From NCBI RefSeq assembly GCF_900090285.1, contig NZ_LT607754.1, forward strand, positions 1,612,001 to 1,676,000: DNA of 64,000 nt, in the 5' to 3' direction. The notes below the pieces were generated by a model. The model did not search any database, had not been told where the DNA came from, and saw nothing but the letters and a program-made list of their open reading frames with translations. Positions within the stretch are counted from its first letter, which is position 1; each line of letters begins with the position of its first letter. This DNA comes from Micromonospora inositola. Lineage in GTDB: Bacteria > Actinomycetota > Actinomycetes > Mycobacteriales > Micromonosporaceae. Below, in pieces: positions 1 through 64,000 of the stretch. The position numbers were made by a program, and so were the translations under genes.

Positions 1-109
1 CCGGGACCACCATCACCGGCAGCCCGGCCCGGTGCTGGCTCTGGGGTGACGAGGAGAGCGGCGAGGCGCCGACGACCTGGTACTGCCCGAAGCCGGGTGG
101 GCGTACAGG

Positions 110-1090
110 TCAGCTGACCCCGGCGTACGAGTGCAGGCCGGTGAAGAAGAAGTTGACCCCGAACAGGTTCATCAGCATGGTCAGGAAGCCCAGGATGGCG
201 ATCCAGGTGGCCACGTTCCGCTTGATGCTCGGGGTGGCCCGGGCGTGCAGGTAGCCGGCGTAGACCACCCAGGAGATGAACGCCCAGGTCTCCTTCGGGT
301 CCCAGCCCCACGCCCGACCCCAGGCCGCCTCGGCCCAGATCGCCCCGGCGATCACCGCGAAGGTGAAGATCGGGAACGCGAAGGCGTGCAGCGCGAAGGT
401 CATCCGTTCCAGCCCGGCCGCCGCCGGCAGCCGGCGGGCCAGGGTGTACGGGAAGCTGCGCCGCCCCTGCTCCCAGCCCGCCCGCATCAGGTACGCCGCC
501 GCCGGCACCACGCCCAGCAGGAAGATGCCGGAGGCGAAGACGATCGTCGACACGTGGATCACGAACCAGTACGACTGGAGCGCCGGCATCAGCGGCGTGA
601 CCTGGACGTAGAGCCTCAGCTCGGCGAAGGCCAGCAGCAGCACCATGACCAGGGTCAGGAAGAGCCCGAGCCGGCGCAGCGCGGGGCGCTTCCAGAGCAC
701 CGCCAGCCAGGCTGCGGTCCCGATGAAGGTGACCGTCAGCACGAACTCGTACATGTTGCCCCAGGGCATGCGCTCGGCGGCGAGGCCCCGGGTGACCAGG
801 GCGCCGAGGTGGAGCGCGGCGGCGAGCGCGGTGACCCAACCGGCGATCCGACCGGCCACCAGGGCCCGCTGCGCCGACCGGCCGGGCCGGGGGTCGGCCG
901 GGGCGGCGGGTGGCTCGACGGTCCCGCCGGCGCCGCCGATTCCCGCGCCGACCAGCTCCCGGGCCGGGGCGGCGGCCGTCGCCGGCACCGCGCGGGCGTT
1001 GCCGAGCGCGTACTCGACGGCGTGGCTGATCATCGCGACCAGGTACGCCAGGATCGCGAAGGTCACCAGCTGGTCGGAGAGTGCGGACAT
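110..1090 (-). CDS. ccsB: Cytochrome c biogenesis protein CcsB/ResC (CcsA family)
   Basis: This is a 326-residue polytopic membrane protein of the CcsA/ResC family, which with ResB forms the System II haem exporter and cytochrome c haem lyase. The tryptophan-rich haem-handling motif is visible near residue 240 as WGRAWGWDPKETWA, followed by further membrane segments. The N-terminal third contains a Pro/Ala-rich cytoplasmic insert after the first helix, as is common in actinobacteria. The ATG at 1090 shares one base with the resB stop codon; a GTG at 1093 overlapping by four bases is the alternative start. It is the last gene of the resA-ccdA-resB-ccsB run. Confidence 0.93.
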   Translation of the reverse strand: MSALSDQLVTFAILAYLVAMISHAVEYALGNARAVPATAAAPARELVGAGIGGAGGTVEPPAAPADPRPGRSAQRALVAGRIAGWVTALAAALHLGALVTRGLAAERMPWGNMYEFVLTVTFIGTAAWLAVLWKRPALRRLGLFLTLVMVLLLAFAELRLYVQVTPLMPALQSYWFVIHVSTIVFASGIFLLGVVPAAAYLMRAGWEQGRRSFPYTLARRLPAAAGLERMTFALHAFAFPIFTFAVIAGAIWAEAAWGRAWGWDPKETWAFISWVVYAGYLHARATPSIKRNVATWIAILGFLTMLMNLFGVNFFFTGLHSYAGVS

Positions 1091-2706
1091 CACTCGACTC
1101 CTTCTCGCGCCAGCCCGTCGCCCCGCTCGTCGGCGCCGACCGCGGCGACCAACTGGGCGAACTCGTCGGCGAACCCTGGATGGTCGGTGCGCGGCAGCCC
1201 ACCGGCCTCCACCAAGCTACTACCGCTCGTCGGAGATCCGCCGTCGGGGGGCGTGACCCGGAACCAGACCCGCCGGCGCCGGCCGAAGAGCGAGCCCATC
1301 AGACCGGCGAGCAGCACCACGCAGGCGCCGAGCAGCAGCGCCTGCCCCGGGGCGTACCGGACGGAGAGGGTGACGTACGGCTTCGTCCCGACGAACTCCA
1401 GCGTGCTGCCGTCGTCCAGGGTCCATTTCTCGCCCATGCCGAGCTTCTTGTCGCCGACCTGCTTGAGCTTGCCGTTGTCGACCTGCCGCTGGTCGAGCTT
1501 GTAGACCGACCCGGGGATGCCGGCGTCCAGCCCGAGGTTGCCCCGGTACGCGACCAGGACCACCGCCGGGTTCCGCTCGGTGGGGTACTGCGACGCGACG
1601 AACGGCGCCGTGTCCGGGGCCGTCGGCAGGTAGAGCCCGTCGAAGGCGACCTGCTGGTCGGCGGCCCGCTTGCCGGTCTTCGGGTCGACGTTGGCGTCCG
1701 GGAAGGCGGCCACGCCCTCGCCGGTGAGACCGACGTCACCGGTGGTCAGGAACGGCACGGTGCTGGTCTGGCTGCGGCCGTACTTGTCGGTGTACTTCAG
1801 GATCGGGGCGTACCCGTGGCCGAGCAGGTAGACGTTGGCGGAGCCGAGCCGCAGCGGCGAGTTGACCGAGAAGTCGGCGGTCCGCTTGGACCCGTCCGTG
1901 TCGTCCACGCTCACCGTGGCCCGGAAGCTGGCCGGCTGCCCGGACGGGAGGAACTTCGCGTGGAAGTCGTCCAGGGTGAGGCAGAACGGCGGCAGGTCGG
2001 CGCTGTCCACGCGCGGGCCGAGCGAGGCCTCGCTGTACTGCTGCCGGGTGTTGCAGAAGGCGTTCTCCGCGCCGGCCACCAGCAGCCGGTTGCCGTGCCA
2101 GCCGTACCAGGAGCCGAGCGCGACCCCGAGCAGCACGGCGATCAGCGAGGTGTGGAAGAGCAGGTTGCCGGTCTCCTTGAGGTAGCCCTTCTCGGCGGAG
2201 ACCTCGTTGCCGCGCACCTCGACCCGCCAGCGGCGGCGGCGCAGCACCGCGACGATGGCCTGCGCGTCGGCGGCGGCCGGCGACTCCAGCACCGCGTGCT
2301 GGGGCAGCCGGTCCAGCCGCTTCGGGGCGGCCGGCGGCCGGGAGCGCAGCGCCCGCAGGTGGTCCCGCATCCGCGGCAGGATGCAGCCGACCAGGGAGGT
2401 GAAGAGCAGCAGGTAGATCGCGGAGAACCAGATCGAGCCGAAGACCTCGAACGCGCCGATCCGGTCGAGCTGCGGGGCCAGGTCGGGGTGGTCGACGAAG
2501 TACTGGTTGACCTTCTCCGGGTTGACCCCGCGCTGGGGCAGCACCGAACCCGGGATGGCGGCGACCGCGAGCAGGAAGAGCAGGATCAGCGCGGTACGCA
2601 TGCTGGTCAGCTGCCGCCAGGAGTTGCGCAGCAGGGCCAGCACCGGGTTGACCCGCCGCCGGGGCGCCCCGGCCGGCGCGGCCGGCCGCTCGTCCACGGT
2701 CGTCAT
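1090..2706 (-). CDS. resB: Cytochrome c biogenesis protein ResB
   Basis: This is a 538-residue ResB-family protein, the partner of CcsB in System II haem delivery to apocytochrome c. Hydrophobic segments follow the N-terminal basic stretch (about residues 28-48), recur near 80-100, and lie in FHTSLIAVLLGVALG and near the C-terminus. The large region between the last two faces outside the membrane. The ATG at 2706 shares one base with the ccdA stop, which fixes the start; the longer open frame upstream is a shadow of ccdA. Translational coupling suggests the two are made together. Confidence 0.92.
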   Translation of the reverse strand: MTTVDERPAAPAGAPRRRVNPVLALLRNSWRQLTSMRTALILLFLLAVAAIPGSVLPQRGVNPEKVNQYFVDHPDLAPQLDRIGAFEVFGSIWFSAIYLLLFTSLVGCILPRMRDHLRALRSRPPAAPKRLDRLPQHAVLESPAAADAQAIVAVLRRRRWRVEVRGNEVSAEKGYLKETGNLLFHTSLIAVLLGVALGSWYGWHGNRLLVAGAENAFCNTRQQYSEASLGPRVDSADLPPFCLTLDDFHAKFLPSGQPASFRATVSVDDTDGSKRTADFSVNSPLRLGSANVYLLGHGYAPILKYTDKYGRSQTSTVPFLTTGDVGLTGEGVAAFPDANVDPKTGKRAADQQVAFDGLYLPTAPDTAPFVASQYPTERNPAVVLVAYRGNLGLDAGIPGSVYKLDQRQVDNGKLKQVGDKKLGMGEKWTLDDGSTLEFVGTKPYVTLSVRYAPGQALLLGACVVLLAGLMGSLFGRRRRVWFRVTPPDGGSPTSGSSLVEAGGLPRTDHPGFADEFAQLVAAVGADERGDGLAREGVE

Positions 2707-3572
2707 CAGATGCTCACCTCGCCCACGCCGACGTGCGTCTGCAGCCAGATCACGAAGTTCTGCCAGCCGCCGGTGACCAGCGCCAGGCCGATCAGGATCA
2801 GCAGGGCGCCGCCGATCCGGGTCACCCAGCGGCTGTTGCGCCGGACGGCGCGGAAGACCCCGAGCAGACGGTGGAAGCCCAGCCCGAAGACGACGAACGG
2901 TATCCCCAGCCCGAGGCAGTACGCCACGGCCAGCACCACCGCCCGGTCGGTCCTGCCGCCGACCGCGGCCATGCCGAGCACCGCGCCGAGCGTCGGGCCG
3001 GTGCAGGGCAGCCAGCTCAGCGCGAAGACCGCGCCGAGGACCGGCGCGCCGAGCAGCCCGGCGGCGGGCAGCCGGTGGATCCGGAACTCGCGCTGCATCC
3101 CCGGCACCAGGCCGAGGTAGCCGAGCCCGAGCACCACGACCAGGCCGCCGATGACGATCTCCAGCGCGCGCTCGTGCTGAAAGAAGACCTTGCCGACGCT
3201 GGAGAAGAGGATCGCGGTGGCGGTGAAGACGGCGGTGAAGCCGGCGATGAAGAGCAGCGTCCCGGCGAGCACGCGCCCCTTGACCGCGGCCGCCGGCCGG
3301 GCCGCGACGGCCACCCCGCCGGTGGCCACGGCGACCCCGCCGCCGGTCGGGTCGTCCCCGCCGGTCGGGCCGTCCCCGCCGGCCGGTGCGGCCTCGGTCC
3401 GTGCCCGGCCCTCGAGGTCGGCGCCGGCCAGGCCGGTGACGTACGACAGGTAGCCCGGCATCAGCGGCAGGACGCACGGGCTGAGGAAGCTGACCAGCCC
3501 GGCGAGCGCCGCCGCGCCGATCGCCAGCAGCAGCGGCCCGGACTGGGCGACCTCGCGGAACGTCTCGCCCAT
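2706..3572 (-). CDS. ccdA: Cytochrome c biogenesis protein CcdA (thiol-disulfide transporter)
   Basis: This is a 288-residue CcdA/DsbD-type membrane protein that passes reducing equivalents from cytoplasmic thioredoxin to extracytoplasmic thiol proteins such as ResA. The first membrane segment has the typical FLSPCVLPLMPGYL motif and a later one has SWLPCTGPTLGAVLG; their cysteines form the redox pair. About six helices are visible. A Gly/Ala/Val low-complexity loop lies near residues 60-90. The ATG at 3572 overlaps the resA stop by one base. Confidence 0.93.
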   Translation of the reverse strand: MGETFREVAQSGPLLLAIGAAALAGLVSFLSPCVLPLMPGYLSYVTGLAGADLEGRARTEAAPAGGDGPTGGDDPTGGGVAVATGGVAVAARPAAAVKGRVLAGTLLFIAGFTAVFTATAILFSSVGKVFFQHERALEIVIGGLVVVLGLGYLGLVPGMQREFRIHRLPAAGLLGAPVLGAVFALSWLPCTGPTLGAVLGMAAVGGRTDRAVVLAVAYCLGLGIPFVVFGLGFHRLLGVFRAVRRNSRWVTRIGGALLILIGLALVTGGWQNFVIWLQTHVGVGEVSI

Positions 3573-4144
3573 CAGCGGGATCCGGAGGCCGCTTGCTCGG
3601 CGGCGATCCGCTCGACGACGGGGCGCAGCACGTCCTGAGTGACTGCTCCCCTGATCACCACCGCGATCCGGCCGTCCCGGTCCAGGACCACCGTGGCCGG
3701 GGTGGTGTTCGGCGGGATGTCGAAGTTGAGCGCGAGTCGACTCGGCGGGTCGAAGAGGCTCGGGTAGGTGACCCGGCCCTCCTCGAAGGCGATCGCCTTG
3801 TCTTTGCTGTCCTGCACGTTGATGCCGAGGAACGTCACTCCGGAGGCCCTGGTGGCCTGGTAGGTGGCCTCCAGGTCGTCGGCCTCGGCCCGGCAGGGCG
3901 CGCACCAGGAGCCCCAGAAGTTGACCACCACGACCTGGCCACGGTCCCGCGCGATGTCGTAGGTGCCGCCGGTGAGCAGCTCACCGGTCAGCTTCGGGGT
4001 CTTCGACCGCTGGTCGGGAGCGCACTCGACGGTCACCCCGTCACTGCTGCAGCGCTTCTCCTCGCTGCCGGAGGAGCAGCCGACCAGCGCCGTCGCGGCG
4101 GCGACGGCGGCGAGCAGGGCGGCGACGGGCCTCCGGGAACGCAT
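3572..4144 (-). CDS. resA: Thioredoxin-like thiol-disulfide lipoprotein (ResA/TlpA type)
   Basis: This is a 190-residue exported thioredoxin-fold protein that keeps the CXXCH thiols of apocytochrome c reduced. It has a signal peptide with a lipobox L20-V-G-C23, so it is probably a membrane-anchored lipoprotein. The active site is WCAPC at residues 80-84. Two extra cysteines, C32 and C41, lie in the linker before the fold. The ATG at 4144 overlaps the stop of the upstream phosphatase gene by one base, and the gene is followed directly by ccdA, its expected electron donor. Confidence 0.92.
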   Translation of the reverse strand: MRSRRPVAALLAAVAAATALVGCSSGSEEKRCSSDGVTVECAPDQRSKTPKLTGELLTGGTYDIARDRGQVVVVNFWGSWCAPCRAEADDLEATYQATRASGVTFLGINVQDSKDKAIAFEEGRVTYPSLFDPPSRLALNFDIPPNTTPATVVLDRDGRIAVVIRGAVTQDVLRPVVERIAAEQAASGSR

Positions 4145-4791
4145 CAGGCCCCCTTTGCCGTCCGGGCGGTCGGCGAGATCGCGACCAGGTGGGCCGCCGG
4201 CTCGGAGTAGCCGATGCCGACGACCTTGGCGCCGTCGAAGTGGAACGTGGTGAGGCTGGCCAGCCCGCACTGCCGGCGGCGCGGGTCGTGCCAGAGCCGC
4301 TTGCGCTCGACGTACCGGCGCAGCGTCCAGATCGGGAGCTGGTGGGAGACCAGCACCGCCTCGCGCCCCTCGGCGGCGACCCGGGCGGCGTGCAGGGCGG
4401 CGAACATCCGTTCGGCGATGGCCTGGTACGCCTCGCCCCAGGACGGGGTGACCGGGTCGCGCAGCACCCACCAGTTGCGCGGGTCGCGGAACGAGCCGTC
4501 GCCCGGGGAGACCTTCTTGCCCTCGAACCAGTTGGCGCTCTCGATCAGCCGCTCGTCCACCCCGACCGGGAGGCCGAACTGCGCCGCGATCGGCTCGGCG
4601 GTCTGCTGGGCGCGCTCCAGCGGGCTGGCCACCACGTGCACCACGTTCCGCTCGGCGAGCCCCTGCGCGGCCGCCTTGGCCATCTGTACGCCCAGTTCGG
4701 AGAGGCGGAAACCGGGCAGCCGGCCGTAGAGGATGCCCTCCGGGTTGTAGACCTCGCCGTGCCGCAGCACGTGGACCACCGTCTCGCTCAC
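4144..4791 (-). CDS. Histidine phosphatase family protein
   Basis: This 215-residue protein belongs to the phosphoglycerate-mutase-like histidine phosphatase superfamily. The catalytic RHG motif is at residues 10-12, followed by YGRLPGFRLSELG, and the second catalytic histidine lies in LVSHQLPIW. The family includes cofactor-dependent mutases and many broad phosphatases, so the substrate cannot be assigned. The start is a GTG. It lies between hemL and resA, an arrangement also known from mycobacterial hemL-gpm2-ccs clusters, which suggests a link to haem or cytochrome c biogenesis. Confidence 0.85.
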   Translation of the reverse strand: MSETVVHVLRHGEVYNPEGILYGRLPGFRLSELGVQMAKAAAQGLAERNVVHVVASPLERAQQTAEPIAAQFGLPVGVDERLIESANWFEGKKVSPGDGSFRDPRNWWVLRDPVTPSWGEAYQAIAERMFAALHAARVAAEGREAVLVSHQLPIWTLRRYVERKRLWHDPRRRQCGLASLTTFHFDGAKVVGIGYSEPAAHLVAISPTARTAKGA

Positions 4792-4855
4792 CGTGCCACC
4801 TTCGTTCGCGATTGCGGGGCTCGCAGACCCGGCTCACTCCTCACGCTCACGCCCG

Positions 4856-6193
4856 CTACCCCCCGTGACCCGCCGCTGCCGCCGCCGTCGCCGCGCCCGG
4901 CAGGGCGGCGGCGATCTGCTCCAGGGCGGCGTCGTCCAGCGCCGCCGACACGAACCACGACTCGAACGCGCTCGGCGGCAGGTAGACGCCGGCGGCGAGC
5001 ATCGCGTGGAAGAACGCCTTGAACGCGGGCACCTGCTGGGTGCGCGCGCCGTCGTAGTCGACCACGTCGGCGTCGGTGAAGAAGATGGAGAACATGCTGC
5101 CCGCGTACGACAGGCGGTGCGGGACCCCGGCGGCGGCCAGCGCGTCGGCGGCGAGCTTGCCCAGGACGGCGGCGGTCTCGTCCAGCTTCCGGTAGAGCGC
5201 GTCGTCGGCGAGCCGCAGCGTGGCCAGGCCGGCGGCGCACGCGAGGGGGTTACCGGAGAGCGTGCCGGCCTGGTAGACCGGGCCGGCCGGGGCGAGCCGC
5301 GCCATGATCTCCGCGCGCCCGCCGAACGCCGCGGCGGGCAGGCCGCCGCCCATGACCTTCCCGTACGTCCACAGGTCGGCGTCGGACGGGTCGAGGCCGT
5401 GCCAGCCGGCGCGGGAGACCCGGAACCCGGTCATCACCTCGTCGACGATGAGCAGCGCGCCGTACGCGTGGGCGATCCGGGCCAGCTGCTGGTTGAAGCC
5501 GTCGCGGGGCGCGACCACACCCATGTTGCCGGCGGCCGCCTCGGTGATGATCGCCGCGATGTGCGGCCCCTCGGCCGCGAAGGCCTCCTCCACCGCCGTG
5601 ATGTCGTTGTACGGCAGCACGATCGTGTCGCCGGCCGCCGCGCCGGTCACGCCGGGCGAGTCCGGCAGGCCAAAGGTCGCGACGCCGGAGCCGGCGGCGG
5701 CGAGCAGGGCGTCGGAGTGGCCGTGGTAGCAGCCGGAGAACTTGATGATCTTGGATCGCCCGGTGAAGCCGCGGGCCAGCCGGATCGCCGACATGGTGGC
5801 CTCGGTGCCCGAGTTCACCAGTCGGACCTGCTCGACCGGGGTACGCGCGACGATCTCCGCGGCCAGCTCCACCTCACCGGGGGTGGGCGTGCCGAAGCTG
5901 GTGCCGAGCGCGGCGGCGGCCTGCACGGCCTCGACCACCTCGGGGTGCGCGTGGCCGAGGATCAGCGGCCCCCAGGAGCAGACCAGGTCGACGTAGCGCC
6001 GGCCGTCGGCGTCGAACATCCAGGGGCCCTCCCCCCGGACCATGAAGCGCGGCGTGCCGCCGACGGCACGGAACGCGCGCACTGGGGAGTTCACCCCGCC
6101 GGGCACGATGGCCTTGGCGCGGTGGAACAGGGCCTCGGAGGCCGGCGCGTCGGCCGGGTAGCGGCCGGATCCGGCGGAAAAGGTATCGGTCAC
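4856..6193 (-). CDS. hemL: Glutamate-1-semialdehyde 2,1-aminomutase
   Basis: This 445-residue PLP enzyme converts glutamate-1-semialdehyde to 5-aminolevulinate in the C5 pathway of haem synthesis. It has full family length. The N-terminal [11 protein letters not shown] motif, the [14 protein letters not shown] segment and the cofactor lysine in [17 protein letters not shown] are all present. The start is GTG. It is separated by 64 bases from the histidine phosphatase gene and reads into the cytochrome c maturation genes, linking haem supply with haem attachment. Confidence 0.96.
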
Positions 6194-6349
6194 GATGCCG
6201 CCATTGTGTCAGCGCCGGCCGGCGAATCGGCAGCCACCCCGCGCCGGGGTTACCGGGCTCACCCGCCGCCCGGGTTGCCGAGCGGGACGGAGATCAGCCG
6301 CGGCGGGCGCCCGGGGCCCGCTCGACGGGCCGGGTGGTCGCGGCCGCGA

Positions 6350-6355
6350 TAGGGT
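6350..6355 (+). promoter_or_regulatory. Candidate -10 element of a leaderless promoter
   Basis: TAGGGT fits the TAnnnT form of an actinobacterial -10 and ends six bases before the GTG at 6362. The transcript would begin at or next to the start codon. No Shine-Dalgarno sequence lies between them. Confidence 0.5.
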
Positions 6356-6361
6356 AACCGG

Positions 6362-6694
6362 GTGGATCGTGCCGAACTGTCCATCACGGTACACCGGACG
6401 GGCGATGAAGTGGTTCTTCGCCTGGCCGGTGAGATCGACATGCTCACGGCCGCCCAGCTGTCGACTGTCGTCAATGAGGTGCTGGCCGACCCCCCGCCGC
6501 GCATCGTGCTCGACCTGGGCGGGGTCACCTTCTGCGACTCGCAGGGCCTCGGCACCCTGGTGGTGCTGAGCCGCAAGGCCAGTCACGCCCAGTGCCTGCT
6601 GGTCCTGAGCAACGTCGGCGACTTCCTGCTGCGCGTCCTCGACATCACCGGCCTCCGCTCCGCCCTGATGATCCGCAACGAAACCGCCCCCTGA
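6362..6694 (+). CDS. STAS-domain anti-sigma factor antagonist
   Basis: This is a 110-residue single-domain SpoIIAA/RsbV-like STAS protein. In partner switching it binds an anti-sigma kinase when unphosphorylated and is released when its conserved serine is phosphorylated. That serine is S60 in the VTFCDSQGLG motif. The GTG at 6362 has no ribosome-binding site and sits six bases after a TAGGGT hexamer. No cognate HATPase kinase is adjacent; the nearest are at 14988 and in the stressosome operon. Confidence 0.9.
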   Translation: MDRAELSITVHRTGDEVVLRLAGEIDMLTAAQLSTVVNEVLADPPPRIVLDLGGVTFCDSQGLGTLVVLSRKASHAQCLLVLSNVGDFLLRVLDITGLRSALMIRNETAP

Positions 6695-6715
6695 CCCGGG
6701 TGGTGCGGACCGCCG

Positions 6716-8308
6716 TCAGGTGATGGGGGTGTCGCGGTGGCGGAAGGCCCTGAGGCCGGTTGCCGCCATCAGGAGGGCCACGGCGGTCAGGAGCCAGAGC
6801 GGGGTGGCGTGCCAGTGGTCGCCCAGCACCTGCGGCGTGTGGGTGAACGGGGAGAGGTCCAGCAGCCACTGGCTCAGCTCCAGCACCGCGCCGAACTGGC
6901 CGAGCAGCACGCAGACCGCGAGCACCGCCCAGGCCACCGCGGCGAGCCGGGGCAGCAGCCCGTACAGCAGCACCGCGAAACCGGCCAGCACCCAGGCCGC
7001 CGGCAGCTGCGCCAGCGCGGCGCCGACCATCCGGGGCAGCTCGCCCGGCACGTCGTGGACGCTGATCCCGTAGGTGAGGCCGGTCGCGAAACCGGTGACG
7101 GCGAGCACCACCGCCGGGCCGACCAGGGCGAACAGCACGTGCGACAGGAGCCAGCGGGTCCGGGTCACCCCGGTGGCCAGCAGCGGCTCGGCGCGCCCGT
7201 CGGTCTCCTCCGACCGCATCCGCAGCGCGGCCTGGATGCCGTAGCCGGCGGCGGCCAGCCCGGCCAGGCTCAACGTCGCCCCGAGGTACGCCTCGGCCAG
7301 CCCCGAGACGCCACCGATTCGGGTCATGATCTGCTCCAGCTGGGGGTTGCCCTCGAGCGAGCTGCCGGCGGCCTTCGCCGCCCCGCCGAGAATCAGCCCG
7401 AGCAGGCCGAAGCCGACCGACCACCAGAGGATCTGCCCCCGGTGCAGGCGCCAGGCCAGCCCGAACGGCCCGCCGAGGGACCGCCCGGCGGTGGCCGGCC
7501 CGAGCCGGGTCGGCAGCAGCCCGGCGCCCAGGTCCCGGCGCACCGACAGCGGGTACGCGACGGCGGCGAGCAGCGCGGACAGCACCACCGGCAGCGCCAG
7601 CACCCACCACCGGTCGCCTTCGTACGCCCGGATGCGCGGCGCCCAACCCAGCGGGGAGAGCCAGCTCAGCCACTCCCGCTCCGCCGCGTCACCGGCGAGG
7701 CGGAGCGCGAAGGCCGCCCCGAGGACGGCGATCGCGATGCCCCGGGCCCCGCCCGCCGTCTCGGTGAGCTGGGCGGCGAGCCCGCCGACGGTGGCGAAGA
7801 CCACGCCGACCAGCGCCCCGGCGAGCCCGTACGCCAACGAGCCGCCTGCCGGCAGGCCGGTCGCGACCAGTCCCGCGGCGGTGAGCAGGCCGAGCAGCAG
7901 GCTGGCCGCGTACGTCAGCAGCAGGGCGGCGGTCAGCCCGGCGTACCGGCCGAGCACGGTGCCGCCGAGCAGTTCGCGGCGGCCGGCCTCCTCCTCGGTC
8001 CGGGTGTGCCGGATGACGGTGAGCAGGCTGGCCAGCGCGATGATCACCAGCAGGAAGCCGCCGCGCTGCGCGGTGAGCGCGCCGACGCTCTCGCCGTACA
8101 CCGGGCCGAGCAGGGCGATGATCGAGGGGTTGCGGGCCGTGCCGGCAGCGTACGCGGCCCGCTCGGCGGCGGTCGGGAAGAGCGCGAAGTAGCTGGCCGC
8201 GTACGACATCGGCAGCACGGCGAGGACCAGCACCCAGAGCGGCAGCAGGACGCGGTCCCGGCGCAGGATCAGGCGGACCAGGTGACGGGTGCCGGTGAGC
8301 GTGCTCAT
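6716..8308 (-). CDS. ABC exporter permease
   Basis: This is a 530-residue polytopic membrane protein with about twelve hydrophobic segments, resembling the large permeases of actinobacterial drug or polyketide exporters such as TcmA/Tip-type systems. A duplicated half-transporter layout is visible: the N-terminal [13 protein letters not shown] segment and the mid-protein [19 protein letters not shown] segment both precede a bundle of helices. The ATG at 8308 overlaps the upstream ATPase stop by four bases, so the pair is co-translated. The substrate is unknown. Confidence 0.85.
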
Positions 8309-9207
8309 GCGACCACCTCGGCGTCGGTGGACTCGTAGTGCCGCAGGAACAGCTCCTCCAGCGTGGGCGGCTGGCTGACCAGGCTGCGTACGCCGATCTC
8401 GGTGAGCCGGCGCAGCGCGGCGTCCAGCGCGGTGGTGTCGACGTCGAAGCGCACCCGGTTGCCCTCGACCTGCAGGTCGTGCACGCCGGGCAGGGTGGCG
8501 AGGCCGTCCAGCGGGCCGGCGAGCTCGGCGTCGATCGCGGTGCGGTGCAGGTGGCGCAGCTCGCCGAGGGTGCCGGTCTCCACGTTGCGGCCGTTGCGGA
8601 TGATGGTCACCCGGTCGCAGAGCGCCTCCACCTCGGCCAGGATGTGGCTGGAGAGGAGCACGGTCCGGCCGTCGGACTTGGCGCGGCTCACCCACTGCTG
8701 GAAGACCTCCTCCATCAGCGGGTCCAGCCCGGAGGTCGGCTCGTCCAGGATGAGCAGCTCGACGTCGGAGGCGAGGGCGGCGACCAGGCCGACCTTCTGC
8801 CGGTTGCCCTTGGAGTAGGCCCGGCCCTTCTTGCGGGGGTCCAGCTCGAACGACTCCAGCAGCTCGGCCCGGCGCTTCGGGTCCAGCCCACCGCGCATCC
8901 GGCCGAGCAGGTCGATCACCTCGCCGCCGGAGAGGTTGGGCCAGAGGGTGACGTCGCCGGGGACGTACGCCAGCCGTCGGTGCAGGGCGACGGCGTCCCG
9001 CCAGGGGTCACCGCCGAGCAGTCGGACGGCCCCCGCGTCCGCCCGGAGCAGACCGAGCAGCATCCGGATGGTGGTCGACTTGCCGGAGCCGTTGGGGCCC
9101 AGGAAGCCGTGCACCTCCCCGGCACGGACGGTGAGGTCGAGTCCGTCGAGCGCCCGGGTCCGGCCGAAGGTCTTCACCAGGCCGGACACCTCGATTGGGG
9201 TTTCCAT
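8305..9207 (-). CDS. ABC transporter ATP-binding protein
   Basis: This 300-residue ATPase carries a Walker A motif GPNGSGKST, a Q-loop region, the signature-like [11 protein letters not shown], Walker [14 protein letters not shown] and the H-loop SSHIL. The C-terminal extension is typical of DrrA-type drug export ATPases. The ATG at 9207 is preferred over an in-frame TTG at 9216 because a TAGCTT hexamer ends seven bases before it. The palindrome at 9228-9243 overlaps the predicted -35 and is probably bound by the divergent GbsR-like regulator. Confidence 0.9.
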
Positions 9208-9214
9208 GCTTCGC

Positions 9215-9220
9215 AAGCTA
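9215..9220 (-). promoter_or_regulatory. Candidate -10 element of the ABC exporter promoter
   Basis: On the minus strand TAGCTT lies seven bases before the ATG at 9207. TTCACA at 9243-9238, inside the palindrome, gives a -35 with a 17-base spacer. The transcript would be leaderless. Confidence 0.5.
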
Positions 9221-9227
9221 CGCTCGT

Positions 9228-9243
9228 TTCACAAACTTGTGAA
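9228..9243. promoter_or_regulatory. Palindromic operator, probably for the GbsR/MarR regulator
   Basis: TTCACAAACTTGTGAA has perfect 7-base arms around a 2-base centre. It sits between the divergent ABC ATPase gene and the GbsR-like regulator gene and overlaps the predicted -35 of the ABC operon. Binding there would repress export genes; this is inferred from position and symmetry. Confidence 0.65.
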
Positions 9244-9303
9244 GACAGTGAGATCCGAGGCACCATCATCTTCACGCGATTTTCACGGGAGGAGCCCCCG
9301 CCG

Positions 9304-9813
9304 ATGGCTGACGACCGTCGCCCCGCCCGCAACGAGGAGGAGATCCACCTCTTCGTCGAACGGATGGCGATGGCCTTCGCGGACGTCGGCTTCCCCCGGA
9401 TGGCCGCCCGGGTGCTGTTCAGCGTGATGAGCGCCGACGGGCCGCTCACCGCCGCCGAGATCGGCGAGCGGCTGGGGGTGAGCGCCGCGGCCGTCTCCGG
9501 CGCGGTCCGCTACCTCACCCAGTTCGCCATGCTGGTCCGCGAGCCGGTGAAGGGCTCCCGGCGGGACCGTTACCGGATGCCGGACAACCCCTGGTACGAG
9601 GCCACGGTCACCAAGACCGGGCTCTACAAGAACTTCATCGACATCGCGTCGGGCGGGGTGGCGGCCCTGGCCGGACGGGAGACCCCCGGCGGCGAGCGGG
9701 TCAGCGAGATGCTGGACTTCTTCCTCTTCGTACAGGAGGAGATCGACGCGCTCGGCGAACGCTGGCGGGCCCGGCGCGCCGCGACCGGACACGGCGGCCG
9801 GCCCGACGCCTGA
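9304..9813 (+). CDS. GbsR/MarR family transcriptional regulator
   Basis: This is a 169-residue winged-helix regulator of the GbsR type within the MarR superfamily. The helix-turn-helix is visible as LTAAEIGERLGVSAAAVSGA (about residues 50-70), followed by a wing with GSRRDRYRM and a C-terminal helical dimerisation region. A good ribosome-binding site (GGGAGGAG) lies ten bases before the ATG. It is divergent from the ABC exporter and shares a 96-base intergenic region containing a perfect palindrome, so it most likely controls the exporter and itself. Confidence 0.88.
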   Translation: MADDRRPARNEEEIHLFVERMAMAFADVGFPRMAARVLFSVMSADGPLTAAEIGERLGVSAAAVSGAVRYLTQFAMLVREPVKGSRRDRYRMPDNPWYEATVTKTGLYKNFIDIASGGVAALAGRETPGGERVSEMLDFFLFVQEEIDALGERWRARRAATGHGGRPDA

Positions 9814-9816
9814 CCG

Positions 9817-10374
9817 TCAGGCGGTGTTGCCCCAGCGGGCCTGTTCGAGGAGGTCCACCGCGCGCTCCCGGGACTCCGGGCCGTCGTCGCCGCGCAGCAG
9901 GGCGGTGGCCTCGTCCACCGCCTCGGTGAGCACCCGCCACTGGGCGTCCCGCTCCCGCACCACGTCCGACTGGGCGGCGAGCTGCCGGGTCTTCACCCAC
10001 AGCTCCACGAAGACCGACACCTTCGCCCGCAGCACCCACGGGTCGAACGGCTTGGTCAGGTAGTCGACCGCGCCGACCGCGTAGCCGCGCAGGGCGAGCT
10101 GGGCATCCTTGTCCGCCGCGGTGAGGAAGATGATCGGCACGTGCCGGGTCCGCTCCCGCCGCTTGATGTGGCTGGCCGTCTCGAACCCGTCCATGTCCGG
10201 CATCTGGGCGTCCAGCAGGATCACCGCGAAGTCGTCCACCAGGAGCTGCTTGAGCGCCGCCTCGCCGCTCTCCACGGCGACCGACTGCACCGGGAGCCCC
10301 TGGAGGATCGCCTCCAGGGCCATCAGGTTCTCCCGCCGGTCGTCCACCAGCAGCGCCTTGGCCGTCTGTGTCAC
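9817..10374 (-). CDS. Single-domain response regulator (receiver protein)
   Basis: This 185-residue protein has a CheY-like receiver domain (about residues 5-122) with acidic pocket residues in LLVDDR, the phospho-acceptor aspartate in VILLDAQMPDMDG and the conserved lysine in YLTKPFD. It has a short helical C-terminal tail and no DNA-binding domain. The start is the GTG at 10374, which overlaps the stop of the poly-HAMP kinase by four bases; the ATG further upstream lies inside the kinase gene. The coupling makes it the probable output or shuttle partner of that kinase. Confidence 0.9.
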   Translation of the reverse strand: MTQTAKALLVDDRRENLMALEAILQGLPVQSVAVESGEAALKQLLVDDFAVILLDAQMPDMDGFETASHIKRRERTRHVPIIFLTAADKDAQLALRGYAVGAVDYLTKPFDPWVLRAKVSVFVELWVKTRQLAAQSDVVRERDAQWRVLTEAVDEATALLRGDDGPESRERAVDLLEQARWGNTA

Positions 10375-13300
10375 GAATTCTCCTCGCCTCGGCCGCCGCT
10401 GATCCACGACGCCATCAACTCGATCAGCTCGTCCAGGTCGACCGGCTTGGTGATGTAGTCGCTGCCGCCGGCCGCGAGCGCCGACTCACGGTCACCCGGC
10501 ATCGCCTTGGCGGTCAGGAAGACGATCGGCAGGTCGGCGAAGCGATGGTTGCGCCGGATCTGCCGGGTGGTCTCGTACCCGTCCTGGTCCGGCATCATCG
10601 CGTCCATCAACACGATGTCCACCTCCGGATGCTCGGCCAGCAGGCGGACCCCGTCCGCCCCGTTGTCCGAGTACAACACGGTCATCCCGTGCAGTTCCAA
10701 TGCGGAGGTCAGGGCGAAGACGTTGCGGACGTCGTCGTCGACGATCAGCACGGTCACCCCCTCCAGCCGCCGGGCCGCCGGGGTCTCCGGCGGCTGCGGC
10801 AGCTCCATCGGCATGAGCAGCGACGACGGCAGGCCCGCGCGGCTCGGCGACGGCGGTGCCGGCGCCACCACCGCGTCCGGCGCCAGCACGTCCGGCACGA
10901 AGAGGGTGAAGGTCGAGCCCTGCCCGGGCGCCGAGGACACGGTGATCGTCCCGCCGATCAGCCGGGCCAGGTCCCGGCTGATCGACAGGCCCAGCCCGGT
11001 GCCGCCGTAGCGGCGGCTGGTGGTGCCGTCGGCCTGCTGGAACGCCTCGAAGATCAGCGACAGCTTGTCGTCCGAGATCCCGATGCCGGTGTCGATCACC
11101 GTGAACGCGATGACCTGCCGGGCGTTGGTAAGCGCCGGCACGTCGAAGACCGCGTTCTCCGCCGCCGGGGCGATCCGCAGCGTCACCGCGCCGTTGTCGG
11201 TGAACTTCATCGCGTTGGAGAGCAGGTTGCGCAGGATCTGCTGCAACCGTTGGGCGTCGGTGACCAGCGCCGGCGGCAGGTCCTTCGCCAGCCGCACCTG
11301 GAAGTCCAGGCCCTTCTCCTCGGCCTGCGGGGCGAACGCCTGCTCGACGTACCCGCGGATCTCGGAGAACCGGACCTCGGTCGGCTCGACGTCCATCCGG
11401 CCCGCCTCGATCTTGGACAGGTCGAGGATGTCGTCGATCAGCGAGAGCAGGTCCGAACCGGCGCTGTGGATCGTCCGGGCGAACTCGATCTGCTTGCGGG
11501 TGAGGTTCTGCTCCGCGTTCTCGGCCAGCAACCGGGACAGCAGCAACAGCGAGTTCAGCGGCGTACGCAACTCGTGGCTCATGTTCGCCAGGAACTCCGA
11601 CTTGTACGCCGACGCCCGGGTGAGCTGCTGCGCCTTGTCCTCCAGGCCGAGCCGGGCCAGCTCGATCTCCCGGTTCTTCGTCTCGATGTTGCCCTTCTGC
11701 TCGGAGAGCAACTGGGCCTTGTCCTCCAGCTCGGCATTGGTCCGCTGCAACTCGGCCGACTGCTCCTGGAGCTCGTGGGCCAGCCGCTGGGACTGGGCCA
11801 GCAGCTCCTCCGTACGCCGGTTGGCCTGGATGGTGTTGACCGCCAGACCGATGGTGAGCACCAGCCGCTCCAGGAACGACAGGTGCAGCTCGGAGAAGGT
11901 GGTCACCCCGGCGAACTCGATCACGCCGAGCAGCTCGCCCTCGAAGAGCACCGGCAGCACCACCAGGTCGGCCGGCGGCGTCTCGGCCAGCCCGGAGCGG
12001 AGGACGAGCCGACCGTCGGGCTGGGCGTTGACCCGGATGGTCCGGCGGGAGAGCGCGGCCTGACCGACCAGCCCCTCCCCCGGACCGAAGGTCACGTCCT
12101 GTCCCCGCGCCACGTAGCCGTACGAGGCCGTCAACCGCAGTCGCATGCTGCCGTCGGAGCTGTCCGTCAGGAAGAACGCGCCGAGCTGCGCGTCGACCAG
12201 CGGGGTCACCTCCATCATGATCATCCGACAGACCTCGCCGAGGTCGCGCTGGCCCTGGAGCAGACCACTGATCCGGGCCAGGTTGGAGTCCAGCCAGCCC
12301 TGCTCGGCGTTCTTCTTGGTCGTCTCCCGGAGGGTGACGATCATCTGGTTGATGTTGTCCTTCAGCTCGGCGACCTCGCCCTGCGCCTTGACCGCGATCC
12401 GCTGGGTCAGGTCGCCCCGGGTCACCGAGGTGGAGACCTGGGCGATCGCCCGGAGCTGGGTGGTCAGGGTCGAGGCGAGCTGGTTGACGTTCTCGGTGAG
12501 GTCCCGCCAGGTGCCCGAGACGCCCTTCACCTGCGCCTGGCCGCCCAGCTTGCCCTCGATGCCGACCTCGCGGGCCACCCGGGTCACCTCGTCGGCGAAC
12601 GACGACAGCTGGTCGACCATGGTGTTGACGGTGTTCTTCAGCTCCAGGATCTCGCCCTGGGCGTCCACGGTGATCTTCTGGCCGAGGTCGCCCTTGGCCA
12701 CCGCGGTGGTGACCGAGGCGATGTTGCGCACCTGGCTGGTCAGGTTCGACGCCATCGAGTTCACGTTGTCGGTCAGGTCCCGCCACGTACCGCTGACGCC
12801 CTTGACCTGGGCCTGACCACCCAGCTTGCCCTCGGTGCCCACCTCACGGGCCACCCGGGTCACCTCGTCGGCGAAGGACGACAGCTGGTCCACCATCGTG
12901 TTCACCGTCGACTTCAGCTCCAGGATCTCACCCTGGGCGTCCACCGTGATCTTCTGCGACAGATCGCCCTTCGCCACCGCGGTGGAGACCTGGGCGATGT
13001 TGCGCACCTGACTGGTCAGGTTCGACGCCATCGAGTTCACGTTGTCGGTCAGGTCGCGCCAGGTGCCGGCGACGCCGCGTACCTGGGCCTGGCCGCCGAG
13101 CTTGCCCTCGGTGCCCACCTCGCGGGCCACCCGGGTCACCTCGTCGGCGAACGACGACAGCTGGTCCACCATCGTGTTGACGGTCGACTTCAGCTCCAGG
13201 ATCTCGCCCCGGGCGTCAACGGTGATCTTCTGCGACAGGTCACCCTTGGCCACCGCGGTGGTGACCGAGGCGATGTTGCGCACCTGACTGGTCAGGTTCG

Positions 13301-14738
13301 ACGCCATCGAGTTCACGTTGTCGGTCAGGTCCCGCCACGTACCGCTGACGCCCTTGACCTGGGCCTGACCACCCAGCTTGCCCTCGGTGCCCACCTCACG
13401 GGCCACCCGGGTCACCTCGTCGGCGAACGACGACAGCTGGTCCACCATCGTGTTGACGGTGTTCTTCAGCTCCAGGATCTCCCCCTGGGCGTCCACGGTG
13501 ATCTTCTGCGACAGGTCGCCCTTCGCGACCGCGGTGGAGACCTGGGAGATGTTGCGGACCTGGCTGGTCAGGTTGCCGGCGAGCTGGTTGACGTTCTCCG
13601 TCAGGTCGCGCCAGGTGCCGGAGACGCCGCGCACCTGGGCCTGACCACCCAGCTTGCCCTCGATGCCCACCTCACGGGCCACCCGGGTCACCTCGTCGGC
13701 GAACGACGACAGCTGGTCCACCATCGTGTTGACGGTGTCCTTCAGCTCCAGGATCTCGCCCTGCGCCGCCACGGTGATCTTCTGCGACAGGTCGCCCCGG
13801 GCCACCGCGGTGGAGACCTGGGCGATGTTGCGCACCTGCGCGGTCAGGTTCGACGCCATCGAGTTGACGCTGTCGGTCAGGTCCTTCCAGGTGCCGGCGA
13901 CGTTCGGCACCTCCGCCTGACCGCCGAGCTTGCCCTCGGTGCCCACCTCGCGGGCCACCCGGGTCACCTGCTCGGCGAAGAGCCGCAGGGTGTCGGTGAG
14001 CGAGTTCATCGTGTCGGCGAGCTCGGCGACCTCCCCGCGCGCCCCGACCGTGATCTTCTGCGACAGGTCGCCCTTGGCCACCGCCGTCGCCACCTGGGAG
14101 ATCGACCGCACCTGGCCGGTCAGGTTCGACGCCATGGTGTTCACCGAGTCGGTGAGGTCCTTCCAGGTGCCGGCGACCCCGCGGACGTCGGCCTGGCCGC
14201 CGAGCTTGCCCTCGGTGCCCACCTCGCGGGCCACCCGGGTCACCTCGTTGGAGAAGGACGAGAGCTGGTCGACCATGGTGTTCACCGTGCGGCCGATGCG
14301 CAGGTACTCGCCGCGCAGCGGACGGCCGTCGATCTCCAGCGCCATGTGCTGGGAGAGATCACCGTCGGCCACCGCCACGATCACCCGCGCGATCTCGGTG
14401 GTGGGGCGGCCCAGGTCGTCGATCAGCGAGTTGATCGCCCGCTGGCCCTCCGCCCACGAGCCGTCCAGACCCTCGTGGTCGAGGCGTTCGGTGAGCCGGC
14501 CGTCCCGCCCGACGATCCGGCTGATCCGGCGCAGGTCGAGGTGCTGCCGCTCCTGGAGCGACACCACGTCGTTGAAGGCGTCGGCGACCTCGGCGGCCAG
14601 GCCGGCCCGCCGGGGCAGCCGGACCTTGAGGTCGCCGCTGCGGACCCGTCGCAGCGCCGCCACCAGCTCACCGAGCAGCACCTCGTGATCGGGGCCGGAC
14701 GGGTCCGCGGCTATCGACTGTTTCGCCGTGGTCATCAT
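10371..14738 (-). CDS. Poly-HAMP hybrid histidine kinase with GAF and receiver domains
   Basis: This is a 1455-residue hybrid sensor kinase. From the N-terminus it has nine HAMP-like units (residues about 30-800, each with a GDLSQ-type turn), a GAF domain (about 820-980), a coiled coil, a HisKA domain with the phosphorylated histidine in [13 protein letters not shown] near residue 1053, a HATPase with DTGIGI and GGTGLGLSI, and a receiver domain with the aspartate in [11 protein letters not shown] near residue 1376. No transmembrane segment or signal peptide is visible, so it should be cytosolic. The array resembles that of fungal group III (Nik1/Os-1) kinases. Start codons ATG 14738 and ATG 14735 cannot be separated. 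It overlaps the downstream receiver gene by four bases. Confidence 0.93.
12318..14250. repeat. Tandem 276-bp coding repeats (HAMP units)
   Basis: Seven units of 92 codons, each containing a VAREVG(T/I)EGKLGGQA core, lie head to tail inside the kinase gene. Adjacent units differ slightly at synonymous sites. Positions 12736-12875 and 13288-13427 are identical over 140 bases, at an offset of 552 bases (two units), which points to a recent duplication or gene conversion of a unit pair. The outer limits are approximate. Confidence 0.85.
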
Positions 14739-14987
14739 TCCTCGCTCAGCTCGGGGCCACCGGCTCGTACCGACATGCGGCCATCCCACCATTCTGCCCG
14801 CGCCGCAGTCGAGGCTACGACCGGTGAGCAGCCGCCACGCCCACGCGTCGTCCGGCCGACCCCCGCGGCACCCCCGCCGGGCCTGCCGGCGCCCCGCCCC
14901 CGGACGACTCAGCCGCCCGGGATCCGGCCACGAGCGGACGGCCGGGGCGGTTTGGCAGCCGGGGCGGCGGCGGTGGAGGATACGAAG

Positions 14988-17066
14988 GTGTCAGCGGAGG
15001 CGGAACCGGGCATGGCGGACGGCTCGGACGAGCACGTGCGGCGGGTGCGGCTCCCCGCCGACCGGCGTACGCCCGCCGCCGCCCGGGCCCTCGTCCGGTC
15101 CGTCCTCGCCGAGGCGGACCTGGAGGAGCTGCTCAACGAGGCGCTGCTGCTCACCACCGAACTTTCCACCAACGCGGTCGAACACGCCCGGACCGAACTG
15201 GACATCGAGGTCGCGGCGGACGGAGTCGGGCTCACCGTGACGGTCTCCGACTTCGCCGTCGGCCCGGTGGACGAGCTGGTGGTCGGCGTGCGCAACGACT
15301 CCGACGAGATCACCGAGGTCGCCGAGCGGGGGCGCGGGCTGCTGCTGGTGGACCACTTCGCCAGCCGCTGGGGCACCACCTACCTGCCCACCGGGAAGGG
15401 TGTCTGGTTCCGGCTGGACCGGCCCGACGCCGCACCGCCGGCGCGGCGCACGGCGGTCGCGGAGGCGCACACCCCGCTCACCGGCGCCGACAGCGACGAC
15501 GCGGCGCACGGCGCGCCGAGCGCGGCCGCGATGAGCGAGCTGATGCAGACCAGCCCCGACCCGTACGCGGAGGACCCGCTGCCGGAGTTCGCGACCGACC
15601 TGGTGACCCGGCTGGCGGAGATGGTCGGCGCGGCCGGTGGCGTGGTCCGGCTGGACCGGGGCGACGGGCAGGGCACCCAGGTCCTGGCCCGGTACGGCCG
15701 GCAGCCCCGGGACGACAACGAGCTGATCCGGGTGCCGCTGGCCGTGCACCGCCCGTACGCCGGTGAGCTGGAGCTGGACGCGGCACCGTCGGCGTACGCG
15801 CGGCCGCTCGCGGTGCTGGCGGCCGAGCGGCTCTCGCTGCATTTGGAGAACGACCGGCTGCGCCGGGCGGACGTCCGCCGGTCGGCCTGGCTGACCTTCC
15901 TGGCCGAGGCGAGCGAGCTGCTCGCCCAGTCCCTGGACGTCGAGCTGACCATGGCACTCATCCCGCAGCTGGTGGTGCCCCGGCTCGGCCAGTGGTGCGC
16001 GGTGCACACCACCGACGAGTGGGGCCGGCTGCGGCTCGCCGCCTCCAGCCACGCCGACGAGTCGGTGCTGCCGCAGCTGCACAAGGTGCTCCAGGAGACC
16101 GGGCCGGAATCGATCCAGGCCCGGCTGCGCGAGGCGTCGCGCAGCGCGTCGCAGGTGCCGCTCGGCGCCCCGATGGAGGGCTTCGCCGTCCCGCTGATCG
16201 CCCGCGGCCAGCGACTCGGCACGCTGGCCGTCGGCCGGCACCAGCGGCACCGGCACGACCCGGACGAGGTCTCGGTGCTGGAGGACGTGGCCCGCCGGGC
16301 CGCCCTGGCGATCGAGAACGCCCGGATCCACGCCGAACGGCGCCGGGTCGCGCAGACTCTCCAGCAGTCGCTGCTGCCGCCGGTGCTCCCGGTGGTGGAG
16401 GGCATCGGCTTCGCCGCCGAGTACGTCCCGACCGGCGACGAAGCCGATGTCGGGGGCGACTTCTACGACGTGCTGCCGCTGCCGGACGGCCGGTGGCTGG
16501 TGGTCATCGGCGACGTGTCCGGCAAGGGCGTCCAGGCGGCGGCGGTGACCGGCCTGGTCCGGGACGTGATCCGGGTGCTGGTCGGCGACGGCAAGCCGAT
16601 GCCGGAGGTGCTGGGCCGGCTGAACGAGACGCTGGTCGAGCGGGGCGGCGGCCGGTACTGCACGCTGGCCATGGCGGCCGTCGGACCGGCCGAGGGCGGT
16701 CAGCTCGACGTGGCCCTGCACCTGGCCGGCCACGACCGGCCGGTGCTGCTGCACGGCGGTGGTGGCGCCGCCTTCGTCGGCACCGGCGGCACCGCGCTCG
16801 GGCTGCTCGACTCGATCGCCACGCCCACCGCCGAGATCCCGCTCGGCCCGGGCGACGCGCTGATCTTCTACACCGACGGGGTGACCGAGCGGCGGCGCGG
16901 CCGGGAACTCTTCGGCACCGAGCGGCTGCGCGACGCCGCCGCCCCGCTGGCCGGTTACTCGGCGGACGTGGTCGCCGCCCGGCTGCGCGCCACCGCGCTC
17001 GGCTTCTCGGTGGAGGCCCCCCGCGACGACATCGCGATCCTGGTCCTCCGCAACGACGCCCTCTGA
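14988..17066 (+). CDS. HATPase-GAF-PP2C (SpoIIE-type) partner-switching phosphatase
   Basis: This 692-residue protein begins with an RsbW/SpoIIAB-type HATPase (about residues 10-145, N-box ELSTNAVEHA). It continues with a sensory GAF-like region (about 180-440) and ends with a SpoIIE-type PP2C phosphatase (about 460-690) containing VGGDFYDV, IGDVSGKG, FYTDGVTERR and RDDIAIL. It could both phosphorylate and dephosphorylate STAS antagonists. The GTG at 14988 is supported by GGAGG eight bases upstream. It is divergent from the poly-HAMP kinase over a 249-base gap. Confidence 0.92.
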   Translation: MSAEAEPGMADGSDEHVRRVRLPADRRTPAAARALVRSVLAEADLEELLNEALLLTTELSTNAVEHARTELDIEVAADGVGLTVTVSDFAVGPVDELVVGVRNDSDEITEVAERGRGLLLVDHFASRWGTTYLPTGKGVWFRLDRPDAAPPARRTAVAEAHTPLTGADSDDAAHGAPSAAAMSELMQTSPDPYAEDPLPEFATDLVTRLAEMVGAAGGVVRLDRGDGQGTQVLARYGRQPRDDNELIRVPLAVHRPYAGELELDAAPSAYARPLAVLAAERLSLHLENDRLRRADVRRSAWLTFLAEASELLAQSLDVELTMALIPQLVVPRLGQWCAVHTTDEWGRLRLAASSHADESVLPQLHKVLQETGPESIQARLREASRSASQVPLGAPMEGFAVPLIARGQRLGTLAVGRHQRHRHDPDEVSVLEDVARRAALAIENARIHAERRRVAQTLQQSLLPPVLPVVEGIGFAAEYVPTGDEADVGGDFYDVLPLPDGRWLVVIGDVSGKGVQAAAVTGLVRDVIRVLVGDGKPMPEVLGRLNETLVERGGGRYCTLAMAAVGPAEGGQLDVALHLAGHDRPVLLHGGGGAAFVGTGGTALGLLDSIATPTAEIPLGPGDALIFYTDGVTERRRGRELFGTERLRDAAAPLAGYSADVVAARLRATALGFSVEAPRDDIAILVLRNDAL

Positions 17067-17111
17067 CCCACCCGCCCACCCCACTCGGGGCCGGTTGATC
17101 AGCGGACGGGG

Positions 17112-18569
17112 TCAGAGGCCGCCGGGGAGGCGGCCGGGGGCGAGACGCTGGTGCGGGTCGAGGTGCTCCTTGGCCGCCCGCAGGCGGGGCAGCGTGGGCA
17201 GCTCGCCCCAGAGGTCGACCACCCGGCGGACCGGCGCGGGCGCGGCCACCACGACGCAGCGGCCCTGCCGGGCGAGCAGCACCCCGCGCACGGCGGCGAG
17301 GATCGACGCCACCCGGTCGGGCGGCAGGGACCCGGGCAGCACGGCGTGCACCGTGCCGATCCCGGCCGAGCCGCGGACCGGCACCGGGGCGCCGGCCGCG
17401 TCGCGCAGCGCGTACACCGCCGCGTGCAGGTCGTTGATGGGCACGTCGATCCGCAACGCGGTCTCGCCCGGGCCGAACGGGTAGCGCCCCCACCAGTCCG
17501 GGGCGGCGTGCCCGACCACCGTCTCCGGGCCGAGCACGGCCACCAGCCGCTCGGCGCGCTCCGCGACGTCGGCCGGGCCGCCCTCCAGCAGCACCACGAG
17601 GCTGCCGGCCGCGGCCGGTCCGGCGGACCGCCGGGCGATCGAGGGATGGTCGGGCCGGCCGCGGACCGAGGGATGGTCGGGGTGGACCCGCCGGCGGGGC
17701 AGGGGGACCGGGACGGGCAGGTCCAGCTCGACGGCCGCCGGGTCGAGCCGGGCGGCGAGCACCGCCCGGACCAGGTCGTGCACCTCCAGCGGGGTCCACA
17801 CCGGCCGGGTGACCCAGACCCTGCTGGCGGGCACGGCCTGCACCCGCATGGTCGCCGAGACCAGCACGCCCAGCCCGCCCTGCGATCCGCAGAGCAGCCG
17901 GGCCACGTCGAGCCCCGGAACCTGCGCCCCGCCGAACAGCGCCACGGCGCCACCGCCCGCCGCGCCACCGCCCGCCGCGCCACCGCCCGCCCGGCCGGCC
18001 CGGCCGAGCAGCTCGGTGCCGGCCGCACCCAGGCTGACCAGCTCGCCGTCGGCGTCCAGGTAGCGAACCCCGACCAGTTGGGCGCACGGGCTGCCGTGCC
18101 GGTGCCGCAGCGGTCCGGCCTCGTCGGCCGCGAGCACCCCACCGAGGGTCGCCCCCGGGGAGGGCGCGTCGACCGGCAGCCGCTGGCCGGTGCGGTCCAG
18201 GGTCGCCTGGACCGCCCGGAGCGGCGTGCCGGCGCCGATCTCGGCGACCGGCGAGCCCTGCGGCTCGTGCCAGATCCCGGCGAGCCGGCCGGTGTCGAGC
18301 ATGATGTCGACCTGCGCCGGGGCGGCACCCCAGTCGATCTTGGTGCCGGCGCCGCGCGGCACGACGGTGAGCTGGTGCGCGGCGGCCAGCCGCAGCACCT
18401 CCGCGGCGGCGTGCGGGCCGCCCGGCACCGCCACCCAGCGGGCCGTCCGGCCGGCCACCTCGTCGGCCGGGCCGGCGAAACGGGCGAACGGCGGACCGCA
18501 GATCTCCGCCAGTCGCCGGGTGATCTCCAGGGCGCCGGGCCGGTCCGTCGAACTCGCTGCAGCCGCCAT
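17112..18569 (-). CDS. FAD-binding oxidoreductase (GlcE-like)
   Basis: This 485-residue protein has a PCMH-type FAD-binding domain with PRGAGTKIDWG near residue 70 and SPGATLGGVLAADEAGPLR. Its C-terminus (KEHLDPHQRLAPGR) matches the glycolate oxidase GlcE family, so it probably oxidises a 2-hydroxy acid; the substrate is not evident. A Gly/Ala repeat (near 200) and a PDHPS repeat (near 300) come from short DNA repeats. The ATG at 18569 is preferred to ATG 18578 because the -10 hexamer ends seven bases before it. A SOS-like box overlaps that promoter. Confidence 0.82.
   Translation of the reverse strand: MAAAASSTDRPGALEITRRLAEICGPPFARFAGPADEVAGRTARWVAVPGGPHAAAEVLRLAAAHQLTVVPRGAGTKIDWGAAPAQVDIMLDTGRLAGIWHEPQGSPVAEIGAGTPLRAVQATLDRTGQRLPVDAPSPGATLGGVLAADEAGPLRHRHGSPCAQLVGVRYLDADGELVSLGAAGTELLGRAGRAGGGAAGGGAAGGGAVALFGGAQVPGLDVARLLCGSQGGLGVLVSATMRVQAVPASRVWVTRPVWTPLEVHDLVRAVLAARLDPAAVELDLPVPVPLPRRRVHPDHPSVRGRPDHPSIARRSAGPAAAGSLVVLLEGGPADVAERAERLVAVLGPETVVGHAAPDWWGRYPFGPGETALRIDVPINDLHAAVYALRDAAGAPVPVRGSAGIGTVHAVLPGSLPPDRVASILAAVRGVLLARQGRCVVVAAPAPVRRVVDLWGELPTLPRLRAAKEHLDPHQRLAPGRLPGGL
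17641..17681. repeat. 27-bp direct repeat within the FAD oxidase gene
   Basis: The 14-base word GAGGGATGGTCGGG occurs at 17641-17654 and again at 17668-17681, a 27-base period. It encodes two PDHPS-containing segments. Confidence 0.7.
17947..17991. repeat. Three perfect 15-bp tandem repeats in the FAD oxidase gene
   Basis: The unit GCGCCACCGCCCGCC occurs three times without a break and encodes a Gly-Gly-Gly-Ala-Ala repeat on the minus strand. The period is a multiple of three, so copy-number change would keep the frame open. Confidence 0.85.
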
Positions 18570-18576
18570 GCCGGTC

Positions 18577-18582
18577 ATCGTA
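18577..18582 (-). promoter_or_regulatory. Candidate -10 element of the FAD oxidase promoter
   Basis: TACGAT on the minus strand ends seven bases before the ATG at 18569 and lies partly inside the SOS-like box. A leaderless transcript is expected. Confidence 0.45.
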
Positions 18583-18593
18583 CATGTGTTCGA
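18578..18593. promoter_or_regulatory. Candidate LexA (SOS) box
   Basis: Read on the minus strand the site is TCGAACACATGTACGA. It matches the mycobacterial-type LexA consensus TCGAAC-RNRY-GTTCGA at all but one position (GTACGA for GTTCGA). It overlaps the predicted -10 of the FAD oxidase gene and lies in the shared intergenic region with the prolyl oligopeptidase gene. Confidence 0.5.
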
Positions 18594-18659
18594 AAGACGT
18601 GGTGGCGGGTTGTCGGAACCGGTGCCGCGCGTACCCCGCGACAGCCTGCCGCCGGCCGG

Positions 18660-18665
18660 TAACGT
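18660..18665 (+). promoter_or_regulatory. Candidate -10 element of the oligopeptidase promoter
   Basis: TAACGT ends six bases before the GTG start at 18672. No ribosome-binding site lies in between, so the transcript is probably leaderless. Confidence 0.5.
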
Positions 18666-18671
18666 GACGCC

Positions 18672-20768
18672 GTGAACACCGAGACCCCCGTACCCGTCGC
18701 CAAGCGCGTCCCGACCGAGCGCACCCACCACGGCGACAGCGTCGTGGACGAGTACGCCTGGCTCGCCGCCAAGGACGACCCGGCGACGATCGCCCACCTG
18801 ACCGCGGAGAACGCGTACACCGCGGCACGCACCGCGCACCTGGAGGCGCTGCGCGCGGAGCTGTTCGAGGAGACCCGCCGGCGCACCCAGGAGACCGACC
18901 TGTCGGTGCCCACCCGCAAGGACGGGTACTGGTACTACACCCGCACCGTCGAGGGCCAGCAGTACGGCGTGCACTGCCGCCGGGCCGTCCGCGACGGCGA
19001 GACCACGCCCCCGATCAGCGCCGACGGCGCCCCGTTGGACGGCGAGGAGGTGCTGCTCGACGGCAACCTGCTGGCCGAGGGGCACGACTTCTTCTCGCTC
19101 GGCGCGTTCGACGTCAGCCCGGACGGCCGCTGGCTGGCGTACTCGACGGACTTCGCCGGCGACGAACGGTTCACCCTGCGGATCAAGGACCTCTCCACCG
19201 GCGAGGTGCTCGCCGACGAGGTGCCGGACACCTTCTACGGCACCGCCTGGTCCACCGACGCCTCCACGCTCTTCTACGTCACCGTGGACGAGGCGTGGCG
19301 GCCGAACCGGGTCTGGCGGCACGCCGTGGGCACGGCGTCGGGCGAGGACGTGGTGGTCCACCAGGAGGACGACGAGCGGTTCTGGGTCGGCGTCGAGCTG
19401 ACCCGCTCCGAGCGGTTCGTGGTCATCGACATCCACAGCAAGATCACCAGCGAGGTGCGGGTGATCCCGGCGGCCAACCCCACCGGCGAGCCGGCGATCA
19501 TCGCGCCCCGCCGGCAGGGCGTCGAGTACGCGGTGGAGCACCACGGGCACCGGTTCCTGATCCTGCACAACGACGGCGCGGAGGACTTCGCGCTGGCGTA
19601 CACCTCGGCGGACGCGCCGGGCGACTGGACGCCGCTGATCGAGCACTCCCCGGGCACCCGGCTGGAGTCGGTCGACGCGTTCGAGAACCACCTGGTCGTC
19701 TCGCTGCGCACCAACGGCCTGACCGGGCTACGGGTGCTGCCGGTCGGCGGCGGCGACGCGTACGACATCGACTTCCCCGAGCCGATCTACAGCGTCGGGC
19801 TGGACGCCAACCCGGAGTACCGCGCCAGCGAGGTGCGGCTGCGCTACACCTCCCTGGTCACCCCCGACTCGGTCTACGACTACGACCTGGTCACCCGGCA
19901 GATGGTGCTGCGCAAGCAGAAGCCGGTGCGGCCCGGGCCGGACGGTCGGCCGTACGACCCGGCCGACTACGAGCAGCACCGGGACTGGGCGCTCGCCGAC
20001 GACGGCACCCGGGTGCCGATCTCGCTGGTCTGCCGGAAGGGCACCCCGCGGGACGGCTCCGCCCCCGCCGTCATCTACGGCTACGGGTCCTACGAGGCGA
20101 GCATGGACCCGTGGTTCTCCATCGCCCGGCTGTCCCTGCTCGACCGGGGGGTGATCTTCGCGGTGGCGCACATCCGCGGCGGCGGCGAGCTGGGCCGGCG
20201 CTGGTACGACCAGGGCAAGCTGCTGGCCAAGAAGAACACCTTCACCGACTTCGTCGCCTGCGCCCGGCACCTGGCCAAGGCGGGCTGGACGGCCGGCGAC
20301 CGGCTCGTCGCCCGGGGCGCCTCGGCCGGCGGCCTCCTGATGGGCGCGGTGGCCAACCTGGCGCCGGACGCGTTCAGCGGGATCGTGGCGCAGGTGCCCT
20401 TCGTGGACGCGCTCACCTCGATCCTCGACCCGTCGCTGCCGCTGACCGTCACCGAGTGGGAGGAGTGGGGCAACCCGCTCGACGACCCCGACGTGTACGC
20501 GTACATGAAGTCGTACACCCCGTACGAGAACGTGGCCCCGGTCGACTACCCGGCCATCCTCGCGGTGACCAGCCTGAACGACACCCGGGTGCTCTACCAC
20601 GAGCCGGCGAAGTGGATCGCCCGGCTGCGCGCGGTCGCCCCGCAGGGCGACTACCTGCTCAAGACCGAGATGGGCGCCGGACACGGCGGACCCAGCGGCC
20701 GGTACGACGCCTGGCGCGAGGAGGCGTTCATCAACGCCTGGATCCTGGACCGCCTCGGCCGCGCCTGA
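18672..20768 (+). CDS. Prolyl oligopeptidase family serine peptidase (S9)
   Basis: This 698-residue protein is of the S9A/oligopeptidase B type, which cleaves short peptides after proline or basic residues. An N-terminal beta-propeller region precedes an alpha/beta hydrolase domain. The nucleophile is S551 in GASAGG, the acid lies in TSLNDTRV and the histidine is H671 in GAGHGGPSGR. No signal peptide is present, so it is cytosolic. The GTG start has a TAACGT hexamer six bases upstream and no ribosome-binding site. It ends at a strong hairpin terminator. Confidence 0.93.
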   Translation: MNTETPVPVAKRVPTERTHHGDSVVDEYAWLAAKDDPATIAHLTAENAYTAARTAHLEALRAELFEETRRRTQETDLSVPTRKDGYWYYTRTVEGQQYGVHCRRAVRDGETTPPISADGAPLDGEEVLLDGNLLAEGHDFFSLGAFDVSPDGRWLAYSTDFAGDERFTLRIKDLSTGEVLADEVPDTFYGTAWSTDASTLFYVTVDEAWRPNRVWRHAVGTASGEDVVVHQEDDERFWVGVELTRSERFVVIDIHSKITSEVRVIPAANPTGEPAIIAPRRQGVEYAVEHHGHRFLILHNDGAEDFALAYTSADAPGDWTPLIEHSPGTRLESVDAFENHLVVSLRTNGLTGLRVLPVGGGDAYDIDFPEPIYSVGLDANPEYRASEVRLRYTSLVTPDSVYDYDLVTRQMVLRKQKPVRPGPDGRPYDPADYEQHRDWALADDGTRVPISLVCRKGTPRDGSAPAVIYGYGSYEASMDPWFSIARLSLLDRGVIFAVAHIRGGGELGRRWYDQGKLLAKKNTFTDFVACARHLAKAGWTAGDRLVARGASAGGLLMGAVANLAPDAFSGIVAQVPFVDALTSILDPSLPLTVTEWEEWGNPLDDPDVYAYMKSYTPYENVAPVDYPAILAVTSLNDTRVLYHEPAKWIARLRAVAPQGDYLLKTEMGAGHGGPSGRYDAWREEAFINAWILDRLGRA

Positions 20769-20773
20769 CCAGC

Positions 20774-20806
20774 GGCGGAGGGGCCCGGACCACGGGCCCC
20801 TCCGCC
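20774..20806. terminator. Bidirectional hairpin terminator
   Basis: A perfect 13-bp stem (GGCGGAGGGGCCC with its complement) encloses a 7-base loop. It lies between the convergent oligopeptidase and dehydratase stop codons. There is no U-tract, as is usual in actinobacteria. Confidence 0.85.
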
Positions 20807-20810
20807 CCGA

Positions 20811-21752
20811 TCAGTCCAGCACCGACGCCAGCAGCGCCGGGTCGACGTTGCCGCCGGTGACCACGGCGACCGTGCGCCCGGGCGGCAGCTCATCGCGGTG
20901 GAAGAGGCGCGCGGCGACCGCCACGGCGGCGCTCGGCTCGACCACCAGGCGGGCCTCCCGGACCAGCCGGCCCATCGCCGCGAGGATCTCCTCCTCGGTC
21001 ACCGTGACGATGCCGTCGAGGCGGTCCCGCAGGTGGGCGAGGGTCAGCGCGGACAGGTGGGTGCGCAGCCCGTCGGCGCTGGTCCGGTAGGTCCGCTCGA
21101 CGTCCCAGACCACCACCTCGCCCGCCGCCAGCGACTCTCGGGCGTCGGCGGCGAGCAGCGGCTCCACGCCGATCACCGCGGCCGACGGACGGAGCGCCTT
21201 CACCGCCGTGGCGATCCCGGAGGAGAGCCCGCCGCCGCCCACCGGCACCAGCAGCACGTCCACGTCGGGCAGGTCCTCGACGATCTCCAGCCCGATGGTG
21301 CCCTGCCCGGCGATGATCCGCGGGTCGTCGAAGGGCGGCACCAGCGCGGCCCCGGTGTCGGCGGCGATCCGTTCCGCCTCGGCGAGCCGGCGGGCCGGCG
21401 GGACCAGGCGCACCTCCGCGCCGAGGGCCCGGATCCGGTCCACCTTGACCGGCGGCGCTCCCTGCGGGACGACCACCGTGCAGGCGACGCCCGCGGCCCG
21501 CGCCGCGTACGCGAGCGCCTGGCCGTGGTTGCCGGACGAGTGGGTCACCACGCCCCGGGACCGGGCGGCCGGGTCGAGCCGGGCCACCGCGTGGGTCGCC
21601 CCACGCAGCTTGAACGACCCCACGGGTTGCAGGCTCTCGGGCTTGAGCCACAGCTCACCATCCCAGGGGGCCGGCAGCAGGGGCGTACGCACCACCGTCC
21701 CGGCGATGTCGTCGGCGGCGGCCCGGACGTCGTCGATCGAGATCAGCTCCAT
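20811..21752 (-). CDS. Threonine/serine dehydratase-like PLP enzyme
   Basis: This 313-residue fold-type II PLP enzyme has the cofactor lysine in VGSFKLRGA, the substrate loop SSGNHGQA and the phosphate-binding VPVGGGGLSSG. It lacks the C-terminal ACT-like regulatory domain of biosynthetic IlvA, so it is more like catabolic threonine dehydratase or serine racemase. It stands alone on its strand and converges with the oligopeptidase gene across a strong terminator. Confidence 0.88.
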   Translation of the reverse strand: MELISIDDVRAAADDIAGTVVRTPLLPAPWDGELWLKPESLQPVGSFKLRGATHAVARLDPAARSRGVVTHSSGNHGQALAYAARAAGVACTVVVPQGAPPVKVDRIRALGAEVRLVPPARRLAEAERIAADTGAALVPPFDDPRIIAGQGTIGLEIVEDLPDVDVLLVPVGGGGLSSGIATAVKALRPSAAVIGVEPLLAADARESLAAGEVVVWDVERTYRTSADGLRTHLSALTLAHLRDRLDGIVTVTEEEILAAMGRLVREARLVVEPSAAVAVAARLFHRDELPPGRTVAVVTGGNVDPALLASVLD

Positions 21753-21810
21753 CGCCCCATCCTGCCGCGCACCCCGACGCCTAGACTGCCGGGGTGGGCG
21801 GGGCCGCGCG

Positions 21811-21993
21811 GTGAGCGACGAGGAGACGCCGGCGGGCGCGGACGTACCGCCGGATGCCGGGCCGGGTGCGGCCCGGCGCGGGACCGCCTGGGTGATCCTC
21901 GGCGTGGTCGCCGTCGCCCTGCTGATCTGCTGCTGCTCGGCCGTCATCGGCGTGGCGGTCGCCTGGTCCGCCGGCCTCTTCGACGCCCGCTGA
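21811..21993 (+). CDS. Small single-pass membrane protein
   Basis: This 60-residue protein has an acidic, proline-rich N-terminus and one transmembrane segment containing a CCC run (about residues 28-50). The GTG at 21811 follows a TAGACT hexamer at 21782-21787 by 23 bases; no ribosome-binding site is clear. A GTG at 21794, six bases after the hexamer, is in another frame. The function is unknown. Confidence 0.6.
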   Translation: MSDEETPAGADVPPDAGPGAARRGTAWVILGVVAVALLICCCSAVIGVAVAWSAGLFDAR

Positions 21994-22027
21994 GCGCCGC
22001 GCCACCGGCGCCGGGCCGCCCGCGACG

Positions 22028-24148
22028 TCAGCGGGTGGTGGGACCCGAGCCGACCAGCGCGGCGGCCTCACCGGTGCGCACCATCCGCTGCCAGCGCAGC
22101 CGGTTGCCGACCACCGCGGTGACCACCGACTGCACCACCACCAGGTACATCACCTGCCGGTAGACGAGCTGCTGGAACGGCAGCGTCCACAGTGGGCCGA
22201 GCCGCTCCCGGTCCAGGCGCAGCGCGTACGCGGCGGTGAAGGCCTGCAGCAGGAGCAGTCCCGCCCAGGCCAGGAGCAGCGCCGACCAGGGCAGGAAGAG
22301 CAGCCCGTAGAGGGCGAAGACGTCGACCGCCGGGGCGGCCAGCGGCAGCAGGACCTGGAACACGGTCAGGTACGGCAGGCCCCGCCGCCCCAGTCCGCCG
22401 CCGGCGCCCGGCTCGCTCAGCGCGTGCCGGTGCTTCCACATCGCCTGCAGCGTCCCGTAGCACCAGCGGTAGCGCTGCCGCCAGAGCTGGCGCAGCGACG
22501 AGGGCGCCTCGGTCCAGGCGATCGCGCCCTCCTCGTACGTCACCCGCCAGCCGGCCCGGAGCACCTGCATCGTCAGGTCGGTGTCCTCGGCGAGGGTGTC
22601 GGCGGGGACACCGCCGACGGCGAGCAGCACCTCCCGGCGGAAGGCGCCGATCGCGCCGGGGATGGTCGGCATGCACTCCAGCACGTCGTACATCCGGCGG
22701 TCGAGGTTGAAGCCGATCACGTACTCCAGGTGCTGCCATCGGCCGAGCAGCCGGCGCCGGTTGGCCACCTTGGTGTTGCCGGAGATCGCGCCGACGGTGG
22801 GGTCGGCGAAGCCCTGCACCAGCTGGTGGACGGTGTCCGGCTGGAAGACGGTGTCCCCGTCGACCAGCACCAGCAGGTCGGCCCGCGCGGCCCGGATGCC
22901 GGTGTTCAGCGCCGCCGGCTTGCCGGCGTTGGCCTGCCGGATCACCCGCACCCCGCGCAGCCGCATCCGCTCGACGATCTCCGCGGTGCCGTCGCTGGAG
23001 CCGTCGTCCACCACGATCACCTCCAGTGCCGGGTACGCGCTGGCGACCAGCGACCGCACGGTGGCGGCGATGTTCGCCGCCTCGTTGTACGCCGGCACGA
23101 TGACCGAGACCGGGGCGTTCACCTCGGGCCGGCGGTGCCGCGGCCGGCGGACCCGGCGGACGTGCAGCTGGGCGCAGAACACCTGCACCGCCAGCCGGGC
23201 GACGCCGAGCACCAGCGCGACGCCGAGCAGCAGGTTCATCGCCCCGGCCAGCCAGCCGGCGCCGCCCTGCGCCCAGCGCAGCGCGGTGCCGCTGAGCCGG
23301 GCGCCCGCGCCGGCCGGCACCATCGAGTCCGGCGCGCCGATCCCCGCGGAGACGGTGGTGAACCGGTAGCCCTCGCGGGTCAGCCGGGGCAGCAGCTGGT
23401 CGAGGGCGGCCACGGTCTGGCTGCGGTCGCCGCCGCCGTCGTGCATCAGCACCACCGCCCCGGCCCCGCTCTGCGGGCTGGCGGCCCGGACGATGGCGGG
23501 TACGCCGGGCCGCTGCCAGTCCCTGGTGTCCCGGTCGGTGAGCACGCCCACGTGGCCGCTGCCGGCGGCGTCCCGCAGGGCCTGGTACTGGGGCCCGGTG
23601 AGCGAGTCGGTGGTCGACGAGAACGGCGGCCGGAGCAGGGTCACCTCGCGACCGGTGGCCCCGGCGACCGCGCTACGGGTCCAGGCGAGTTCGAACCGGG
23701 CCCGCCAGCGCGGCACCGCGGCCAGGTCGGCGTGGGTGAAGGTGTGCGAGCCGAGCTCGTGCCCCTCGGCGAGGATCCGCCGGACCAGCTCCGGGTGCTC
23801 GTCGACCCGCGCGCCGACCACGAAGAACGTGGCGTGGGCGTGATTCCGGCGCAGCACGTCGAGCACCTGCGGCGTCCAGCGCGGGTCCGGCCCGTCGTCG
23901 AAGGTGAGCGCGATGGTGCGCGCGGGCATCCGCCGGGTGACCGGTGTCGGCCCGTCCAGCCGCAGCACCGGCCCGCCGTCTGATGCCTGCCGGGGGGCCG
24001 GCGAGGCGTAGGCGTCCGACGGGCCGGAGCCGCCGCCGACGTTGGTGACCAGCCCGTTGAAGCTCAGCGCCGCGAGCAGGACGACCAGACCGAGCAGCAG
24101 CAGCAGCCAGTGCGCCCGAGGATCGGACCGGGCCACGTGTCTCGCCAT
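22028..24148 (-). CDS. Bifunctional polysaccharide deacetylase / processive glycosyltransferase
   Basis: This 706-residue protein joins two enzymes. After an N-terminal membrane anchor (residues 14-34) comes a NodB-type deacetylase (about 80-280) with the metal motif TFDDGPD and the HTFTH segment. A membrane segment follows, then a family-2 glycosyltransferase (about 345-700) with VDGDT, AEDTDL and the processivity motif QRYRW, and C-terminal membrane helices. This resembles a fused PgaC/PgaB-like pair, so a partly deacetylated beta-linked N-acetylglucosamine polymer is a reasonable guess. The ATG at 24148 lies two bases after the stop codon of the upstream gene. Confidence 0.9.
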   Translation of the reverse strand: MARHVARSDPRAHWLLLLLGLVVLLAALSFNGLVTNVGGGSGPSDAYASPAPRQASDGGPVLRLDGPTPVTRRMPARTIALTFDDGPDPRWTPQVLDVLRRNHAHATFFVVGARVDEHPELVRRILAEGHELGSHTFTHADLAAVPRWRARFELAWTRSAVAGATGREVTLLRPPFSSTTDSLTGPQYQALRDAAGSGHVGVLTDRDTRDWQRPGVPAIVRAASPQSGAGAVVLMHDGGGDRSQTVAALDQLLPRLTREGYRFTTVSAGIGAPDSMVPAGAGARLSGTALRWAQGGAGWLAGAMNLLLGVALVLGVARLAVQVFCAQLHVRRVRRPRHRRPEVNAPVSVIVPAYNEAANIAATVRSLVASAYPALEVIVVDDGSSDGTAEIVERMRLRGVRVIRQANAGKPAALNTGIRAARADLLVLVDGDTVFQPDTVHQLVQGFADPTVGAISGNTKVANRRRLLGRWQHLEYVIGFNLDRRMYDVLECMPTIPGAIGAFRREVLLAVGGVPADTLAEDTDLTMQVLRAGWRVTYEEGAIAWTEAPSSLRQLWRQRYRWCYGTLQAMWKHRHALSEPGAGGGLGRRGLPYLTVFQVLLPLAAPAVDVFALYGLLFLPWSALLLAWAGLLLLQAFTAAYALRLDRERLGPLWTLPFQQLVYRQVMYLVVVQSVVTAVVGNRLRWQRMVRTGEAAALVGSGPTTR

Positions 24149-24150
24149 CG

Positions 24151-24573
24151 TCAGGGCTTGCCGGGGGTCCGGCTGGGCTTGGCGGTGCGCCGCTCGGCGC
24201 CCTGGCCCGGCGGGGTGCTGGTGGACTGCCGGGGTGCCGGGGCGGTGGTCCTGGTGCCGACGGTCGCAGCGCCCGTGGTCGGCGCGGGCGCCGGCGCGGA
24301 GGTGCTGGTCACCGGCGCCGGGCGCGGGCTGGGGCTGTGCTCCTGACGCCCCTCGCCGGGCGCGTCCACCCCGGCCTCGATCGGCGGCTGCTGCTTCGTC
24401 TCCGACCAGCCGGGCACCGACACCGAGGAGTCGAAGAAGAGGCCGGCGAGGATCAGCCCGAGGCTGGTCAGCAGGCCGAGGCCCATCGCCGCGCCGGCGA
24501 TGACGGTGAGCCGGCGACGCCGTCCGGTCCGGTCGACGAAGACCGGCGGCGCGCCGACGGGCTGGTTCTGCAT
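24151..24573 (-). CDS. Membrane-anchored Pro/Thr/Ser-rich protein
   Basis: This 140-residue protein has a short basic N-terminus, one transmembrane helix (about residues 22-46) and a long extracytoplasmic tail rich in Pro, Thr, Ser and Ala. GGGAG lies nine bases before the ATG. It ends two bases before the start of the deacetylase-glycosyltransferase gene, so the two are co-transcribed. It may be an accessory or scaffold for the polymer synthase, but no domain is recognisable. Confidence 0.72.
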   Translation of the reverse strand: MQNQPVGAPPVFVDRTGRRRRLTVIAGAAMGLGLLTSLGLILAGLFFDSSVSVPGWSETKQQPPIEAGVDAPGEGRQEHSPSPRPAPVTSTSAPAPAPTTGAATVGTRTTAPAPRQSTSTPPGQGAERRTAKPSRTPGKP

Positions 24574-24683
24574 GCTGGTGATCTCCCGATGTTCCGCGTT
24601 CCGCCGGCTGGTCCGGCCCGGCCTCGAGGACCCGCCGGCGGGCCTTCGCAGGCAACAGCGTGGCCGCGGGCGGCGGCGTCACA

Positions 24684-26207
24684 TCAGGTCGTCCGCAACT
24701 CCTCCACCGCCGTGCTGGACCGCAGGAAGAGCAGGCCGACACCGACGGTCGCCAGCACCGCGGCCAGGGCGCCGACCCCGAGCCAGGCCAGCTGCTCCAC
24801 CGGTACGTCCGGAACCACGGTCACCTTCGGAACCCACTCGGTCCGGACGTACTGGGCGCGCGTCGCCTGGTCGGTGCAGAGCTGCTCACCGGCGGAACAG
24901 ACCTCCTTGGAGTAGCCCCCGCCGCTCGGCGGGCGGAGAGCGCCCCGTACGAGCAGGAAACCGACGGTGACCGCGACGACGATCGCGGGTACCGCCGGCG
25001 CGAGGGACTGCCAGACGAGGGACCGCCCGAGCGTGCCACGCGGCACCCCGGTCGCCACCAGCGCCGCGTACGACCGCCGCCGGGCGATGATCCCCTCCGC
25101 CAGGGCGACCAGCAACCCGCCCGCCGCGATCGTCATCGCCACCGCGACCGCGAGGTCCACCAGATCCATCGTGCCCAGGTAGAAGTCGTCCGGAGCGGCC
25201 ATCCCGCCCCCGGTCCGCCGCCCCAGTTCCATCGTCGCCCGGAAGTCGGCGCGGAACCCGGCGGCGCCCGCCCCGAAGATGAGCGCGGCGAGGAGCGCGG
25301 CGAAGGTCCGGCTGCCCGCCCACGGGTCGGCCATCAGCCGGCTCGCGGCCAGCAGCGCGGCGGGTCGCCGGGCGTACCGGTGCAGCAGCCGGCCAGCGGT
25401 GTGGGAGATCCAGCCGGTGCCGGTGACCACGCCGATCATGGCGACCAGTCCGCCGCCGACCAGCAGCGTCGGCAGCAGCCAGATCGGCGGGTCGCTGTGT
25501 CGCCGCTCGTACCAGAGCAGCACCGGCCGGAAGGCCGCGAAGGCGGCCAGGCCCAGGATGATCAGCAGGCCGGGCCAGGGCCAGGGGGCCCGGATCCGCA
25601 CCCTCCGCACCAGCCCGAACGGGGTGGTGGTCACCCGGCGGAGCATCAGCGCGGTGGCCAGCGCGGCGACCACGGGCAGCCCGAGCACCACGGCCGCCAT
25701 GGACACCGTCGACGGGTACACGTCGGTGGGCAGCGGCAGCCGGCCGCGCCCGTCCGGCCGGTGCAGCAGCTCGTGGCCGTTGAGGTAGAGGGCCAGGCCG
25801 GTCAGTGTGCCGAGCAGGCTCGCCACCCCGGTCTCCACCACGGCGACCCGGGTGACCTGCCCGGGGGTGGCCCCGGCCAGTCGGAGCGCGGCCAGTCGGC
25901 GGTCGCGGGCCGGGGCGCCGAGCCGGGCACACTGCCCGGCCAGGGCCAGCACCGGGACGGTGAGCAGCAGCAGCGCGAAGGCGGTGCCGCCGCGCAGCCC
26001 CGGCTCGACCAGGAGCTGGTTGGCGTACTGCTCGGACCAGCGGTTGCCGTTACCGTCGGTGGCCGGTGGCGTCGGGATGGCCAGCACGGTCAGCGCGGCC
26101 AGCCCGGCTAGGACGGCCAGGGCGGCGCTCAACGCGGTCAGCGCCACCCGGGCGGTGTCGGTGCGGGTGCCGGCCAGGGCGAGGCGGAGCAGGGTGGCCG
26201 GCCTCAC
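24684..26207 (-). CDS. FtsX-family ABC transporter permease
   Basis: This is a 507-residue permease with an N-terminal membrane segment, an extracytoplasmic region, several central helices and a C-terminal FtsX-like bundle. The pattern fits MacB/LolC-like exporters or bacitracin-type resistance transporters. The GTG at 26207 overlaps the ATPase stop by four bases. With the upstream ATPase and PadR genes it forms a compact three-gene operon; the substrate is unknown. Confidence 0.85.
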   Translation of the reverse strand: MRPATLLRLALAGTRTDTARVALTALSAALAVLAGLAALTVLAIPTPPATDGNGNRWSEQYANQLLVEPGLRGGTAFALLLLTVPVLALAGQCARLGAPARDRRLAALRLAGATPGQVTRVAVVETGVASLLGTLTGLALYLNGHELLHRPDGRGRLPLPTDVYPSTVSMAAVVLGLPVVAALATALMLRRVTTTPFGLVRRVRIRAPWPWPGLLIILGLAAFAAFRPVLLWYERRHSDPPIWLLPTLLVGGGLVAMIGVVTGTGWISHTAGRLLHRYARRPAALLAASRLMADPWAGSRTFAALLAALIFGAGAAGFRADFRATMELGRRTGGGMAAPDDFYLGTMDLVDLAVAVAMTIAAGGLLVALAEGIIARRRSYAALVATGVPRGTLGRSLVWQSLAPAVPAIVVAVTVGFLLVRGALRPPSGGGYSKEVCSAGEQLCTDQATRAQYVRTEWVPKVTVVPDVPVEQLAWLGVGALAAVLATVGVGLLFLRSSTAVEELRTT

Positions 26208-26905
26208 CGCTGGCCGCCCGCGCGCGGCGTGTCCAGCCCCAGGCCGGTGTGGTCGACCAGGCCGTCCCGGAGCATCACCTCCCGGTCGGCGTACGCGGCG
26301 ATCCGCGGCTCGTGGGTGACCAGCACGACGGTGGTGCGCTGCTCACGGGCGAGCCGGACCAGCCGGGTGAGCACCTGCTCGCCGGCGAGCGTGTCCAGCG
26401 CGCCGGTCGGCTCGTCCGCGAAGAGCATCCGGGGCTCGGTGACCAACGCCCGGGCGGTGGCGCAGCGCTGCTGCTGGCCGCCGGACATCTCGCCCGGCCG
26501 GACGTCGGCCACCTCGGCCACCCCGAGCCGTTCCAGCCAGGTCAGCGCCGCCGTCCGCGCCTCTCGCCGCCCCGTGCCGGCGAGAAGCAGCGGAAGGGCG
26601 ACGTTCTCCGCCGCGGTCAGCTCGGCGACGAGCTGACCGAACTGGAAGAGCACCCCGAACTCGGTGCGGCGCAGCCGGGACCGGGCCGCCTCGGACCAGG
26701 TGTCGATCCGCGCGCCGCGCCAGGTGACCTCGCCCGCGTCGGGGCGGAGGATGCCGGCGAGGCAGTGCAGCAGGGTGGACTTGCCGCAGCCGCTCGGCCC
26801 GGTCACCGCCACGATCTCCCCCTCGGCCACGTCGAGGGTGACCCCGCCCAGCGCGGGCGTCCTGCCGTACGCCTTGACCACGCCGCGAGCTTCCAGGTGT
26901 GTCAC
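26204..26905 (-). CDS. ABC transporter ATP-binding protein (MacB/LolD type)
   Basis: This 233-residue ATPase has Walker A TGPSGCGKST, signature MSGGQQQR, Walker B MLFADEPTGALD and H-loop VTHEP, typical of the MacB/LolD class that partners FtsX-like permeases. The start is the GTG at 26905, which overlaps the PadR stop by four bases. An in-frame ATG further upstream lies inside the PadR gene and is unlikely. Confidence 0.9.
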   Translation of the reverse strand: MTHLEARGVVKAYGRTPALGGVTLDVAEGEIVAVTGPSGCGKSTLLHCLAGILRPDAGEVTWRGARIDTWSEAARSRLRRTEFGVLFQFGQLVAELTAAENVALPLLLAGTGRREARTAALTWLERLGVAEVADVRPGEMSGGQQQRCATARALVTEPRMLFADEPTGALDTLAGEQVLTRLVRLAREQRTTVVLVTHEPRIAAYADREVMLRDGLVDHTGLGLDTPRAGGQR

Positions 26906-27438
26906 GAGTGCACCTCCCGGTGCCAGTCGGCGACCCGGTCCAGGGTGGTGTGCAGCCACCGCAGGTCGGCGTCGAGGTGGGCGATGGCGAAGTCGGCCGC
27001 GACGACGTCGTCCAGGGTGGCCGAGGGGGCGGTCTTGACCGCGGTCAGCTCGCGCAGCCGCCCGGTGTGCGCCCGGCGCTGGGCGGTCAGGTACGCCCGG
27101 GCCCGGTCGACGTCGGCGGCCAGGAGCGCGACGACCACCTTGGCGAAGAGCGTGCTGGCCACGTACGGCACGGGTGGCTCGACGGTGCTGAGCCAGTGCT
27201 CCAGCGCGGCCCGTCCCTCGTCGGTGAGCGCGTACGCGGTGCGGTCCGGACCGCCGTCGCGCTCCTGCCCAGCGGGCACCACCAGCCCGTCCCGCTGGAG
27301 CCGGGCGAGGGTGGCGTAGACCTGCCCGAAGGCGAGCGGCCGGGCCCGGGGCAGCCGCGCGTCGTGGGCCCGCTTCAGCTCGTACCCGTGCCGCGGCCCA
27401 CCCGCCAGCAACCCGAGCAGGACGTGCTGAGTGGACAC
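26902..27438 (-). CDS. PadR family transcriptional regulator
   Basis: This 178-residue PadR regulator has the family N-terminus STQHVLLGLLAGGPRHGYELKR, a winged helix with VYATLARLQRDGLV, and a C-terminal helical dimerisation region. The GTG at 27438 is preferred to the GTG at 27453 because PadR proteins usually begin at this point. A 19-base imperfect palindrome lies immediately upstream. It heads the ABC transporter operon and probably represses it until a ligand is bound. Confidence 0.87.
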   Translation of the reverse strand: MSTQHVLLGLLAGGPRHGYELKRAHDARLPRARPLAFGQVYATLARLQRDGLVVPAGQERDGGPDRTAYALTDEGRAALEHWLSTVEPPVPYVASTLFAKVVVALLAADVDRARAYLTAQRRAHTGRLRELTAVKTAPSATLDDVVAADFAIAHLDADLRWLHTTLDRVADWHREVHS

Positions 27439-27445
27439 CCCGCCA

Positions 27446-27464
27446 CTATTCACTCAGCGAATAG
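27446..27464. promoter_or_regulatory. Palindromic operator upstream of the PadR-ABC operon
   Basis: CTATTCACTCAGCGAATAG is a 19-base palindrome with arms CTATTCnCT and AGnGAATAG. It ends eight bases before the chosen PadR start codon. It is the natural candidate for the PadR binding site. Confidence 0.6.
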
Positions 27465-27484
27465 CCCCGTCAACCCCCCTCGGC

Positions 27485-28051
27485 TCAGGGACGCCAGGCG
27501 GCGTTGCGGCCGGTGCGGCCGAGGAGACGGTCCAGGTCGGTGGCGTCGGGGGTGGTGGGGACTGGTTCGGCGAAGGCGCCCATCCGCTGGCCGGTGTCGC
27601 CCATCCGGTCCATGAAGCCGTGCATCGCGGCGAGGACCTCCGGCTCGGCGTCCAGGCGCTGGCCGGTGGCCCGGGCCAGGTCCCAGGCGTGCACCGTCAG
27701 GTCGGTCAGGGCCATCTCGCCGACCGTCTCCTGCGGCAGGCCCATGCCGGGCGAGACGCCCTCCAACGTCGCCGGGTCGGCCCAGGCCCCGACCAGGCGG
27801 GCGGCCTCCGCCGCGAACCGGTCCCGCCAGCCCTCGGTCAGGTGGTCGGTCTTCGCCGACCAGTCGACCTCCCGTTTCCGCGCGAGCGCCTGGAAGTTGA
27901 CCACCACGTCGTACAGGTGGTTGAGCAGGTCGCGCACCGTGTAGTCGGGGCACGGGGTGGGCCGGGAGAGCTGGTCGTCGGAGATGCCCTGGACCACCGC
28001 CACCGTCCGAGGTGCCGCGACGGCCAGCAGCTCACTAGTCTTCGTGCTCAT
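27485..28051 (-). CDS. TIGR03086-type DinB-like metal-binding protein
   Basis: This 188-residue protein belongs to the DinB/mycothiol-dependent maleylpyruvate isomerase-like superfamily (TIGR03086 group). The typical segment PTPCPDYTVRDLLNHL occurs near residue 32, with further candidate metal ligands in the helices, for example LTVHAWDL. The family's substrates are mostly unknown, though many members use mycothiol. The ATG at 28051 has a TACGCT hexamer six bases upstream and no ribosome-binding site. It is divergent from the AraC regulator. Confidence 0.82.
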   Translation of the reverse strand: MSTKTSELLAVAAPRTVAVVQGISDDQLSRPTPCPDYTVRDLLNHLYDVVVNFQALARKREVDWSAKTDHLTEGWRDRFAAEAARLVGAWADPATLEGVSPGMGLPQETVGEMALTDLTVHAWDLARATGQRLDAEPEVLAAMHGFMDRMGDTGQRMGAFAEPVPTTPDATDLDRLLGRTGRNAAWRP

Positions 28052-28057
28052 AGGGCC

Positions 28058-28063
28058 AGCGTA
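28058..28063 (-). promoter_or_regulatory. Candidate -10 element of a leaderless promoter
   Basis: TACGCT on the minus strand ends six bases before the ATG at 28051 of the DinB-like gene. Confidence 0.45.
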
Positions 28064-28082
28064 TGAAGGTGGTCTTGAAGAA

Positions 28083-28877
28083 ATGCGACAGCGACCGCGG
28101 CGGGACAGCCGGGGGATCCTCGATCCCGACCGGCTGCTGCGGCAGGTCCGCTTCCGCCGCCGGCTGCCCGCCCCGGCGCTGCGCCCCTACGTCGAGCACT
28201 ACTGGCTCATCGACTGGGAGCTGACCGGGCCACTCGAGCAGCGGGTGGTGCCGCACCCGGCGGTCAACGTGGTGTTCCACGGCCAGGAGGGCGGCCCGGA
28301 GACGGCCGAGGTGGCCGGCCCCGGAAACGAAATCTTCGCCATCACGCTGCACGACGTCGGCCGGGCCAGTGGGGTCCAGTTCCGGCCGGGCGGCTTCCGG
28401 CCCTTCTGGCGGCGTCCCGTCGCGGAGCTGACCGGCCGGCGCCGGCCGCTCGCCGCCGTCGGCCTCCCCACCGTCGGCCCGGTCTGCCCCGGCACCGACG
28501 ACGACCGGTGCGGGCAGCTGGACGCCCTGCTCACCGGCTGGGCGCCCGGGCCCGACCCGCTGGCCGCCGAGGCGACCGCGCTGGTCGAGGAGATCCGGGC
28601 CGACCGGGGCATCCTGCGGGTGGACGAGTTCGCGCGGCGGCACGGCGTCTCCACCCGACGGCTCCAGCGGCTCTTCCTCGACCAGGTCGGTGTCGGTCCG
28701 AAGTGGGTGATCCGGCGGTACCGGCTCCAGGAGGCGATCGAGCAGGCCGCCGGCGGGCCGCTCGACTGGGCGGGGCTCGCCACCGATCTCGGCTACTGCG
28801 ACCAGGCCCACCTGGTCCGTGAGTTCACCGCGGTCACCGGGGTCTCCCCCGCCGCGTACGCCCGCTCGCTGCGCTGA
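28083..28877 (+). CDS. AraC family transcriptional regulator
   Basis: This 264-residue protein has an N-terminal sensor domain (with PYVEHYWLIDWEL and a VQFRPGGF segment) and a C-terminal AraC DNA-binding domain with two helix-turn-helix motifs, VDEFARRHGVSTRRLQRLF and LATDLGYCDQAHLVREF. The ATG at 28083 gives the usual length for this group, whose members often carry the DUF6597-like sensor. It is divergent from the DinB-like gene, which may be its target. Confidence 0.88.
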   Translation: MRQRPRRDSRGILDPDRLLRQVRFRRRLPAPALRPYVEHYWLIDWELTGPLEQRVVPHPAVNVVFHGQEGGPETAEVAGPGNEIFAITLHDVGRASGVQFRPGGFRPFWRRPVAELTGRRRPLAAVGLPTVGPVCPGTDDDRCGQLDALLTGWAPGPDPLAAEATALVEEIRADRGILRVDEFARRHGVSTRRLQRLFLDQVGVGPKWVIRRYRLQEAIEQAAGGPLDWAGLATDLGYCDQAHLVREFTAVTGVSPAAYARSLR

Positions 28878-28886
28878 CGGCGACCG

Positions 28887-30431
28887 TCACCGGCGGCGGA
28901 CGGCGACCACGGCGACGTCGTCGTGGATCTGCGGCGGGGCCAGCTCGACCAGCAGCCGCTGGCAGAACTGGTCCAGGTCGTCGTCCACCCGGACGGCGAC
29001 CGCGGCCAGCGCTGCCATCCCCTCGTCGATGGTGGCGTCCCGCCGCTCGATCAGGCCGTCGGTGTAGAGGACCAGCGTCGCGCCGGCCGGCAGCACGAAC
29101 TCCAGGTCCGGCGGGCGGGGCGCGCGGACCCCGAGCAGCGGGGCGGGCTGATCGACGAACTCCACCCGGCCGTCCACGCTGACCAGCGCCGGCAGGTGCC
29201 CCGCGCTGGCCAGCCGGATCAGGCCGCTCCCCGGGTGCAGCAGCAGCAGGCAGATGGTGGCCAGCTCGTTCGGCAGCAGGGTACGCATCAGCTCGTTGAC
29301 CCGGTCCAGGATCACCCCAGGCTGGTGTCCCTCCACCGCGTACGCCCGCACCGCGTGCCGCAGCTCGGCCATCACGGTCGCGGCGTGCAGCGAGTGGCCG
29401 GCGACGTCGCCGATCGCCACCAGCAGGTGCCCGTCGAGCATCACCAGCTCGTAGAAGTCGCCGCCCACCTCGGTCTGGGCGCTGGCCGGCTCGTACCGGA
29501 CGGCCAGGTCCAGGCCGGCGACCTCGGGCAGCCGGCGGGGCAGCAGGCTGCGCTGGAGGGTGACCGCGATCCGGTGCTCCTCGTCGAAGGAGCGCTGCGC
29601 CTCGACCGCCGAGGCGACCGCCTGGGCGAGCTGCACCAGCACCGGCGTCCGTACGGTCTGGGTCGCGGTCGGCACCGCCACGTAGAGCGGGGCCCGGTCC
29701 TCGCGCAGCTTGGCGGCGGCCACGGTCACCGTGTCGCCGGCCGGCCAGTCGATCCGCTCCCACGCGGCGGGCTCGTCGACGCGGACGGTGGTGCCGATCG
29801 GCACCCCGATGTCGTCGACCACCCACGGGACGACCTGCGGCTCGGCGTCCGGCCCGGCCACCACGCCCGCCAGGCATTCGCCGTCGAAGGTCTCCGCGAC
29901 CACGGCCGCCGGGCTCTTGAAGATCTGCGCCGCGCCGGCCGCCGCCGCCGCCAGCAGCCCGACGAAGTTCGAGGCGGCGTGCATCTGCACCGTGGCGCCG
30001 GCGAGCGCGGCCAGCCGCTCGGCGAGCAGCTCGGCCCGCTGCCGCGCCTGGTAGTAGCGGAGCACCGCGTGCGCGGTGGCGACCAGTTCCTCCGGCTCGA
30101 TCGGCTCGGCCAGGTAGGCGTCGGCGCCCCGGGTCAGCCCGTGCGCCCGGTCCACCACGTCGACCGCGTGCGCGGAGACGTGGATGACCGGGGTGGCCGG
30201 GCGGCGCTCCTTGATCCGTTCGCAGACCTCGTAGCCGCTCAGGTCCGGCAGCCGGACGTCGAGCACCACCAGGTCCACCCGGTCGGTCTCCATCCGGGCC
30301 AGCGCCTCGGCGCCGGTCTCCGCCTCGATCGTCTCGAACCCGGCCCGGGTCAGCCAGCTGACCAGCAGGTAGCGCTTGGCACGACTGTCGTCGACCACCA
30401 GCACGGTCGTCGCGCCGCCGTCCACCGTCAC
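28887..30431 (-). CDS. Receiver-GAF-PP2C phosphatase (RsbU/RsbP-like), last gene of the stressosome operon
   Basis: This 514-residue protein has a receiver domain (residues 8-125, phospho-acceptor D58), a GAF-like region (about 140-285) and a SpoIIE-type PP2C domain (about 300-510) with VGGDFYEL, IGDVAGHS, LYTDGLIERR and IHDDVAVV. It would dephosphorylate a STAS antagonist such as the one at 34627. The usual receiver lysine is replaced: the sequence is AYLAEPIEP where YxxKP is expected. The GTG at 30431 overlaps the kinase stop by four bases. Confidence 0.92.
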   Translation of the reverse strand: MTVDGGATTVLVVDDSRAKRYLLVSWLTRAGFETIEAETGAEALARMETDRVDLVVLDVRLPDLSGYEVCERIKERRPATPVIHVSAHAVDVVDRAHGLTRGADAYLAEPIEPEELVATAHAVLRYYQARQRAELLAERLAALAGATVQMHAASNFVGLLAAAAAGAAQIFKSPAAVVAETFDGECLAGVVAGPDAEPQVVPWVVDDIGVPIGTTVRVDEPAAWERIDWPAGDTVTVAAAKLREDRAPLYVAVPTATQTVRTPVLVQLAQAVASAVEAQRSFDEEHRIAVTLQRSLLPRRLPEVAGLDLAVRYEPASAQTEVGGDFYELVMLDGHLLVAIGDVAGHSLHAATVMAELRHAVRAYAVEGHQPGVILDRVNELMRTLLPNELATICLLLLHPGSGLIRLASAGHLPALVSVDGRVEFVDQPAPLLGVRAPRPPDLEFVLPAGATLVLYTDGLIERRDATIDEGMAALAAVAVRVDDDLDQFCQRLLVELAPPQIHDDVAVVAVRRR

Positions 30432-31783
30432 GCTCCGCCAGTGGGCAGGGTGACCGTGAAGGTGCTGCCCCGGCCCGGCTCGCTGGACAGCTCCAACGTC
30501 CCGCCGAGCAGCATCACCAGCCGGCGCGCGTACGGCAGCCCGAGGCCGGTGCCACCGACCCGGGTCGCCCCGGGCACCTGGTAGAACTCCTCGAAGATCC
30601 GCTCGTGCAGCGCCGGCGGGATGCCGACGCCGGTGTCCGAGACCGACAGCGACCAGCGGTCGTCCCGCCGCTCCGCGCGCAGCCGCACCTCGCCCCGCTC
30701 GGTGAACTTCAGCCCGTTGTGCAGCAGGTTCCGCAGCACCTGGGCGAGCAGCACCTCGTCGGAGCGGACGGTGGCCGGAAGCGGCGGCTCCTCCACCACC
30801 AGCTCGACCTCAGGGCGGGTGGCCAGCGCCCGCAGGGTGCCCCGGAGCTGCCCGTAGAGCGCCCGCAGGTCCACCTCGGCCCAGTCCGGCTCGATCCGGC
30901 CGGACTCGGCCTTGGCCAGGTCCAGCAGCTCGTTGACCAGGCCGAGCAGGTCCCCCGCCGAGGAGCGGATCAGCTCGACCTGCCGGCCCTGCTCGGCGGT
31001 GAGCGGGTCGGAGGCGGAGTCGCCGAGCAGCCGGGACAGCCCGATGATCGCGGTGACCGGGGCGCGCAGCTCGTGGCTGACGTTGGCCAGGAACCGGCTC
31101 TTCGACTCGCTGGCCGCGCGCAGCTGGGCGGACTTCTCGTCCAGCTCGGCGTACAGGGCCACCACCCCGCGGTTGGTCTCCTCCAGCTCCTCGGTGAGCT
31201 GGTTGTAGAGCGCCATCACGCCCCGGTTGGTCTCCTGGAGCTCGGAGTTGAGGACCTCCAGCTCGTCGCGCTGGCTGCGGACCTCGTCCAGCGCGGCGAT
31301 CAGCTGCTCGTTCTGCGCGGCCAGCTCGTCCAGCGCGGTGCCCGGAGCGGTGCTGCCCAGCTCCGCGCGGAGCTCGGCCAGCCGTTCCGGGGTCAGCGCC
31401 GGCGCGTTGGCCGGCACACGTCGGGACATCCTCACGACCGTATCCCCCTCGGCCGCCACGACGCCCAGCATGTCCACCAGCCGCGCCACCGCGCCGGACT
31501 GCGGCTGGTAGCTGCCGTCCGGCAGCGGGCGCACCGGGGCGAGATCCGCGTACAGCACGGGCCGCCCGGCGACGACGTCGAAACCGACCGAGAAGGCGAC
31601 GTCCGCCCCGCCGGCGGTCAGCAGCAGATCCCGGGCGACCTCGCTGAGCGCGGTGGCGATCCGGACCTGGTCCTGGTGTTCCAGGCCGACCGCCGCGGCG
31701 ACCTCCCGACCGCGCTGCCGGAGGACGAAGATGTCCTGTTCGACCCGGAGCGCCATCTGGAGCAGCGGGGGCGCGCCGGTCAT
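30428..31783 (-). CDS. Stressosome-associated soluble histidine kinase
   Basis: This is a 451-residue kinase with no membrane segment. An N-terminal domain of about 120 residues resembles the ligand-binding part seen in actinobacterial RsbT-linked kinases. A coiled coil follows with two copies of an ETNRGVxALY motif. It ends with HisKA (FLANVSHELRAPVTAI) and HATPase (DTGVGIPP, GGTGLGLPYA) domains. The ATG at 31783 overlaps the upstream gene by four bases. The receiver-PP2C encoded next is its probable phosphorylation partner. Confidence 0.9.
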   Translation of the reverse strand: MTGAPPLLQMALRVEQDIFVLRQRGREVAAAVGLEHQDQVRIATALSEVARDLLLTAGGADVAFSVGFDVVAGRPVLYADLAPVRPLPDGSYQPQSGAVARLVDMLGVVAAEGDTVVRMSRRVPANAPALTPERLAELRAELGSTAPGTALDELAAQNEQLIAALDEVRSQRDELEVLNSELQETNRGVMALYNQLTEELEETNRGVVALYAELDEKSAQLRAASESKSRFLANVSHELRAPVTAIIGLSRLLGDSASDPLTAEQGRQVELIRSSAGDLLGLVNELLDLAKAESGRIEPDWAEVDLRALYGQLRGTLRALATRPEVELVVEEPPLPATVRSDEVLLAQVLRNLLHNGLKFTERGEVRLRAERRDDRWSLSVSDTGVGIPPALHERIFEEFYQVPGATRVGGTGLGLPYARRLVMLLGGTLELSSEPGRGSTFTVTLPTGGA

Positions 31784-32793
31784 GACCAACCCCGGGCGAC
31801 CAGGACGGAGGCGTCGTCGCGGCGGGTGCCGACGTCCCGGAGCAGGGTGGCGGCCGTCACCAGGGGCGACCGCCCGGTCAGGCCGGGGTAGTCGGCGAGG
31901 TCCCAGCGGTCGACAACGCCGTCGCTGTGCATGACCAGCGTCGCGCCGGCGCCGAACGGGTACTCGTACTCCCGCACCCGGGGACGCTGGTGGCCGGCGA
32001 TGCCGGGCAGCGAGACCAGGCTTCGGCGCCGCTCGCCCTCCACCACGATCATGGCTGCGATGTTGCCCAGCCCGGCGTACCGAAGCAAGCCCGCGGCCGG
32101 ATGCAGCTCGGCCACCGCAAGCGCGGCCCCCCGGGTGTACGCGATGGCTTGGTGCAGGTGCTGCACCACGGTGGCCGGCGAAGCGGCCGGCGCGGTCCGG
32201 AACGCGGCGAGCGCCGCCTCCGTGGCGGCCGCCGCCAGCGGCCCGTGCCCGAGGCCGTCGCAGACCAGCACCTGGCGTCGTCCCTCGGCGATCCGGACGC
32301 CGTACCCGTCGCCGCTGACCTGCTCGCCGGTGATCGGCCGGACCAGCCCGCCCGCCCAGGACGGCTCGGGGGCCGGCCCGGACCAGACCTGCACGGCGAG
32401 GACGGTGCCCCGGCCCGGCTGCGAGTAGCCGTCGTACCAGGTCGCCTGCCGGGCGATCGCGCCCAGCCCGATGCCCAGCGTGCCGGTGGTGGAGTGCCCG
32501 TCCCGCGAGGAGACGGTCAGGTCGGCCATGCCCGGCCCGGAGTCGATGGCCACCAGCTCCACCCCGGCCCGCCCGGCCCGGCGCACCGGGCGGAGCAGCA
32601 GCACCCCCTCCTGGGCGTGCTTCACCAGGTTGCTGGTCAGCTCGGCGGCGACGATGGCCAGGTCGGCGACGCGGCGCTCGCCCAGGTCCAGCTGGGCGCC
32701 GAGGCGCTCGGCGGCCCGGCGTACGCCGCTGCCCGCGCCACTGCCCTCCACCCGGAACCAGAGACCGTGGTCGGTGACCACGTTCCCGTTCAT
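31780..32793 (-). CDS. HATPase-PP2C fusion (RsbT-like domain joined to RsbX-like phosphatase)
   Basis: This 337-residue protein has an N-terminal RsbT/RsbW-like HATPase (residues 1-135, N-box AAELTSNLVKHA, DSGPGM, GTLGIGLGAI) and a C-terminal small SpoIIE/RsbX-like PP2C (about 150-337, CDGLGHG, HSDGVVDRW, RRDDASVLV). Classical RsbX is a single phosphatase domain that resets the stressosome by dephosphorylating RsbR and RsbS. The ATG at 32793 overlaps the RsbT stop by four bases. Confidence 0.88.
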   Translation of the reverse strand: MNGNVVTDHGLWFRVEGSGAGSGVRRAAERLGAQLDLGERRVADLAIVAAELTSNLVKHAQEGVLLLRPVRRAGRAGVELVAIDSGPGMADLTVSSRDGHSTTGTLGIGLGAIARQATWYDGYSQPGRGTVLAVQVWSGPAPEPSWAGGLVRPITGEQVSGDGYGVRIAEGRRQVLVCDGLGHGPLAAAATEAALAAFRTAPAASPATVVQHLHQAIAYTRGAALAVAELHPAAGLLRYAGLGNIAAMIVVEGERRRSLVSLPGIAGHQRPRVREYEYPFGAGATLVMHSDGVVDRWDLADYPGLTGRSPLVTAATLLRDVGTRRDDASVLVARGWS

Positions 32794-33209
32794 CGGGACC
32801 ACTTGGTGACGGTGATCCGGGTGCCCTCGCCGACGGCGGTGACGATGTCGAAGTCGTCCACCAGGCGGCGGGCCCCGCTCAGCCCGAGGCCCAGGCCGCC
32901 GCCGGTGGTGTAGCCGTCGGTCAGGGCCAGGTCGAGGTCCGGGATCCCCGGACCGGAGTCGGCGAAGACGACCCGCACCCCGCGGCGGCGGCCGTCGTCG
33001 ACGCTTGCCACGTCGACGGTGCCGCCCCCGCCGTAGATCAGGGTGTTGCGGGCCAGCTCGCTGGCGGCGGTGACCAGCTTGGTCTGGTCGACCAGCGAGA
33101 GCTTGGCGGCTACCGCGACCGTACGCACCAGCTGCCGCACCCGCACGACGTCGTCGTCGCTGCGGATCGCCTGGGTCTGCGGCACGCCCAGGTCGACACC
33201 GGCGGTCAT
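32790..33209 (-). CDS. rsbT: Stressosome switch kinase RsbT
   Basis: This 139-residue HATPase-only serine/threonine kinase matches RsbT. The N-box is ELARN at 51-55, the G1 box lies in ADSGPGI (83-89) and the G2 box is GGGLGLGL (103-110). RsbT is held by the RsbR-RsbS complex, phosphorylates both upon stress, and is then freed to activate a phosphatase. The ATG at 33209 overlaps the rsbS stop by four bases. Confidence 0.92.
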   Translation of the reverse strand: MTAGVDLGVPQTQAIRSDDDVVRVRQLVRTVAVAAKLSLVDQTKLVTAASELARNTLIYGGGGTVDVASVDDGRRRGVRVVFADSGPGIPDLDLALTDGYTTGGGLGLGLSGARRLVDDFDIVTAVGEGTRITVTKWSR

Positions 33210-33616
33210 GTCGTGGCCGTCGTCTCGGTGTCCTCGTCAACGTCGTCCATGACCCACTCGTCGGCGCGGGCCGTCGCGATCAGCTCCATGCCGCGCTCGA
33301 CGTTCAGCGCGGTCCGGATGCCGTTGAGCGACAGACCCAGCTCGACCAGGGTGATGGCCACGGCGGGACGCATCCCGACCACCACCGTCTCGGCGTCCAG
33401 CACCTTGGAGATGGACGCGATGGTGGAGAGCATCCGGCCGACGAACGAGTCGACGATGTCGAGCGCCGTGATGTCGATGATCACGCCGTGGCAGCCGGTG
33501 GCGACGATCCGCTCGGCCAGGTCCTCCTGGAGCATCACGGCCGTCTGGTCGGACATGTCGACCTGGATGGAGACCAGCAGGATGTCACCGATCTTGAGGA
33601 CCGGCACCCGGTCCAT
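33206..33616 (-). CDS. rsbS: Stressosome scaffold STAS protein RsbS
   Basis: This 136-residue STAS protein begins with the RsbS-typical VPVLKIGDILLVSIQVDMSD. The phosphorylated serine is S57 in LDIVDSFVGRML. RsbS forms the core of the stressosome with RsbR and traps RsbT. The acidic C-terminal tail, rich in Asp, Glu and Thr, is longer than in Bacillus. Its ATG at 33616 shares one base with the rsbR stop. Confidence 0.93.
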   Translation of the reverse strand: MDRVPVLKIGDILLVSIQVDMSDQTAVMLQEDLAERIVATGCHGVIIDITALDIVDSFVGRMLSTIASISKVLDAETVVVGMRPAVAITLVELGLSLNGIRTALNVERGMELIATARADEWVMDDVDEDTETTATT

Positions 33617-34476
33617 CAGGACTCCCGGCGCTGATGGCGGCGCGCGTTGTCCACGCCGCTCAGCCGCAGCACGTGGCGCAGGGCGTCGGCGAGGCTCGCC
33701 TTGGTGGCGATGTCGCCGAACTCGATGCCGAGGGCGACGATCGTCTGGGCGATCTGCGGCCGGATGCCGGAGATGATGCAGTCGGCGCCCATCAACCGGG
33801 CGGCCACCACGGTCTTGAGGATGTGCTGGGCGACCTGGGTGTCGACCGCCGGGACACCGGTGATGTCGATGATCGCGTACGGCGAGCCGGTGTCGACCAG
33901 GGTCTGGAGCAGCCGCTCCATCACCACCTGGGCGCGGGCCGAGTCGAGCGTGCCGACCAGTGGGACGGCGACCACGCCCTCCCAGATCTTGACCACCGGG
34001 GTGGAGAGTTCGAGCAGCTGCTCGGCCTGGTCGGCGATCAGGCTCTCCCGGGTACGGACGAAGCTCTCGAAGGTGAAGAGCCCCATCTGGTCGAGCAGGG
34101 CGGAGAACGCCACGAAGTCGCGGAGGGTGCCCGCGTCCTTGTCCTCCTCCATCAGCTCGAGCAGGACGTCCTTGAGCGCGAAGACGCTGATCGCCGTCTC
34201 GGTGGCGGTGAAGCCCTGCCGGGCCCGGCCCCGGGACAGCTCCGCGAGCACGGCGCGCAGCTCGCCGCCCTGCTCGGACTCCAGGTCGGTGAGGCCGTTC
34301 TCGGCGGCGTCGATCATGCTACGGTGCAGCTCCCGCACCTGGCGGCCGAGCTCGGCCTGGCTGAGGCGGCCGCGCAGCGACATGCCGACCGCTTCCGTCC
34401 AGCGCTGGTTCAGCCGCTCTTCGTTTGCAGTGAGCAGACGGGCGAGCCGGCCACTTTCCTCGGCGCTCAACGCCAT
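33616..34476 (-). CDS. rsbR: Stressosome sensor RsbR
   Basis: This 286-residue protein has an N-terminal helical sensor domain (1-150, non-haem globin-like in the family) and a C-terminal STAS domain (158-275). Candidate phospho-acceptor threonines are T176 in LVGTLDSA and T213 in AVDTQVAQH, which correspond to the two RsbT target sites known in Bacillus RsbR. The ATG at 34476 follows GGGAGG by about five bases. It is the first gene of the six-gene operon and probably decides which stimulus is sensed. Confidence 0.92.
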   Translation of the reverse strand: MALSAEESGRLARLLTANEERLNQRWTEAVGMSLRGRLSQAELGRQVRELHRSMIDAAENGLTDLESEQGGELRAVLAELSRGRARQGFTATETAISVFALKDVLLELMEEDKDAGTLRDFVAFSALLDQMGLFTFESFVRTRESLIADQAEQLLELSTPVVKIWEGVVAVPLVGTLDSARAQVVMERLLQTLVDTGSPYAIIDITGVPAVDTQVAQHILKTVVAARLMGADCIISGIRPQIAQTIVALGIEFGDIATKASLADALRHVLRLSGVDNARRHQRRES

Positions 34477-34507
34477 TCTGACCTCCCTGGACTGGTGAAC
34501 CGGCCGG

Positions 34508-34537
34508 ACTCTACCCCGACTACTTGCCGCGCGGCAA
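34508..34537 (-). promoter_or_regulatory. Candidate promoter of the stressosome operon with palindrome over the -35
   Basis: On the minus strand TTGCCG (34537-34532), an 18-base spacer and TAGAGT (34513-34508) form a plausible promoter 31 bases before the rsbR ATG. The -35 lies within the perfect 14-base palindrome TTGCCGCGCGGCAA (34524-34537), which could be a regulator binding site. Confidence 0.4.
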
Positions 34538-34626
34538 AGAATGATCGCCGGCACCCTTGACGGCTCCCGTTCTGCGTGTCCCCCGGTTCGTGGGATACCG
34601 TTCCATCGAACACAGGAGGTCGACGA

Positions 34627-34983
34627 ATGTCCCTGACGGTGCACACGGAACAGCGCGGCGACGTGGTCGTCGTGTCGGTCGCGGGCGAGCTGGACATGGC
34701 GACGGCACCGCAGCTGCAGGACCAGATCACCGATCTGCTGGACAAGGGACGCAGCCGCCTCGTCTTCGACCTGGCGGACGTGTCGTTCTGCGACTCCACC
34801 GGGCTGTCGGTGTTCGTCCGCGCCAAGAACAGCTGCGACGAGGCCGGCGGCGTGGTCCGGCTGGCCGCCCCGCAGCGCGGGGTGCTGCGCATCCTCGAGG
34901 TCAGCGGCCTGGTCGAGGTGCTGCACACGTACCCGACGGTGGAGCAGGCCGTCGCGGGCGATCCCACTCCGGCCTCCTCCTGA
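34627..34983 (+). CDS. STAS-domain anti-sigma factor antagonist (RsbV-like)
   Basis: This 118-residue STAS protein has the conserved phosphorylation serine S57 in VSFCDSTGLS. Unphosphorylated, it would bind an anti-sigma kinase and free a sigma factor. AGGAGGT lies six bases before the ATG. It is divergent from the stressosome operon, whose PP2C enzymes are its most likely activators. No sigma factor or RsbW gene is adjacent. Confidence 0.92.
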   Translation: MSLTVHTEQRGDVVVVSVAGELDMATAPQLQDQITDLLDKGRSRLVFDLADVSFCDSTGLSVFVRAKNSCDEAGGVVRLAAPQRGVLRILEVSGLVEVLHTYPTVEQAVAGDPTPASS

Positions 34984-34993
34984 CCCACGCCTC

Positions 34994-36331
34994 TCAGCGC
35001 TCGTCCTCGATGTAGCGCGGACGGGCGATCACCATGCCCGCGGTCGTCTGCACGACGAGCGCCACCAGCAGGAATCCGATCGGCGCGGTCCAGCCCCCGG
35101 TGGCCTCGTAGAGGATGCCGACCAGCAGCGGGCCGAGCGCGGCGATCACGTACCCGGTGCTCTGCGCGAACGCCGACAGCGCGACCGTGCCCTCGGCGGT
35201 GCGGGCACGCAGCCCGATGGTGGTGAGGATCATCGGGAAGGCGCCCTGACCGAGGGCGAGCAGCAGCACCCAGAGCGGCGCCAGGCCGTGCGGCGCGAGC
35301 GCCAGGCCGAGGTAGGACGCGGTGGAGAAGACGGTCAGCGAGAGCACCAGCGGCCGTAGCGTGCGCAGCCGGCCGGCCAGGGTCGGCATCGCCAGCGCCA
35401 CCGGCACGCCGAGCGCGGTCACCCCGGCGAGCAGCAGCCCGGCGGTCTCGGGGGCGTAGCCGGCGTCCCGGAAGAGCTGAGCCAGCCAGCCCATGATCGC
35501 GTAGCCGCTGAGCGACTGCGCCCCAAAGTAGACCGCCATCGCCCAGCCCAGCCGGGTCCGCCCGGGCCGGATCCGGGTCGGGGTGGCGACGGCCGCCGTC
35601 GGGGTCGCCGCCCGCCGGGCGGCGCGGGCTCGCAGCGCCAGCGGCACCCACGGGAGTACGGCCACCGCGGCCAGCCCGGCCCAGACGCCCAACCCGGCCC
35701 GCCAGGAGCCGAAGGCGTGCGCGACCGGCACGGCGGACGCGGCGGCCACCGTCGTGCCGATGGTCAACGACATCGTGTACGCCCCGGTGACCAGCCCCGT
35801 GCGGTGCGGGAAGTGCTGCTTGACCAGCATCGGCAGCAGGATGTTCGCCACCGCGATGCCGGCCAGCGCCAGCGCGCTGGTGAGCACGAAGACCGCGGCG
35901 GAGTCGGTCGCGACCCGGAGCACCTGCCCGACGGTGAGCGCGAGCATGGCCACGACCAGGACCCGGGCCGGCGGGTACCGGCGGACCAGCCACGGGGTGA
36001 GCGCGCCGAGGCCGGCGAAGGCGATCGTGGGCAGGGTGGTGACGAGGCCGGCCATCGCGCCGGAGAGGGCCAGACCGCCGCGTACCTCGTCGAGCAGGGC
36101 CCCGAGGCTGGTCACCGCGGCGCGCAGGTTGAGCGCGACCAGCAGCATGCCAACCAGCACCAGCGCGCCCCCGGTGGCCGGTGACGGCGTCCGGGCGGGT
36201 ACGGCGGCCGACGCCGGGCCGGGCGTCACGTCGGCGGTGGGCGTCGCCCCGGCGAGGAGCGGCTCCGCGACGGGGGCGGTGGCGGTTCCGTCTGCTGCGA
36301 CGGCCTCGGCGGAGGCGGATGGCGGGGTCAT
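34994..36331 (-). CDS. MFS transporter (CynX/NimT family)
   Basis: This is a 445-residue major facilitator protein with twelve predicted helices and a long Ala/Pro/Thr-rich N-terminal extension (residues 1-55). The segment LLVALNLRAAVTSLGALLDEV is typical of the CynX/NimT group, which moves cyanate, nitroimidazole-like compounds or other small solutes. The ATG at 36331 has a TAGGTT hexamer seven bases upstream. It is divergent from a GntR regulator that probably controls it. Confidence 0.88.
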   Translation of the reverse strand: MTPPSASAEAVAADGTATAPVAEPLLAGATPTADVTPGPASAAVPARTPSPATGGALVLVGMLLVALNLRAAVTSLGALLDEVRGGLALSGAMAGLVTTLPTIAFAGLGALTPWLVRRYPPARVLVVAMLALTVGQVLRVATDSAAVFVLTSALALAGIAVANILLPMLVKQHFPHRTGLVTGAYTMSLTIGTTVAAASAVPVAHAFGSWRAGLGVWAGLAAVAVLPWVPLALRARAARRAATPTAAVATPTRIRPGRTRLGWAMAVYFGAQSLSGYAIMGWLAQLFRDAGYAPETAGLLLAGVTALGVPVALAMPTLAGRLRTLRPLVLSLTVFSTASYLGLALAPHGLAPLWVLLLALGQGAFPMILTTIGLRARTAEGTVALSAFAQSTGYVIAALGPLLVGILYEATGGWTAPIGFLLVALVVQTTAGMVIARPRYIEDER

Positions 36332-36338
36332 GACCTCG

Positions 36339-36344
36339 AACCTA
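36339..36344 (-). promoter_or_regulatory. Candidate -10 element of the MFS transporter promoter
   Basis: TAGGTT on the minus strand ends seven bases before the ATG at 36331. It overlaps by two bases the opposing TACAAT hexamer, so the two promoters cannot be fully occupied together. Confidence 0.5.
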
Positions 36345-36348
36345 CAAT
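36343..36348 (+). promoter_or_regulatory. Candidate -10 element of the GntR promoter
   Basis: TACAAT ends six bases before the ATG of a nine-codon leader frame at 36355. Transcription would begin at that ATG. Confidence 0.5.
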
Positions 36349-36354
36349 CATGGG

Positions 36355-36384
36355 ATGAATTTCGGCAGCAGGTGTAACCGGTGA
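36355..36384 (+). CDS. Nine-codon leader ORF overlapping the GntR start
   Basis: An ATG frame encodes MNFGSRCNR and stops at a TGA (36382-36384) that overlaps the GntR GTG start by four bases (GTGA). Its ATG lies six bases after the TACAAT hexamer, the leaderless spacing. It could couple translation of the regulator to its own decoding. It may equally be a chance frame, since it is very short. Confidence 0.4.
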   Translation: MNFGSRCNR

Positions 36385-37061
36385 CACCGTCGGTCGATTC
36401 CGTCGTGGTCCCGCCGCGCGGTCAGCGGGTGCGGGAGACCATCGCGCAGCTCCGGGAGCGCATCCTCGGCGGCGAGTGGCCGGTGGGCGGCCGGATCCCG
36501 ACCGAGCCGCAGCTGGTCGCCGCGCTCGGGGTGGGACGGAACACCGTGCGGGAGGCCGTCCGCGCCCTGGTCCACGCCGGGGTGCTGGAGTGCCGTCAGG
36601 GCTCCGGGACGTACGTGGTGTCGACCGACGAACTGGCCCCGGTGGTGGCCCGCCGGCTCACCGACCGGATGGCCGAGGTGGTCGAGGTGCGGCGCGCCTT
36701 CGAGGTGGAGGCGGCCCGGCTCGCCGCGCTGCGGCGTACCCCGGACGACCTGGCGGCGCTCGACGCCGCGCTCGCCGTGCGGGAGGCCGCATGGCGCTCC
36801 GGCCGGGTGGACGACTTCGTCGAGGCGGACGCCGCGCTGCACACCGCGGTGGTCGCCGCCGCCCACAACGGCATGCTCGCCGAGCTGTACGCCTCGGTCG
36901 GCGCCGCGCTGCGCAGCACCGTCGCCCAGGCCATGGGCGGCGCGCTGGAGCCCGAGCGGTACGTCGACCACGGTCGACTGGTGGCCGCCATCCGGGACGG
37001 CGATCCGGCGCGCGCGGCGATCGAGGCCGGTGCTTTTCTGGAGCCGCCGCCGGGGGCATAG
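36381..37061 (+). CDS. GntR family regulator (FadR subfamily)
   Basis: This 226-residue protein has an N-terminal winged helix (about residues 14-82, IPTEPQLVAALGVGRNTVREAVRAL and GSGTYVV) and a C-terminal FCD helical ligand-binding domain with VRRAFEVEAARLAA and a histidine in ADAALHTAVV. FCD domains often bind a metal and a carboxylate ligand. The GTG start overlaps the stop of a nine-codon leader frame. It is divergent from the MFS transporter gene. Confidence 0.88.
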   Translation: MTPSVDSVVVPPRGQRVRETIAQLRERILGGEWPVGGRIPTEPQLVAALGVGRNTVREAVRALVHAGVLECRQGSGTYVVSTDELAPVVARRLTDRMAEVVEVRRAFEVEAARLAALRRTPDDLAALDAALAVREAAWRSGRVDDFVEADAALHTAVVAAAHNGMLAELYASVGAALRSTVAQAMGGALEPERYVDHGRLVAAIRDGDPARAAIEAGAFLEPPPGA

Positions 37062-37100
37062 GTTGTCCGGGACGCAGAATCGGACAGCACAGGAGTACGG

Positions 37101-37574
37101 ATGCTCAAGGGCTTCAAAGACTTCATCATGCGCGGCAACGTCGTCGACCTGGCGGTCGGTGTCGTCATCGGCGCCGCGTTCACCGGCGTGGTCACCCAGC
37201 TCACCAAGTCGTTCCTGGATCCGCTGATCCGGGTCTTCGTGCTGCTGATCACCGGCAGCGACAAGGGCCTGGCCGGCACCGCTCCGACCTTCCGGGGCAT
37301 CGCGTTCGACTGGGTGGCCTTCGTCAACGCCGTGATCACCTTCCTGCTCACCGCGGCGGCGCTCTACTTCCTGGTCGTCTACCCGATGAACCGGCTGGCC
37401 GAGCGCCGGCGGCGCGGCGAGGAGCCGCCGCCGAAGGCGCCCAGCGAGGAGGTCAAGCTGCTCACCGATATCCGCGACGCCCTGGTCGCCGCCGGTCACG
37501 CCACCCCCGGCCAGCAGCGCGGGGCGCTGGACGACGTGCTGGGCCGACGGAACGGGCCGCCGGTCGGCCGCTGA
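37101..37574 (+). CDS. mscL: Large-conductance mechanosensitive channel
   Basis: This 157-residue MscL begins with the family-typical MLKGFKDFIMRGNVVDLAVGVVIGAAF and has the second helix FVNAVITFLLTAAALYFLVV. It forms a pentameric pore that opens on osmotic downshift. A cytoplasmic C-terminal extension of about 50 residues is longer than in E. coli MscL. AGGAG lies six bases before the ATG. A strong hairpin follows. Confidence 0.95.
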   Translation: MLKGFKDFIMRGNVVDLAVGVVIGAAFTGVVTQLTKSFLDPLIRVFVLLITGSDKGLAGTAPTFRGIAFDWVAFVNAVITFLLTAAALYFLVVYPMNRLAERRRRGEEPPPKAPSEEVKLLTDIRDALVAAGHATPGQQRGALDDVLGRRNGPPVGR

Positions 37575-37590
37575 CGTAGCACATGCACAC

Positions 37591-37619
37591 CGGCCCCTGT
37601 GGGATTCCCGCAGGGGCCG
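37591..37619 (+). terminator. Hairpin terminator after mscL
   Basis: A 9-bp stem (CGGCCCCTG paired with CAGGGGCCG) encloses an 11-base loop that itself contains GGGA and TCCC. It lies 17 bases after the mscL stop codon. Confidence 0.75.
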
Positions 37620-37626
37620 TCCCATG

Positions 37627-37642
37627 TCGTACACCTGTTCGA
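37627..37642. promoter_or_regulatory. Candidate LexA (SOS) box
   Basis: TCGTACACCTGTTCGA on the plus strand has one mismatch to the symmetric TCGAAC-N4-GTTCGA core, the same mismatch as the box at 18578. It directly precedes the predicted -10 (TAGAGT) of the small gene at 37655. Confidence 0.5.
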
Positions 37643-37648
37643 TAGAGT
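37643..37648 (+). promoter_or_regulatory. Candidate -10 element of a leaderless promoter
   Basis: TAGAGT ends six bases before the ATG at 37655 and begins one base after the SOS-like box. Confidence 0.5.
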
Positions 37649-37654
37649 CCCGCC

Positions 37655-37903
37655 ATGGAACAGCGCAGGCACTGGTGGAACGGGAAGTGGGGACGGCTGG
37701 CCCGGCGGGACGTCTTCCTCCGGGTGGACGGGGACCGCTGGCACGTCGAGCAGCGGGCCGGCGGCGCCGAGGGGGTCTCCCAGTTCTACGAGTACGCCAG
37801 CGCCGAGGAGGCCGAGGAGACGGTCCGGGCGCTGCTGGAGGGGCCGGACGGCTGGCGCGAGCTCTCCCCCCGCCCGCCGAGCGGCTGGACCCCGTCCGTT
37901 TAG
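37655..37903 (+). CDS. Small conserved-type hypothetical protein, possible SOS-controlled gene
   Basis: This 82-residue soluble protein is rich in Trp, Arg and Glu, with an N-terminal MEQRRHWWNGKWGRLARR and an acidic helical segment ASAEEAEETVRALLEG. I recognise no domain. There is no ribosome-binding site, and the ATG is six bases after TAGAGT. The adjoining LexA-like box suggests DNA-damage control. Confidence 0.7.
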   Translation: MEQRRHWWNGKWGRLARRDVFLRVDGDRWHVEQRAGGAEGVSQFYEYASAEEAEETVRALLEGPDGWRELSPRPPSGWTPSV

Positions 37904-37932
37904 CGCAGGGGCGGCCCGGGAACCGCGCCTGA

Positions 37933-38307
37933 ATGAACCAGCAGGGTACGCAGCAGCAGGCCACCATCTCCCGGGTCACCACCGGCATGCGGGTGGTCGA
38001 CTCGAACGGCGTCGAGGTCGGCACGGTGGATCTCGTCCAACGCGGCGACCCGAACGCGGTGACCGTCCAGGCGCCCACCGCCGATCCCGGCAGCAGCCTG
38101 GACGAGCTGATCGAGGCGACCGCGGTCGAGGAACCGGACGTGCCGGCCGACCTGGCCGCCCGACTGTTGCACAGCGGCTACCTGAAGGTCTCCACCGAGC
38201 TGGCCCGGACGGGCGCGGTCTACGTGCTCGCCGACCGGATCGCCACCGTCGCCGACGACCAGGTGCGCCTCGACGTCCCCGCCGCCGACCTACCCGAGGA
38301 GGAGTAG
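37933..38307 (+). CDS. PRC-barrel-like protein (DUF2171 type)
   Basis: This is a 124-residue acidic protein. The first half, TTGMRVVDSNGVEVGTVDLVQRGD, looks like a PRC-barrel or DUF2171 beta-barrel, and a repeated barrel-like segment lies at HSGYLKVSTELARTGAVYV. Such proteins are soluble and of unknown function in actinobacteria. It lies 29 bases after the small gene at 37655 and could be read with it. Confidence 0.65.
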   Translation: MNQQGTQQQATISRVTTGMRVVDSNGVEVGTVDLVQRGDPNAVTVQAPTADPGSSLDELIEATAVEEPDVPADLAARLLHSGYLKVSTELARTGAVYVLADRIATVADDQVRLDVPAADLPEEE

Positions 38308-38453
38308 GTCCGGGGGTTTCGGCGAGCTGGTGATGTCCCCACCGCACGGACACCGCCAGTTCGCCGGTCTGGTGACGGTCCTGAACCCGCTCGCCGACGG
38401 CAACGGCAACCCGCTGACGTCGGCCTTGACGGGCCTCCGGTCCGCGCGCGCTC

Positions 38454-38459
38454 TAGTGT
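38454..38459 (+). promoter_or_regulatory. Candidate -10 element of a leaderless promoter
   Basis: TAGTGT ends seven bases before the ATG at 38467. This spacing favours that ATG over the in-frame GTG at 38458. Confidence 0.5.
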
Positions 38460-38466
38460 GGACCGG

Positions 38467-38742
38467 ATGTGGATGGTGATCGGAGAGCAGCGCGGCACGC
38501 CGGCGGACCGGGACGAGCGAACGGCCCAGTTCACCCACATGGCCGAGGTGACCCGCCAGAGTCCCGGCTTCGTCCGGGGCTGCTGGGGCGCGGACGACGA
38601 CGACCGGGAGCTCAGCCACGCCCTGGTCGTCCTCGACACGCTGGAGCACGCCCGGGCGCTGCGCCGGATGGTCGAGGAGAACGTCAGCGGGGTACGCCTG
38701 CGGATCATGGAGATCAACGTCGAAGCGGACGTCACAGCCTGA
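38467..38742 (+). CDS. ABM-like dimeric alpha/beta-barrel protein
   Basis: This 91-residue protein resembles antibiotic biosynthesis monooxygenase (ABM)/dimeric alpha-beta barrel proteins, with MWMVIGEQRG, a helix QFTHMAEVTRQSPGF and strands GCWGADD and HALVVLDTLEHA. The family includes haem-degrading and quinone-forming monooxygenases, but many members have no known reaction. Its 3' end overlaps the convergent BenE gene by 11 bases. Confidence 0.65.
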   Translation: MWMVIGEQRGTPADRDERTAQFTHMAEVTRQSPGFVRGCWGADDDDRELSHALVVLDTLEHARALRRMVEENVSGVRLRIMEINVEADVTA

Positions 38743-39970
38743 CCGGGGACGTCGACCGGGCCTCGACCTCCTGCTCCGCCAGCCCGGCGTCTGCCGCCGG
38801 GTCCGATCCGCTGACTGCCGTTCGGCGGCGGAACAGCAGCAGCATCAGCCAGCCGGCGAGCAGCCCCCAGAACGCGCCGCCCACGCCCAGCAGGCTGACC
38901 CCGGAGGCGGTCACCACGAAGGTCACCACGGCCGCCTCCCGCGTCTCCGGTTCGGTGACGGCCGCGGCGACCGCGCCGGCCAGCGCGCCGAGCAGCGCGA
39001 GCCCGGCCACCGCCTCGACCAGGATGGGCGGCGAGAGCAGCACCAGGGCGGTGGCCACGCCGGCCCCCAGGCCGAGCAGCGCCATGCCGATCCCGGCGGT
39101 GACCGAGGCGATCCAGCGGCGGTCGGGATCCGGATGGGCGTCCGGGCCGGCGGCCAGCGCGGCGGTGATCGCGGCCAGGTTCACCGCGTGCCCGCCGGCC
39201 GGCGCGCCGAGCGCGCTGGCCAGCCCGGTCACCCGGAGGGCGGAGCCGAGCGGCGCCCGGTAGCCGTAGCCGGCGAGCACCGCCATCCCGGGGACGTTCT
39301 GCGCGGCCATGGTGACCAGGAAGAGCGGCAGCGCCAGCCCGATGATCGCCGACACCGTCCAGGCCGGCGTGGTCAGCGCGACGGTGGGCGCCAGGTGCAA
39401 CCGGCCGGGCCCGGCGGCGGGAGCGGTGAGCGCGATGGCCATCGCCGCGATCGCCAGCGCGGCCGGCACCGCCCCGCGGCGGGCGAACCGGTGCAGCACG
39501 AGCCAGGTGAGCACCACCGGACCGGCCAGCCGGGGCACCTCCACCAGCGCCCGCACCGGCGCGGTGCAGAGCGGCAGGAGCACCCCCGCGAGCATCGCGC
39601 TGGCGATCGGGCCCGGGATCGCGGCCACCGCCCGGCCGAGCGCGGGGATCAGCCCGGCCGCCGCGATCAGCAGGCCGGCGACCAGGAACGCGCCGACCGC
39701 CGCCGGCCAGCCGCCGGGCACCGGGCCGGTGGCGACCAGCAGCGCCGCGCCCGGGGTGGACCAGGCGACGGCCATCGGCAGTCGGTGCCGCAGCCCGAGC
39801 CAGACCGCGCAGAGGCCGGCCGCCACGCAGAGCACCAGCAGCCCGGAGGCGGCCTGCGCGTCGTCGGCGCCGACCGCCCGCAGCCCGGCGAGGACCACGG
39901 TGAACGAGCTGGCGAAGCCGACCAGGGCCGTCACGACGCCGGCCAGCACCGGTTGCGATCGACCGCCCAT
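38732..39970 (-). CDS. BenE family transporter
   Basis: This is a 412-residue membrane protein with about twelve helices, matching the benzoate/H+ symporter BenE family by length and by segments such as AVAWSTPGAALL, PGPIASAMLAGVLLP and GAPAGGHAVNLAAITAAL. It may import an aromatic acid, although no benzoate catabolic genes are visible nearby. It is divergent from an XRE-cupin regulator across a perfect palindrome. Confidence 0.87.
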   Translation of the reverse strand: MGGRSQPVLAGVVTALVGFASSFTVVLAGLRAVGADDAQAASGLLVLCVAAGLCAVWLGLRHRLPMAVAWSTPGAALLVATGPVPGGWPAAVGAFLVAGLLIAAAGLIPALGRAVAAIPGPIASAMLAGVLLPLCTAPVRALVEVPRLAGPVVLTWLVLHRFARRGAVPAALAIAAMAIALTAPAAGPGRLHLAPTVALTTPAWTVSAIIGLALPLFLVTMAAQNVPGMAVLAGYGYRAPLGSALRVTGLASALGAPAGGHAVNLAAITAALAAGPDAHPDPDRRWIASVTAGIGMALLGLGAGVATALVLLSPPILVEAVAGLALLGALAGAVAAAVTEPETREAAVVTFVVTASGVSLLGVGGAFWGLLAGWLMLLLFRRRTAVSGSDPAADAGLAEQEVEARSTSPVRL

Positions 39971-39987
39971 GCGCCCCCCTCACGGCC

Positions 39988-40003
39988 GTTCCGTTTACGG
40001 AAC
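39988..40003. promoter_or_regulatory. Palindromic operator between benE-like and XRE-cupin genes
   Basis: GTTCCGTTTACGGAAC has perfect 7-base arms around TT. It lies in the 57-base divergent intergenic region and is the likely target of the XRE-cupin regulator. Confidence 0.65.
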
Positions 40004-40027
40004 AGCGGCGTGTAGCACCATAGCGGC

Positions 40028-40576
40028 ATGGCGTCGCCCCCACCAGCTCGTGATCCGGCACCCGGAGCGGTCGGCTTGCGGGTCCGTGCGCTGCGCGAGG
40101 AACGCGGAATCTCGCTGTCCACCCTGGCCCGGCTGGCCGGGGTCGGGAAGGCCACCCTCTCCGGCCTGGAGAACGGCACCCGCAACCCGACCCTGGAGAC
40201 CCTGTACGCGGTCACCGCGCAGCTCGGCGTGCCGCTCACCGCCGTCCTCTCCGGGCCGGCCGAGACGCCGACCGTACGCGGCGCGGCGGTGAGCGCCACC
40301 CTGCTGGAGGTCTTCTCCGACACCGACGCGACCTACGAGCTGTACCGGATGCGGGTCAGTCCCGGCCCGACGCAGCTCTCCCCCGCGCACCAGTCCGGGG
40401 TCACCGAGCACGTCACCGTCTTCTCCGGCGTGCTGCGCGCCGGGCCGGTGGACGCCCCGCTGACCGCCGGCCCGGGCGGATTCCTGCGCTGGACCTCCGA
40501 CGTGCCGCACAGCTACACCGCGGTCGGCGACGAGCAGGTACGGGCCAGCCTGCTGCTGCGTTACCCGAAACGCTGA
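40028..40576 (+). CDS. XRE family regulator with C-terminal cupin
   Basis: This 182-residue protein has an N-terminal XRE helix-turn-helix (about residues 16-72, with ISLSTLARLAGVGKATLSGLENG) and a C-terminal cupin sensor domain (about 100-180) with TEHVTVFSGVLRAG and a histidine in DVPHSY. Such regulators usually control a neighbouring transporter or catabolic gene, here the divergent BenE-like transporter. Confidence 0.88.
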   Translation: MASPPPARDPAPGAVGLRVRALREERGISLSTLARLAGVGKATLSGLENGTRNPTLETLYAVTAQLGVPLTAVLSGPAETPTVRGAAVSATLLEVFSDTDATYELYRMRVSPGPTQLSPAHQSGVTEHVTVFSGVLRAGPVDAPLTAGPGGFLRWTSDVPHSYTAVGDEQVRASLLLRYPKR

Positions 40577-40586
40577 CCGGTCAGCG
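40571..40586. other. Perfect palindrome spanning two convergent stop codons
   Basis: CGCTGACCGGTCAGCG is fully self-complementary and contains the TGA of the XRE-cupin gene and the TGA of the convergent LuxR gene, four bases apart. It could fold only as a tight hairpin and may be chance. Confidence 0.5.
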
Positions 40587-41603
40587 GGGCGGCGCGCCCA
40601 CCGGCAGCCGATGCCGTACCGCCCAGAGCGCCGCCTCCGTCCGCGACGCCGAGCCGGTCTTGCGGAGCAGGTTCGACACGTGCACGGTGACCGTCCGCAC
40701 CGAGATGCCGAGCGCCCGGGCGGCCTGCTTGTTGGACATCCCGGCGACCAGGCAGCCGAGCACCTCGATCTCCCGGCCGGTCAGCTCGGCGTCCGGCGGC
40801 GTCGCCGGCCGGGGCACCAGGTGCTCCGGCAGCGGCTCGTGGACCAGGCCGTCCGGCCCGGGCCCGGCGTGCGCGGCGAGCAGCTCGGTCAGCACGTACG
40901 GGTTGCCGCCGGTACGCCGCCAGACCGCCATCACCACCGCCTCCGCGGGGCGGCTCCCGTCGTACACCTGGGCCAGCACCTCGGCCACCTCGGCGGCGGT
41001 GAGGGGCGCGAGATGCTGGCGCACCGCGCCGCGTACCCCGCGGAGGCGGGCCAGCGCGCGGGCCGTGAGATCCGGCGCCAACGCGTCGGCCAGCGGGCGG
41101 CTCGCCACCACCAGCAGGGCCGGCAGCTCCGGGGCGGCGGCCAGCTCGCCGAGCAGGTTGAGGCTGGCCGGGTCGAGGGCGTGCAGGTCCTCCACCACCA
41201 GCACCGCCGGGCCGGCCCCGACCAGCAGCCGGACCGTGCGGACGGCGAGCCGCAGCAGCGTGCCCGGGGCGTAGCGTTCGCGCGGCGCGGTGGGCTGCTG
41301 GGCGAGCCAGGCCAGCGCGTCCGCGGGCAGGTCCAGGCCGGTGGTGTCCCGGTCGCTGAGCACGGCCGCCAACCAGTCGTACGGGGCGGGGTCGTGCACC
41401 CGCGCGGCACCGGCGAGGACCACCGCCGGCCGCGGGGCGAAGCCCTCCAGGGCGGCCGCGACCAGCAGGCTCTTGCCCACCCCGGCGGCCCCGGTGATCA
41501 CCGTGACGGTGGGCGCCGGCCGGCGGCCGGAGACCACGGCGGCCCAGGCCCGGTCGAGCTCGGCCAGCTCGCCGGCGCGCCCGACCATGGACACCGGCAT
41601 CAT
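40581..41603 (-). CDS. LuxR family regulator with AAA ATPase domain (short LAL type)
   Basis: This 340-residue protein has an N-terminal AAA/ORC-like ATPase with Walker A TGAAGVGKS and Walker B VLVVEDLHALD, and a C-terminal LuxR helix-turn-helix (LTGREIEVLGCLVAGMSNKQAARALGISVRTV). It is much shorter than typical LAL regulators of about 900 residues, lacking the TPR region. The ATG at 41603 has TAGGGT seven bases upstream. It is divergent from a PPM phosphatase across an 18-base palindrome. Confidence 0.87.
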   Translation of the reverse strand: MMPVSMVGRAGELAELDRAWAAVVSGRRPAPTVTVITGAAGVGKSLLVAAALEGFAPRPAVVLAGAARVHDPAPYDWLAAVLSDRDTTGLDLPADALAWLAQQPTAPRERYAPGTLLRLAVRTVRLLVGAGPAVLVVEDLHALDPASLNLLGELAAAPELPALLVVASRPLADALAPDLTARALARLRGVRGAVRQHLAPLTAAEVAEVLAQVYDGSRPAEAVVMAVWRRTGGNPYVLTELLAAHAGPGPDGLVHEPLPEHLVPRPATPPDAELTGREIEVLGCLVAGMSNKQAARALGISVRTVTVHVSNLLRKTGSASRTEAALWAVRHRLPVGAPPR

Positions 41604-41610
41604 TTCTCAC

Positions 41611-41616
41611 ACCCTA
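41611..41616 (-). promoter_or_regulatory. Candidate -10 element of the LuxR regulator promoter
   Basis: TAGGGT on the minus strand ends seven bases before the ATG at 41603 and overlaps the edge of the palindrome at 41614-41631. Confidence 0.5.
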
Positions 41617-41631
41617 CGCAGTAGTGCGTAG
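41614..41631. promoter_or_regulatory. Palindromic operator between LuxR and PPM phosphatase genes
   Basis: CTACGCAGTAGTGCGTAG has 7-base arms (CTACGCA and TGCGTAG) and a 4-base centre. It overlaps the predicted -10 of the LuxR gene, so the LuxR protein may control itself here. Confidence 0.55.
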
Positions 41632-41666
41632 AGACGGCGGCAGGGTCTTCTTGGCAAGCTTGACCC

Positions 41667-42386
41667 ATGACGCTCATCCTCCGCTCGGCCATCCTCAACG
41701 ACGTCGGCCTCGTCCGGACCAACAACGAGGACTCCGCCCTCGCCGGTGACCGCCTGGTGGCGGTGGCCGACGGCATGGGCGGGCTCCCCGCCGGCGAAGT
41801 GGCGAGCGAGATCGTCATCCGGATCCTGGACGAGCTGACCCCGCCGAACGTCCCCGACGAGGCCGCCGACGCGCTGCGGGCCGTGGTGAGCACCGCCAAC
41901 CAGCGGATCCGGGCCGCCATCACGGTGGACCCGACCCGCGACGGCATGGGCACCACGCTGACCGCCGCCCTGCTCGCCGGGGACACCCTGGTCATCGCCC
42001 AGGTCGGCGACTCCCGCGGCTATCTGCTGCGGGACGGGGAGCTGACCCAGCTCACCCGGGACGACACCTTCGTCCAAGCGCTGGTCGACCAGGGCGCCCT
42101 CTCCCCCGACCAGGCCCGGCACCACCCGCAGCGGTCCCTGGTCACCCGGGCCGTGCAGGGCTCGGACGCGCCCCCGGCGATCGGGGTGCTCACCGTCTTC
42201 CCCGGCGACCGACTGCTGCTGTGCAGCGACGGCCTCTCCGACTACGTCGAGGACCCGCCGATCGCCGCGGCGCTCGGCACCTACGGCGACCGCCAGCAGT
42301 GCGGCGAGCAGCTGGTCAAGCTCGCCCACCAGGCCGGCGCGCCGGACAACGTCACCGTGGTCGTCTCCGACGTCGCCGCGGCCTGA
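41667..42386 (+). CDS. PPM-type protein serine/threonine phosphatase
   Basis: This 239-residue PP2C phosphatase has all metal-binding motifs: RTNNED (17-22), VADGMGG (33-39), DGMGTT (92-97), VGDSRG (113-118), SDGLSD (187-192) and DNVTVVV (227-233). It resembles the stand-alone PstP class that opposes eukaryote-like kinases, though no kinase gene is adjacent. It has no membrane anchor, unlike PstP. No ribosome-binding site is clear. Confidence 0.92.
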   Translation: MTLILRSAILNDVGLVRTNNEDSALAGDRLVAVADGMGGLPAGEVASEIVIRILDELTPPNVPDEAADALRAVVSTANQRIRAAITVDPTRDGMGTTLTAALLAGDTLVIAQVGDSRGYLLRDGELTQLTRDDTFVQALVDQGALSPDQARHHPQRSLVTRAVQGSDAPPAIGVLTVFPGDRLLLCSDGLSDYVEDPPIAAALGTYGDRQQCGEQLVKLAHQAGAPDNVTVVVSDVAAA

Positions 42387-42447
42387 TCGTGCCCCCGGGG
42401 CCGGCGAAAGCGGTTGCGCCGGCCACCGGCCCGGGTTGGGATGAGGA

Positions 42448-43644
42448 ATGATCATCCGTCGGTTGGCCGCCGAGGAACGCCTGACCACCAGCTTCCCGCT
42501 CCAGGCGTACGCCTTCGAGGCGTCGCCGCTGGCCGCGTCCCGGGTGGAGGAGTTCCGCGACTACCTCTCCTACAACGCCGGCAACCGGACGCTGATCGCC
42601 GACGAGGACGGCACGGCGGTCGCCGCCGTCTCGGCGATCCCGATGCGGCAGAACCTCCGCGGCGCCGTCCTGCCGATGGCCGGCGTCGCCGGGGTGGCGA
42701 CCCACCCGCTGGCCCGCCGGCGCGGCCACGTCCGGGCGCTGCTGCACCAACTCCTCGACGAGATGCGCGACGAGGGGCATCCGCTCACCGCGCTGTACCC
42801 GTTCCGGGCGTCGTTCTACGAGCGCTTCGGCTACGTCGGGCTGCCCCGGGCGCGTAGCGCGACGTTCTCCCCGGCCGACCTCGGGCCGTTGCTCCGCGCC
42901 GAGCTGCCCGGAGAGGTGGTCTGGGAACGGGTCGGGGTGGGCTACCCGACCTGGCGCGCGTTCACCGAACGCTGCCTGCACGAGCGGCACGGTTTCGCGG
43001 TCTTCCCCGACTTCTGGGCCGTCGGGCTGCGCGACCGGGACGACCGCTGGCTGGTCACCGCCGTGGTCGACGGCAGCACGGCCGGCGCGGTGACCTACCG
43101 GATCGACGACCACGGCGGAGAGCTGATCGCCGACGAACTGCTCGCCACCGACCCGTACGCGCGGGCGCTGCTGTTGCAGTTCTTCGCCCGGCACGTCGAC
43201 CAGGTCGAGCGGATCCGGGTCCAGCTCCCCGCCGACGAACTGCCCGAGCTGTGGCTCACCGACCTGGCCGTGCACGTCGAGGCGCGGGTGTCCCGGCCCG
43301 GGTCGCCGGCGCCGATGGCCCGGCTGCTCTCCCTGGACGCGCTGACCGGCCTGCCGGCCGGAGCCGGTCGGGTCCGGGTCGACCTGGTCGGCGACCGCTG
43401 GCTGGCCGGGACGCACCTGCTCGACGGCGCCACCGGTCGGCTGGAGCTGCTGCCCGGCGGGTCCGCCGGGGGCGGGGTCCCGACCGCGGCGCTCACCGCC
43501 GCCGGCCTCTCCGCCCTCGCGTACGGGGTGCTCGACCCGGCCGAGGTCGACATCCGGGACCTGGGCGACGTGCCGGCGGACGCGGCGGCCGAGCTGCGCC
43601 GCATCTTCCCCCGGGAAGTGCCGTACCTCTTCGCCGACTTCTGA
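42448..43644 (+). CDS. Eis-like GNAT N-acetyltransferase
   Basis: This 398-residue protein has the Eis three-part layout: an N-terminal GNAT domain with the acetyl-CoA segment GVATHPLARRRGHVRALL, a second GNAT-like domain, and a C-terminal sterol-carrier-like domain. The final F-A-D-F residues match Eis proteins, which use the C-terminal carboxylate in catalysis. Eis acetylates aminoglycosides and other amines. GAGGA lies directly before the ATG. Confidence 0.86.
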   Translation: MIIRRLAAEERLTTSFPLQAYAFEASPLAASRVEEFRDYLSYNAGNRTLIADEDGTAVAAVSAIPMRQNLRGAVLPMAGVAGVATHPLARRRGHVRALLHQLLDEMRDEGHPLTALYPFRASFYERFGYVGLPRARSATFSPADLGPLLRAELPGEVVWERVGVGYPTWRAFTERCLHERHGFAVFPDFWAVGLRDRDDRWLVTAVVDGSTAGAVTYRIDDHGGELIADELLATDPYARALLLQFFARHVDQVERIRVQLPADELPELWLTDLAVHVEARVSRPGSPAPMARLLSLDALTGLPAGAGRVRVDLVGDRWLAGTHLLDGATGRLELLPGGSAGGGVPTAALTAAGLSALAYGVLDPAEVDIRDLGDVPADAAAELRRIFPREVPYLFADF

Positions 43645-43671
43645 CGGTTCCCCCGCCGCTCCGCGTCGGGG

Positions 43672-43677
43672 TACGGT
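43672..43677 (+). promoter_or_regulatory. Candidate -10 element of the ZIP transporter promoter
   Basis: TACGGT ends seven bases before the ATG at 43685, with no ribosome-binding site between. Confidence 0.5.
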
Positions 43678-43684
43678 CCTGCGA

Positions 43685-44434
43685 ATGCCGGAGTGGTTGC
43701 AAGCGGGATTCTGGGGTCTGCTGGCCGGTTCGGCCCTGCTGCTCGGGGCGGCCGTCGGGTTCTTCGCCCGGGTCCCCCGGAAGATCATCGCGTCGATCAT
43801 GGCGTTCGGTGCCGGGGTGCTGCTCAGCGCGGTCTCCTTCGAGCTCATCGCCGAGGCGCACGAGCAGGGCGGCCTGCTGCCCACCACGGTCGGCGCGGCG
43901 GCCGGGGCACTCGCGTACACCGGGGCGAACATCCTGCTGGCCCGGCGCGGGGCCCGGCACCGCAAGCGCTCCGGCGACGAGCAGCCCTCCGAACAGGAGC
44001 AACCAGGCTCGGGTACGGCGATCGCGGTCGGCGCGCTGCTGGACGGCGTACCGGAGTCGGTGGTGATCGGCGCCAGCCTGCTCACCGGCGGCCCGGTCAG
44101 CCTGGTCACCGTGATCGCGGTGTTCCTGAGCAACGTGCCGGAGGGGCTGTCCAGCGCCGCCGGCATGCGCCAGGCCGGCCGCTCCAAGCGCTATGTCTTC
44201 CTGCTCTGGACGGCGATCGCCCTGATCAGCGGCGCGGCGGCGCTGGCCGGCTACGCGCTGCTCGGCGGCGCTCCGCCGGAGGTGCTGGCCACCATCACCG
44301 CGCTGGCCGCCGGCGCGATCCTCGCGATGATCACCGACACGATGGTCCCCGAGGCGTTCGAGGACGCCCACCTCCTGGTCGGCCTGATCACCGTCCTCGG
44401 ATTCCTGGTCTCCTTCGCCCTCTCCCACGCCTGA
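43685..44434 (+). CDS. ZIP family metal transporter
   Basis: This is a 249-residue membrane protein with about eight helices. The ZIP metal-binding helix motifs are visible as GALLDGVPESVVIG and FLSNVPEGLSSA. A charged, Glu/Gln-rich cytoplasmic loop lies between helices three and four (about residues 88-115). It probably imports a divalent cation such as zinc, or exports it as proposed for some family members. Confidence 0.88.
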   Translation: MPEWLQAGFWGLLAGSALLLGAAVGFFARVPRKIIASIMAFGAGVLLSAVSFELIAEAHEQGGLLPTTVGAAAGALAYTGANILLARRGARHRKRSGDEQPSEQEQPGSGTAIAVGALLDGVPESVVIGASLLTGGPVSLVTVIAVFLSNVPEGLSSAAGMRQAGRSKRYVFLLWTAIALISGAAALAGYALLGGAPPEVLATITALAAGAILAMITDTMVPEAFEDAHLLVGLITVLGFLVSFALSHA

Positions 44435-44506
44435 CCCGGAGGGCGGGCGAGCTTAGGCGTGGGTTAAGGATGGAGCAGGGATTCGTCGTGGGGGCCGACG
44501 GGCTCC

Positions 44507-44512
44507 TAGCAT
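44507..44512 (+). promoter_or_regulatory. Candidate -10 element of the beta-helix lipoprotein promoter
   Basis: TAGCAT ends seven bases before the GTG at 44520. The transcript would be leaderless. Confidence 0.5.
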
Positions 44513-44519
44513 CGGGCGG

Positions 44520-45719
44520 GTGCGCGTGAAGTCCGCTGTCGCCCTGCTCGTCCTCGGTGTCGTCACCACGGCACTGCCCGGGTGCGGGTCCGCCGATCCG
44601 GATGGGAGCCGCCCGGGGACCTTGCCGGCCGCCGGCACCGGCGCCGCGCCGAGCGGCGGACCCTCGACCGCCCCGACCGGGCGGACCGGCTTCGGCGCCC
44701 CGAAGCCGAGCGCGACACCAAAGCCGTCGAGCGCCGGGGGGACGCTGAAGGCGGGCAACCCGGCGGGCGGCGCGGCGGTACCCGCCGAGGCCCGGGCGGT
44801 GGACACCTCGCACCCGACCCGCCGGATCGGGACCGGCACCGCCGCCAGCTGCACCTCGGACGCGGTGGTGCGGGCCGTGGCGGCCGGCGGCATCATCACC
44901 TTCAACTGCGGTCCCGACCCGGTGACCATCCGGATGACCGCCACCGCGAAGGTCCGGAACGCCAACGGGCCGAGGATCGTGCTGGACGGCGGCGGCAAGG
45001 TCACCCTGAGCGGCGGCGGCCAGCGCCGGATCCTCTACATGAACACCTGCGACAGCGCGCAGGGCTGGACCACCTCGCACTGCCAGAACCAGGACCACCC
45101 GCAGCTCACCGTGCAGAACCTCACCTTCACCGGCGGCAACTCCACCGGCAACTCCGCCGAGGGCGGCGGGGGCGGCGCGATCTTCGTACGGGGCGGCCGG
45201 TTCAAGGTGGTCAACTCCCGCTTCGTGGACAACCGCTGCGACCGGACCGGGCCGGACCTGGGCGGCGCGGCGCTGCGGGTGCTCAGCCAGTACGAGAACA
45301 AGCCGGTCTACGTCGTGAGCAGCACCTTCGAGTCAGGGGTCTGCTCGAACGGCGCGGCGACCAGCAGCATCGGCGTCTCCTGGACGATGCTGAACAGCGT
45401 CTTCCGGCACAACAAGGCGGTCGGTTCCGGGGCCAACCCGGCCAAGTCCGGCACCCCGGGCGGCGGCAGCGGCGGCGCGATCTACTGCGACGGCAACGAG
45501 TTCACCGTGCGGATCGCCGGCACGATCATCGAGGACAACCACGCCAACGAGGGCGGCGGCGCGATCTTCTTCGTCAGCAACAACCGCACCGGCACCATGA
45601 AGATCGAGAACTCCACGCTGCGCCGCAATCCCAGCGACGGCTTCGAGACGAACGGCTTCCCCGGCATCTTCTTCCTCGGCGCCCGCCCACCCACCGTCAC
45701 CGCCTCCCGCCTCAGCTGA
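44520..45719 (+). CDS. Parallel beta-helix lipoprotein
   Basis: This is a 399-residue exported protein with a lipobox A18-L-P-G-C22, a Pro/Ser/Ala-rich linker (about 25-95) and a right-handed beta-helix domain (about 115-399) with repeated GGAIFVRGG, GGAIYCDGN and GGAIFFVSN turns. Such folds are found in pectate-lyase-like and polymorphic outer proteins. No catalytic residues are obvious. GTG start with no ribosome-binding site. Confidence 0.8.
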   Translation: MRVKSAVALLVLGVVTTALPGCGSADPDGSRPGTLPAAGTGAAPSGGPSTAPTGRTGFGAPKPSATPKPSSAGGTLKAGNPAGGAAVPAEARAVDTSHPTRRIGTGTAASCTSDAVVRAVAAGGIITFNCGPDPVTIRMTATAKVRNANGPRIVLDGGGKVTLSGGGQRRILYMNTCDSAQGWTTSHCQNQDHPQLTVQNLTFTGGNSTGNSAEGGGGGAIFVRGGRFKVVNSRFVDNRCDRTGPDLGGAALRVLSQYENKPVYVVSSTFESGVCSNGAATSSIGVSWTMLNSVFRHNKAVGSGANPAKSGTPGGGSGGAIYCDGNEFTVRIAGTIIEDNHANEGGGAIFFVSNNRTGTMKIENSTLRRNPSDGFETNGFPGIFFLGARPPTVTASRLS

Positions 45720-45741
45720 CCCGGGCCGGCACGCCCGTACT

Positions 45742-46824
45742 TCAGTAGGGGTTGCCGTGGCCGGGGGTGCGGGCCTTGCGGAGGGCGGCGGGGCGGCCAG
45801 GGAGGTCCGGGTCCGCCGACATGGGCGGGGCGGCGGTGTGCGCGGTGTCCGCCATGCCGGCGAAGAGTTCCTTGAGCGCGGTCAGGGCGTCGATCCTGGG
45901 CGTCCAGCCCAGCTCGGTCTCGGCGCGCTCGCTGGACATCAGCGGCGCGTTCAGGCCCAGCTCCACCCAGCCGGCGTCGACCGGTTGCAGCCGCGCCCGC
46001 CAGGTCAGCGCCGCCGCGACCCGCAGCACCGGGGCGGCCACCGGCACCGTCCAGCCGTGGAAATGCCGAGCCACCAGCTCCGGGGTCAGCACCGGGTCCG
46101 CGGCGATGTTGAAGGCGCCGCGCGCCTCACCCAGCAGGGCCTTCACGTACGCGTCGGCGACGTCGTCGGCGTGCACCGCCTGCATGCGCAACCGGCGGTT
46201 GGTGGGGACCAGCGGGATCCGGCCGTACCGGAGCAGCCGCACCGGGGCCAGCGGCCCGAGGAAGTAGCGGGTGATCTCGGTGCCGGCGTCCCGCTGGAAG
46301 GTCAGCCCCGGGCGCAGCCGGACCACCCGCAGCTCCGGGTGCTCCCGCTCGACCATGTCCAGCAGCGCCTCCACCTCCGCCTTGTCCCGGCTGTACGACG
46401 ACCCGGGCACCCCGGTCGCCGGCCAGCGCTCGCTGACCGGGTGGTCCTTCGGGCCGGGCGCGTACGTGCCGACCGAGGAGGCGCACACGAGGGCGGGAAC
46501 GTCGGCCCGGACAACCGCGTCGATCACCGCCCGGCTGCCGTCGACGTTGGTCCGGTGCAGGGTGCGCTGGTCGTGGCTGGGCTGGATCTGCCAGGCCAGG
46601 TGCAGCACCGCCCGCGCCCCGGCGAAGATCGCCGCGAGCTTCTCGGCCGCGCCGGGCGCCCCGACGTCGCAGGAGTGCCACTCCACCCGCTCGTACGGCT
46701 CACCGGCGTCCGGCCCGGGCAGCCGGCGGGCCACCCCGGCCAGCTCCAGCCCGGACTCCTGACGCAGCCGGCGCAGCACCGCCGTCCCGACATTGCCGCT
46801 GGCCCCGACGATCACGATCCGCAT
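45742..46824 (-). CDS. NAD-dependent epimerase/dehydratase (extended SDR)
   Basis: This 360-residue protein has the Rossmann motif VGASGNVG at residues 6-13, CASSVGTYAPG and a catalytic-type Y in SYSRDKAEVE, typical of extended short-chain dehydrogenases acting on nucleotide sugars or related substrates. The final 40 residues are Pro/Ala-rich. The ATG at 46824 places the glycine motif at the normal position; the longer open frame upstream is unrelated. The substrate is unknown. Confidence 0.87.
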   Translation of the reverse strand: MRIVIVGASGNVGTAVLRRLRQESGLELAGVARRLPGPDAGEPYERVEWHSCDVGAPGAAEKLAAIFAGARAVLHLAWQIQPSHDQRTLHRTNVDGSRAVIDAVVRADVPALVCASSVGTYAPGPKDHPVSERWPATGVPGSSYSRDKAEVEALLDMVEREHPELRVVRLRPGLTFQRDAGTEITRYFLGPLAPVRLLRYGRIPLVPTNRRLRMQAVHADDVADAYVKALLGEARGAFNIAADPVLTPELVARHFHGWTVPVAAPVLRVAAALTWRARLQPVDAGWVELGLNAPLMSSERAETELGWTPRIDALTALKELFAGMADTAHTAAPPMSADPDLPGRPAALRKARTPGHGNPY

Positions 46825-46868
46825 ACCGGCTGCGGTACCCGCTGAACCGGACTCCAACCCCGGACGGC

Positions 46869-47168
46869 TCACGGCCGGGGCGAGTGGCGTACCCAGCTCT
46901 TCTCCTGCCGGCGGCGCCCCTGGGTGGCGGCCAGGCAGCGCGGGCAGATGAACCCGACCGGATCGGCCTCGGTGAGCACGTCGGTCGAGGCGTAGTCGAA
47001 CGGCACGTGCGGGAAGCGGCGCAGCCGGGTGCGGCTGAGCGGGAGCCCGCACACGGTCTGGTTCTGCCCCGGCAGCCAGGCGTGCACCTCGCCGCCCGGC
47101 TGCCGTACGCCGTCCGCGCCGGCCTCCTCGCTCGATGCGGCCACCGCAGGCGTACTGCTCATCCTCAT
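46869..47168 (-). CDS. Small putative zinc-binding protein
   Basis: This 99-residue protein has three cysteines (VCGLPLSR and ICPRC) and a histidine in the FPHVPFDY segment, which could form one metal site. A flexible N-terminal 35 residues precede it. I do not recognise a named family, though similar short proteins are common in actinobacteria. The ATG at 47168 overlaps the upstream gene by four bases. Confidence 0.65.
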   Translation of the reverse strand: MRMSSTPAVAASSEEAGADGVRQPGGEVHAWLPGQNQTVCGLPLSRTRLRRFPHVPFDYASTDVLTEADPVGFICPRCLAATQGRRRQEKSWVRHSPRP

Positions 47169-47461
47169 GCCCGTCCCGGTTCCCCCTCGCCGGCTGCCCC
47201 ATGCCCCCGTCTCACCAGCTCGCCGACGGTGAGGTGCAGGGCCACCGCCAGGACGAGCAGCAGCACCGCACCGAGGAAGGCGGCCAGGAACCAGCCGTTC
47301 AGGATCCGCCGGTTGATCCACTGCATGGTCCCGACGAAGCTCCGGTCGTCGGTCGCGGCCAGGCCCGGCATCACCGAGCACGAGTACGCGAAGAAGAGCC
47401 CCGCCATCAGCCCGGTCGCCAGCGCCGCCCCAGCCAGCACGGCGGTACGCAGCAATGTCAT
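47165..47461 (-). CDS. DUF1772/anthrone oxygenase-like membrane protein, shortened
   Basis: This 98-residue protein starts like DUF1772 proteins (GLMAGLFFAYSCSVMPGL, then NRRILNGWFLAAFLGA) with two hydrophobic segments. The family is usually about 150 residues, with two further helices; here the product ends soon after the second helix in a hydrophilic tail. The stop overlaps the next gene by four bases, so the short form looks settled rather than freshly broken. Confidence 0.65.
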   Translation of the reverse strand: MTLLRTAVLAGAALATGLMAGLFFAYSCSVMPGLAATDDRSFVGTMQWINRRILNGWFLAAFLGAVLLLVLAVALHLTVGELVRRGHGAAGEGEPGRA

Positions 47462-47609
47462 GGCCCCCAGCCTGGCCGGCCACGGCGCCGCAAGCCATCG
47501 TCGAGCGGCTCACCGCATGCGCGGTCGTCTCGGCGTCAGCTGTCGGACATCGACGGGCGGCGGGAAGCCGGAAGGCCCGCGCGAGCGGGTTCCGGTAGCC
47601 TGGGCGGGC

Positions 47610-47681
47610 GGGCCGCTAGCTCAATGGCAGAGCTGTGGACTTTTAATCCATAGGTTCAGGGTTCGAGTCCCTGGCGGCCCA
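47610..47681 (+). tRNA. tRNA-Lys (TTT)
   Basis: A 72-base cloverleaf is visible: the acceptor stem GGGCCGC pairs with GCGGCCC, the anticodon loop reads CTTTTAA (anticodon TTT) and the T arm is CAGGG-TTCGAGT-CCCTG. The discriminator is A and CCA is not encoded. Its 3' end is duplicated at 52770-52799, which marks it as an integration site. Confidence 0.93.
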
Positions 47682-47682
47682 C
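47653..47682. other. Left attachment-site copy (tRNA-Lys 3' end)
   Basis: These 30 bases, covering the T arm and 3' acceptor strand, recur at 52770-52799 with one mismatch (G at 47674, A at 52791). This is the expected attL/attR arrangement of a tyrosine-recombinase element integrated into a tRNA gene. Confidence 0.8.
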
Positions 47683-47694
47683 TCCTTCGCAGGT

Positions 47695-47718
47695 CAGCGG
47701 CCCTGACCGGGGCCGCTG
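47695..47718 (+). terminator. Hairpin terminator after tRNA-Lys
   Basis: CAGCGGCCC pairs with GGGCCGCTG (9 bp) around the loop TGACCG. It begins 14 bases after the tRNA. Confidence 0.75.
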
Positions 47719-47736
47719 TTGCCGTGGTCGGGGCCG

Positions 47737-47758
47737 GTACAGCAGCGAAGTACAGCAG
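47737..47758. repeat. Two direct GTACAGCAG repeats beside the integrase remnant
   Basis: GTACAGCAG occurs at 47737-47745 and 47750-47758, a 13-base spacing, between the tRNA and the integrase remnant. Their place fits integrase arm-binding sites of an attachment region, which is inferred only from position. Confidence 0.5.
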
Positions 47759-47766
47759 TAGGCCGG

Positions 47767-47847
47767 TCACCCGTCGAGCGCCTGACCGAGCCGCTTGAGC
47801 GCGTCGCGGATGGCCGCCGAGGACACCATCGTGTAGATCTCCATGGT
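47767..47847 (-). pseudogene. C-terminal remnant of a tyrosine-recombinase integrase
   Basis: The minus strand encodes 26 residues including TMEIYTMVSSAAIRDAL and LKRLGQALDG before a TGA. This matches the far C-terminus of actinobacterial phage-type integrases, including the catalytic tyrosine region (VTMEIYT). The codon before the threonine is a TAG, and no upstream integrase sequence is recognisable. The enzyme is therefore lost. It lies in the normal int position next to the tRNA attachment site. Confidence 0.75.
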
Positions 47848-48119
47848 CTAAGTTCCGCTTGAACGTCTGGGTCCGGCCCTCCTGTTCACTCGCACTCCAG
47901 GCACACCGGGGCGACCCACACCTCACCGACGACGGGTGGTTGTTCCCTGGCGGGCTGGGCAGCGGCCGACTATCGGGGAGGGCAGGTCGGCGGCGTAGGG
48001 GTTGAAGGATCGTCTCAACCAGAGGGTCTTGCACCGCTGACACGTCCGGATATGCTGCGCGTCGCGTCACAGGCCCATGTGGCTTGTCTCCCTCTTTCGT
48101 CCCTGAGGTGATTTTCGCC

Positions 48120-48890
48120 ATGAACGCCCGCCAGCTGATGGCCTCCGTTGTCGCTCTCGGTGCCATGCTCACCTTCGGTGCCGCTGCTTGCGGTACGGAA
48201 AGTAGCCACGCTGACACGCCGAAGGTCGGTCAGCAGGCCGATGCCCGGCCGGAACTGGCTGCCGCCGCCCGGGGGATCACCGAGCAAAGCTTCAGGCTCA
48301 CTCTTGAGAAGGCGGGCATCTCCGGTAAGGGGGTGGCCGATCCGCGGACCCGGACCGGCACCATGATTGTCGACTTTCCGAAGACCGGCCGGCAGCTCTT
48401 TGTGACGGTGTTTGAGGACGACGTCTACTTCAGTGAGCTGGGTGTGCCTGGTGTCAGCTTCAAGACGAGCTTCCGGTTGCCTAGGTCGAAGGTGCCGGCC
48501 GGGAGTTACCTGGACGTCATGCCAAACGATGACCCGAGTGGTTCCCATCGGCTGGTCGACGCCGTAGTGAGTGTGCGGCGGGACGGCGGGGGCCCAGCCA
48601 ACGGGCGGCATCTGTTCACCGGCACGATTGACCTGATGGCGACTTCGTACGCGGATGAGAACCTGCGCCACGAGTTCGGCGACAAGCTCAAGGCAGTCCC
48701 GTTCACCGCAGCCGTCGACGATGGGGGCCGACTGGTCGAGTTCGTCATCGCGCTGGACACCCTCGCGCCGAAGCTGGGCAAGGTCCGCGCGGCTTGGAGC
48801 GACTTCGGGTTGCAGACGAACCCGAAGAGGCAAGAGCCCAGCCAGCCGACCGGAGATGTGCACGGTCTGCTGCAGGCGCTGGAAAGCTGA
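48120..48890 (+). CDS. Putative lipoprotein (unknown function)
   Basis: This 256-residue protein has a signal peptide ending in a lipobox-like AAAC24, so it is probably lipid-anchored outside the membrane. The mature part shows alternating strands and could be a LppX/LprG-like fold, but no motif is decisive. GAGGTG lies nine bases before the ATG. By eye its base composition and third-position use are less G+C-rich than the flanking chromosome. It is the first cargo gene of the tRNA-Lys element. Confidence 0.75.
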   Translation: MNARQLMASVVALGAMLTFGAAACGTESSHADTPKVGQQADARPELAAAARGITEQSFRLTLEKAGISGKGVADPRTRTGTMIVDFPKTGRQLFVTVFEDDVYFSELGVPGVSFKTSFRLPRSKVPAGSYLDVMPNDDPSGSHRLVDAVVSVRRDGGGPANGRHLFTGTIDLMATSYADENLRHEFGDKLKAVPFTAAVDDGGRLVEFVIALDTLAPKLGKVRAAWSDFGLQTNPKRQEPSQPTGDVHGLLQALES

Positions 48891-49086
48891 TCAATCCCCG
48901 ACGTCAGGGTCTCTTGTGGCTCTCGATCCATCTCCGATAGCCCGTTGCTTTGTCTGACGGAACGGCAGCCGACGGACCGACCCGGTTCAGGTGAATCGCC
49001 GGACCCGGAGCGCGAGGATGCTTCCGGGCGGGTCGCTCCGGCCTGGTTGAGGATCGCCCAGATCGTGGCCAACAGCCCAGGAAAGG

Positions 49087-49108
49087 AGCCCCTCCAACAG
49101 GAGGGGCT
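49087..49108. terminator. Hairpin terminator between convergent genes
   Basis: AGCCCCTCC pairs perfectly with GGAGGGGCT (9 bp) around the loop AACA. It lies between the lipoprotein gene and the convergent GH16 gene; the remaining non-coding bases from 48891 to 49176 show nothing else. Confidence 0.8.
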
Positions 49109-49176
49109 ACCCGGCCGTCACAGTGGCCCCCGGCACTCTCCGGCGTGCTCGGTGATGGCGTAGGGCTGATCGTCCC

Positions 49177-50604
49177 CTACTGACGGGTTGTCGTGTTGAT
49201 GTAGTTGATTCCGTTGCTGTAGAAGCCGTCGACGGCGCTTTGCACCTCCGCCACGCTTACTGCCTTGCCGTCTACCGAGTAGATCCAGTTGACCTGCATG
49301 TTCCAGGTTCGCTCGCCGGCGAAGGGCAGGTCGATCAGCCACGTGTTGAGGTGGATCCGCATGGGTTCGCGGGGGAAGGTCTTGCCGCTGCTGTGGAAGA
49401 CCGGTCGGCCGTCGATGGAGTACGTGACCTTGCCGTGGACTGCAGTGATCATCAGGGTGTGCCACCCGGCGAGAGTGCGATGCAGAGCGCGTGTGGTGCG
49501 GTCGCCGGGTGTGGCGCTACGCCAGCTGGTGGTGTCGAGTTTGGGACCGGGGGCGCCCCAGCCGCCGTTGGGCTGGTACTCGAAGTCGAGTTCGGTGTAG
49601 CGCTCAGAGGTCGACTTCGGCGAGATCATGCAGAAGGATTCGATGATGTGGTCGCCGTTGCGACCGTCGGCGGGTTTGTCGGTGAAGTGGATTCGTGCGG
49701 CGATGGTGCCGGTGAAGAAGGTGTTGTCTATGCCGATGAGCTCGGCTTGCCGGGTGCCTTGCCGGGTGCCGTCGGTGGTGACCTGCAACTGAAGTACCTG
49801 CCCGCCTTGCGCCTTTCGGTTGGCAGGGAAGTTGATGGCGTCGGCTGACCAGGTGCCGGCAATCCCGGGCCCGCCGCCGTCGGTGCGGACCTGCCACCCG
49901 TTGGCGGTTACCGCCGGATCGGCGGCGTCGGTGTAGTGGAAGTTGTCGAAGAGAGTTCCGGCCGGCGCGGTCAGGGCCGACGCGTTCGAGGGTCGGGGGG
50001 AAGCTGCCGGTGGAGCGGCACCGGGTTCCTGCCCCCAGAAGAGAACACCGTCGACATAGCCGGTCACGCGTGTCGAGGGCGCGTAGTGGGTGAGCGTCGG
50101 ATCGAACGAGCGATCGTCGGCCTGATCCAGGTCCTCGCGGTCGAGGCGGTACAGCTGCAGCCCGATGCCCTCGCTGGTCTGGCCAGGTGCCAGCGTGCGG
50201 GCAGCGGAGGTGAAGCCGACCTGCAGGTAGTGAGTGGCGGTGGGGGCTGGATTCGACATCGCCCTGACGACCTGGGTGACGTTCGAGCATTGGAGGGTCG
50301 TCTGCAGGCAGTTGGCCGCGTAACCGGCACTGTCGTCGTCGCTGAAGTAGTACCGGAGCGTCACCTTGTGCAGCGCCACCGGCTGGCTGGATGTGTTGAT
50401 CACTTCCAGCCACGGCTTGCCGACCGGGGCAGTGGCGGGGGTCTCCGTCCGGTACCGGACGGTCAGCAGTGAATTCTCGTCAGCGGGCCGGTCGGCGTTC
50501 GTCCGCCACACGCCGTAAAGCGCAACCCCGGCACCGAGCACCACCACCATGGCCATGAGCAGGCTGGGCCAACGGTGAGGGGAACGGGAACGCGACCGGC
50601 CCAT
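49177..50604 (-). CDS. Membrane-anchored CBM3-GH16 protein
   Basis: This 475-residue protein has an N-terminal transmembrane anchor (about residues 13-33), a CBM3-like cellulose-binding module (about 48-190, with VINTSSQPVALHKVTLRYYF and GVLFWGQEPG), a short Pro/Ala/Ser linker and a GH16-like beta-jelly-roll domain (about 215-455). The GH16 catalytic motif is ELDFE (ExDxE form). It would bind and cleave or rearrange a beta-glucan at the cell surface. GGAG precedes the ATG by about five bases. It is divergent from a processive GT2 synthase. Confidence 0.85.
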   Translation of the reverse strand: MGRSRSRSPHRWPSLLMAMVVVLGAGVALYGVWRTNADRPADENSLLTVRYRTETPATAPVGKPWLEVINTSSQPVALHKVTLRYYFSDDDSAGYAANCLQTTLQCSNVTQVVRAMSNPAPTATHYLQVGFTSAARTLAPGQTSEGIGLQLYRLDREDLDQADDRSFDPTLTHYAPSTRVTGYVDGVLFWGQEPGAAPPAASPRPSNASALTAPAGTLFDNFHYTDAADPAVTANGWQVRTDGGGPGIAGTWSADAINFPANRKAQGGQVLQLQVTTDGTRQGTRQAELIGIDNTFFTGTIAARIHFTDKPADGRNGDHIIESFCMISPKSTSERYTELDFEYQPNGGWGAPGPKLDTTSWRSATPGDRTTRALHRTLAGWHTLMITAVHGKVTYSIDGRPVFHSSGKTFPREPMRIHLNTWLIDLPFAGERTWNMQVNWIYSVDGKAVSVAEVQSAVDGFYSNGINYINTTTRQ

Positions 50605-50885
50605 AGAAGCTCCTTGACGACTCGACGCCCGCGTAACAGGAAGCGCTGGCAGGGGGCGTCTAGACAAACGCGCGTCATCCTACCGACGCCGGGCTGCGTC
50701 GTGATCCCGCAGGACGGGAGACATGCCCGGCCGACCTCGTGGGCGGTCCCTCCGCTGCGGATCAGCCAAACGGGCAGCTGAACAGGCCCGAAAGGAGGCC
50801 CATCGAGTTGATCACGTCGGCTATGTTTCTCCTGCTCCAGACCGCGACAGCCCGGCCTGGACGATGATCATCGAGCGGGGAACTC

Positions 50886-52064
50886 GTGTCACACAACATC
50901 ATGGGCGAAGCGGGGCTAGAGAAGACCGCCATCCTGCAGGGTCTCCGCTGGAGACACCACGGCACTCCGAAGCCCAGCGGCCCGACGCTGCACGACATCG
51001 TCGCCATCATCCCGGCGCGCAACGAGGAAGTCGGGATCCTCACCTCCCTGAACTCCCTGGCCCGGCAGACGTGGCGCCCCGACCGGATCGTCGTGGTCGT
51101 CAACAACTCCACCGACCAGACGGAACACTTCGCCCGGCAGTTCGCCGCCGATCCTCGCACACCGCGCACCGACGTCCTGCTGATGCGCGAGAACGAGCAC
51201 AAGAAGGCCGGTGCCCTCAACTACGGCATCGCCTGGTTGAGCCAGCGGGTCGGCGGGCGGCTGGACCCGGTCCAGCACGTCCTGGTGATGGACGCCGACA
51301 CGGAACTGCACCACAAGTTCATCGAACGGGCCCGCAAGGTGATCACCTCGGACCCCGAGATCGGCGGCGTCAGCGCCGTCTGTCTGGGCCGCACCGGGCT
51401 GTGGCGCAACCCCTGGCAGAGATTCCTGCTGGGCATGCAGATCATCGAGTACGGCCGCGCCGCCAACGCCCGTTTCCAGACCGACGTGCACACCATGTCG
51501 GGCGCCGGATCCTTCTACCGGGGTGTGGCCCTGCAGTCGGTCATCGACAAGCGCGGCGCGGTGTTCTGGGAGGACCACCGCAACCTCGTCGAGGACTACG
51601 AAACGACGCTGACGCTCAAGGAATGCGGCTGGAAGGTGACCGCGAACCAGCTGTGCATCGCGTACACCGATCTCATGCCCACGCTGCGTGAGCTGCTGCA
51701 ACAACGTCAGCGCTGGGTGCGTGGCACCGTGGACGCCCTGCGCGCCCGTGGCTGGACCAAGTTCACCTGGCACTCGATCGCGTCGATGATCCTCGGGCTG
51801 CTCGGCGTCGTGTACCTCATCGGCTGGGGGGCCACCCAACTGGCCACCGCCGTCGCGAACGGCTTCGCGCAACAGCCCATCTTCTGGGTGCTGTTCGCGT
51901 TCTGGGTCATCTACCCCGCGGTGATGGTACGCAACCTCGGCTGGAAGGCGATGCTGGTCGAGGCCCTGCTCATTCCCGAACTGGTCTACACGGTCGTACG
52001 CATGTACTGGCTGCTGTCATCCCTCCTCAAGTCCTATTTCACGCCCGTGTCGGCATGGAAGTAA
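50886..52064 (+). CDS. Processive family-2 glycosyltransferase (cellulose/chitin synthase-like)
   Basis: This 392-residue GT2 has IIPARNEEVGI near residue 41, the DxD-type MDADTE, the acceptor-site ED in NLVEDYETTL and the processivity motif QRQRWVRG. C-terminal membrane helices follow (about 295-385), as in cellulose, hyaluronan and chitin synthases. There is no PilZ domain. GTG start with GGGGA upstream. The divergent CBM3-GH16 protein and the small membrane protein 13 bases downstream suggest a beta-glucan-like product. Confidence 0.88.
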   Translation: MSHNIMGEAGLEKTAILQGLRWRHHGTPKPSGPTLHDIVAIIPARNEEVGILTSLNSLARQTWRPDRIVVVVNNSTDQTEHFARQFAADPRTPRTDVLLMRENEHKKAGALNYGIAWLSQRVGGRLDPVQHVLVMDADTELHHKFIERARKVITSDPEIGGVSAVCLGRTGLWRNPWQRFLLGMQIIEYGRAANARFQTDVHTMSGAGSFYRGVALQSVIDKRGAVFWEDHRNLVEDYETTLTLKECGWKVTANQLCIAYTDLMPTLRELLQQRQRWVRGTVDALRARGWTKFTWHSIASMILGLLGVVYLIGWGATQLATAVANGFAQQPIFWVLFAFWVIYPAVMVRNLGWKAMLVEALLIPELVYTVVRMYWLLSSLLKSYFTPVSAWK

Positions 52065-52077
52065 GGCAGCATCACAG

Positions 52078-52263
52078 GTGAACTCCCTCAAAGGCTTCGG
52101 GATCTGCTTCCTCCTGGCGGCGACCCTGGTCGCCATGCGCAAACTCGCACAGGTCGAATACGCCCTCCTCGTCCTGACGGTCATCCTCATCTCCGGCTCC
52201 ACCGGCATCTACGTGGCGTCGCGTCAGCGACACCGCAAGGACCGTCGCATCGCCGGCGACTGA
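52078..52263 (+). CDS. Small two-helix membrane protein
   Basis: This 61-residue protein has two hydrophobic segments (about 5-20 and 28-46) and a basic C-terminal tail (RQRHRKDRR). It starts at a GTG 13 bases after the GT2 stop and is probably co-transcribed with it. It could be an accessory subunit of the synthase; no family is recognised. Confidence 0.6.
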   Translation: MNSLKGFGICFLLAATLVAMRKLAQVEYALLVLTVILISGSTGIYVASRQRHRKDRRIAGD

Positions 52264-52374
52264 GCGGTCTCTGAGTTGCAGCCAGGAAACATCGACGCGA
52301 ACTGATCACGAGCACAGCCTTGCACTGGTCAGGCTGGCGACACGCCTGCATCAAGCCCAAGCCCGACGATCCCA

Positions 52375-52488
52375 CTACAGGTCGCTGACATCGATGAGAT
52401 AGTCCCGGAGCAGAGCAGCCGCCTCGATTGAGCTGACGTTGGCTGGGGCGACGGTCCAGGTCTGTCTGCGCGGGACGGTGCTGGTCAC
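52375..52488 (-). pseudogene. Possible GNAT acetyltransferase N-terminal fragment
   Basis: A 37-codon frame ends with SSIEAAALLRDYLIDVSDL and a TAG. The pattern resembles the first helix of a common actinobacterial GNAT group (ALLRDYxxEVxxRY). No continuation is found downstream, so it would be a truncated gene. Confidence 0.35.
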
Positions 52489-52521
52489 GCGCCATTGTCG
52501 CGAGGACGGTGTTGGTCACGC
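52473..52521. repeat. 18-bp direct repeat near the right end of the element
   Basis: GGACGGTGYTGGTCACGC occurs at 52473-52490 and 52504-52521 with one mismatch, at a 31-base spacing. It overlaps the start of the GNAT-like fragment. The rest of 52264-52769 shows no gene I can support. Confidence 0.6.
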
Positions 52522-52769
52522 ATAGCACTTTTCGAGGTTCTCAGGCGTCGTGCCCGATCCGTGCCCATTGCAGCATGGCCGACAACCTTGTGGCTGGACC
52601 ACCACGGAATCAGGGCGGAACCGCCCGACGCGCTCGAGTAGGTGGCGCCGCCAAGGCCGCTGTCCCCCGCACGTCGAGCTGTCTGTAAACCTCGACGAGC
52701 CGGGGGTGGAAGGCGAACCACGCGTCGGCGAGGGCGAACCCTTCGTCGGCGGCGCCGCGGAGGCGGCGG

Positions 52770-52799
52770 GGTTCAGGGTTCGAGTCCCTGACGGCCCAC
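52770..52799. other. Right attachment-site copy (tRNA-Lys 3' fragment)
   Basis: This 30-base copy of the T arm and 3' acceptor strand of tRNA-Lys differs from 47653-47682 at one base. It has no 5' tRNA half, so it is not a functional tRNA. The following bases would complete a CCA end, which the intact tRNA gene does not encode. Confidence 0.78.
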
Positions 52800-52895
52800 C
52801 ACGAAGATATATCGGCCCTGAACTCGCTGGAATGCGCGGACTCTGCCACATCCGGCCACCTCGCAGGATATTCACACCTCGCACGGCGGCTGCTT

Positions 52896-53672
52896 CTAGT
52901 CGCGCAGCGCCGCCTCCACTGCAACGGCGAAGCCTTCGACGTTGTCGAGCATGATGTTGTGTCCGCAGTCGGGGATCGCCACCACCTCGACGCCTGCCGC
53001 CGCCAGCCGGTCGGTGTCGAAGCGCGGTCCGTCGGCTGCCGGATAGAGGAGCGCGCGCGGGATCGTCAGCTTGTCGAGCCGCTCCCGGACGGTGGGCACG
53101 GTGCCGCTCAGCATATTGATGGCACTGCGGTAGAGCGCCTGTGGCCCGGCCAGCCGCATGGTGGCCGCCCACTCCGGCCCGATGAACTCCAGCGTCTCGT
53201 CCCAGCCGTGATCGAGGAACTCCTTCTCGGTGCGGTAGACGCCGATGCCGGAACTGCCCGGGCGCTTGACCGTCGGCAGCGGGTGCACCGGGTCGAGGAC
53301 GGCGTCGACGAGCACCAGGCGGCGTACCAGCTGCGGGTGGCGCGCGGCCAGGGTGATCGCCACCGCACCGCCCATGCTGTGCGCGACGACGTCGGCCTCA
53401 CCCACCGCGGCTTGCTCCAGCGCGCGGGCCAAGACGTCCGCGTGCATCTCCAAGGTGTACGCGGCGTCTGCCGGCTGGTCGCTGATCCCGAAGCCCAGCA
53501 GGTCAATCATGAGCGAGCGGTGGCCGCCCAGGGCCGGGTGCGCGATTGCCTCGGCGTAGTAGGGCGCCGAGCTTGCGCCGAGGCCATGGACGTAGACGCG
53601 GGTGGGCTGGGCGCCGGGGATCTCCACCCAGCGTAGGCGGGAACCGTCGGGAAGCACCTGAGCGCTATGCAT
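52896..53672 (-). CDS. Alpha/beta hydrolase
   Basis: This 258-residue protein has the hydrolase oxyanion segment VHGLGASSAPYY, the nucleophile S99 in AHSMGG and the catalytic histidine H238 in DCGHNIM. The acid is probably in the segment near YPAADGP. No signal peptide is present. The ATG at 53672 has TATCGT seven bases upstream. It is divergent from a PadR regulator across a palindrome, so it is likely under PadR control. The substrate is unknown. Confidence 0.88.
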   Translation of the reverse strand: MHSAQVLPDGSRLRWVEIPGAQPTRVYVHGLGASSAPYYAEAIAHPALGGHRSLMIDLLGFGISDQPADAAYTLEMHADVLARALEQAAVGEADVVAHSMGGAVAITLAARHPQLVRRLVLVDAVLDPVHPLPTVKRPGSSGIGVYRTEKEFLDHGWDETLEFIGPEWAATMRLAGPQALYRSAINMLSGTVPTVRERLDKLTIPRALLYPAADGPRFDTDRLAAAGVEVVAIPDCGHNIMLDNVEGFAVAVEAALRD

Positions 53673-53679
53673 GACCCAG

Positions 53680-53685
53680 ACGATA
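53680..53685 (-). promoter_or_regulatory. Candidate -10 element of the hydrolase promoter
   Basis: TATCGT on the minus strand ends seven bases before the ATG at 53672 and overlaps the left arm of the palindrome at 53682-53703. Confidence 0.5.
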
Positions 53686-53703
53686 CCTCGGAGGCAAGGT
53701 ATC
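53682..53703. promoter_or_regulatory. Palindromic operator for the PadR regulator
   Basis: GATACCT and AGGTATC form perfect 7-base arms separated by eight bases. The left arm overlaps the hydrolase -10, and the right arm overlaps a TATCTT hexamer (53700-53705) that could be the PadR -10. One bound dimer could shut both promoters. Confidence 0.65.
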
Positions 53704-53716
53704 TTGGCAAGGGGGT

Positions 53717-54259
53717 ATGATCCAGGTCATGCTGGAACTGGCGATCCTCGGATTCCTCTACGACAAGCAGCTGCACGGCTACGACCTGCGCAAGCGCATC
53801 GCCGCCCTGACCGGGCACGTGCGCCCCATCGCCGACGGCACGCTCTACCCGCTGCTCAAGCGCATGGAAGCCGCCGGGCTGCTGACCCGCGAACTCCAGC
53901 CCGGCCAGATCGCCGCACCCCGGCACATGCTGTCGCTGACTGACGCAGGCAGGAAGGCGCTGCTCGACCGGCTGCGCGAACCCGACGAGCTGTTCATCAC
54001 CGACGAGAACCGGTGGTTCACCCTGCTGGCCTTCCTGCGCCACCTGGACGACCCGGCCGCACAGGCCGCCGTGCTGCGGCGCCGGCTGCATTTCCTCACC
54101 CAGCCGGCCAGCTTCTTCTGGGACGGCGACCGCCCGCTGCGCGCAGCCGACTTCGACGACCGCTTCCGGCAAGGGCTGTTCACCATCGCTACCTCAACGA
54201 CGCGTACCGAGCTGAAATGGCTGCGCGAAACGCTGGCGACCCTGGAAGTGGCTTCCTGA
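53717..54259 (+). CDS. PadR family transcriptional regulator
   Basis: This 180-residue protein has the PadR winged helix (MLELAILGFLYDKQLHGYDLRKRI, GTLYPLLKRMEAAGLL, RHMLSLTDAGRKAL) and a C-terminal helical domain. The ATG at 53717 is given; the ATG at 53729, which matches the usual PadR N-terminus, is an alternative. It is divergent from the alpha/beta hydrolase gene and probably represses it and itself. Confidence 0.87.
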   Translation: MIQVMLELAILGFLYDKQLHGYDLRKRIAALTGHVRPIADGTLYPLLKRMEAAGLLTRELQPGQIAAPRHMLSLTDAGRKALLDRLREPDELFITDENRWFTLLAFLRHLDDPAAQAAVLRRRLHFLTQPASFFWDGDRPLRAADFDDRFRQGLFTIATSTTRTELKWLRETLATLEVAS

Positions 54260-54454
54260 CGCTCCGTCGCGCATGCTCGCGCCCACGGACGCGGGATCAG
54301 CCGACGCCACGACCGGCCCGGCTGGGCGTGGACCGCGGGTCGTACGTCCAGCTCGGCTGGGTGCCAGCGGGGTGCGTGTCGTGTCCTTGATCCGGCTGCG
54401 CACCCCGTCCACCTGGTAGGACGGTGGTGCCACCGAGCGTCGAGGAGGTACCGC

Positions 54455-54943
54455 ATGACCAGCAAGCGCGAGACCGTGGAGGTGGATCCGGTCGTGTTCC
54501 GCGCCGTCTACGATTCGCCCGCCTCGCTGCCGGGAAGGCACCGCTGGACGACGCCGGAGCCGGACGTACGCCGGCTGGAGAAGCTGCTCGGGATGCCGGC
54601 GCGCACCATCGGCGCGCCCCTCTGGGTCAGCGGCGACGAGCCGGACTGCCCGAAGTGCGGCCGGCGGGTCAACTGGTACGACATCGTCGCGTCGGCGCTG
54701 CACGGCGTGCACGACCCGGCGATGATCGCCCGGGTGATCCTCGGCGAGCGCAAGTACGTCAACACCGAGGTGCCGGACGCGATCCCCGGGGTGTACTGCG
54801 CCGACTGTCGGACCCCCATCGAGGGGCTGCGCAGCTTCAAGTGCCACAACTGGGCGTACGCCTTCGAGGCGCTGGAGGCGGTGGTCGAGCGGATGTCCGG
54901 CGTGACCGCCCAGCCGGGTCAGCGCCGCGACATCGTCGACTGA
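54455..54943 (+). CDS. Zinc-ribbon-type hypothetical protein
   Basis: This 162-residue soluble protein has two CxxC pairs, CPKCGRR (about residue 66) and CADC (about 110), which could bind one zinc ion, and a lone cysteine in SFKCHNW. GAGGAGG lies seven bases before the ATG. I recognise no named family. Its stop codon abuts an IS481-type transposase fragment, so the original C-terminus may have been lost. Confidence 0.7.
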   Translation: MTSKRETVEVDPVVFRAVYDSPASLPGRHRWTTPEPDVRRLEKLLGMPARTIGAPLWVSGDEPDCPKCGRRVNWYDIVASALHGVHDPAMIARVILGERKYVNTEVPDAIPGVYCADCRTPIEGLRSFKCHNWAYAFEALEAVVERMSGVTAQPGQRRDIVD

Positions 54944-55153
54944 AGACCCGCCCCTACCGACCCCAGACCAACGGCAAGGTGGAACGCTTCCACCGCACCC
55001 TCACCGAGGAATGGGCCTACGCCAAGCCGTACTCCTCAGAAGCCGCCCGACGTGCGCCGTTGCCCGGCTGACCACACGCCCGCAACAATCGCCGAACCCA
55101 CACCGCACTCGGCGGCCGACCACCCGCCAGCCGCGTCCCACCTGCAGGTGTCC
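54943..55153 (+). pseudogene. IS481-type transposase (integrase core) C-terminal remnant
   Basis: The frame starting AAG at 54943 reads TRPYRPQTNGKVERFHRTL and EEWAYAKPYSSEAARR, the end of the DDE integrase core of IS481/IS3-like transposases, including the catalytic glutamate in KVERFHR. It is interrupted by a TGA (55069-55071) where a tryptophan is expected. The same frame continues with THTALGGRPPASR, the usual C-terminus. No inverted repeat or 5' part is present. Confidence 0.8.
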
Positions 55154-55494
55154 GCCGGGCCGCAGCTCTGCCGGATGACAGCGTTCGCGGTGGCGGGCTC
55201 GATTCTCGCCCGGCCGCAGCCCCAGCCGGGGCACCCGGTAGGGAAGCGGCCGCGGCCGGCGTGCCGCTCAGGGCGGTGCCGACCAGGGCAGGAACCAGCG
55301 ATTCGCGAGCACCGGCCTTCTCGGCCCGCTCGGGTGCGCGAGCAGGTATGCAGCCATGTGGATGGGGGCTCGGCGGTCCAGACGTGCGGGCCCTGCACCG
55401 GTTCAGCGGCAGTGACCCAGGTCACTCGGGATGAACTTTCACCCGCCGGTCACGTCCGGAACACCCGGATACCTCTCGCGTTCATCCAGGGAGA
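55154..55494. other. Non-coding stretch before the subtilisin gene
   Basis: About 340 bases hold no gene I can support. The last bases contain AGGGAGA, the ribosome-binding site of the subtilisin gene. The region may include decayed transposon sequence. Confidence 0.5.
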
Positions 55495-58400
55495 ATGATG
55501 CGATCAGTTCGAAAGATATCGGCGCTGGCACTGCTGGTGCTGGGCGTCTCGGCGGTGGCTCCGGGCGGTTCGCCGGCGTCGGCGCAGCCCCGGGCCGCGA
55601 AGCCAGCGACCACACCCGCGGTCGCGTCCAAGCCCCGGACGGTCACTCTGCTCACCGGCGACACCGTCCACGTCAGCACTGTGGACGGCCGGACGGCTGT
55701 CGACGTCGTGCCGGGCAAGGGACGGGAACGGATCCCGTTCATCACCCACAGCGCCGGCGAGGACGTGCGGGTCATCCCCGCCGACGCCGTCGGCCTGCTC
55801 AACCGGGGCAAGCTCGACGAGCGGCTCTTCGACGTCTCGATGCTGGTGGGCTTCGGCTACGACGACACCCGGGCCACCCTGCCGCTCATCGTCCAGCACA
55901 GCGGCGCCGCCCCCGCCGGCCTCGCCGGCGCCCGGACCACCCGGGAGCTCTCCGGGGCGAGCGCTGTCGCGGAGAGCCGCGCGGACGCGGTGTCCTTCTG
56001 GAACAACCTCACTTCCGCCGCGAGTGGCACCGAGCGGCAACTGCGGGCCGGGTTCGACAAGATTTGGCTCGACGGGCTGCGCCACCCCACCCTCGACGTC
56101 AGCGTCCCGCTGACCGGCGCGCCGGAGGCCTGGCAGGCCGGCTGGACGGGAACGGGGGTGAAGGTCGGCGTGATCGACACCGGCATCGACCAGACCCACC
56201 CCGACCTGGCCGGCCGCGTCGCCGCCGCGGAGAACTTCACCGCCGACCCGGACACCCTCGACCGGGTCGGCCACGGCACCCACGTCGCCTCCACCATCGC
56301 CGGCAGCGCGGCCGCGTCGCAGGGCCGTTACAAGGGCATGGCGCCCGGCGCGACCCTGTACAGCGCCAAGGTCTGCACCGAAGTGGGCTGCCCGGAGTCG
56401 GCGATCGTGGCCGGCATGACCTGGGCGGCGCAGCAGGGCGTCAAGGTCGCCAACATGAGCCTCGGCGGCCCGGACAGCCCGGACACCGACCCGATCGAGG
56501 CGGCCCTGGCCGATCTCACCCACCGCTACGGCGTGCTCTTCGTCGTCGCCGCGGGCAACAGCGGCGAGGCCGGTGAGTCCACGGTTAACTCCCCCGGCGA
56601 CGTGGCCGAGGCGCTGACCGTGGGCGCCGTGACCAAGACGGGCGAGCTGGCCGAGTTCTCGAGCCGGGGTCCGCGCGCGGGCGACGCCGGCATCAAGCCG
56701 GACATCACCGCGCCCGGCGTCGGCATCGTCGCCGCCCGCAGCTCGACCTCCGACCTGTGGCCGGCCGGCGAGAACCCGCAGTACACCAGCCTTTCCGGCA
56801 CCTCGATGGCGACCCCGCACGTGGCCGGCGCGGCGGCGATCCTGACCCAGCAGCACCCGGACTGGGCGCCTGAGCGAATCAAGTCCACGCTGATGGCGGC
56901 CGCGCAGCCGAGCGCCGCCATCGGTGTCTACGAGCAGGGCGCGGGCTTCCTCGACGTCGCCCGGGCGATCCAGCAGACCGTCACGGCGAGCCCGGTCAGC
57001 GTCGCCTTCGAGCGGACCACCGCTGCGCAGAAGAGCACGATCACGTACGCGAACAGCGGCTCTTCCGCCCTCACCCTGGCTGTCTCCCTCGACGCCAAGG
57101 ACGCCGACGGCGCCCCGGCGCCGGCCGGCCTGTTCAGCCTCAGCGCCTCCTCGGTGACGGTCCCGGCCGGCGGCACGGCCACCGTGACCGTCAACGTCCA
57201 GGCCGGCGCCGACCTGCCCGACCGCTACTTCGGCGGTGAGGTGACCGCCACCGGCGACGGCGTGCAGGTGCAGACCCCGGTCGCGCTCGACGTCGCCCGC
57301 CACCAGCTGAGCCTCAAGCTCGTCGGGCCGGACGGCGGAGCGCCCACGCCCGAGCAGGGCTGGGTGACCGTCCTGACCGACCTGGACCGGCAGACCATCA
57401 TGGTGTTCGGCGACCCCGCGACCACCACGTACCGGGTTCGCGCGGGCCGCTACCTGGTCCAGACCTACCTCTTGACCGGCGACCCGTTCCTCCCGCACAT
57501 CACGTCGCTGATGCGCCCGAGCCTCGATCTGACCACGGACCAGGCGCTCACCATGGACGCCCGCCTGGCGAAGCCGATCGCGGTGTCGGTGCCGAACCCG
57601 AAGGCCACCGCGGTCCATCAGGAGTTCGGCTGGACCATCCGGACCGAGCAGCCGCAGATCTGGGGCAGCAACGACCCGTTCGGCGTGCTGATGGGCATCC
57701 CCTTCGACCACCTGCGCACCGCGCAGATCGGGGCCGGCAGGACGCCCGGCTTCGTCTCCTACGTCAACGGGATGTGGGGTCAGGTGCAGGACGGCGGCCT
57801 GCACAACAGCCCGTACGTCTACCGGGTCTACCTCTACGAGCCGGAGAAGATGATGACCGGGCTGACCCGCAAGCTGCGTGCGGGCGACTTCGCCACGGTC
57901 CGCTCCCAGATCAGCGCGGACGTGGCCGGCGTGCCGGTCTCGCGGACCGCGGTCGCGCACGCGCCCGGCAACTCGCCGATCTACCGCGACGAGCGCAACG
58001 CCCCGCCGAGCTTCAGCTACGACGCGCCGAGCACCATCACCGAGTACTACAACCAGGACAAGCAGGCGGTGTGGCAGTCGACCTCGTTCCAGCGGCGGTA
58101 CACGTACTACGAGTCGGCGTGGACCAGCTTCCAGCCCGGGCGCACGTACACGGTGAAGTGGGCCAACGCGGTGGCCGGGCCGGTCTTCCCGGAGCCGAAC
58201 TTCGGTCAGCAGTTCGCCACCCGCTACTGGGGTGACACGATGGGCGGGCCGGGGCCGCTGCACGGCGACGGCACCGGGCACATGGGCTTCCGGTTTGTTC
58301 GCGGCGGCAGCGCGCAGGTGAGCCTCTACCGCAACGGGGTCAAGGTCGGCGACGCGAACCAGGCGCCGTGGGTGTGGGACGTGCCTGCGGAGACGGGTGA

Positions 58401-58830
58401 CTACCGGTTGGCCGCGACCTTCCGCAGCGACCCGGCGTTCACCCTGTCGACGGTGGTCGACGCGGAGTGGACCTTCAAGTCCGGGCACGTGAGCGACGGC
58501 GAACTGGTGAAGCTGCCGATGACGGCGATCCGGTTCACCCCGGAGCTCGACATCGACAACCGGGCGCCGGCCGACCGGCTGTTCGCGATCCCGGTCTCGC
58601 TCGACCGTCAGGTCGGGGCGACGCCGGGCCGGACCAGGACCTTGACCGTCGAGGCGTCCTTCGACGACGGCGAGACCTGGCAGCAGCTGACCGTGCGGCG
58701 GTCCGGCGAGAAGGCGGTCGCCTGGGTGCGCAACCCGACCGGCACCGGCTTCGTCTCGCTGCGGGCCGCCGCGACGGACACCAGCGGTAACACGGTCAAG
58801 CAGACCATCATCCGCGCCTACCGGTACTGA
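55495..58830 (+). CDS. Secreted subtilisin-like serine peptidase (S8)
   Basis: This is a 1111-residue exported protease. A signal peptide (about residues 1-33) precedes a propeptide. The S8 domain (about 210-490) has the triad D228 in VIDTGID, H260 in GHGTHVAS and S437 in SGTSMATPHVAG. A long C-terminal part of about 600 residues with beta-sandwich character follows. Length and layout match the large Streptomyces SAM-P45 type. ATG 55495 or ATG 55498 may be the start. A 15-bp hairpin follows the stop. Confidence 0.93.
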   Translation: MMRSVRKISALALLVLGVSAVAPGGSPASAQPRAAKPATTPAVASKPRTVTLLTGDTVHVSTVDGRTAVDVVPGKGRERIPFITHSAGEDVRVIPADAVGLLNRGKLDERLFDVSMLVGFGYDDTRATLPLIVQHSGAAPAGLAGARTTRELSGASAVAESRADAVSFWNNLTSAASGTERQLRAGFDKIWLDGLRHPTLDVSVPLTGAPEAWQAGWTGTGVKVGVIDTGIDQTHPDLAGRVAAAENFTADPDTLDRVGHGTHVASTIAGSAAASQGRYKGMAPGATLYSAKVCTEVGCPESAIVAGMTWAAQQGVKVANMSLGGPDSPDTDPIEAALADLTHRYGVLFVVAAGNSGEAGESTVNSPGDVAEALTVGAVTKTGELAEFSSRGPRAGDAGIKPDITAPGVGIVAARSSTSDLWPAGENPQYTSLSGTSMATPHVAGAAAILTQQHPDWAPERIKSTLMAAAQPSAAIGVYEQGAGFLDVARAIQQTVTASPVSVAFERTTAAQKSTITYANSGSSALTLAVSLDAKDADGAPAPAGLFSLSASSVTVPAGGTATVTVNVQAGADLPDRYFGGEVTATGDGVQVQTPVALDVARHQLSLKLVGPDGGAPTPEQGWVTVLTDLDRQTIMVFGDPATTTYRVRAGRYLVQTYLLTGDPFLPHITSLMRPSLDLTTDQALTMDARLAKPIAVSVPNPKATAVHQEFGWTIRTEQPQIWGSNDPFGVLMGIPFDHLRTAQIGAGRTPGFVSYVNGMWGQVQDGGLHNSPYVYRVYLYEPEKMMTGLTRKLRAGDFATVRSQISADVAGVPVSRTAVAHAPGNSPIYRDERNAPPSFSYDAPSTITEYYNQDKQAVWQSTSFQRRYTYYESAWTSFQPGRTYTVKWANAVAGPVFPEPNFGQQFATRYWGDTMGGPGPLHGDGTGHMGFRFVRGGSAQVSLYRNGVKVGDANQAPWVWDVPAETGDYRLAATFRSDPAFTLSTVVDAEWTFKSGHVSDGELVKLPMTAIRFTPELDIDNRAPADRLFAIPVSLDRQVGATPGRTRTLTVEASFDDGETWQQLTVRRSGEKAVAWVRNPTGTGFVSLRAAATDTSGNTVKQTIIRAYRY

Positions 58831-58838
58831 GGGTGGGC

Positions 58839-58872
58839 CCCGGACGCGGCGCCCACCGGCGCCGCGTCCGGG
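58839..58872. terminator. Bidirectional hairpin terminator
   Basis: A perfect 15-bp stem (CCCGGACGCGGCGCC with its complement) closes a CACC loop. It fills the gap between the subtilisin stop and the convergent regulator stop. Confidence 0.88.
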
Positions 58873-61752
58873 TCACCGGTGCCAGAGCAGCCGGTCGCGG
58901 ATCCGCCGGGCCATCGGCGAGTCCGTCCCGTCGAGCTCGGTGAGGGCCTCGCTCCACGCCTGCCCGGCCAGGGCCGGGTCTCCGTTGGCGGAGTGGAAGT
59001 CGCCGATGGAGACCAGCACCTCCGCGGTGTGGTGGGGGGCCCGGGCGCCGCGGAAGGTGTCGATCGCCTGCTGCCAGAGCGCCACCGCGTGCGGCAGGTC
59101 GTCGATCATCGAGTACGTGTGCGCCAGCCAGGCCTGCGTGGTGCCCACCCCGTGCAGGTCGCCGAGGGCCTCGAACTGCCGCCGCGCCTCGACGAACATG
59201 CTCAGCGCCTCGGCGTGCCGGCCGAGCCAGCCCTGTGCCCGCGCGATGGCCAGCAGGGCGTTGGTGGCGCCCCGCACATTGCCCTCGGCGCGAAAGAGCG
59301 CCCGCGCGGCCTCGGCATGCCGGATCGCCTCGTGGTAGCGCCTCTGGTCCAGCCGGATCTCGGCGAAGTTGTTCTCCACGTGGCCCTGCTCGGTGCGCCG
59401 GCCGAGCCGGTCGAAAATCGCTCGGGCGTGCTGCAGGTGCGACAGCCCGCGGTCCAGATCGGCCAGGAAGTAGCATGCGCCGGCGAGGCTGCGGTGCAGC
59501 AGGGCCTGGGCGGCGGGGTCGTCCCCGGTCGCGGCGAGGCCGGTGCTCACCGCTGCCGCCCACTGCTTGAACTGCGCGGTGTCCTGGAAGAAGTTCTGCA
59601 GGGCCAACGCGATCTGCCAGGCCGTGCGAGGCCGGCCGCGCTCCTTGGCCCGCGCGACGATGTCGGTCAGCACCCGCTGCTCGGCGGCGAACCAGGCCAT
59701 CGCGTCGGCCCGGCCGGTGAAGCCGCGCCCGGTGACGCCGCGCTCGGACGGCTCCGGCTCCGGCAGCGGCACCTGCGGCAGCAAGGGCAGATGCGCCGCG
59801 TACGCACTGAGCTGGTAATAGTCGTAGACCCGTTCGATGGCAGCGTCCCGCTCGGCCGCGTCGTCGTGCTCCTCCCCGAGCTCCACGGCGTAGGCGCGCA
59901 GCAGATCATGCATCCGCCACCGGCCGTCGCCGGGCTGGACCAGCAGCTGCGCCCCGAGCTCGGCGAGCAGGCCGCGGGCGGAGCGCAGGGACAGGCCGCC
60001 CAGGGCGGCCGCCGCTTCCGTGCTCAGCTCCCCGGCCGGGTGCAAGGGCAGCAGCCGGAAGAGGCGGGCTGCCTCGGGAGTCAGGGCCCGGTAGGACCAG
60101 GAGAAGATCGCCTCCAGATCGGCGTGTGCGTCCCCGAAGCCGGCCAGCCGGCCGTCGGCCTCGGCCAGCTCATCGGCGACCGCGGGCAGGCTGAGCCCGG
60201 GCCGGCCGACGCTGCGGGTGGCGACCAGCGCCAGGGCCAGCGGCAGCCGGCCGCACCGCGCGATGATCTCGTCGACGGCGGCCGGGTCGGCGGCCGCCGC
60301 GTCGCCGAGCCGGCGGGTGAGCAGCTCGCGGGCCTCGGCGTCGGTCAGCAGGTCGAGGTGCAGCGGGTGGGCGCCCGCCGGGCCGGCCACGCCGGTGATC
60401 CGGCGGCGGCTGGTGGCGATGACGAGACTGCCGCCGGCGCCGGGCAGCAGGTGCCGGATCTGGTCCCAGTCGGGGCAGTTGTCGAGCAGGATCAGCATCC
60501 GGCGCTCGGCCAGGATGCTGCGGTAGAGGCCGGCCTGGGCGTGCAGCTCGGCCGGGATGGCGGCCGGCGCGACCCCGAGGGATCGCAGGAAGCCGCGCAG
60601 CGCCTCCGCCGGTGTCATCACCGAGTCGCCGGAGTCGAAACCGCGCAGGTCCGCGTGCAACTGCCCATCGGGGTAGCGGGCGGCCAGCTGGTGGGCCAGG
60701 TGCACCGCGAAGGTGGTCTTCCCGACGCCGGGCATTCCGTCGATGACCAGCGCGGTGGTCCGCCGGTCTCCGGCCAGCAGCTCCTCCGCGGCGGCCAGGA
60801 CGCCCCGGCGGCCGGTGAAGTAGGGGTGGTCGGCCGGCAACTGTGCCGGCGGCTCGGCCCGGGTCGGCTGCGACAACTCCAGCTCGGCTGGCGGCCATAA
60901 TTCGGCCTCCGCGCCGCTGGGCGGCGCTCCGGGCCGAATGAAGGCCGGTCTGACGCCGCGCCGCGACCTGGAGCCGTCGGCCGGGGCGTCGTGGTCGAGC
61001 AGGCTGTCCCGGGCCGCGCGCAGGTCGCCGCCCGGCTGGATGCCGAGCTCGTCGGCGAGCCGCTGCTCGATGTCGGCATAAGCCGCGAGGGCCTCGGCCC
61101 GCCGGCCGTCCGCGGCGAGCGCGAGCAGCAGCCGCGCCTGCAGTGCCTCGTCCAGCGGCTCGTATTCGGCGGCCAGCCGGATCGCGGGCAGCACCGCGTG
61201 GACGCACCCGGCCCGCAAGGCGGCGTCGGCCGCTGCCCGGACGGCCGCGAACCGCTCGCCGTCGACAGCGACGAACTCCGGATGGGCCCGGCCGGCGGCC
61301 TGCAGCCCCGAGGCGCACCGGTCGCGCCACAGCGCCAGCGCCGCCCGGTAGAGCTCGATGGCCGGCTCGCCGGAGCTGCCACCGGCCTGGGCGACCAGGC
61401 GCCGGAAACGCAGCAGGTCGAGCGACTCCCGGTCGATCCGCAACCGGTATTCGGCGCCGTCGCGGATCAGCACCGAGCCCGCTGCCCGCGTCGGCAGGCC
61501 CGGCTCGAAGCGCCGCCGGAGCATCCCGACGTGCCGGTGCACCACATTTACCGCGCTGGGCGGGGGGTCGGACTCCCAGAGCAGGTCGACGAGCTCGGCG
61601 ACGCTGACCGCGCCGCCGGCCCGGGCGAGCAGCAACGCCAGGATCAGCCGCTGCTGCCGGGTGCCCAGGTTGATTTCGGACTGGCCGCGCCAGGCCCGCA
61701 CCGGGCCGAGAACGGCGAAAGAGAGCGGGCTGGTCATCTTGATGCGATCCAT
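58873..61752 (-). CDS. AfsR/DnrI/SARP-type regulator with NB-ARC and TPR domains
   Basis: This 959-residue protein has an N-terminal OmpR-like winged helix (about 8-100), a BTAD domain (about 105-250), an NB-ARC ATPase (about 300-560; Walker A GMPGVGKTTF, Walker B LILLDNCPDW) and C-terminal TPR repeats. AfsR-type proteins activate secondary metabolism or development genes. The ATG at 61752 is chosen; ATG 61737 is possible. It lies downstream of an ECF sigma factor gene on the same strand. Confidence 0.9.
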   Translation of the reverse strand: MDRIKMTSPLSFAVLGPVRAWRGQSEINLGTRQQRLILALLLARAGGAVSVAELVDLLWESDPPPSAVNVVHRHVGMLRRRFEPGLPTRAAGSVLIRDGAEYRLRIDRESLDLLRFRRLVAQAGGSSGEPAIELYRAALALWRDRCASGLQAAGRAHPEFVAVDGERFAAVRAAADAALRAGCVHAVLPAIRLAAEYEPLDEALQARLLLALAADGRRAEALAAYADIEQRLADELGIQPGGDLRAARDSLLDHDAPADGSRSRRGVRPAFIRPGAPPSGAEAELWPPAELELSQPTRAEPPAQLPADHPYFTGRRGVLAAAEELLAGDRRTTALVIDGMPGVGKTTFAVHLAHQLAARYPDGQLHADLRGFDSGDSVMTPAEALRGFLRSLGVAPAAIPAELHAQAGLYRSILAERRMLILLDNCPDWDQIRHLLPGAGGSLVIATSRRRITGVAGPAGAHPLHLDLLTDAEARELLTRRLGDAAAADPAAVDEIIARCGRLPLALALVATRSVGRPGLSLPAVADELAEADGRLAGFGDAHADLEAIFSWSYRALTPEAARLFRLLPLHPAGELSTEAAAALGGLSLRSARGLLAELGAQLLVQPGDGRWRMHDLLRAYAVELGEEHDDAAERDAAIERVYDYYQLSAYAAHLPLLPQVPLPEPEPSERGVTGRGFTGRADAMAWFAAEQRVLTDIVARAKERGRPRTAWQIALALQNFFQDTAQFKQWAAAVSTGLAATGDDPAAQALLHRSLAGACYFLADLDRGLSHLQHARAIFDRLGRRTEQGHVENNFAEIRLDQRRYHEAIRHAEAARALFRAEGNVRGATNALLAIARAQGWLGRHAEALSMFVEARRQFEALGDLHGVGTTQAWLAHTYSMIDDLPHAVALWQQAIDTFRGARAPHHTAEVLVSIGDFHSANGDPALAGQAWSEALTELDGTDSPMARRIRDRLLWHR

Positions 61753-61864
61753 ACAGGGCTGGTTGCCACGATCGCCATAGCATGCCAGGGCCCCGGGCGC
61801 GCGTTGCGGCACGGTGAGCTTCGGCTCAGCGGCCGGATCGCCGGCCGGGCGGAGTCGTCCCTGC

Positions 61865-62389
61865 TCAGGCCGCCTCGAGGCCGGTGCGCAGAGCGCGCAG
61901 CGCATAGTGGGTCCGGGACTTCACCGTGCCGATCGGCACTCCCAGCCGGCCCGCGACCTCTGCCGGGGACCGCCCGACCAGGTAGACCTCGGAGAGCAGA
62001 CTGCGCTGCGCCGGGCTCAGCCGGCCGAGCGCGTGCCGGATGGCGTGCGACGCCAGCGCGGTGCCGGTGGTGTCGTCACCCGCGGGAATCCAGGTCATGT
62101 CGACGAGATGGACCTCGGCCGGGCGGCCCCGCCGCAGCCGGACGCCGTCGATGACGAGCCGCCGGGCGACGGTGAAGAGCCACCGGCGGGCGGCATCGGG
62201 CTCGGCCGGCACCGAGTCGAGGTGCCGCCAGGCCCGCAGCATCGTCTCCTGGAGCAGATCCTCGGCGGTCTGCCGCTGGTCGCGGGTCAGCACGAGCAGG
62301 AGACGCAGCACGGCACGGGCGTGGTCCGCATGCAGCGCGGTCATGCGCTCGGCCCGGCCGGCCGCTGATCCGTCGGGTGCCCGCAGCAC
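61865..62389 (-). CDS. ECF-subfamily RNA polymerase sigma factor
   Basis: This 174-residue sigma factor has region 2 (about 20-85, with AEDLLQETMLRAWRHL and WLFTVARRLVIDGVR) and region 4 (about 118-170, with LLSEVYLVGRSPAEVAGRLGVPIGTVKSR). No anti-sigma gene is adjacent, unlike many ECF factors. The GTG at 62389 is supported by GGGAGA upstream. It lies between two AfsR-like regulators, all on the minus strand. Confidence 0.9.
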   Translation of the reverse strand: MLRAPDGSAAGRAERMTALHADHARAVLRLLLVLTRDQRQTAEDLLQETMLRAWRHLDSVPAEPDAARRWLFTVARRLVIDGVRLRRGRPAEVHLVDMTWIPAGDDTTGTALASHAIRHALGRLSPAQRSLLSEVYLVGRSPAEVAGRLGVPIGTVKSRTHYALRALRTGLEAA

Positions 62390-62503
62390 GACATCTCCCC
62401 CATAGGCAGGAGCAACGGTGACTGAGGCACGAGCCTAGGGACGATCGATGCGAATGGACTGACAGGTAAGTGCGGATCGAGTGCCGTCGCCGATCGCAAT
62501 CGG

Positions 62504-64000
62504 TCACGGACGCGACGTGACCGCTGCGAGCAGGCCGGCCAGCCGCCGGCCGGTCCGGGTCTGCGCGTACGGGATCAGGGCCAGCGCCTCCTGCCACGCC
62601 CGCACCGCGGCGTCCTGGTCGCCGGCGGCGGCGAGGGCGTCGCCGAGCAGCGCCAGCACCTCCGCGGCCGGCGCCGACGCCGAGGCCTCCTGGTAGGCGA
62701 CGGCCGCCTCGCGCCAGCAGTCGACCGCCTTGCCGAGCTCCCGGCGGGCGGAATGCACCTGGCCGAGCACCTCCCACGCCTCGGCGATGCCCAGCCTGTA
62801 CTGCGCTCCGCGCGACAGCGCCATCGCCTGCTCGGCGCAGCGCACGGCCTCTTCCTCCCGGCCCAGTTCGGCGTTGCTCGCGGCCATGATCACCAGGGCG
62901 TCCGCGAGCAGTTTGTCGTCTCCGGCCGCCCATGGCCCCAGCGCCGCGGAAAGCGCCCGGACGACCTCCTCGTGTCGCCCCTGGGCGCCCAGGATCATCG
63001 CCCGGTTGATCGCGGCCCGGGTCATCTCGCCGTGCAGGCCGAGCCGGGCGAGCAGCACGAGCGCCTGGTCGAGATGCCCGACCGCGGTCTCGTGCTCGCG
63101 CCGGAAGTAGGCCGCCCCGGCCAGGCTGCGGTGCATCCGGGCCTGCCCGACCAGGTCGCCGCCCGCCCGGGCGGCCCCGAGGGCCACCTCGCCGGTCGCC
63201 GTCCAGTCGGCCCACCGGCCGCTGCGGTCGAAGAAGTGCTGCATGCCCAGGGCGAGCTGCCAGGCGTCGGTGTGCCGGCCCTGCCGGGCGGCCCGGCCGA
63301 CCAGCGCGATCAGGACCTGCCGCTCGGCGGTGAACCAGCGCATGGCGTCGCCGTGGCCGGCGAAGCGCAGCGGGGTCTCGCCGGGCCCCGGCTCGATCAT
63401 CGGGTGGTACTCGGAGGCCAGCAGCCGCCGGTGCGCCTGATAGCAGGTGGCCCGGTAGAACTGCAGGCAGCGCAGCTCCGCGGCGGCGCGCTCGGCCGGG
63501 CTGTCGTTCTCCTCGCCGAGCTCCGCGGCATAGGCCAGCAGCAGGTCGTGGGTGCGGTAGCGGCCCGGCAGGTCCTCGCTGATCAGGTGCGCGCGGCTCA
63601 GCTCGCCGATCAGCGCCCGCCCGGTCCGCAGCGGGACGCCGGCCAGGCCCGCCGCCCCGGCGATCGAGATGTCGGGGCCGGGATGGATCGGCAGCAGCCG
63701 GAAGAGCCGGGCGGCCGGGGCGGAGAGTGCCTGGTAGGACCAGGAGAAGACGGCACGCAGGCCGGTCTGCGGGTCGTCGCCGTCGAAGCCGTCCAGGCTC
63801 CCGGGCGCTTGGGCCAGCTCGGCGGCGATCTGCGCCGGTGGCGTCCGCGGCAGGCTCGCCGCTCGGGCGGCCACCACGGCCAGCGCGAGCGGCAGCCGCC
63901 CGCAGCTGGCGATGATGGCGTCGATCGCGGCCGGGTCCGCCGCGACGCGGCTGGCGCCGAGCGGCCCGAGGAGCGCCGCGCGGGCCTCGTCGAGGCTCGG
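62504..64000 (-). CDS. AfsR-like NB-ARC/TPR regulator (5' end outside the window)
   Basis: The visible 498 residues continue beyond position 64000. They begin in an NB-ARC helical region (CGRLPLALAVVAARA) and continue with a winged-helix-like segment and at least five TPR repeats. The sequence is clearly paralogous to the regulator at 58873 (for example FSWSYQALSAPAARLFRLLPIHP against FSWSYRALTPEAARLFRLLPLHP). An N-terminal DNA-binding and BTAD region is expected but not seen. Confidence 0.85.
   Translation of the reverse strand, partial: PSLDEARAALLGPLGASRVAADPAAIDAIIASCGRLPLALAVVAARAASLPRTPPAQIAAELAQAPGSLDGFDGDDPQTGLRAVFSWSYQALSAPAARLFRLLPIHPGPDISIAGAAGLAGVPLRTGRALIGELSRAHLISEDLPGRYRTHDLLLAYAAELGEENDSPAERAAAELRCLQFYRATCYQAHRRLLASEYHPMIEPGPGETPLRFAGHGDAMRWFTAERQVLIALVGRAARQGRHTDAWQLALGMQHFFDRSGRWADWTATGEVALGAARAGGDLVGQARMHRSLAGAAYFRREHETAVGHLDQALVLLARLGLHGEMTRAAINRAMILGAQGRHEEVVRALSAALGPWAAGDDKLLADALVIMAASNAELGREEEAVRCAEQAMALSRGAQYRLGIAEAWEVLGQVHSARRELGKAVDCWREAAVAYQEASASAPAAEVLALLGDALAAAGDQDAAVRAWQEALALIPYAQTRTGRRLAGLLAAVTSRP

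Follow-up and report, generated by a model that had tools for sequence, protein, structure and literature searches.

When a tRNA gene is followed by a copy of its own 3' end and by the remnant of an integrase gene, is the DNA in between a single decayed element? A tRNA-end repeat together with an integrase stump is the usual mark of one decayed island, and the sequence-only reading of the locus described here had regarded its two repeats as attL and attR of one element ending at position 52799. The window, i.e. the whole stretch of 64,000 nucleotides that was analysed, comprises positions 1612001-1676000 of the single contig (C1) of the 6.71-Mb Micromonospora inositola genome (G000), and the features discussed are compiled in Table 1. 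As outlined below, we consider it likely that the region 47683-54374 represents a scar left by successive integrations into a tRNA-Lys hotspot and not one tidy decayed element.

Table 1. Features at the tRNA-Lys locus (positions within the window)
Feature	Position	Strand	Remarks
tRNA-Lys (TTT), integration target	47610..47682	+	ARAGORN
Left core copy (tRNA 3' end, 30 nt), attL core	47653..47682	+	
Arm-type site GTACAGCAG-CGAA-GTACAGCAG	47737..47758	+	55 nt past the core
Tyrosine integrase, last 26 codons and stop	47767..47847	-	TMEIYTMVSSAAIRDALKRLGQALDG*
Predicted lipoprotein, 256 aa	48120..48890	+	Lipobox by eye; best relatives 51-52%
Stretch common to G014, G108 and G165	49169..52275		88-93% DNA identity; flanks different in each
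CBM3 + GH16 protein, 475 aa, secreted or membrane-anchored	49177..50604	-	Motif ELDFE
Membrane GT2 glycosyltransferase, 392 aa	50886..52064	+	DAD, ED, QRQRW motifs; processive type
Membrane protein of the module, 61 aa	52078..52263	+	
60-bp repeat, perhaps an insertion sequence end	52320..52379		Found in many genus genomes
Right copy of the tRNA 3' end	52770..52799	+	One mismatch; without AATCCATA and without arm site
Further foreign stretch	52800..54374		Contains the alpha/beta hydrolase and PadR-type regulator genes
Alpha/beta hydrolase	52896-53672	-	
PadR-type regulator	53717-54259	+	
162-aa gene marking the native right flank	54455..54943	+	

The tRNA-Lys gene is intact and is the sole tRNA gene that ARAGORN detected in the window. 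As had been noted before, the last 30 nucleotides of the gene are repeated 5.1 kb away with one mismatch (97% identity, spacing 5117). A search of both strands of the 64 kb with the 30-nt core yielded one match without mismatch and one with a single mismatch, the next best match having 11 mismatches, and the control, the pattern read backwards, gave no match in any of the 61 genus genomes scanned. Three additional core copies are located elsewhere in the same genome, at positions 1273171, 6508741 and 5804124. The two 9-base direct repeats that had been recognised beside the integrase remnant are likewise present: the 9-mers GTACAGCAG at 47737-47745 and 47750-47758 are separated by four bases, and a search of the window for the 21-mer spanning both, with up to three mismatches allowed, gave a single match (expected, 0.00). 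At the same distance of 55 nucleotides beyond a tRNA core this 21-mer is found at 10 other tRNA loci with 0-1 mismatches, and without mismatch in the window.

The integrase remnant was recovered when a related integrase was compared with the whole genome, yielding a match at 1659773-1659865 (window 47773-47865) with 71% identity over 31 residues, an E value of 1.6e-5 and one internal stop. The DNA homology with related elements stops at 47847 and the protein homology, interrupted by the one stop, at 47865. The loss of the integrase, as previously proposed, is therefore borne out by a C-terminal stump of the last 26 codons. Judged by its sequence, a RepSA-type element left a genuine attL stump at the left end.

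Related elements reside in the same tRNA in six genomes, in line with the proposed use of tRNA-Lys by integrative elements. In G022, G055, G061, G063, G065 and G072 the tRNA gene is followed by the arm site and by an integrase relative, which is in one piece in four of them and split in two in G061 and G072. In five of these elements the tRNA end recurs 9.4-10.3 kb away, and in G022 it does so after 16.1 kb. One protein each matched the RepSA profile in the two elements checked (G063, 1.5e-145; G022, 6.3e-131), with additional Phage_integrase and GntR matches in G063; a 65-aa protein of G072 is HTH_17-like, slightly under the cut-off, and a 537-aa protein within the same element is LtrA-like. 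With a tyrosine integrase beside the tRNA 3' end, an Xis-like protein and RepSA, these elements appear AICE-like. The term 'conjugative', however, rests on a transfer gene, and none was found among the eight proteins scanned, which represent part of the ORFs of these elements. The window differs further from an AICE in that it retains only attL and the int stump, i.e. the last 26 codons in place of an integrase gene beside attL. Moreover, its four called interior ORFs gave no profile match to a replication gene (RepSA or other) or to an FtsK/SpoIIIE-type transfer gene. For pACPL and pSAM2, PMC3364876 describes one arm-type site per side of the att core, each consisting of two short repeats. 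The family of the stump likewise has an arm site on each side made of two short repeats, although the arm given for pACPL is of the GTCACCCAG type and differs in sequence from that of the window.

We then compared the right repeat with the ends of the stump's family. The comparison covered distinct tRNA-end copies with up to two mismatches, at loci that were chosen by matching and hence form no random sample; among them, 10 of the 13 non-tRNA copies preceded by AATCCATA, an 8-nt tRNA extension ahead of the repeat at right ends of this family, carry the arm at -108 to -113 (0-4 mismatches). In the window, GGCGGCGG precedes the right copy, and the best score for an arm, 10 mismatches, corresponds to the background level. 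On the basis of extension and arm, we rejected a reading in which this copy is the attR belonging to the stump's family. With both missing from the right repeat, the pair does not resemble the two ends of a single element, contrary to what had been assumed. Arm sites and the length of the identical segment thus reveal mismatched ends, a check that is omitted when islands are found by their repeats.

A second class of tRNA-Lys end copies (L079, L080, L089, L115, L116, L256-L262 and L264), mostly preceded by GGAGG, shares a common upstream stretch, and its identity to the tRNA begins at GGTTC. The identity of the right repeat begins at the same base. The conserved upstream stretch of this class is absent from the window, the upstream neighbour of the right repeat (52653-52763) had no match at E 1e-8 in 151 genomes, and an element owning the repeat was not found among the genomes and loci compared. 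By its appearance, the right repeat derives from a tRNA-Lys 3' end and has no recognisable partnership with the left end. We favour another integration as its source over the less simple alternative, a right-end core with a deleted arm. Either the accretion of two elements or a deletion that extended as far as the repeat would account better for the mismatch.

An element extending from 47653 to 52799, with the cargo on board and deprived first of most of int and later of its right arm, would account for the repeat, the stump and the lowered G+C content, all of which are present, and an arrangement of this kind, with a 62%-identical module, exists in the tRNA-Arg islands of G121 and partly of G117 and G071, described below. 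We nevertheless regard this explanation as unlikely, given a right repeat devoid of the AATCCATA extension and the arm site, and related elements that differ in contents and span 9.4-10.3 or 16.1 kb between their copies.

It is even far less probable that the locus is a CIME, an integrase-less element for which a related element could supply the integrase and so allow excision in trans. CIMEs and tandem accretion at tRNA genes, as defined in PMC5704250, involve decayed elements devoid of integrase and transfer genes and several tRNA-end copies at one target, which resembles the situation found here: integration and transfer genes are gone, attL is retained with identical core and arm site, the int stump is intact and further elements of its family exist in the genus. 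A matching right end is missing, however, the right side being the 30-nt core alone without AATCCATA and arm, and the closest integrase relative within the genome (66% identical) is located at tRNA-Val, hence at a different site. With a right end mismatched to the left one, excision in trans would not be expected. The proposed immobility of the element is plausible from its anatomy, and the cargo should be fixed in place, because no integrase gene is left in the interval and the ends are mismatched.

To place the locus in the genus, we determined the distance between the tRNA-Lys gene, present in all 61 genus genomes, and the 162-aa flank gene, present in 54 of them. Of the 53 flank places used, 37 have both genes on a single contig in the order seen here and at most 60 kb apart, eight have the two genes on different contigs and eight another arrangement. 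In the 37 genomes the distance varies from 2469 to 39286 bases with a median of 16502. The empty tRNA-Lys site that, as had been advised, should be sought in close relatives was not encountered in any of these 37 genomes; even the shortest interval measures 2469 bases, and the shortest ones (G048, G068, G059) contain other genes. By this comparison, the tRNA-Lys locus appears as an integration hotspot. Within the intervals, one or more extra copies of the tRNA end with at most one mismatch are found in 11 of the 37 genomes.

The GT2 gene is absent from the tRNA-Lys place in all 36 other genomes of the same tRNA-to-flank order. Among the 61 genomes a GT2 ortholog exists only in G000, G014 and G071, with the copies of the latter two located off the tRNA-Lys contig. 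This absence at the site in relatives, the next best repeat match at 11 mismatches and the E value of the stump match leave very little room for the view that the region is native to the chromosome and its repeat due to chance, even though the codon use of the GT2 and PadR genes is near that of the host.

In accordance with a foreign origin, the interior (47683-52769), for which a G+C check had been proposed, has a G+C content of 0.656 as compared to a mean of 0.739 outside (sd 0.017, minimum 0.690; 465 overlapping 5.1-kb windows). The less G+C-rich codon use attributed to the cargo by eye holds in part. Measured against 43 reference genes taken from a rough self-made ORF caller (mean GC3 0.926), it is clear for the lipoprotein gene (GC3 0.80, codon-usage z -2.15), weak for the GH16 gene (0.84, -1.49) and absent for the GT2 gene (0.906, -0.22), with the 61-aa protein at 0.885 and -0.59; GT2 and PadR are host-like.

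The foreign DNA does not end at 52799. DNA relatives of the hydrolase gene sit elsewhere in relatives, e.g. at 5.10 Mb in G059 and at 4.20 Mb in G022, and therefore the foreign DNA extends to ~54375, where the homology of the native right flank starts. For the same reasons, the hydrolase and PadR genes were ruled out as native right flank. The 60-bp repeat downstream of the module is perhaps the end of an insertion sequence.

Taken together, the scar of successive integrations could have formed as follows. A RepSA-type element entered the tRNA 3' end, leaving the attL core, the arm and the last 26 int codons; this step is shown, at the level of sequence, by the related copies in the same tRNA. 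A deletion or replacement starting inside int may then have removed the remainder, including the element's own right end. The lipoprotein gene and the GT2/61-aa/CBM3-GH16 module now occupy the site, and the right repeat would be a tRNA-end copy from another integration at the same tRNA. Against such a scar stands that a long variable interval without extra core copy (at most one mismatch) is found in 26 of the 37 genomes; variability here thus needs no extra copy. In addition, the arm is missing in three of the 13 AATCCATA-preceded copies (L082, L094, L110) and arms can therefore be lost; a deletion ending at the core would give a true attR this look.

PMC3364876, PMC3218068 and PMC5704250 already describe AICEs in tRNA-Lys, AICE remnants, tandem AICEs, arm-type repeats and CIMEs, and the kind of locus is thus known. 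For Micromonospora tRNA-Lys islands, our literature search listed PMC3218068 alone. Our literature search found nothing on the GT2/61-aa/CBM3-GH16 module.

Regarding the cargo, the lipoprotein matched no Pfam or NCBIfam family; at E 1e-3, relatives of it, mostly distant, exist in all but nine of the 151 genomes (142). No tRNA gene lies within 14 kb of its two best relatives (G119, G166), and the lipoprotein is therefore little informative on the route. The GT2 enzyme displays a GT2 profile, membrane helices and DxD, ED and Q(Q/R)xRW motifs, which we take to mark processive GT2 enzymes. The GH16 protein matches PF00722 (24.8 bits, cut-off 22) and, for CBM3, PF00942 (44.9 bits, cut-off 22.4), and contains ELDFE at residue 338, the GH16 catalytic motif ExDx(x)E. 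Since DAD, ED, QRQRW and ELDFE are present, both enzymes look able to act. The module probably makes and trims an extracellular beta-linked polysaccharide.

The GT2 protein resembles the processive enzymes PgaC/IcaA, NodC and XrtP-associated GT2 in its profiles, DAD, ED and Q..RW motifs and membrane segments, but its best NCBIfam score is 78.8 bits where 520 are required (PgaC, 50.3 where 422.3 are required), which places it outside those equivalogs. A search for a solved structure returned nothing meaningful, the one match being an antibody entry. The GT2 protein further differs from these enzymes by its neighbour: a GH16 gene adjoins the window-type GT2 gene in nine of nine named loci, one Micromonospora among them. 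The small protein is present in seven of the nine GT2-GH16 loci, and in five loci (L102-L104, L286, L287) it reads as the N-terminal part of the GH16 ORF.

The homology of the module ends immediately beyond the outer stop codons. Its DNA identity amounts to 92.7% in G014, where the GT2 match reaches 98% and the GH16 match is split into two pieces, 89.8% in G108 and 87.7% in G165, as compared to 84-86%, 81-88% and 85%, respectively, for native DNA (window 41667-44434), so that G165 is barely above the native level; G079 contains a rearranged remnant. The nearest relative, G059 (native identity 95%), lacks the module. Overall, eight of 151 genus genomes contain a GT2 ortholog, the G079 remnant included, as do 11 of the 354 genomes of the family at a threshold of E 1e-60. 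The module is rare in the genus. Among the matches listed, named relatives with 72-75% identity belong to Streptomyces, Kitasatospora and Actinoplanes, and plasmids and phages contain only relatives of 29-31%. A foreign origin of the cargo is supported by G+C content, patchy distribution and identity above that of native DNA.

The module also occurs at other tRNA genes. In three other species (G117, G121, G071) it is located directly 3' of tRNA-Arg(ACG), with a GT2 about 62-66% identical. A second copy of the tRNA-Arg end (40 nt) follows after 4.6 kb without mismatch in G117 and after 3.8 kb with two mismatches in G121, preceded by similar sequence in both; the stretch read in G071 contains none. 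An integrase C-terminus lies beside tRNA-Arg in G121 (PF00589, 20 bits, with the cut-off at 27.1) and, by eye, a similar one in G071. G117 showed none at this position; its two-piece integrase relative lies beyond the second copy. These islands have a G+C content of 62.0-64.5%, compared to 72.9-73.6% in the two flanks measured. Going by position, islands at no fewer than two tRNA genes contain the module.

Other genomes argue against a general rule. In G165, 49 bases separate the end of the module from tRNA-Ser(TGA). This case is only suggestive, because within ~15 kb and at up to seven mismatches the sole other match to the tRNA end is the neighbouring tRNA-Ser(GCT). No tRNA gene was found near the module in G108 (40 kb read), G014 (11 kb) and G079 (18 kb). 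Outside Micromonospora, one of eight named loci (L125) and one of three family loci (L287) have a tRNA gene nearby, both without a second copy of its end.

We tentatively propose, with more doubt than confidence, that unrelated tRNA-targeting Micromonospora elements repeatedly acquired this compact GT2 synthase/61-aa/CBM3-GH16 module, which was kept while the integrase decayed. If true, a matrix or wall trait would be spread by integrative elements and fixed through loss of mobility. In any case, the locus points to a sporadic sugar-polymer module within tRNA islands of soil actinomycetes. The integrases concerned would differ; judged by eye, the stumps at tRNA-Arg and tRNA-Lys seem to be of different types. 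The tRNA genes would be tRNA-Lys, tRNA-Arg and perhaps tRNA-Ser. The module of G117 is 97.3% identical to that of G121 and 96.7% to that of G071, as compared to 90% for the right-hand 5.4 kb of chromosome.

The stretch to the right of the second copy of the tRNA-Lys 3′ end (the right repeat; window 52770-52799) carries a hydrolase and a regulator gene. DNA comparison locates the hydrolase DNA elsewhere in relatives, at 68-86% identity, and because of this placement the stretch counts as a separate acquisition.

Three additional copies of the tRNA-Lys 3′ end are present in the source genome. At one of them (L213), an integrase relative adjoins the copy, its match starting only at residue 95. 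Similar orphan end copies also occur in other genomes, and an upstream stretch is common to them. Two integrase copies of the same family as the stump beside tRNA-Lys are located near opposite ends of the source contig, one of them being split into two pieces; the arm-type motif at these tRNA-Val sites is the same as that at tRNA-Lys.

Integrase copies, tRNA-Lys end copies and the right-hand gene pair
Feature	Coordinates	Locus	Position
Integrase of the tRNA-Lys stump family	G000:C1:15967-16998	L279	beside tRNA-Val(CAC)
Integrase of the tRNA-Lys stump family	G000:C1:6706310-6707298	L280	beside tRNA-Val(CAC)
tRNA-Lys 3′-end copy	G000:C1:1273171-1273200	L116	distant from tRNA
tRNA-Lys 3′-end copy	G000:C1:6508741-6508770	L115	distant from tRNA
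tRNA-Lys 3′-end copy	G000:C1:5804124-5804153	L213	distant from tRNA
Alpha/beta hydrolase and PadR-type regulator	window 52896-54259		between right repeat and native flank

Within the module, comprising a GT2 glycosyltransferase, a 61-aa membrane protein and a CBM3-GH16 protein, the counterpart of the 61-aa protein reads as the N-terminal part of the GH16 ORF at loci L102-L104, L286 and L287, an arrangement that hints at joint action of the two proteins. In another Micromonospora genome (G014, locus L099), the module retains an intact GT2, whereas its GH16 is split in two; ~350 bp past this module there is a weak rve_3-like transposase end.

Possible traces of insertion sequences were observed in the window. 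Of 151 genus genomes, 34 match this region, and many of these 34 contain a 60-bp stretch (52320-52379) that is perhaps the end of such an element. Moreover, a plus-strand ORF (54424-55071) overlapping the 162-aa flank gene ends, by eye, in a transposase-like sequence, PYRPQTNGKVERFHRTLTEEW, and therefore an insertion-sequence remnant probably follows directly after 54943.
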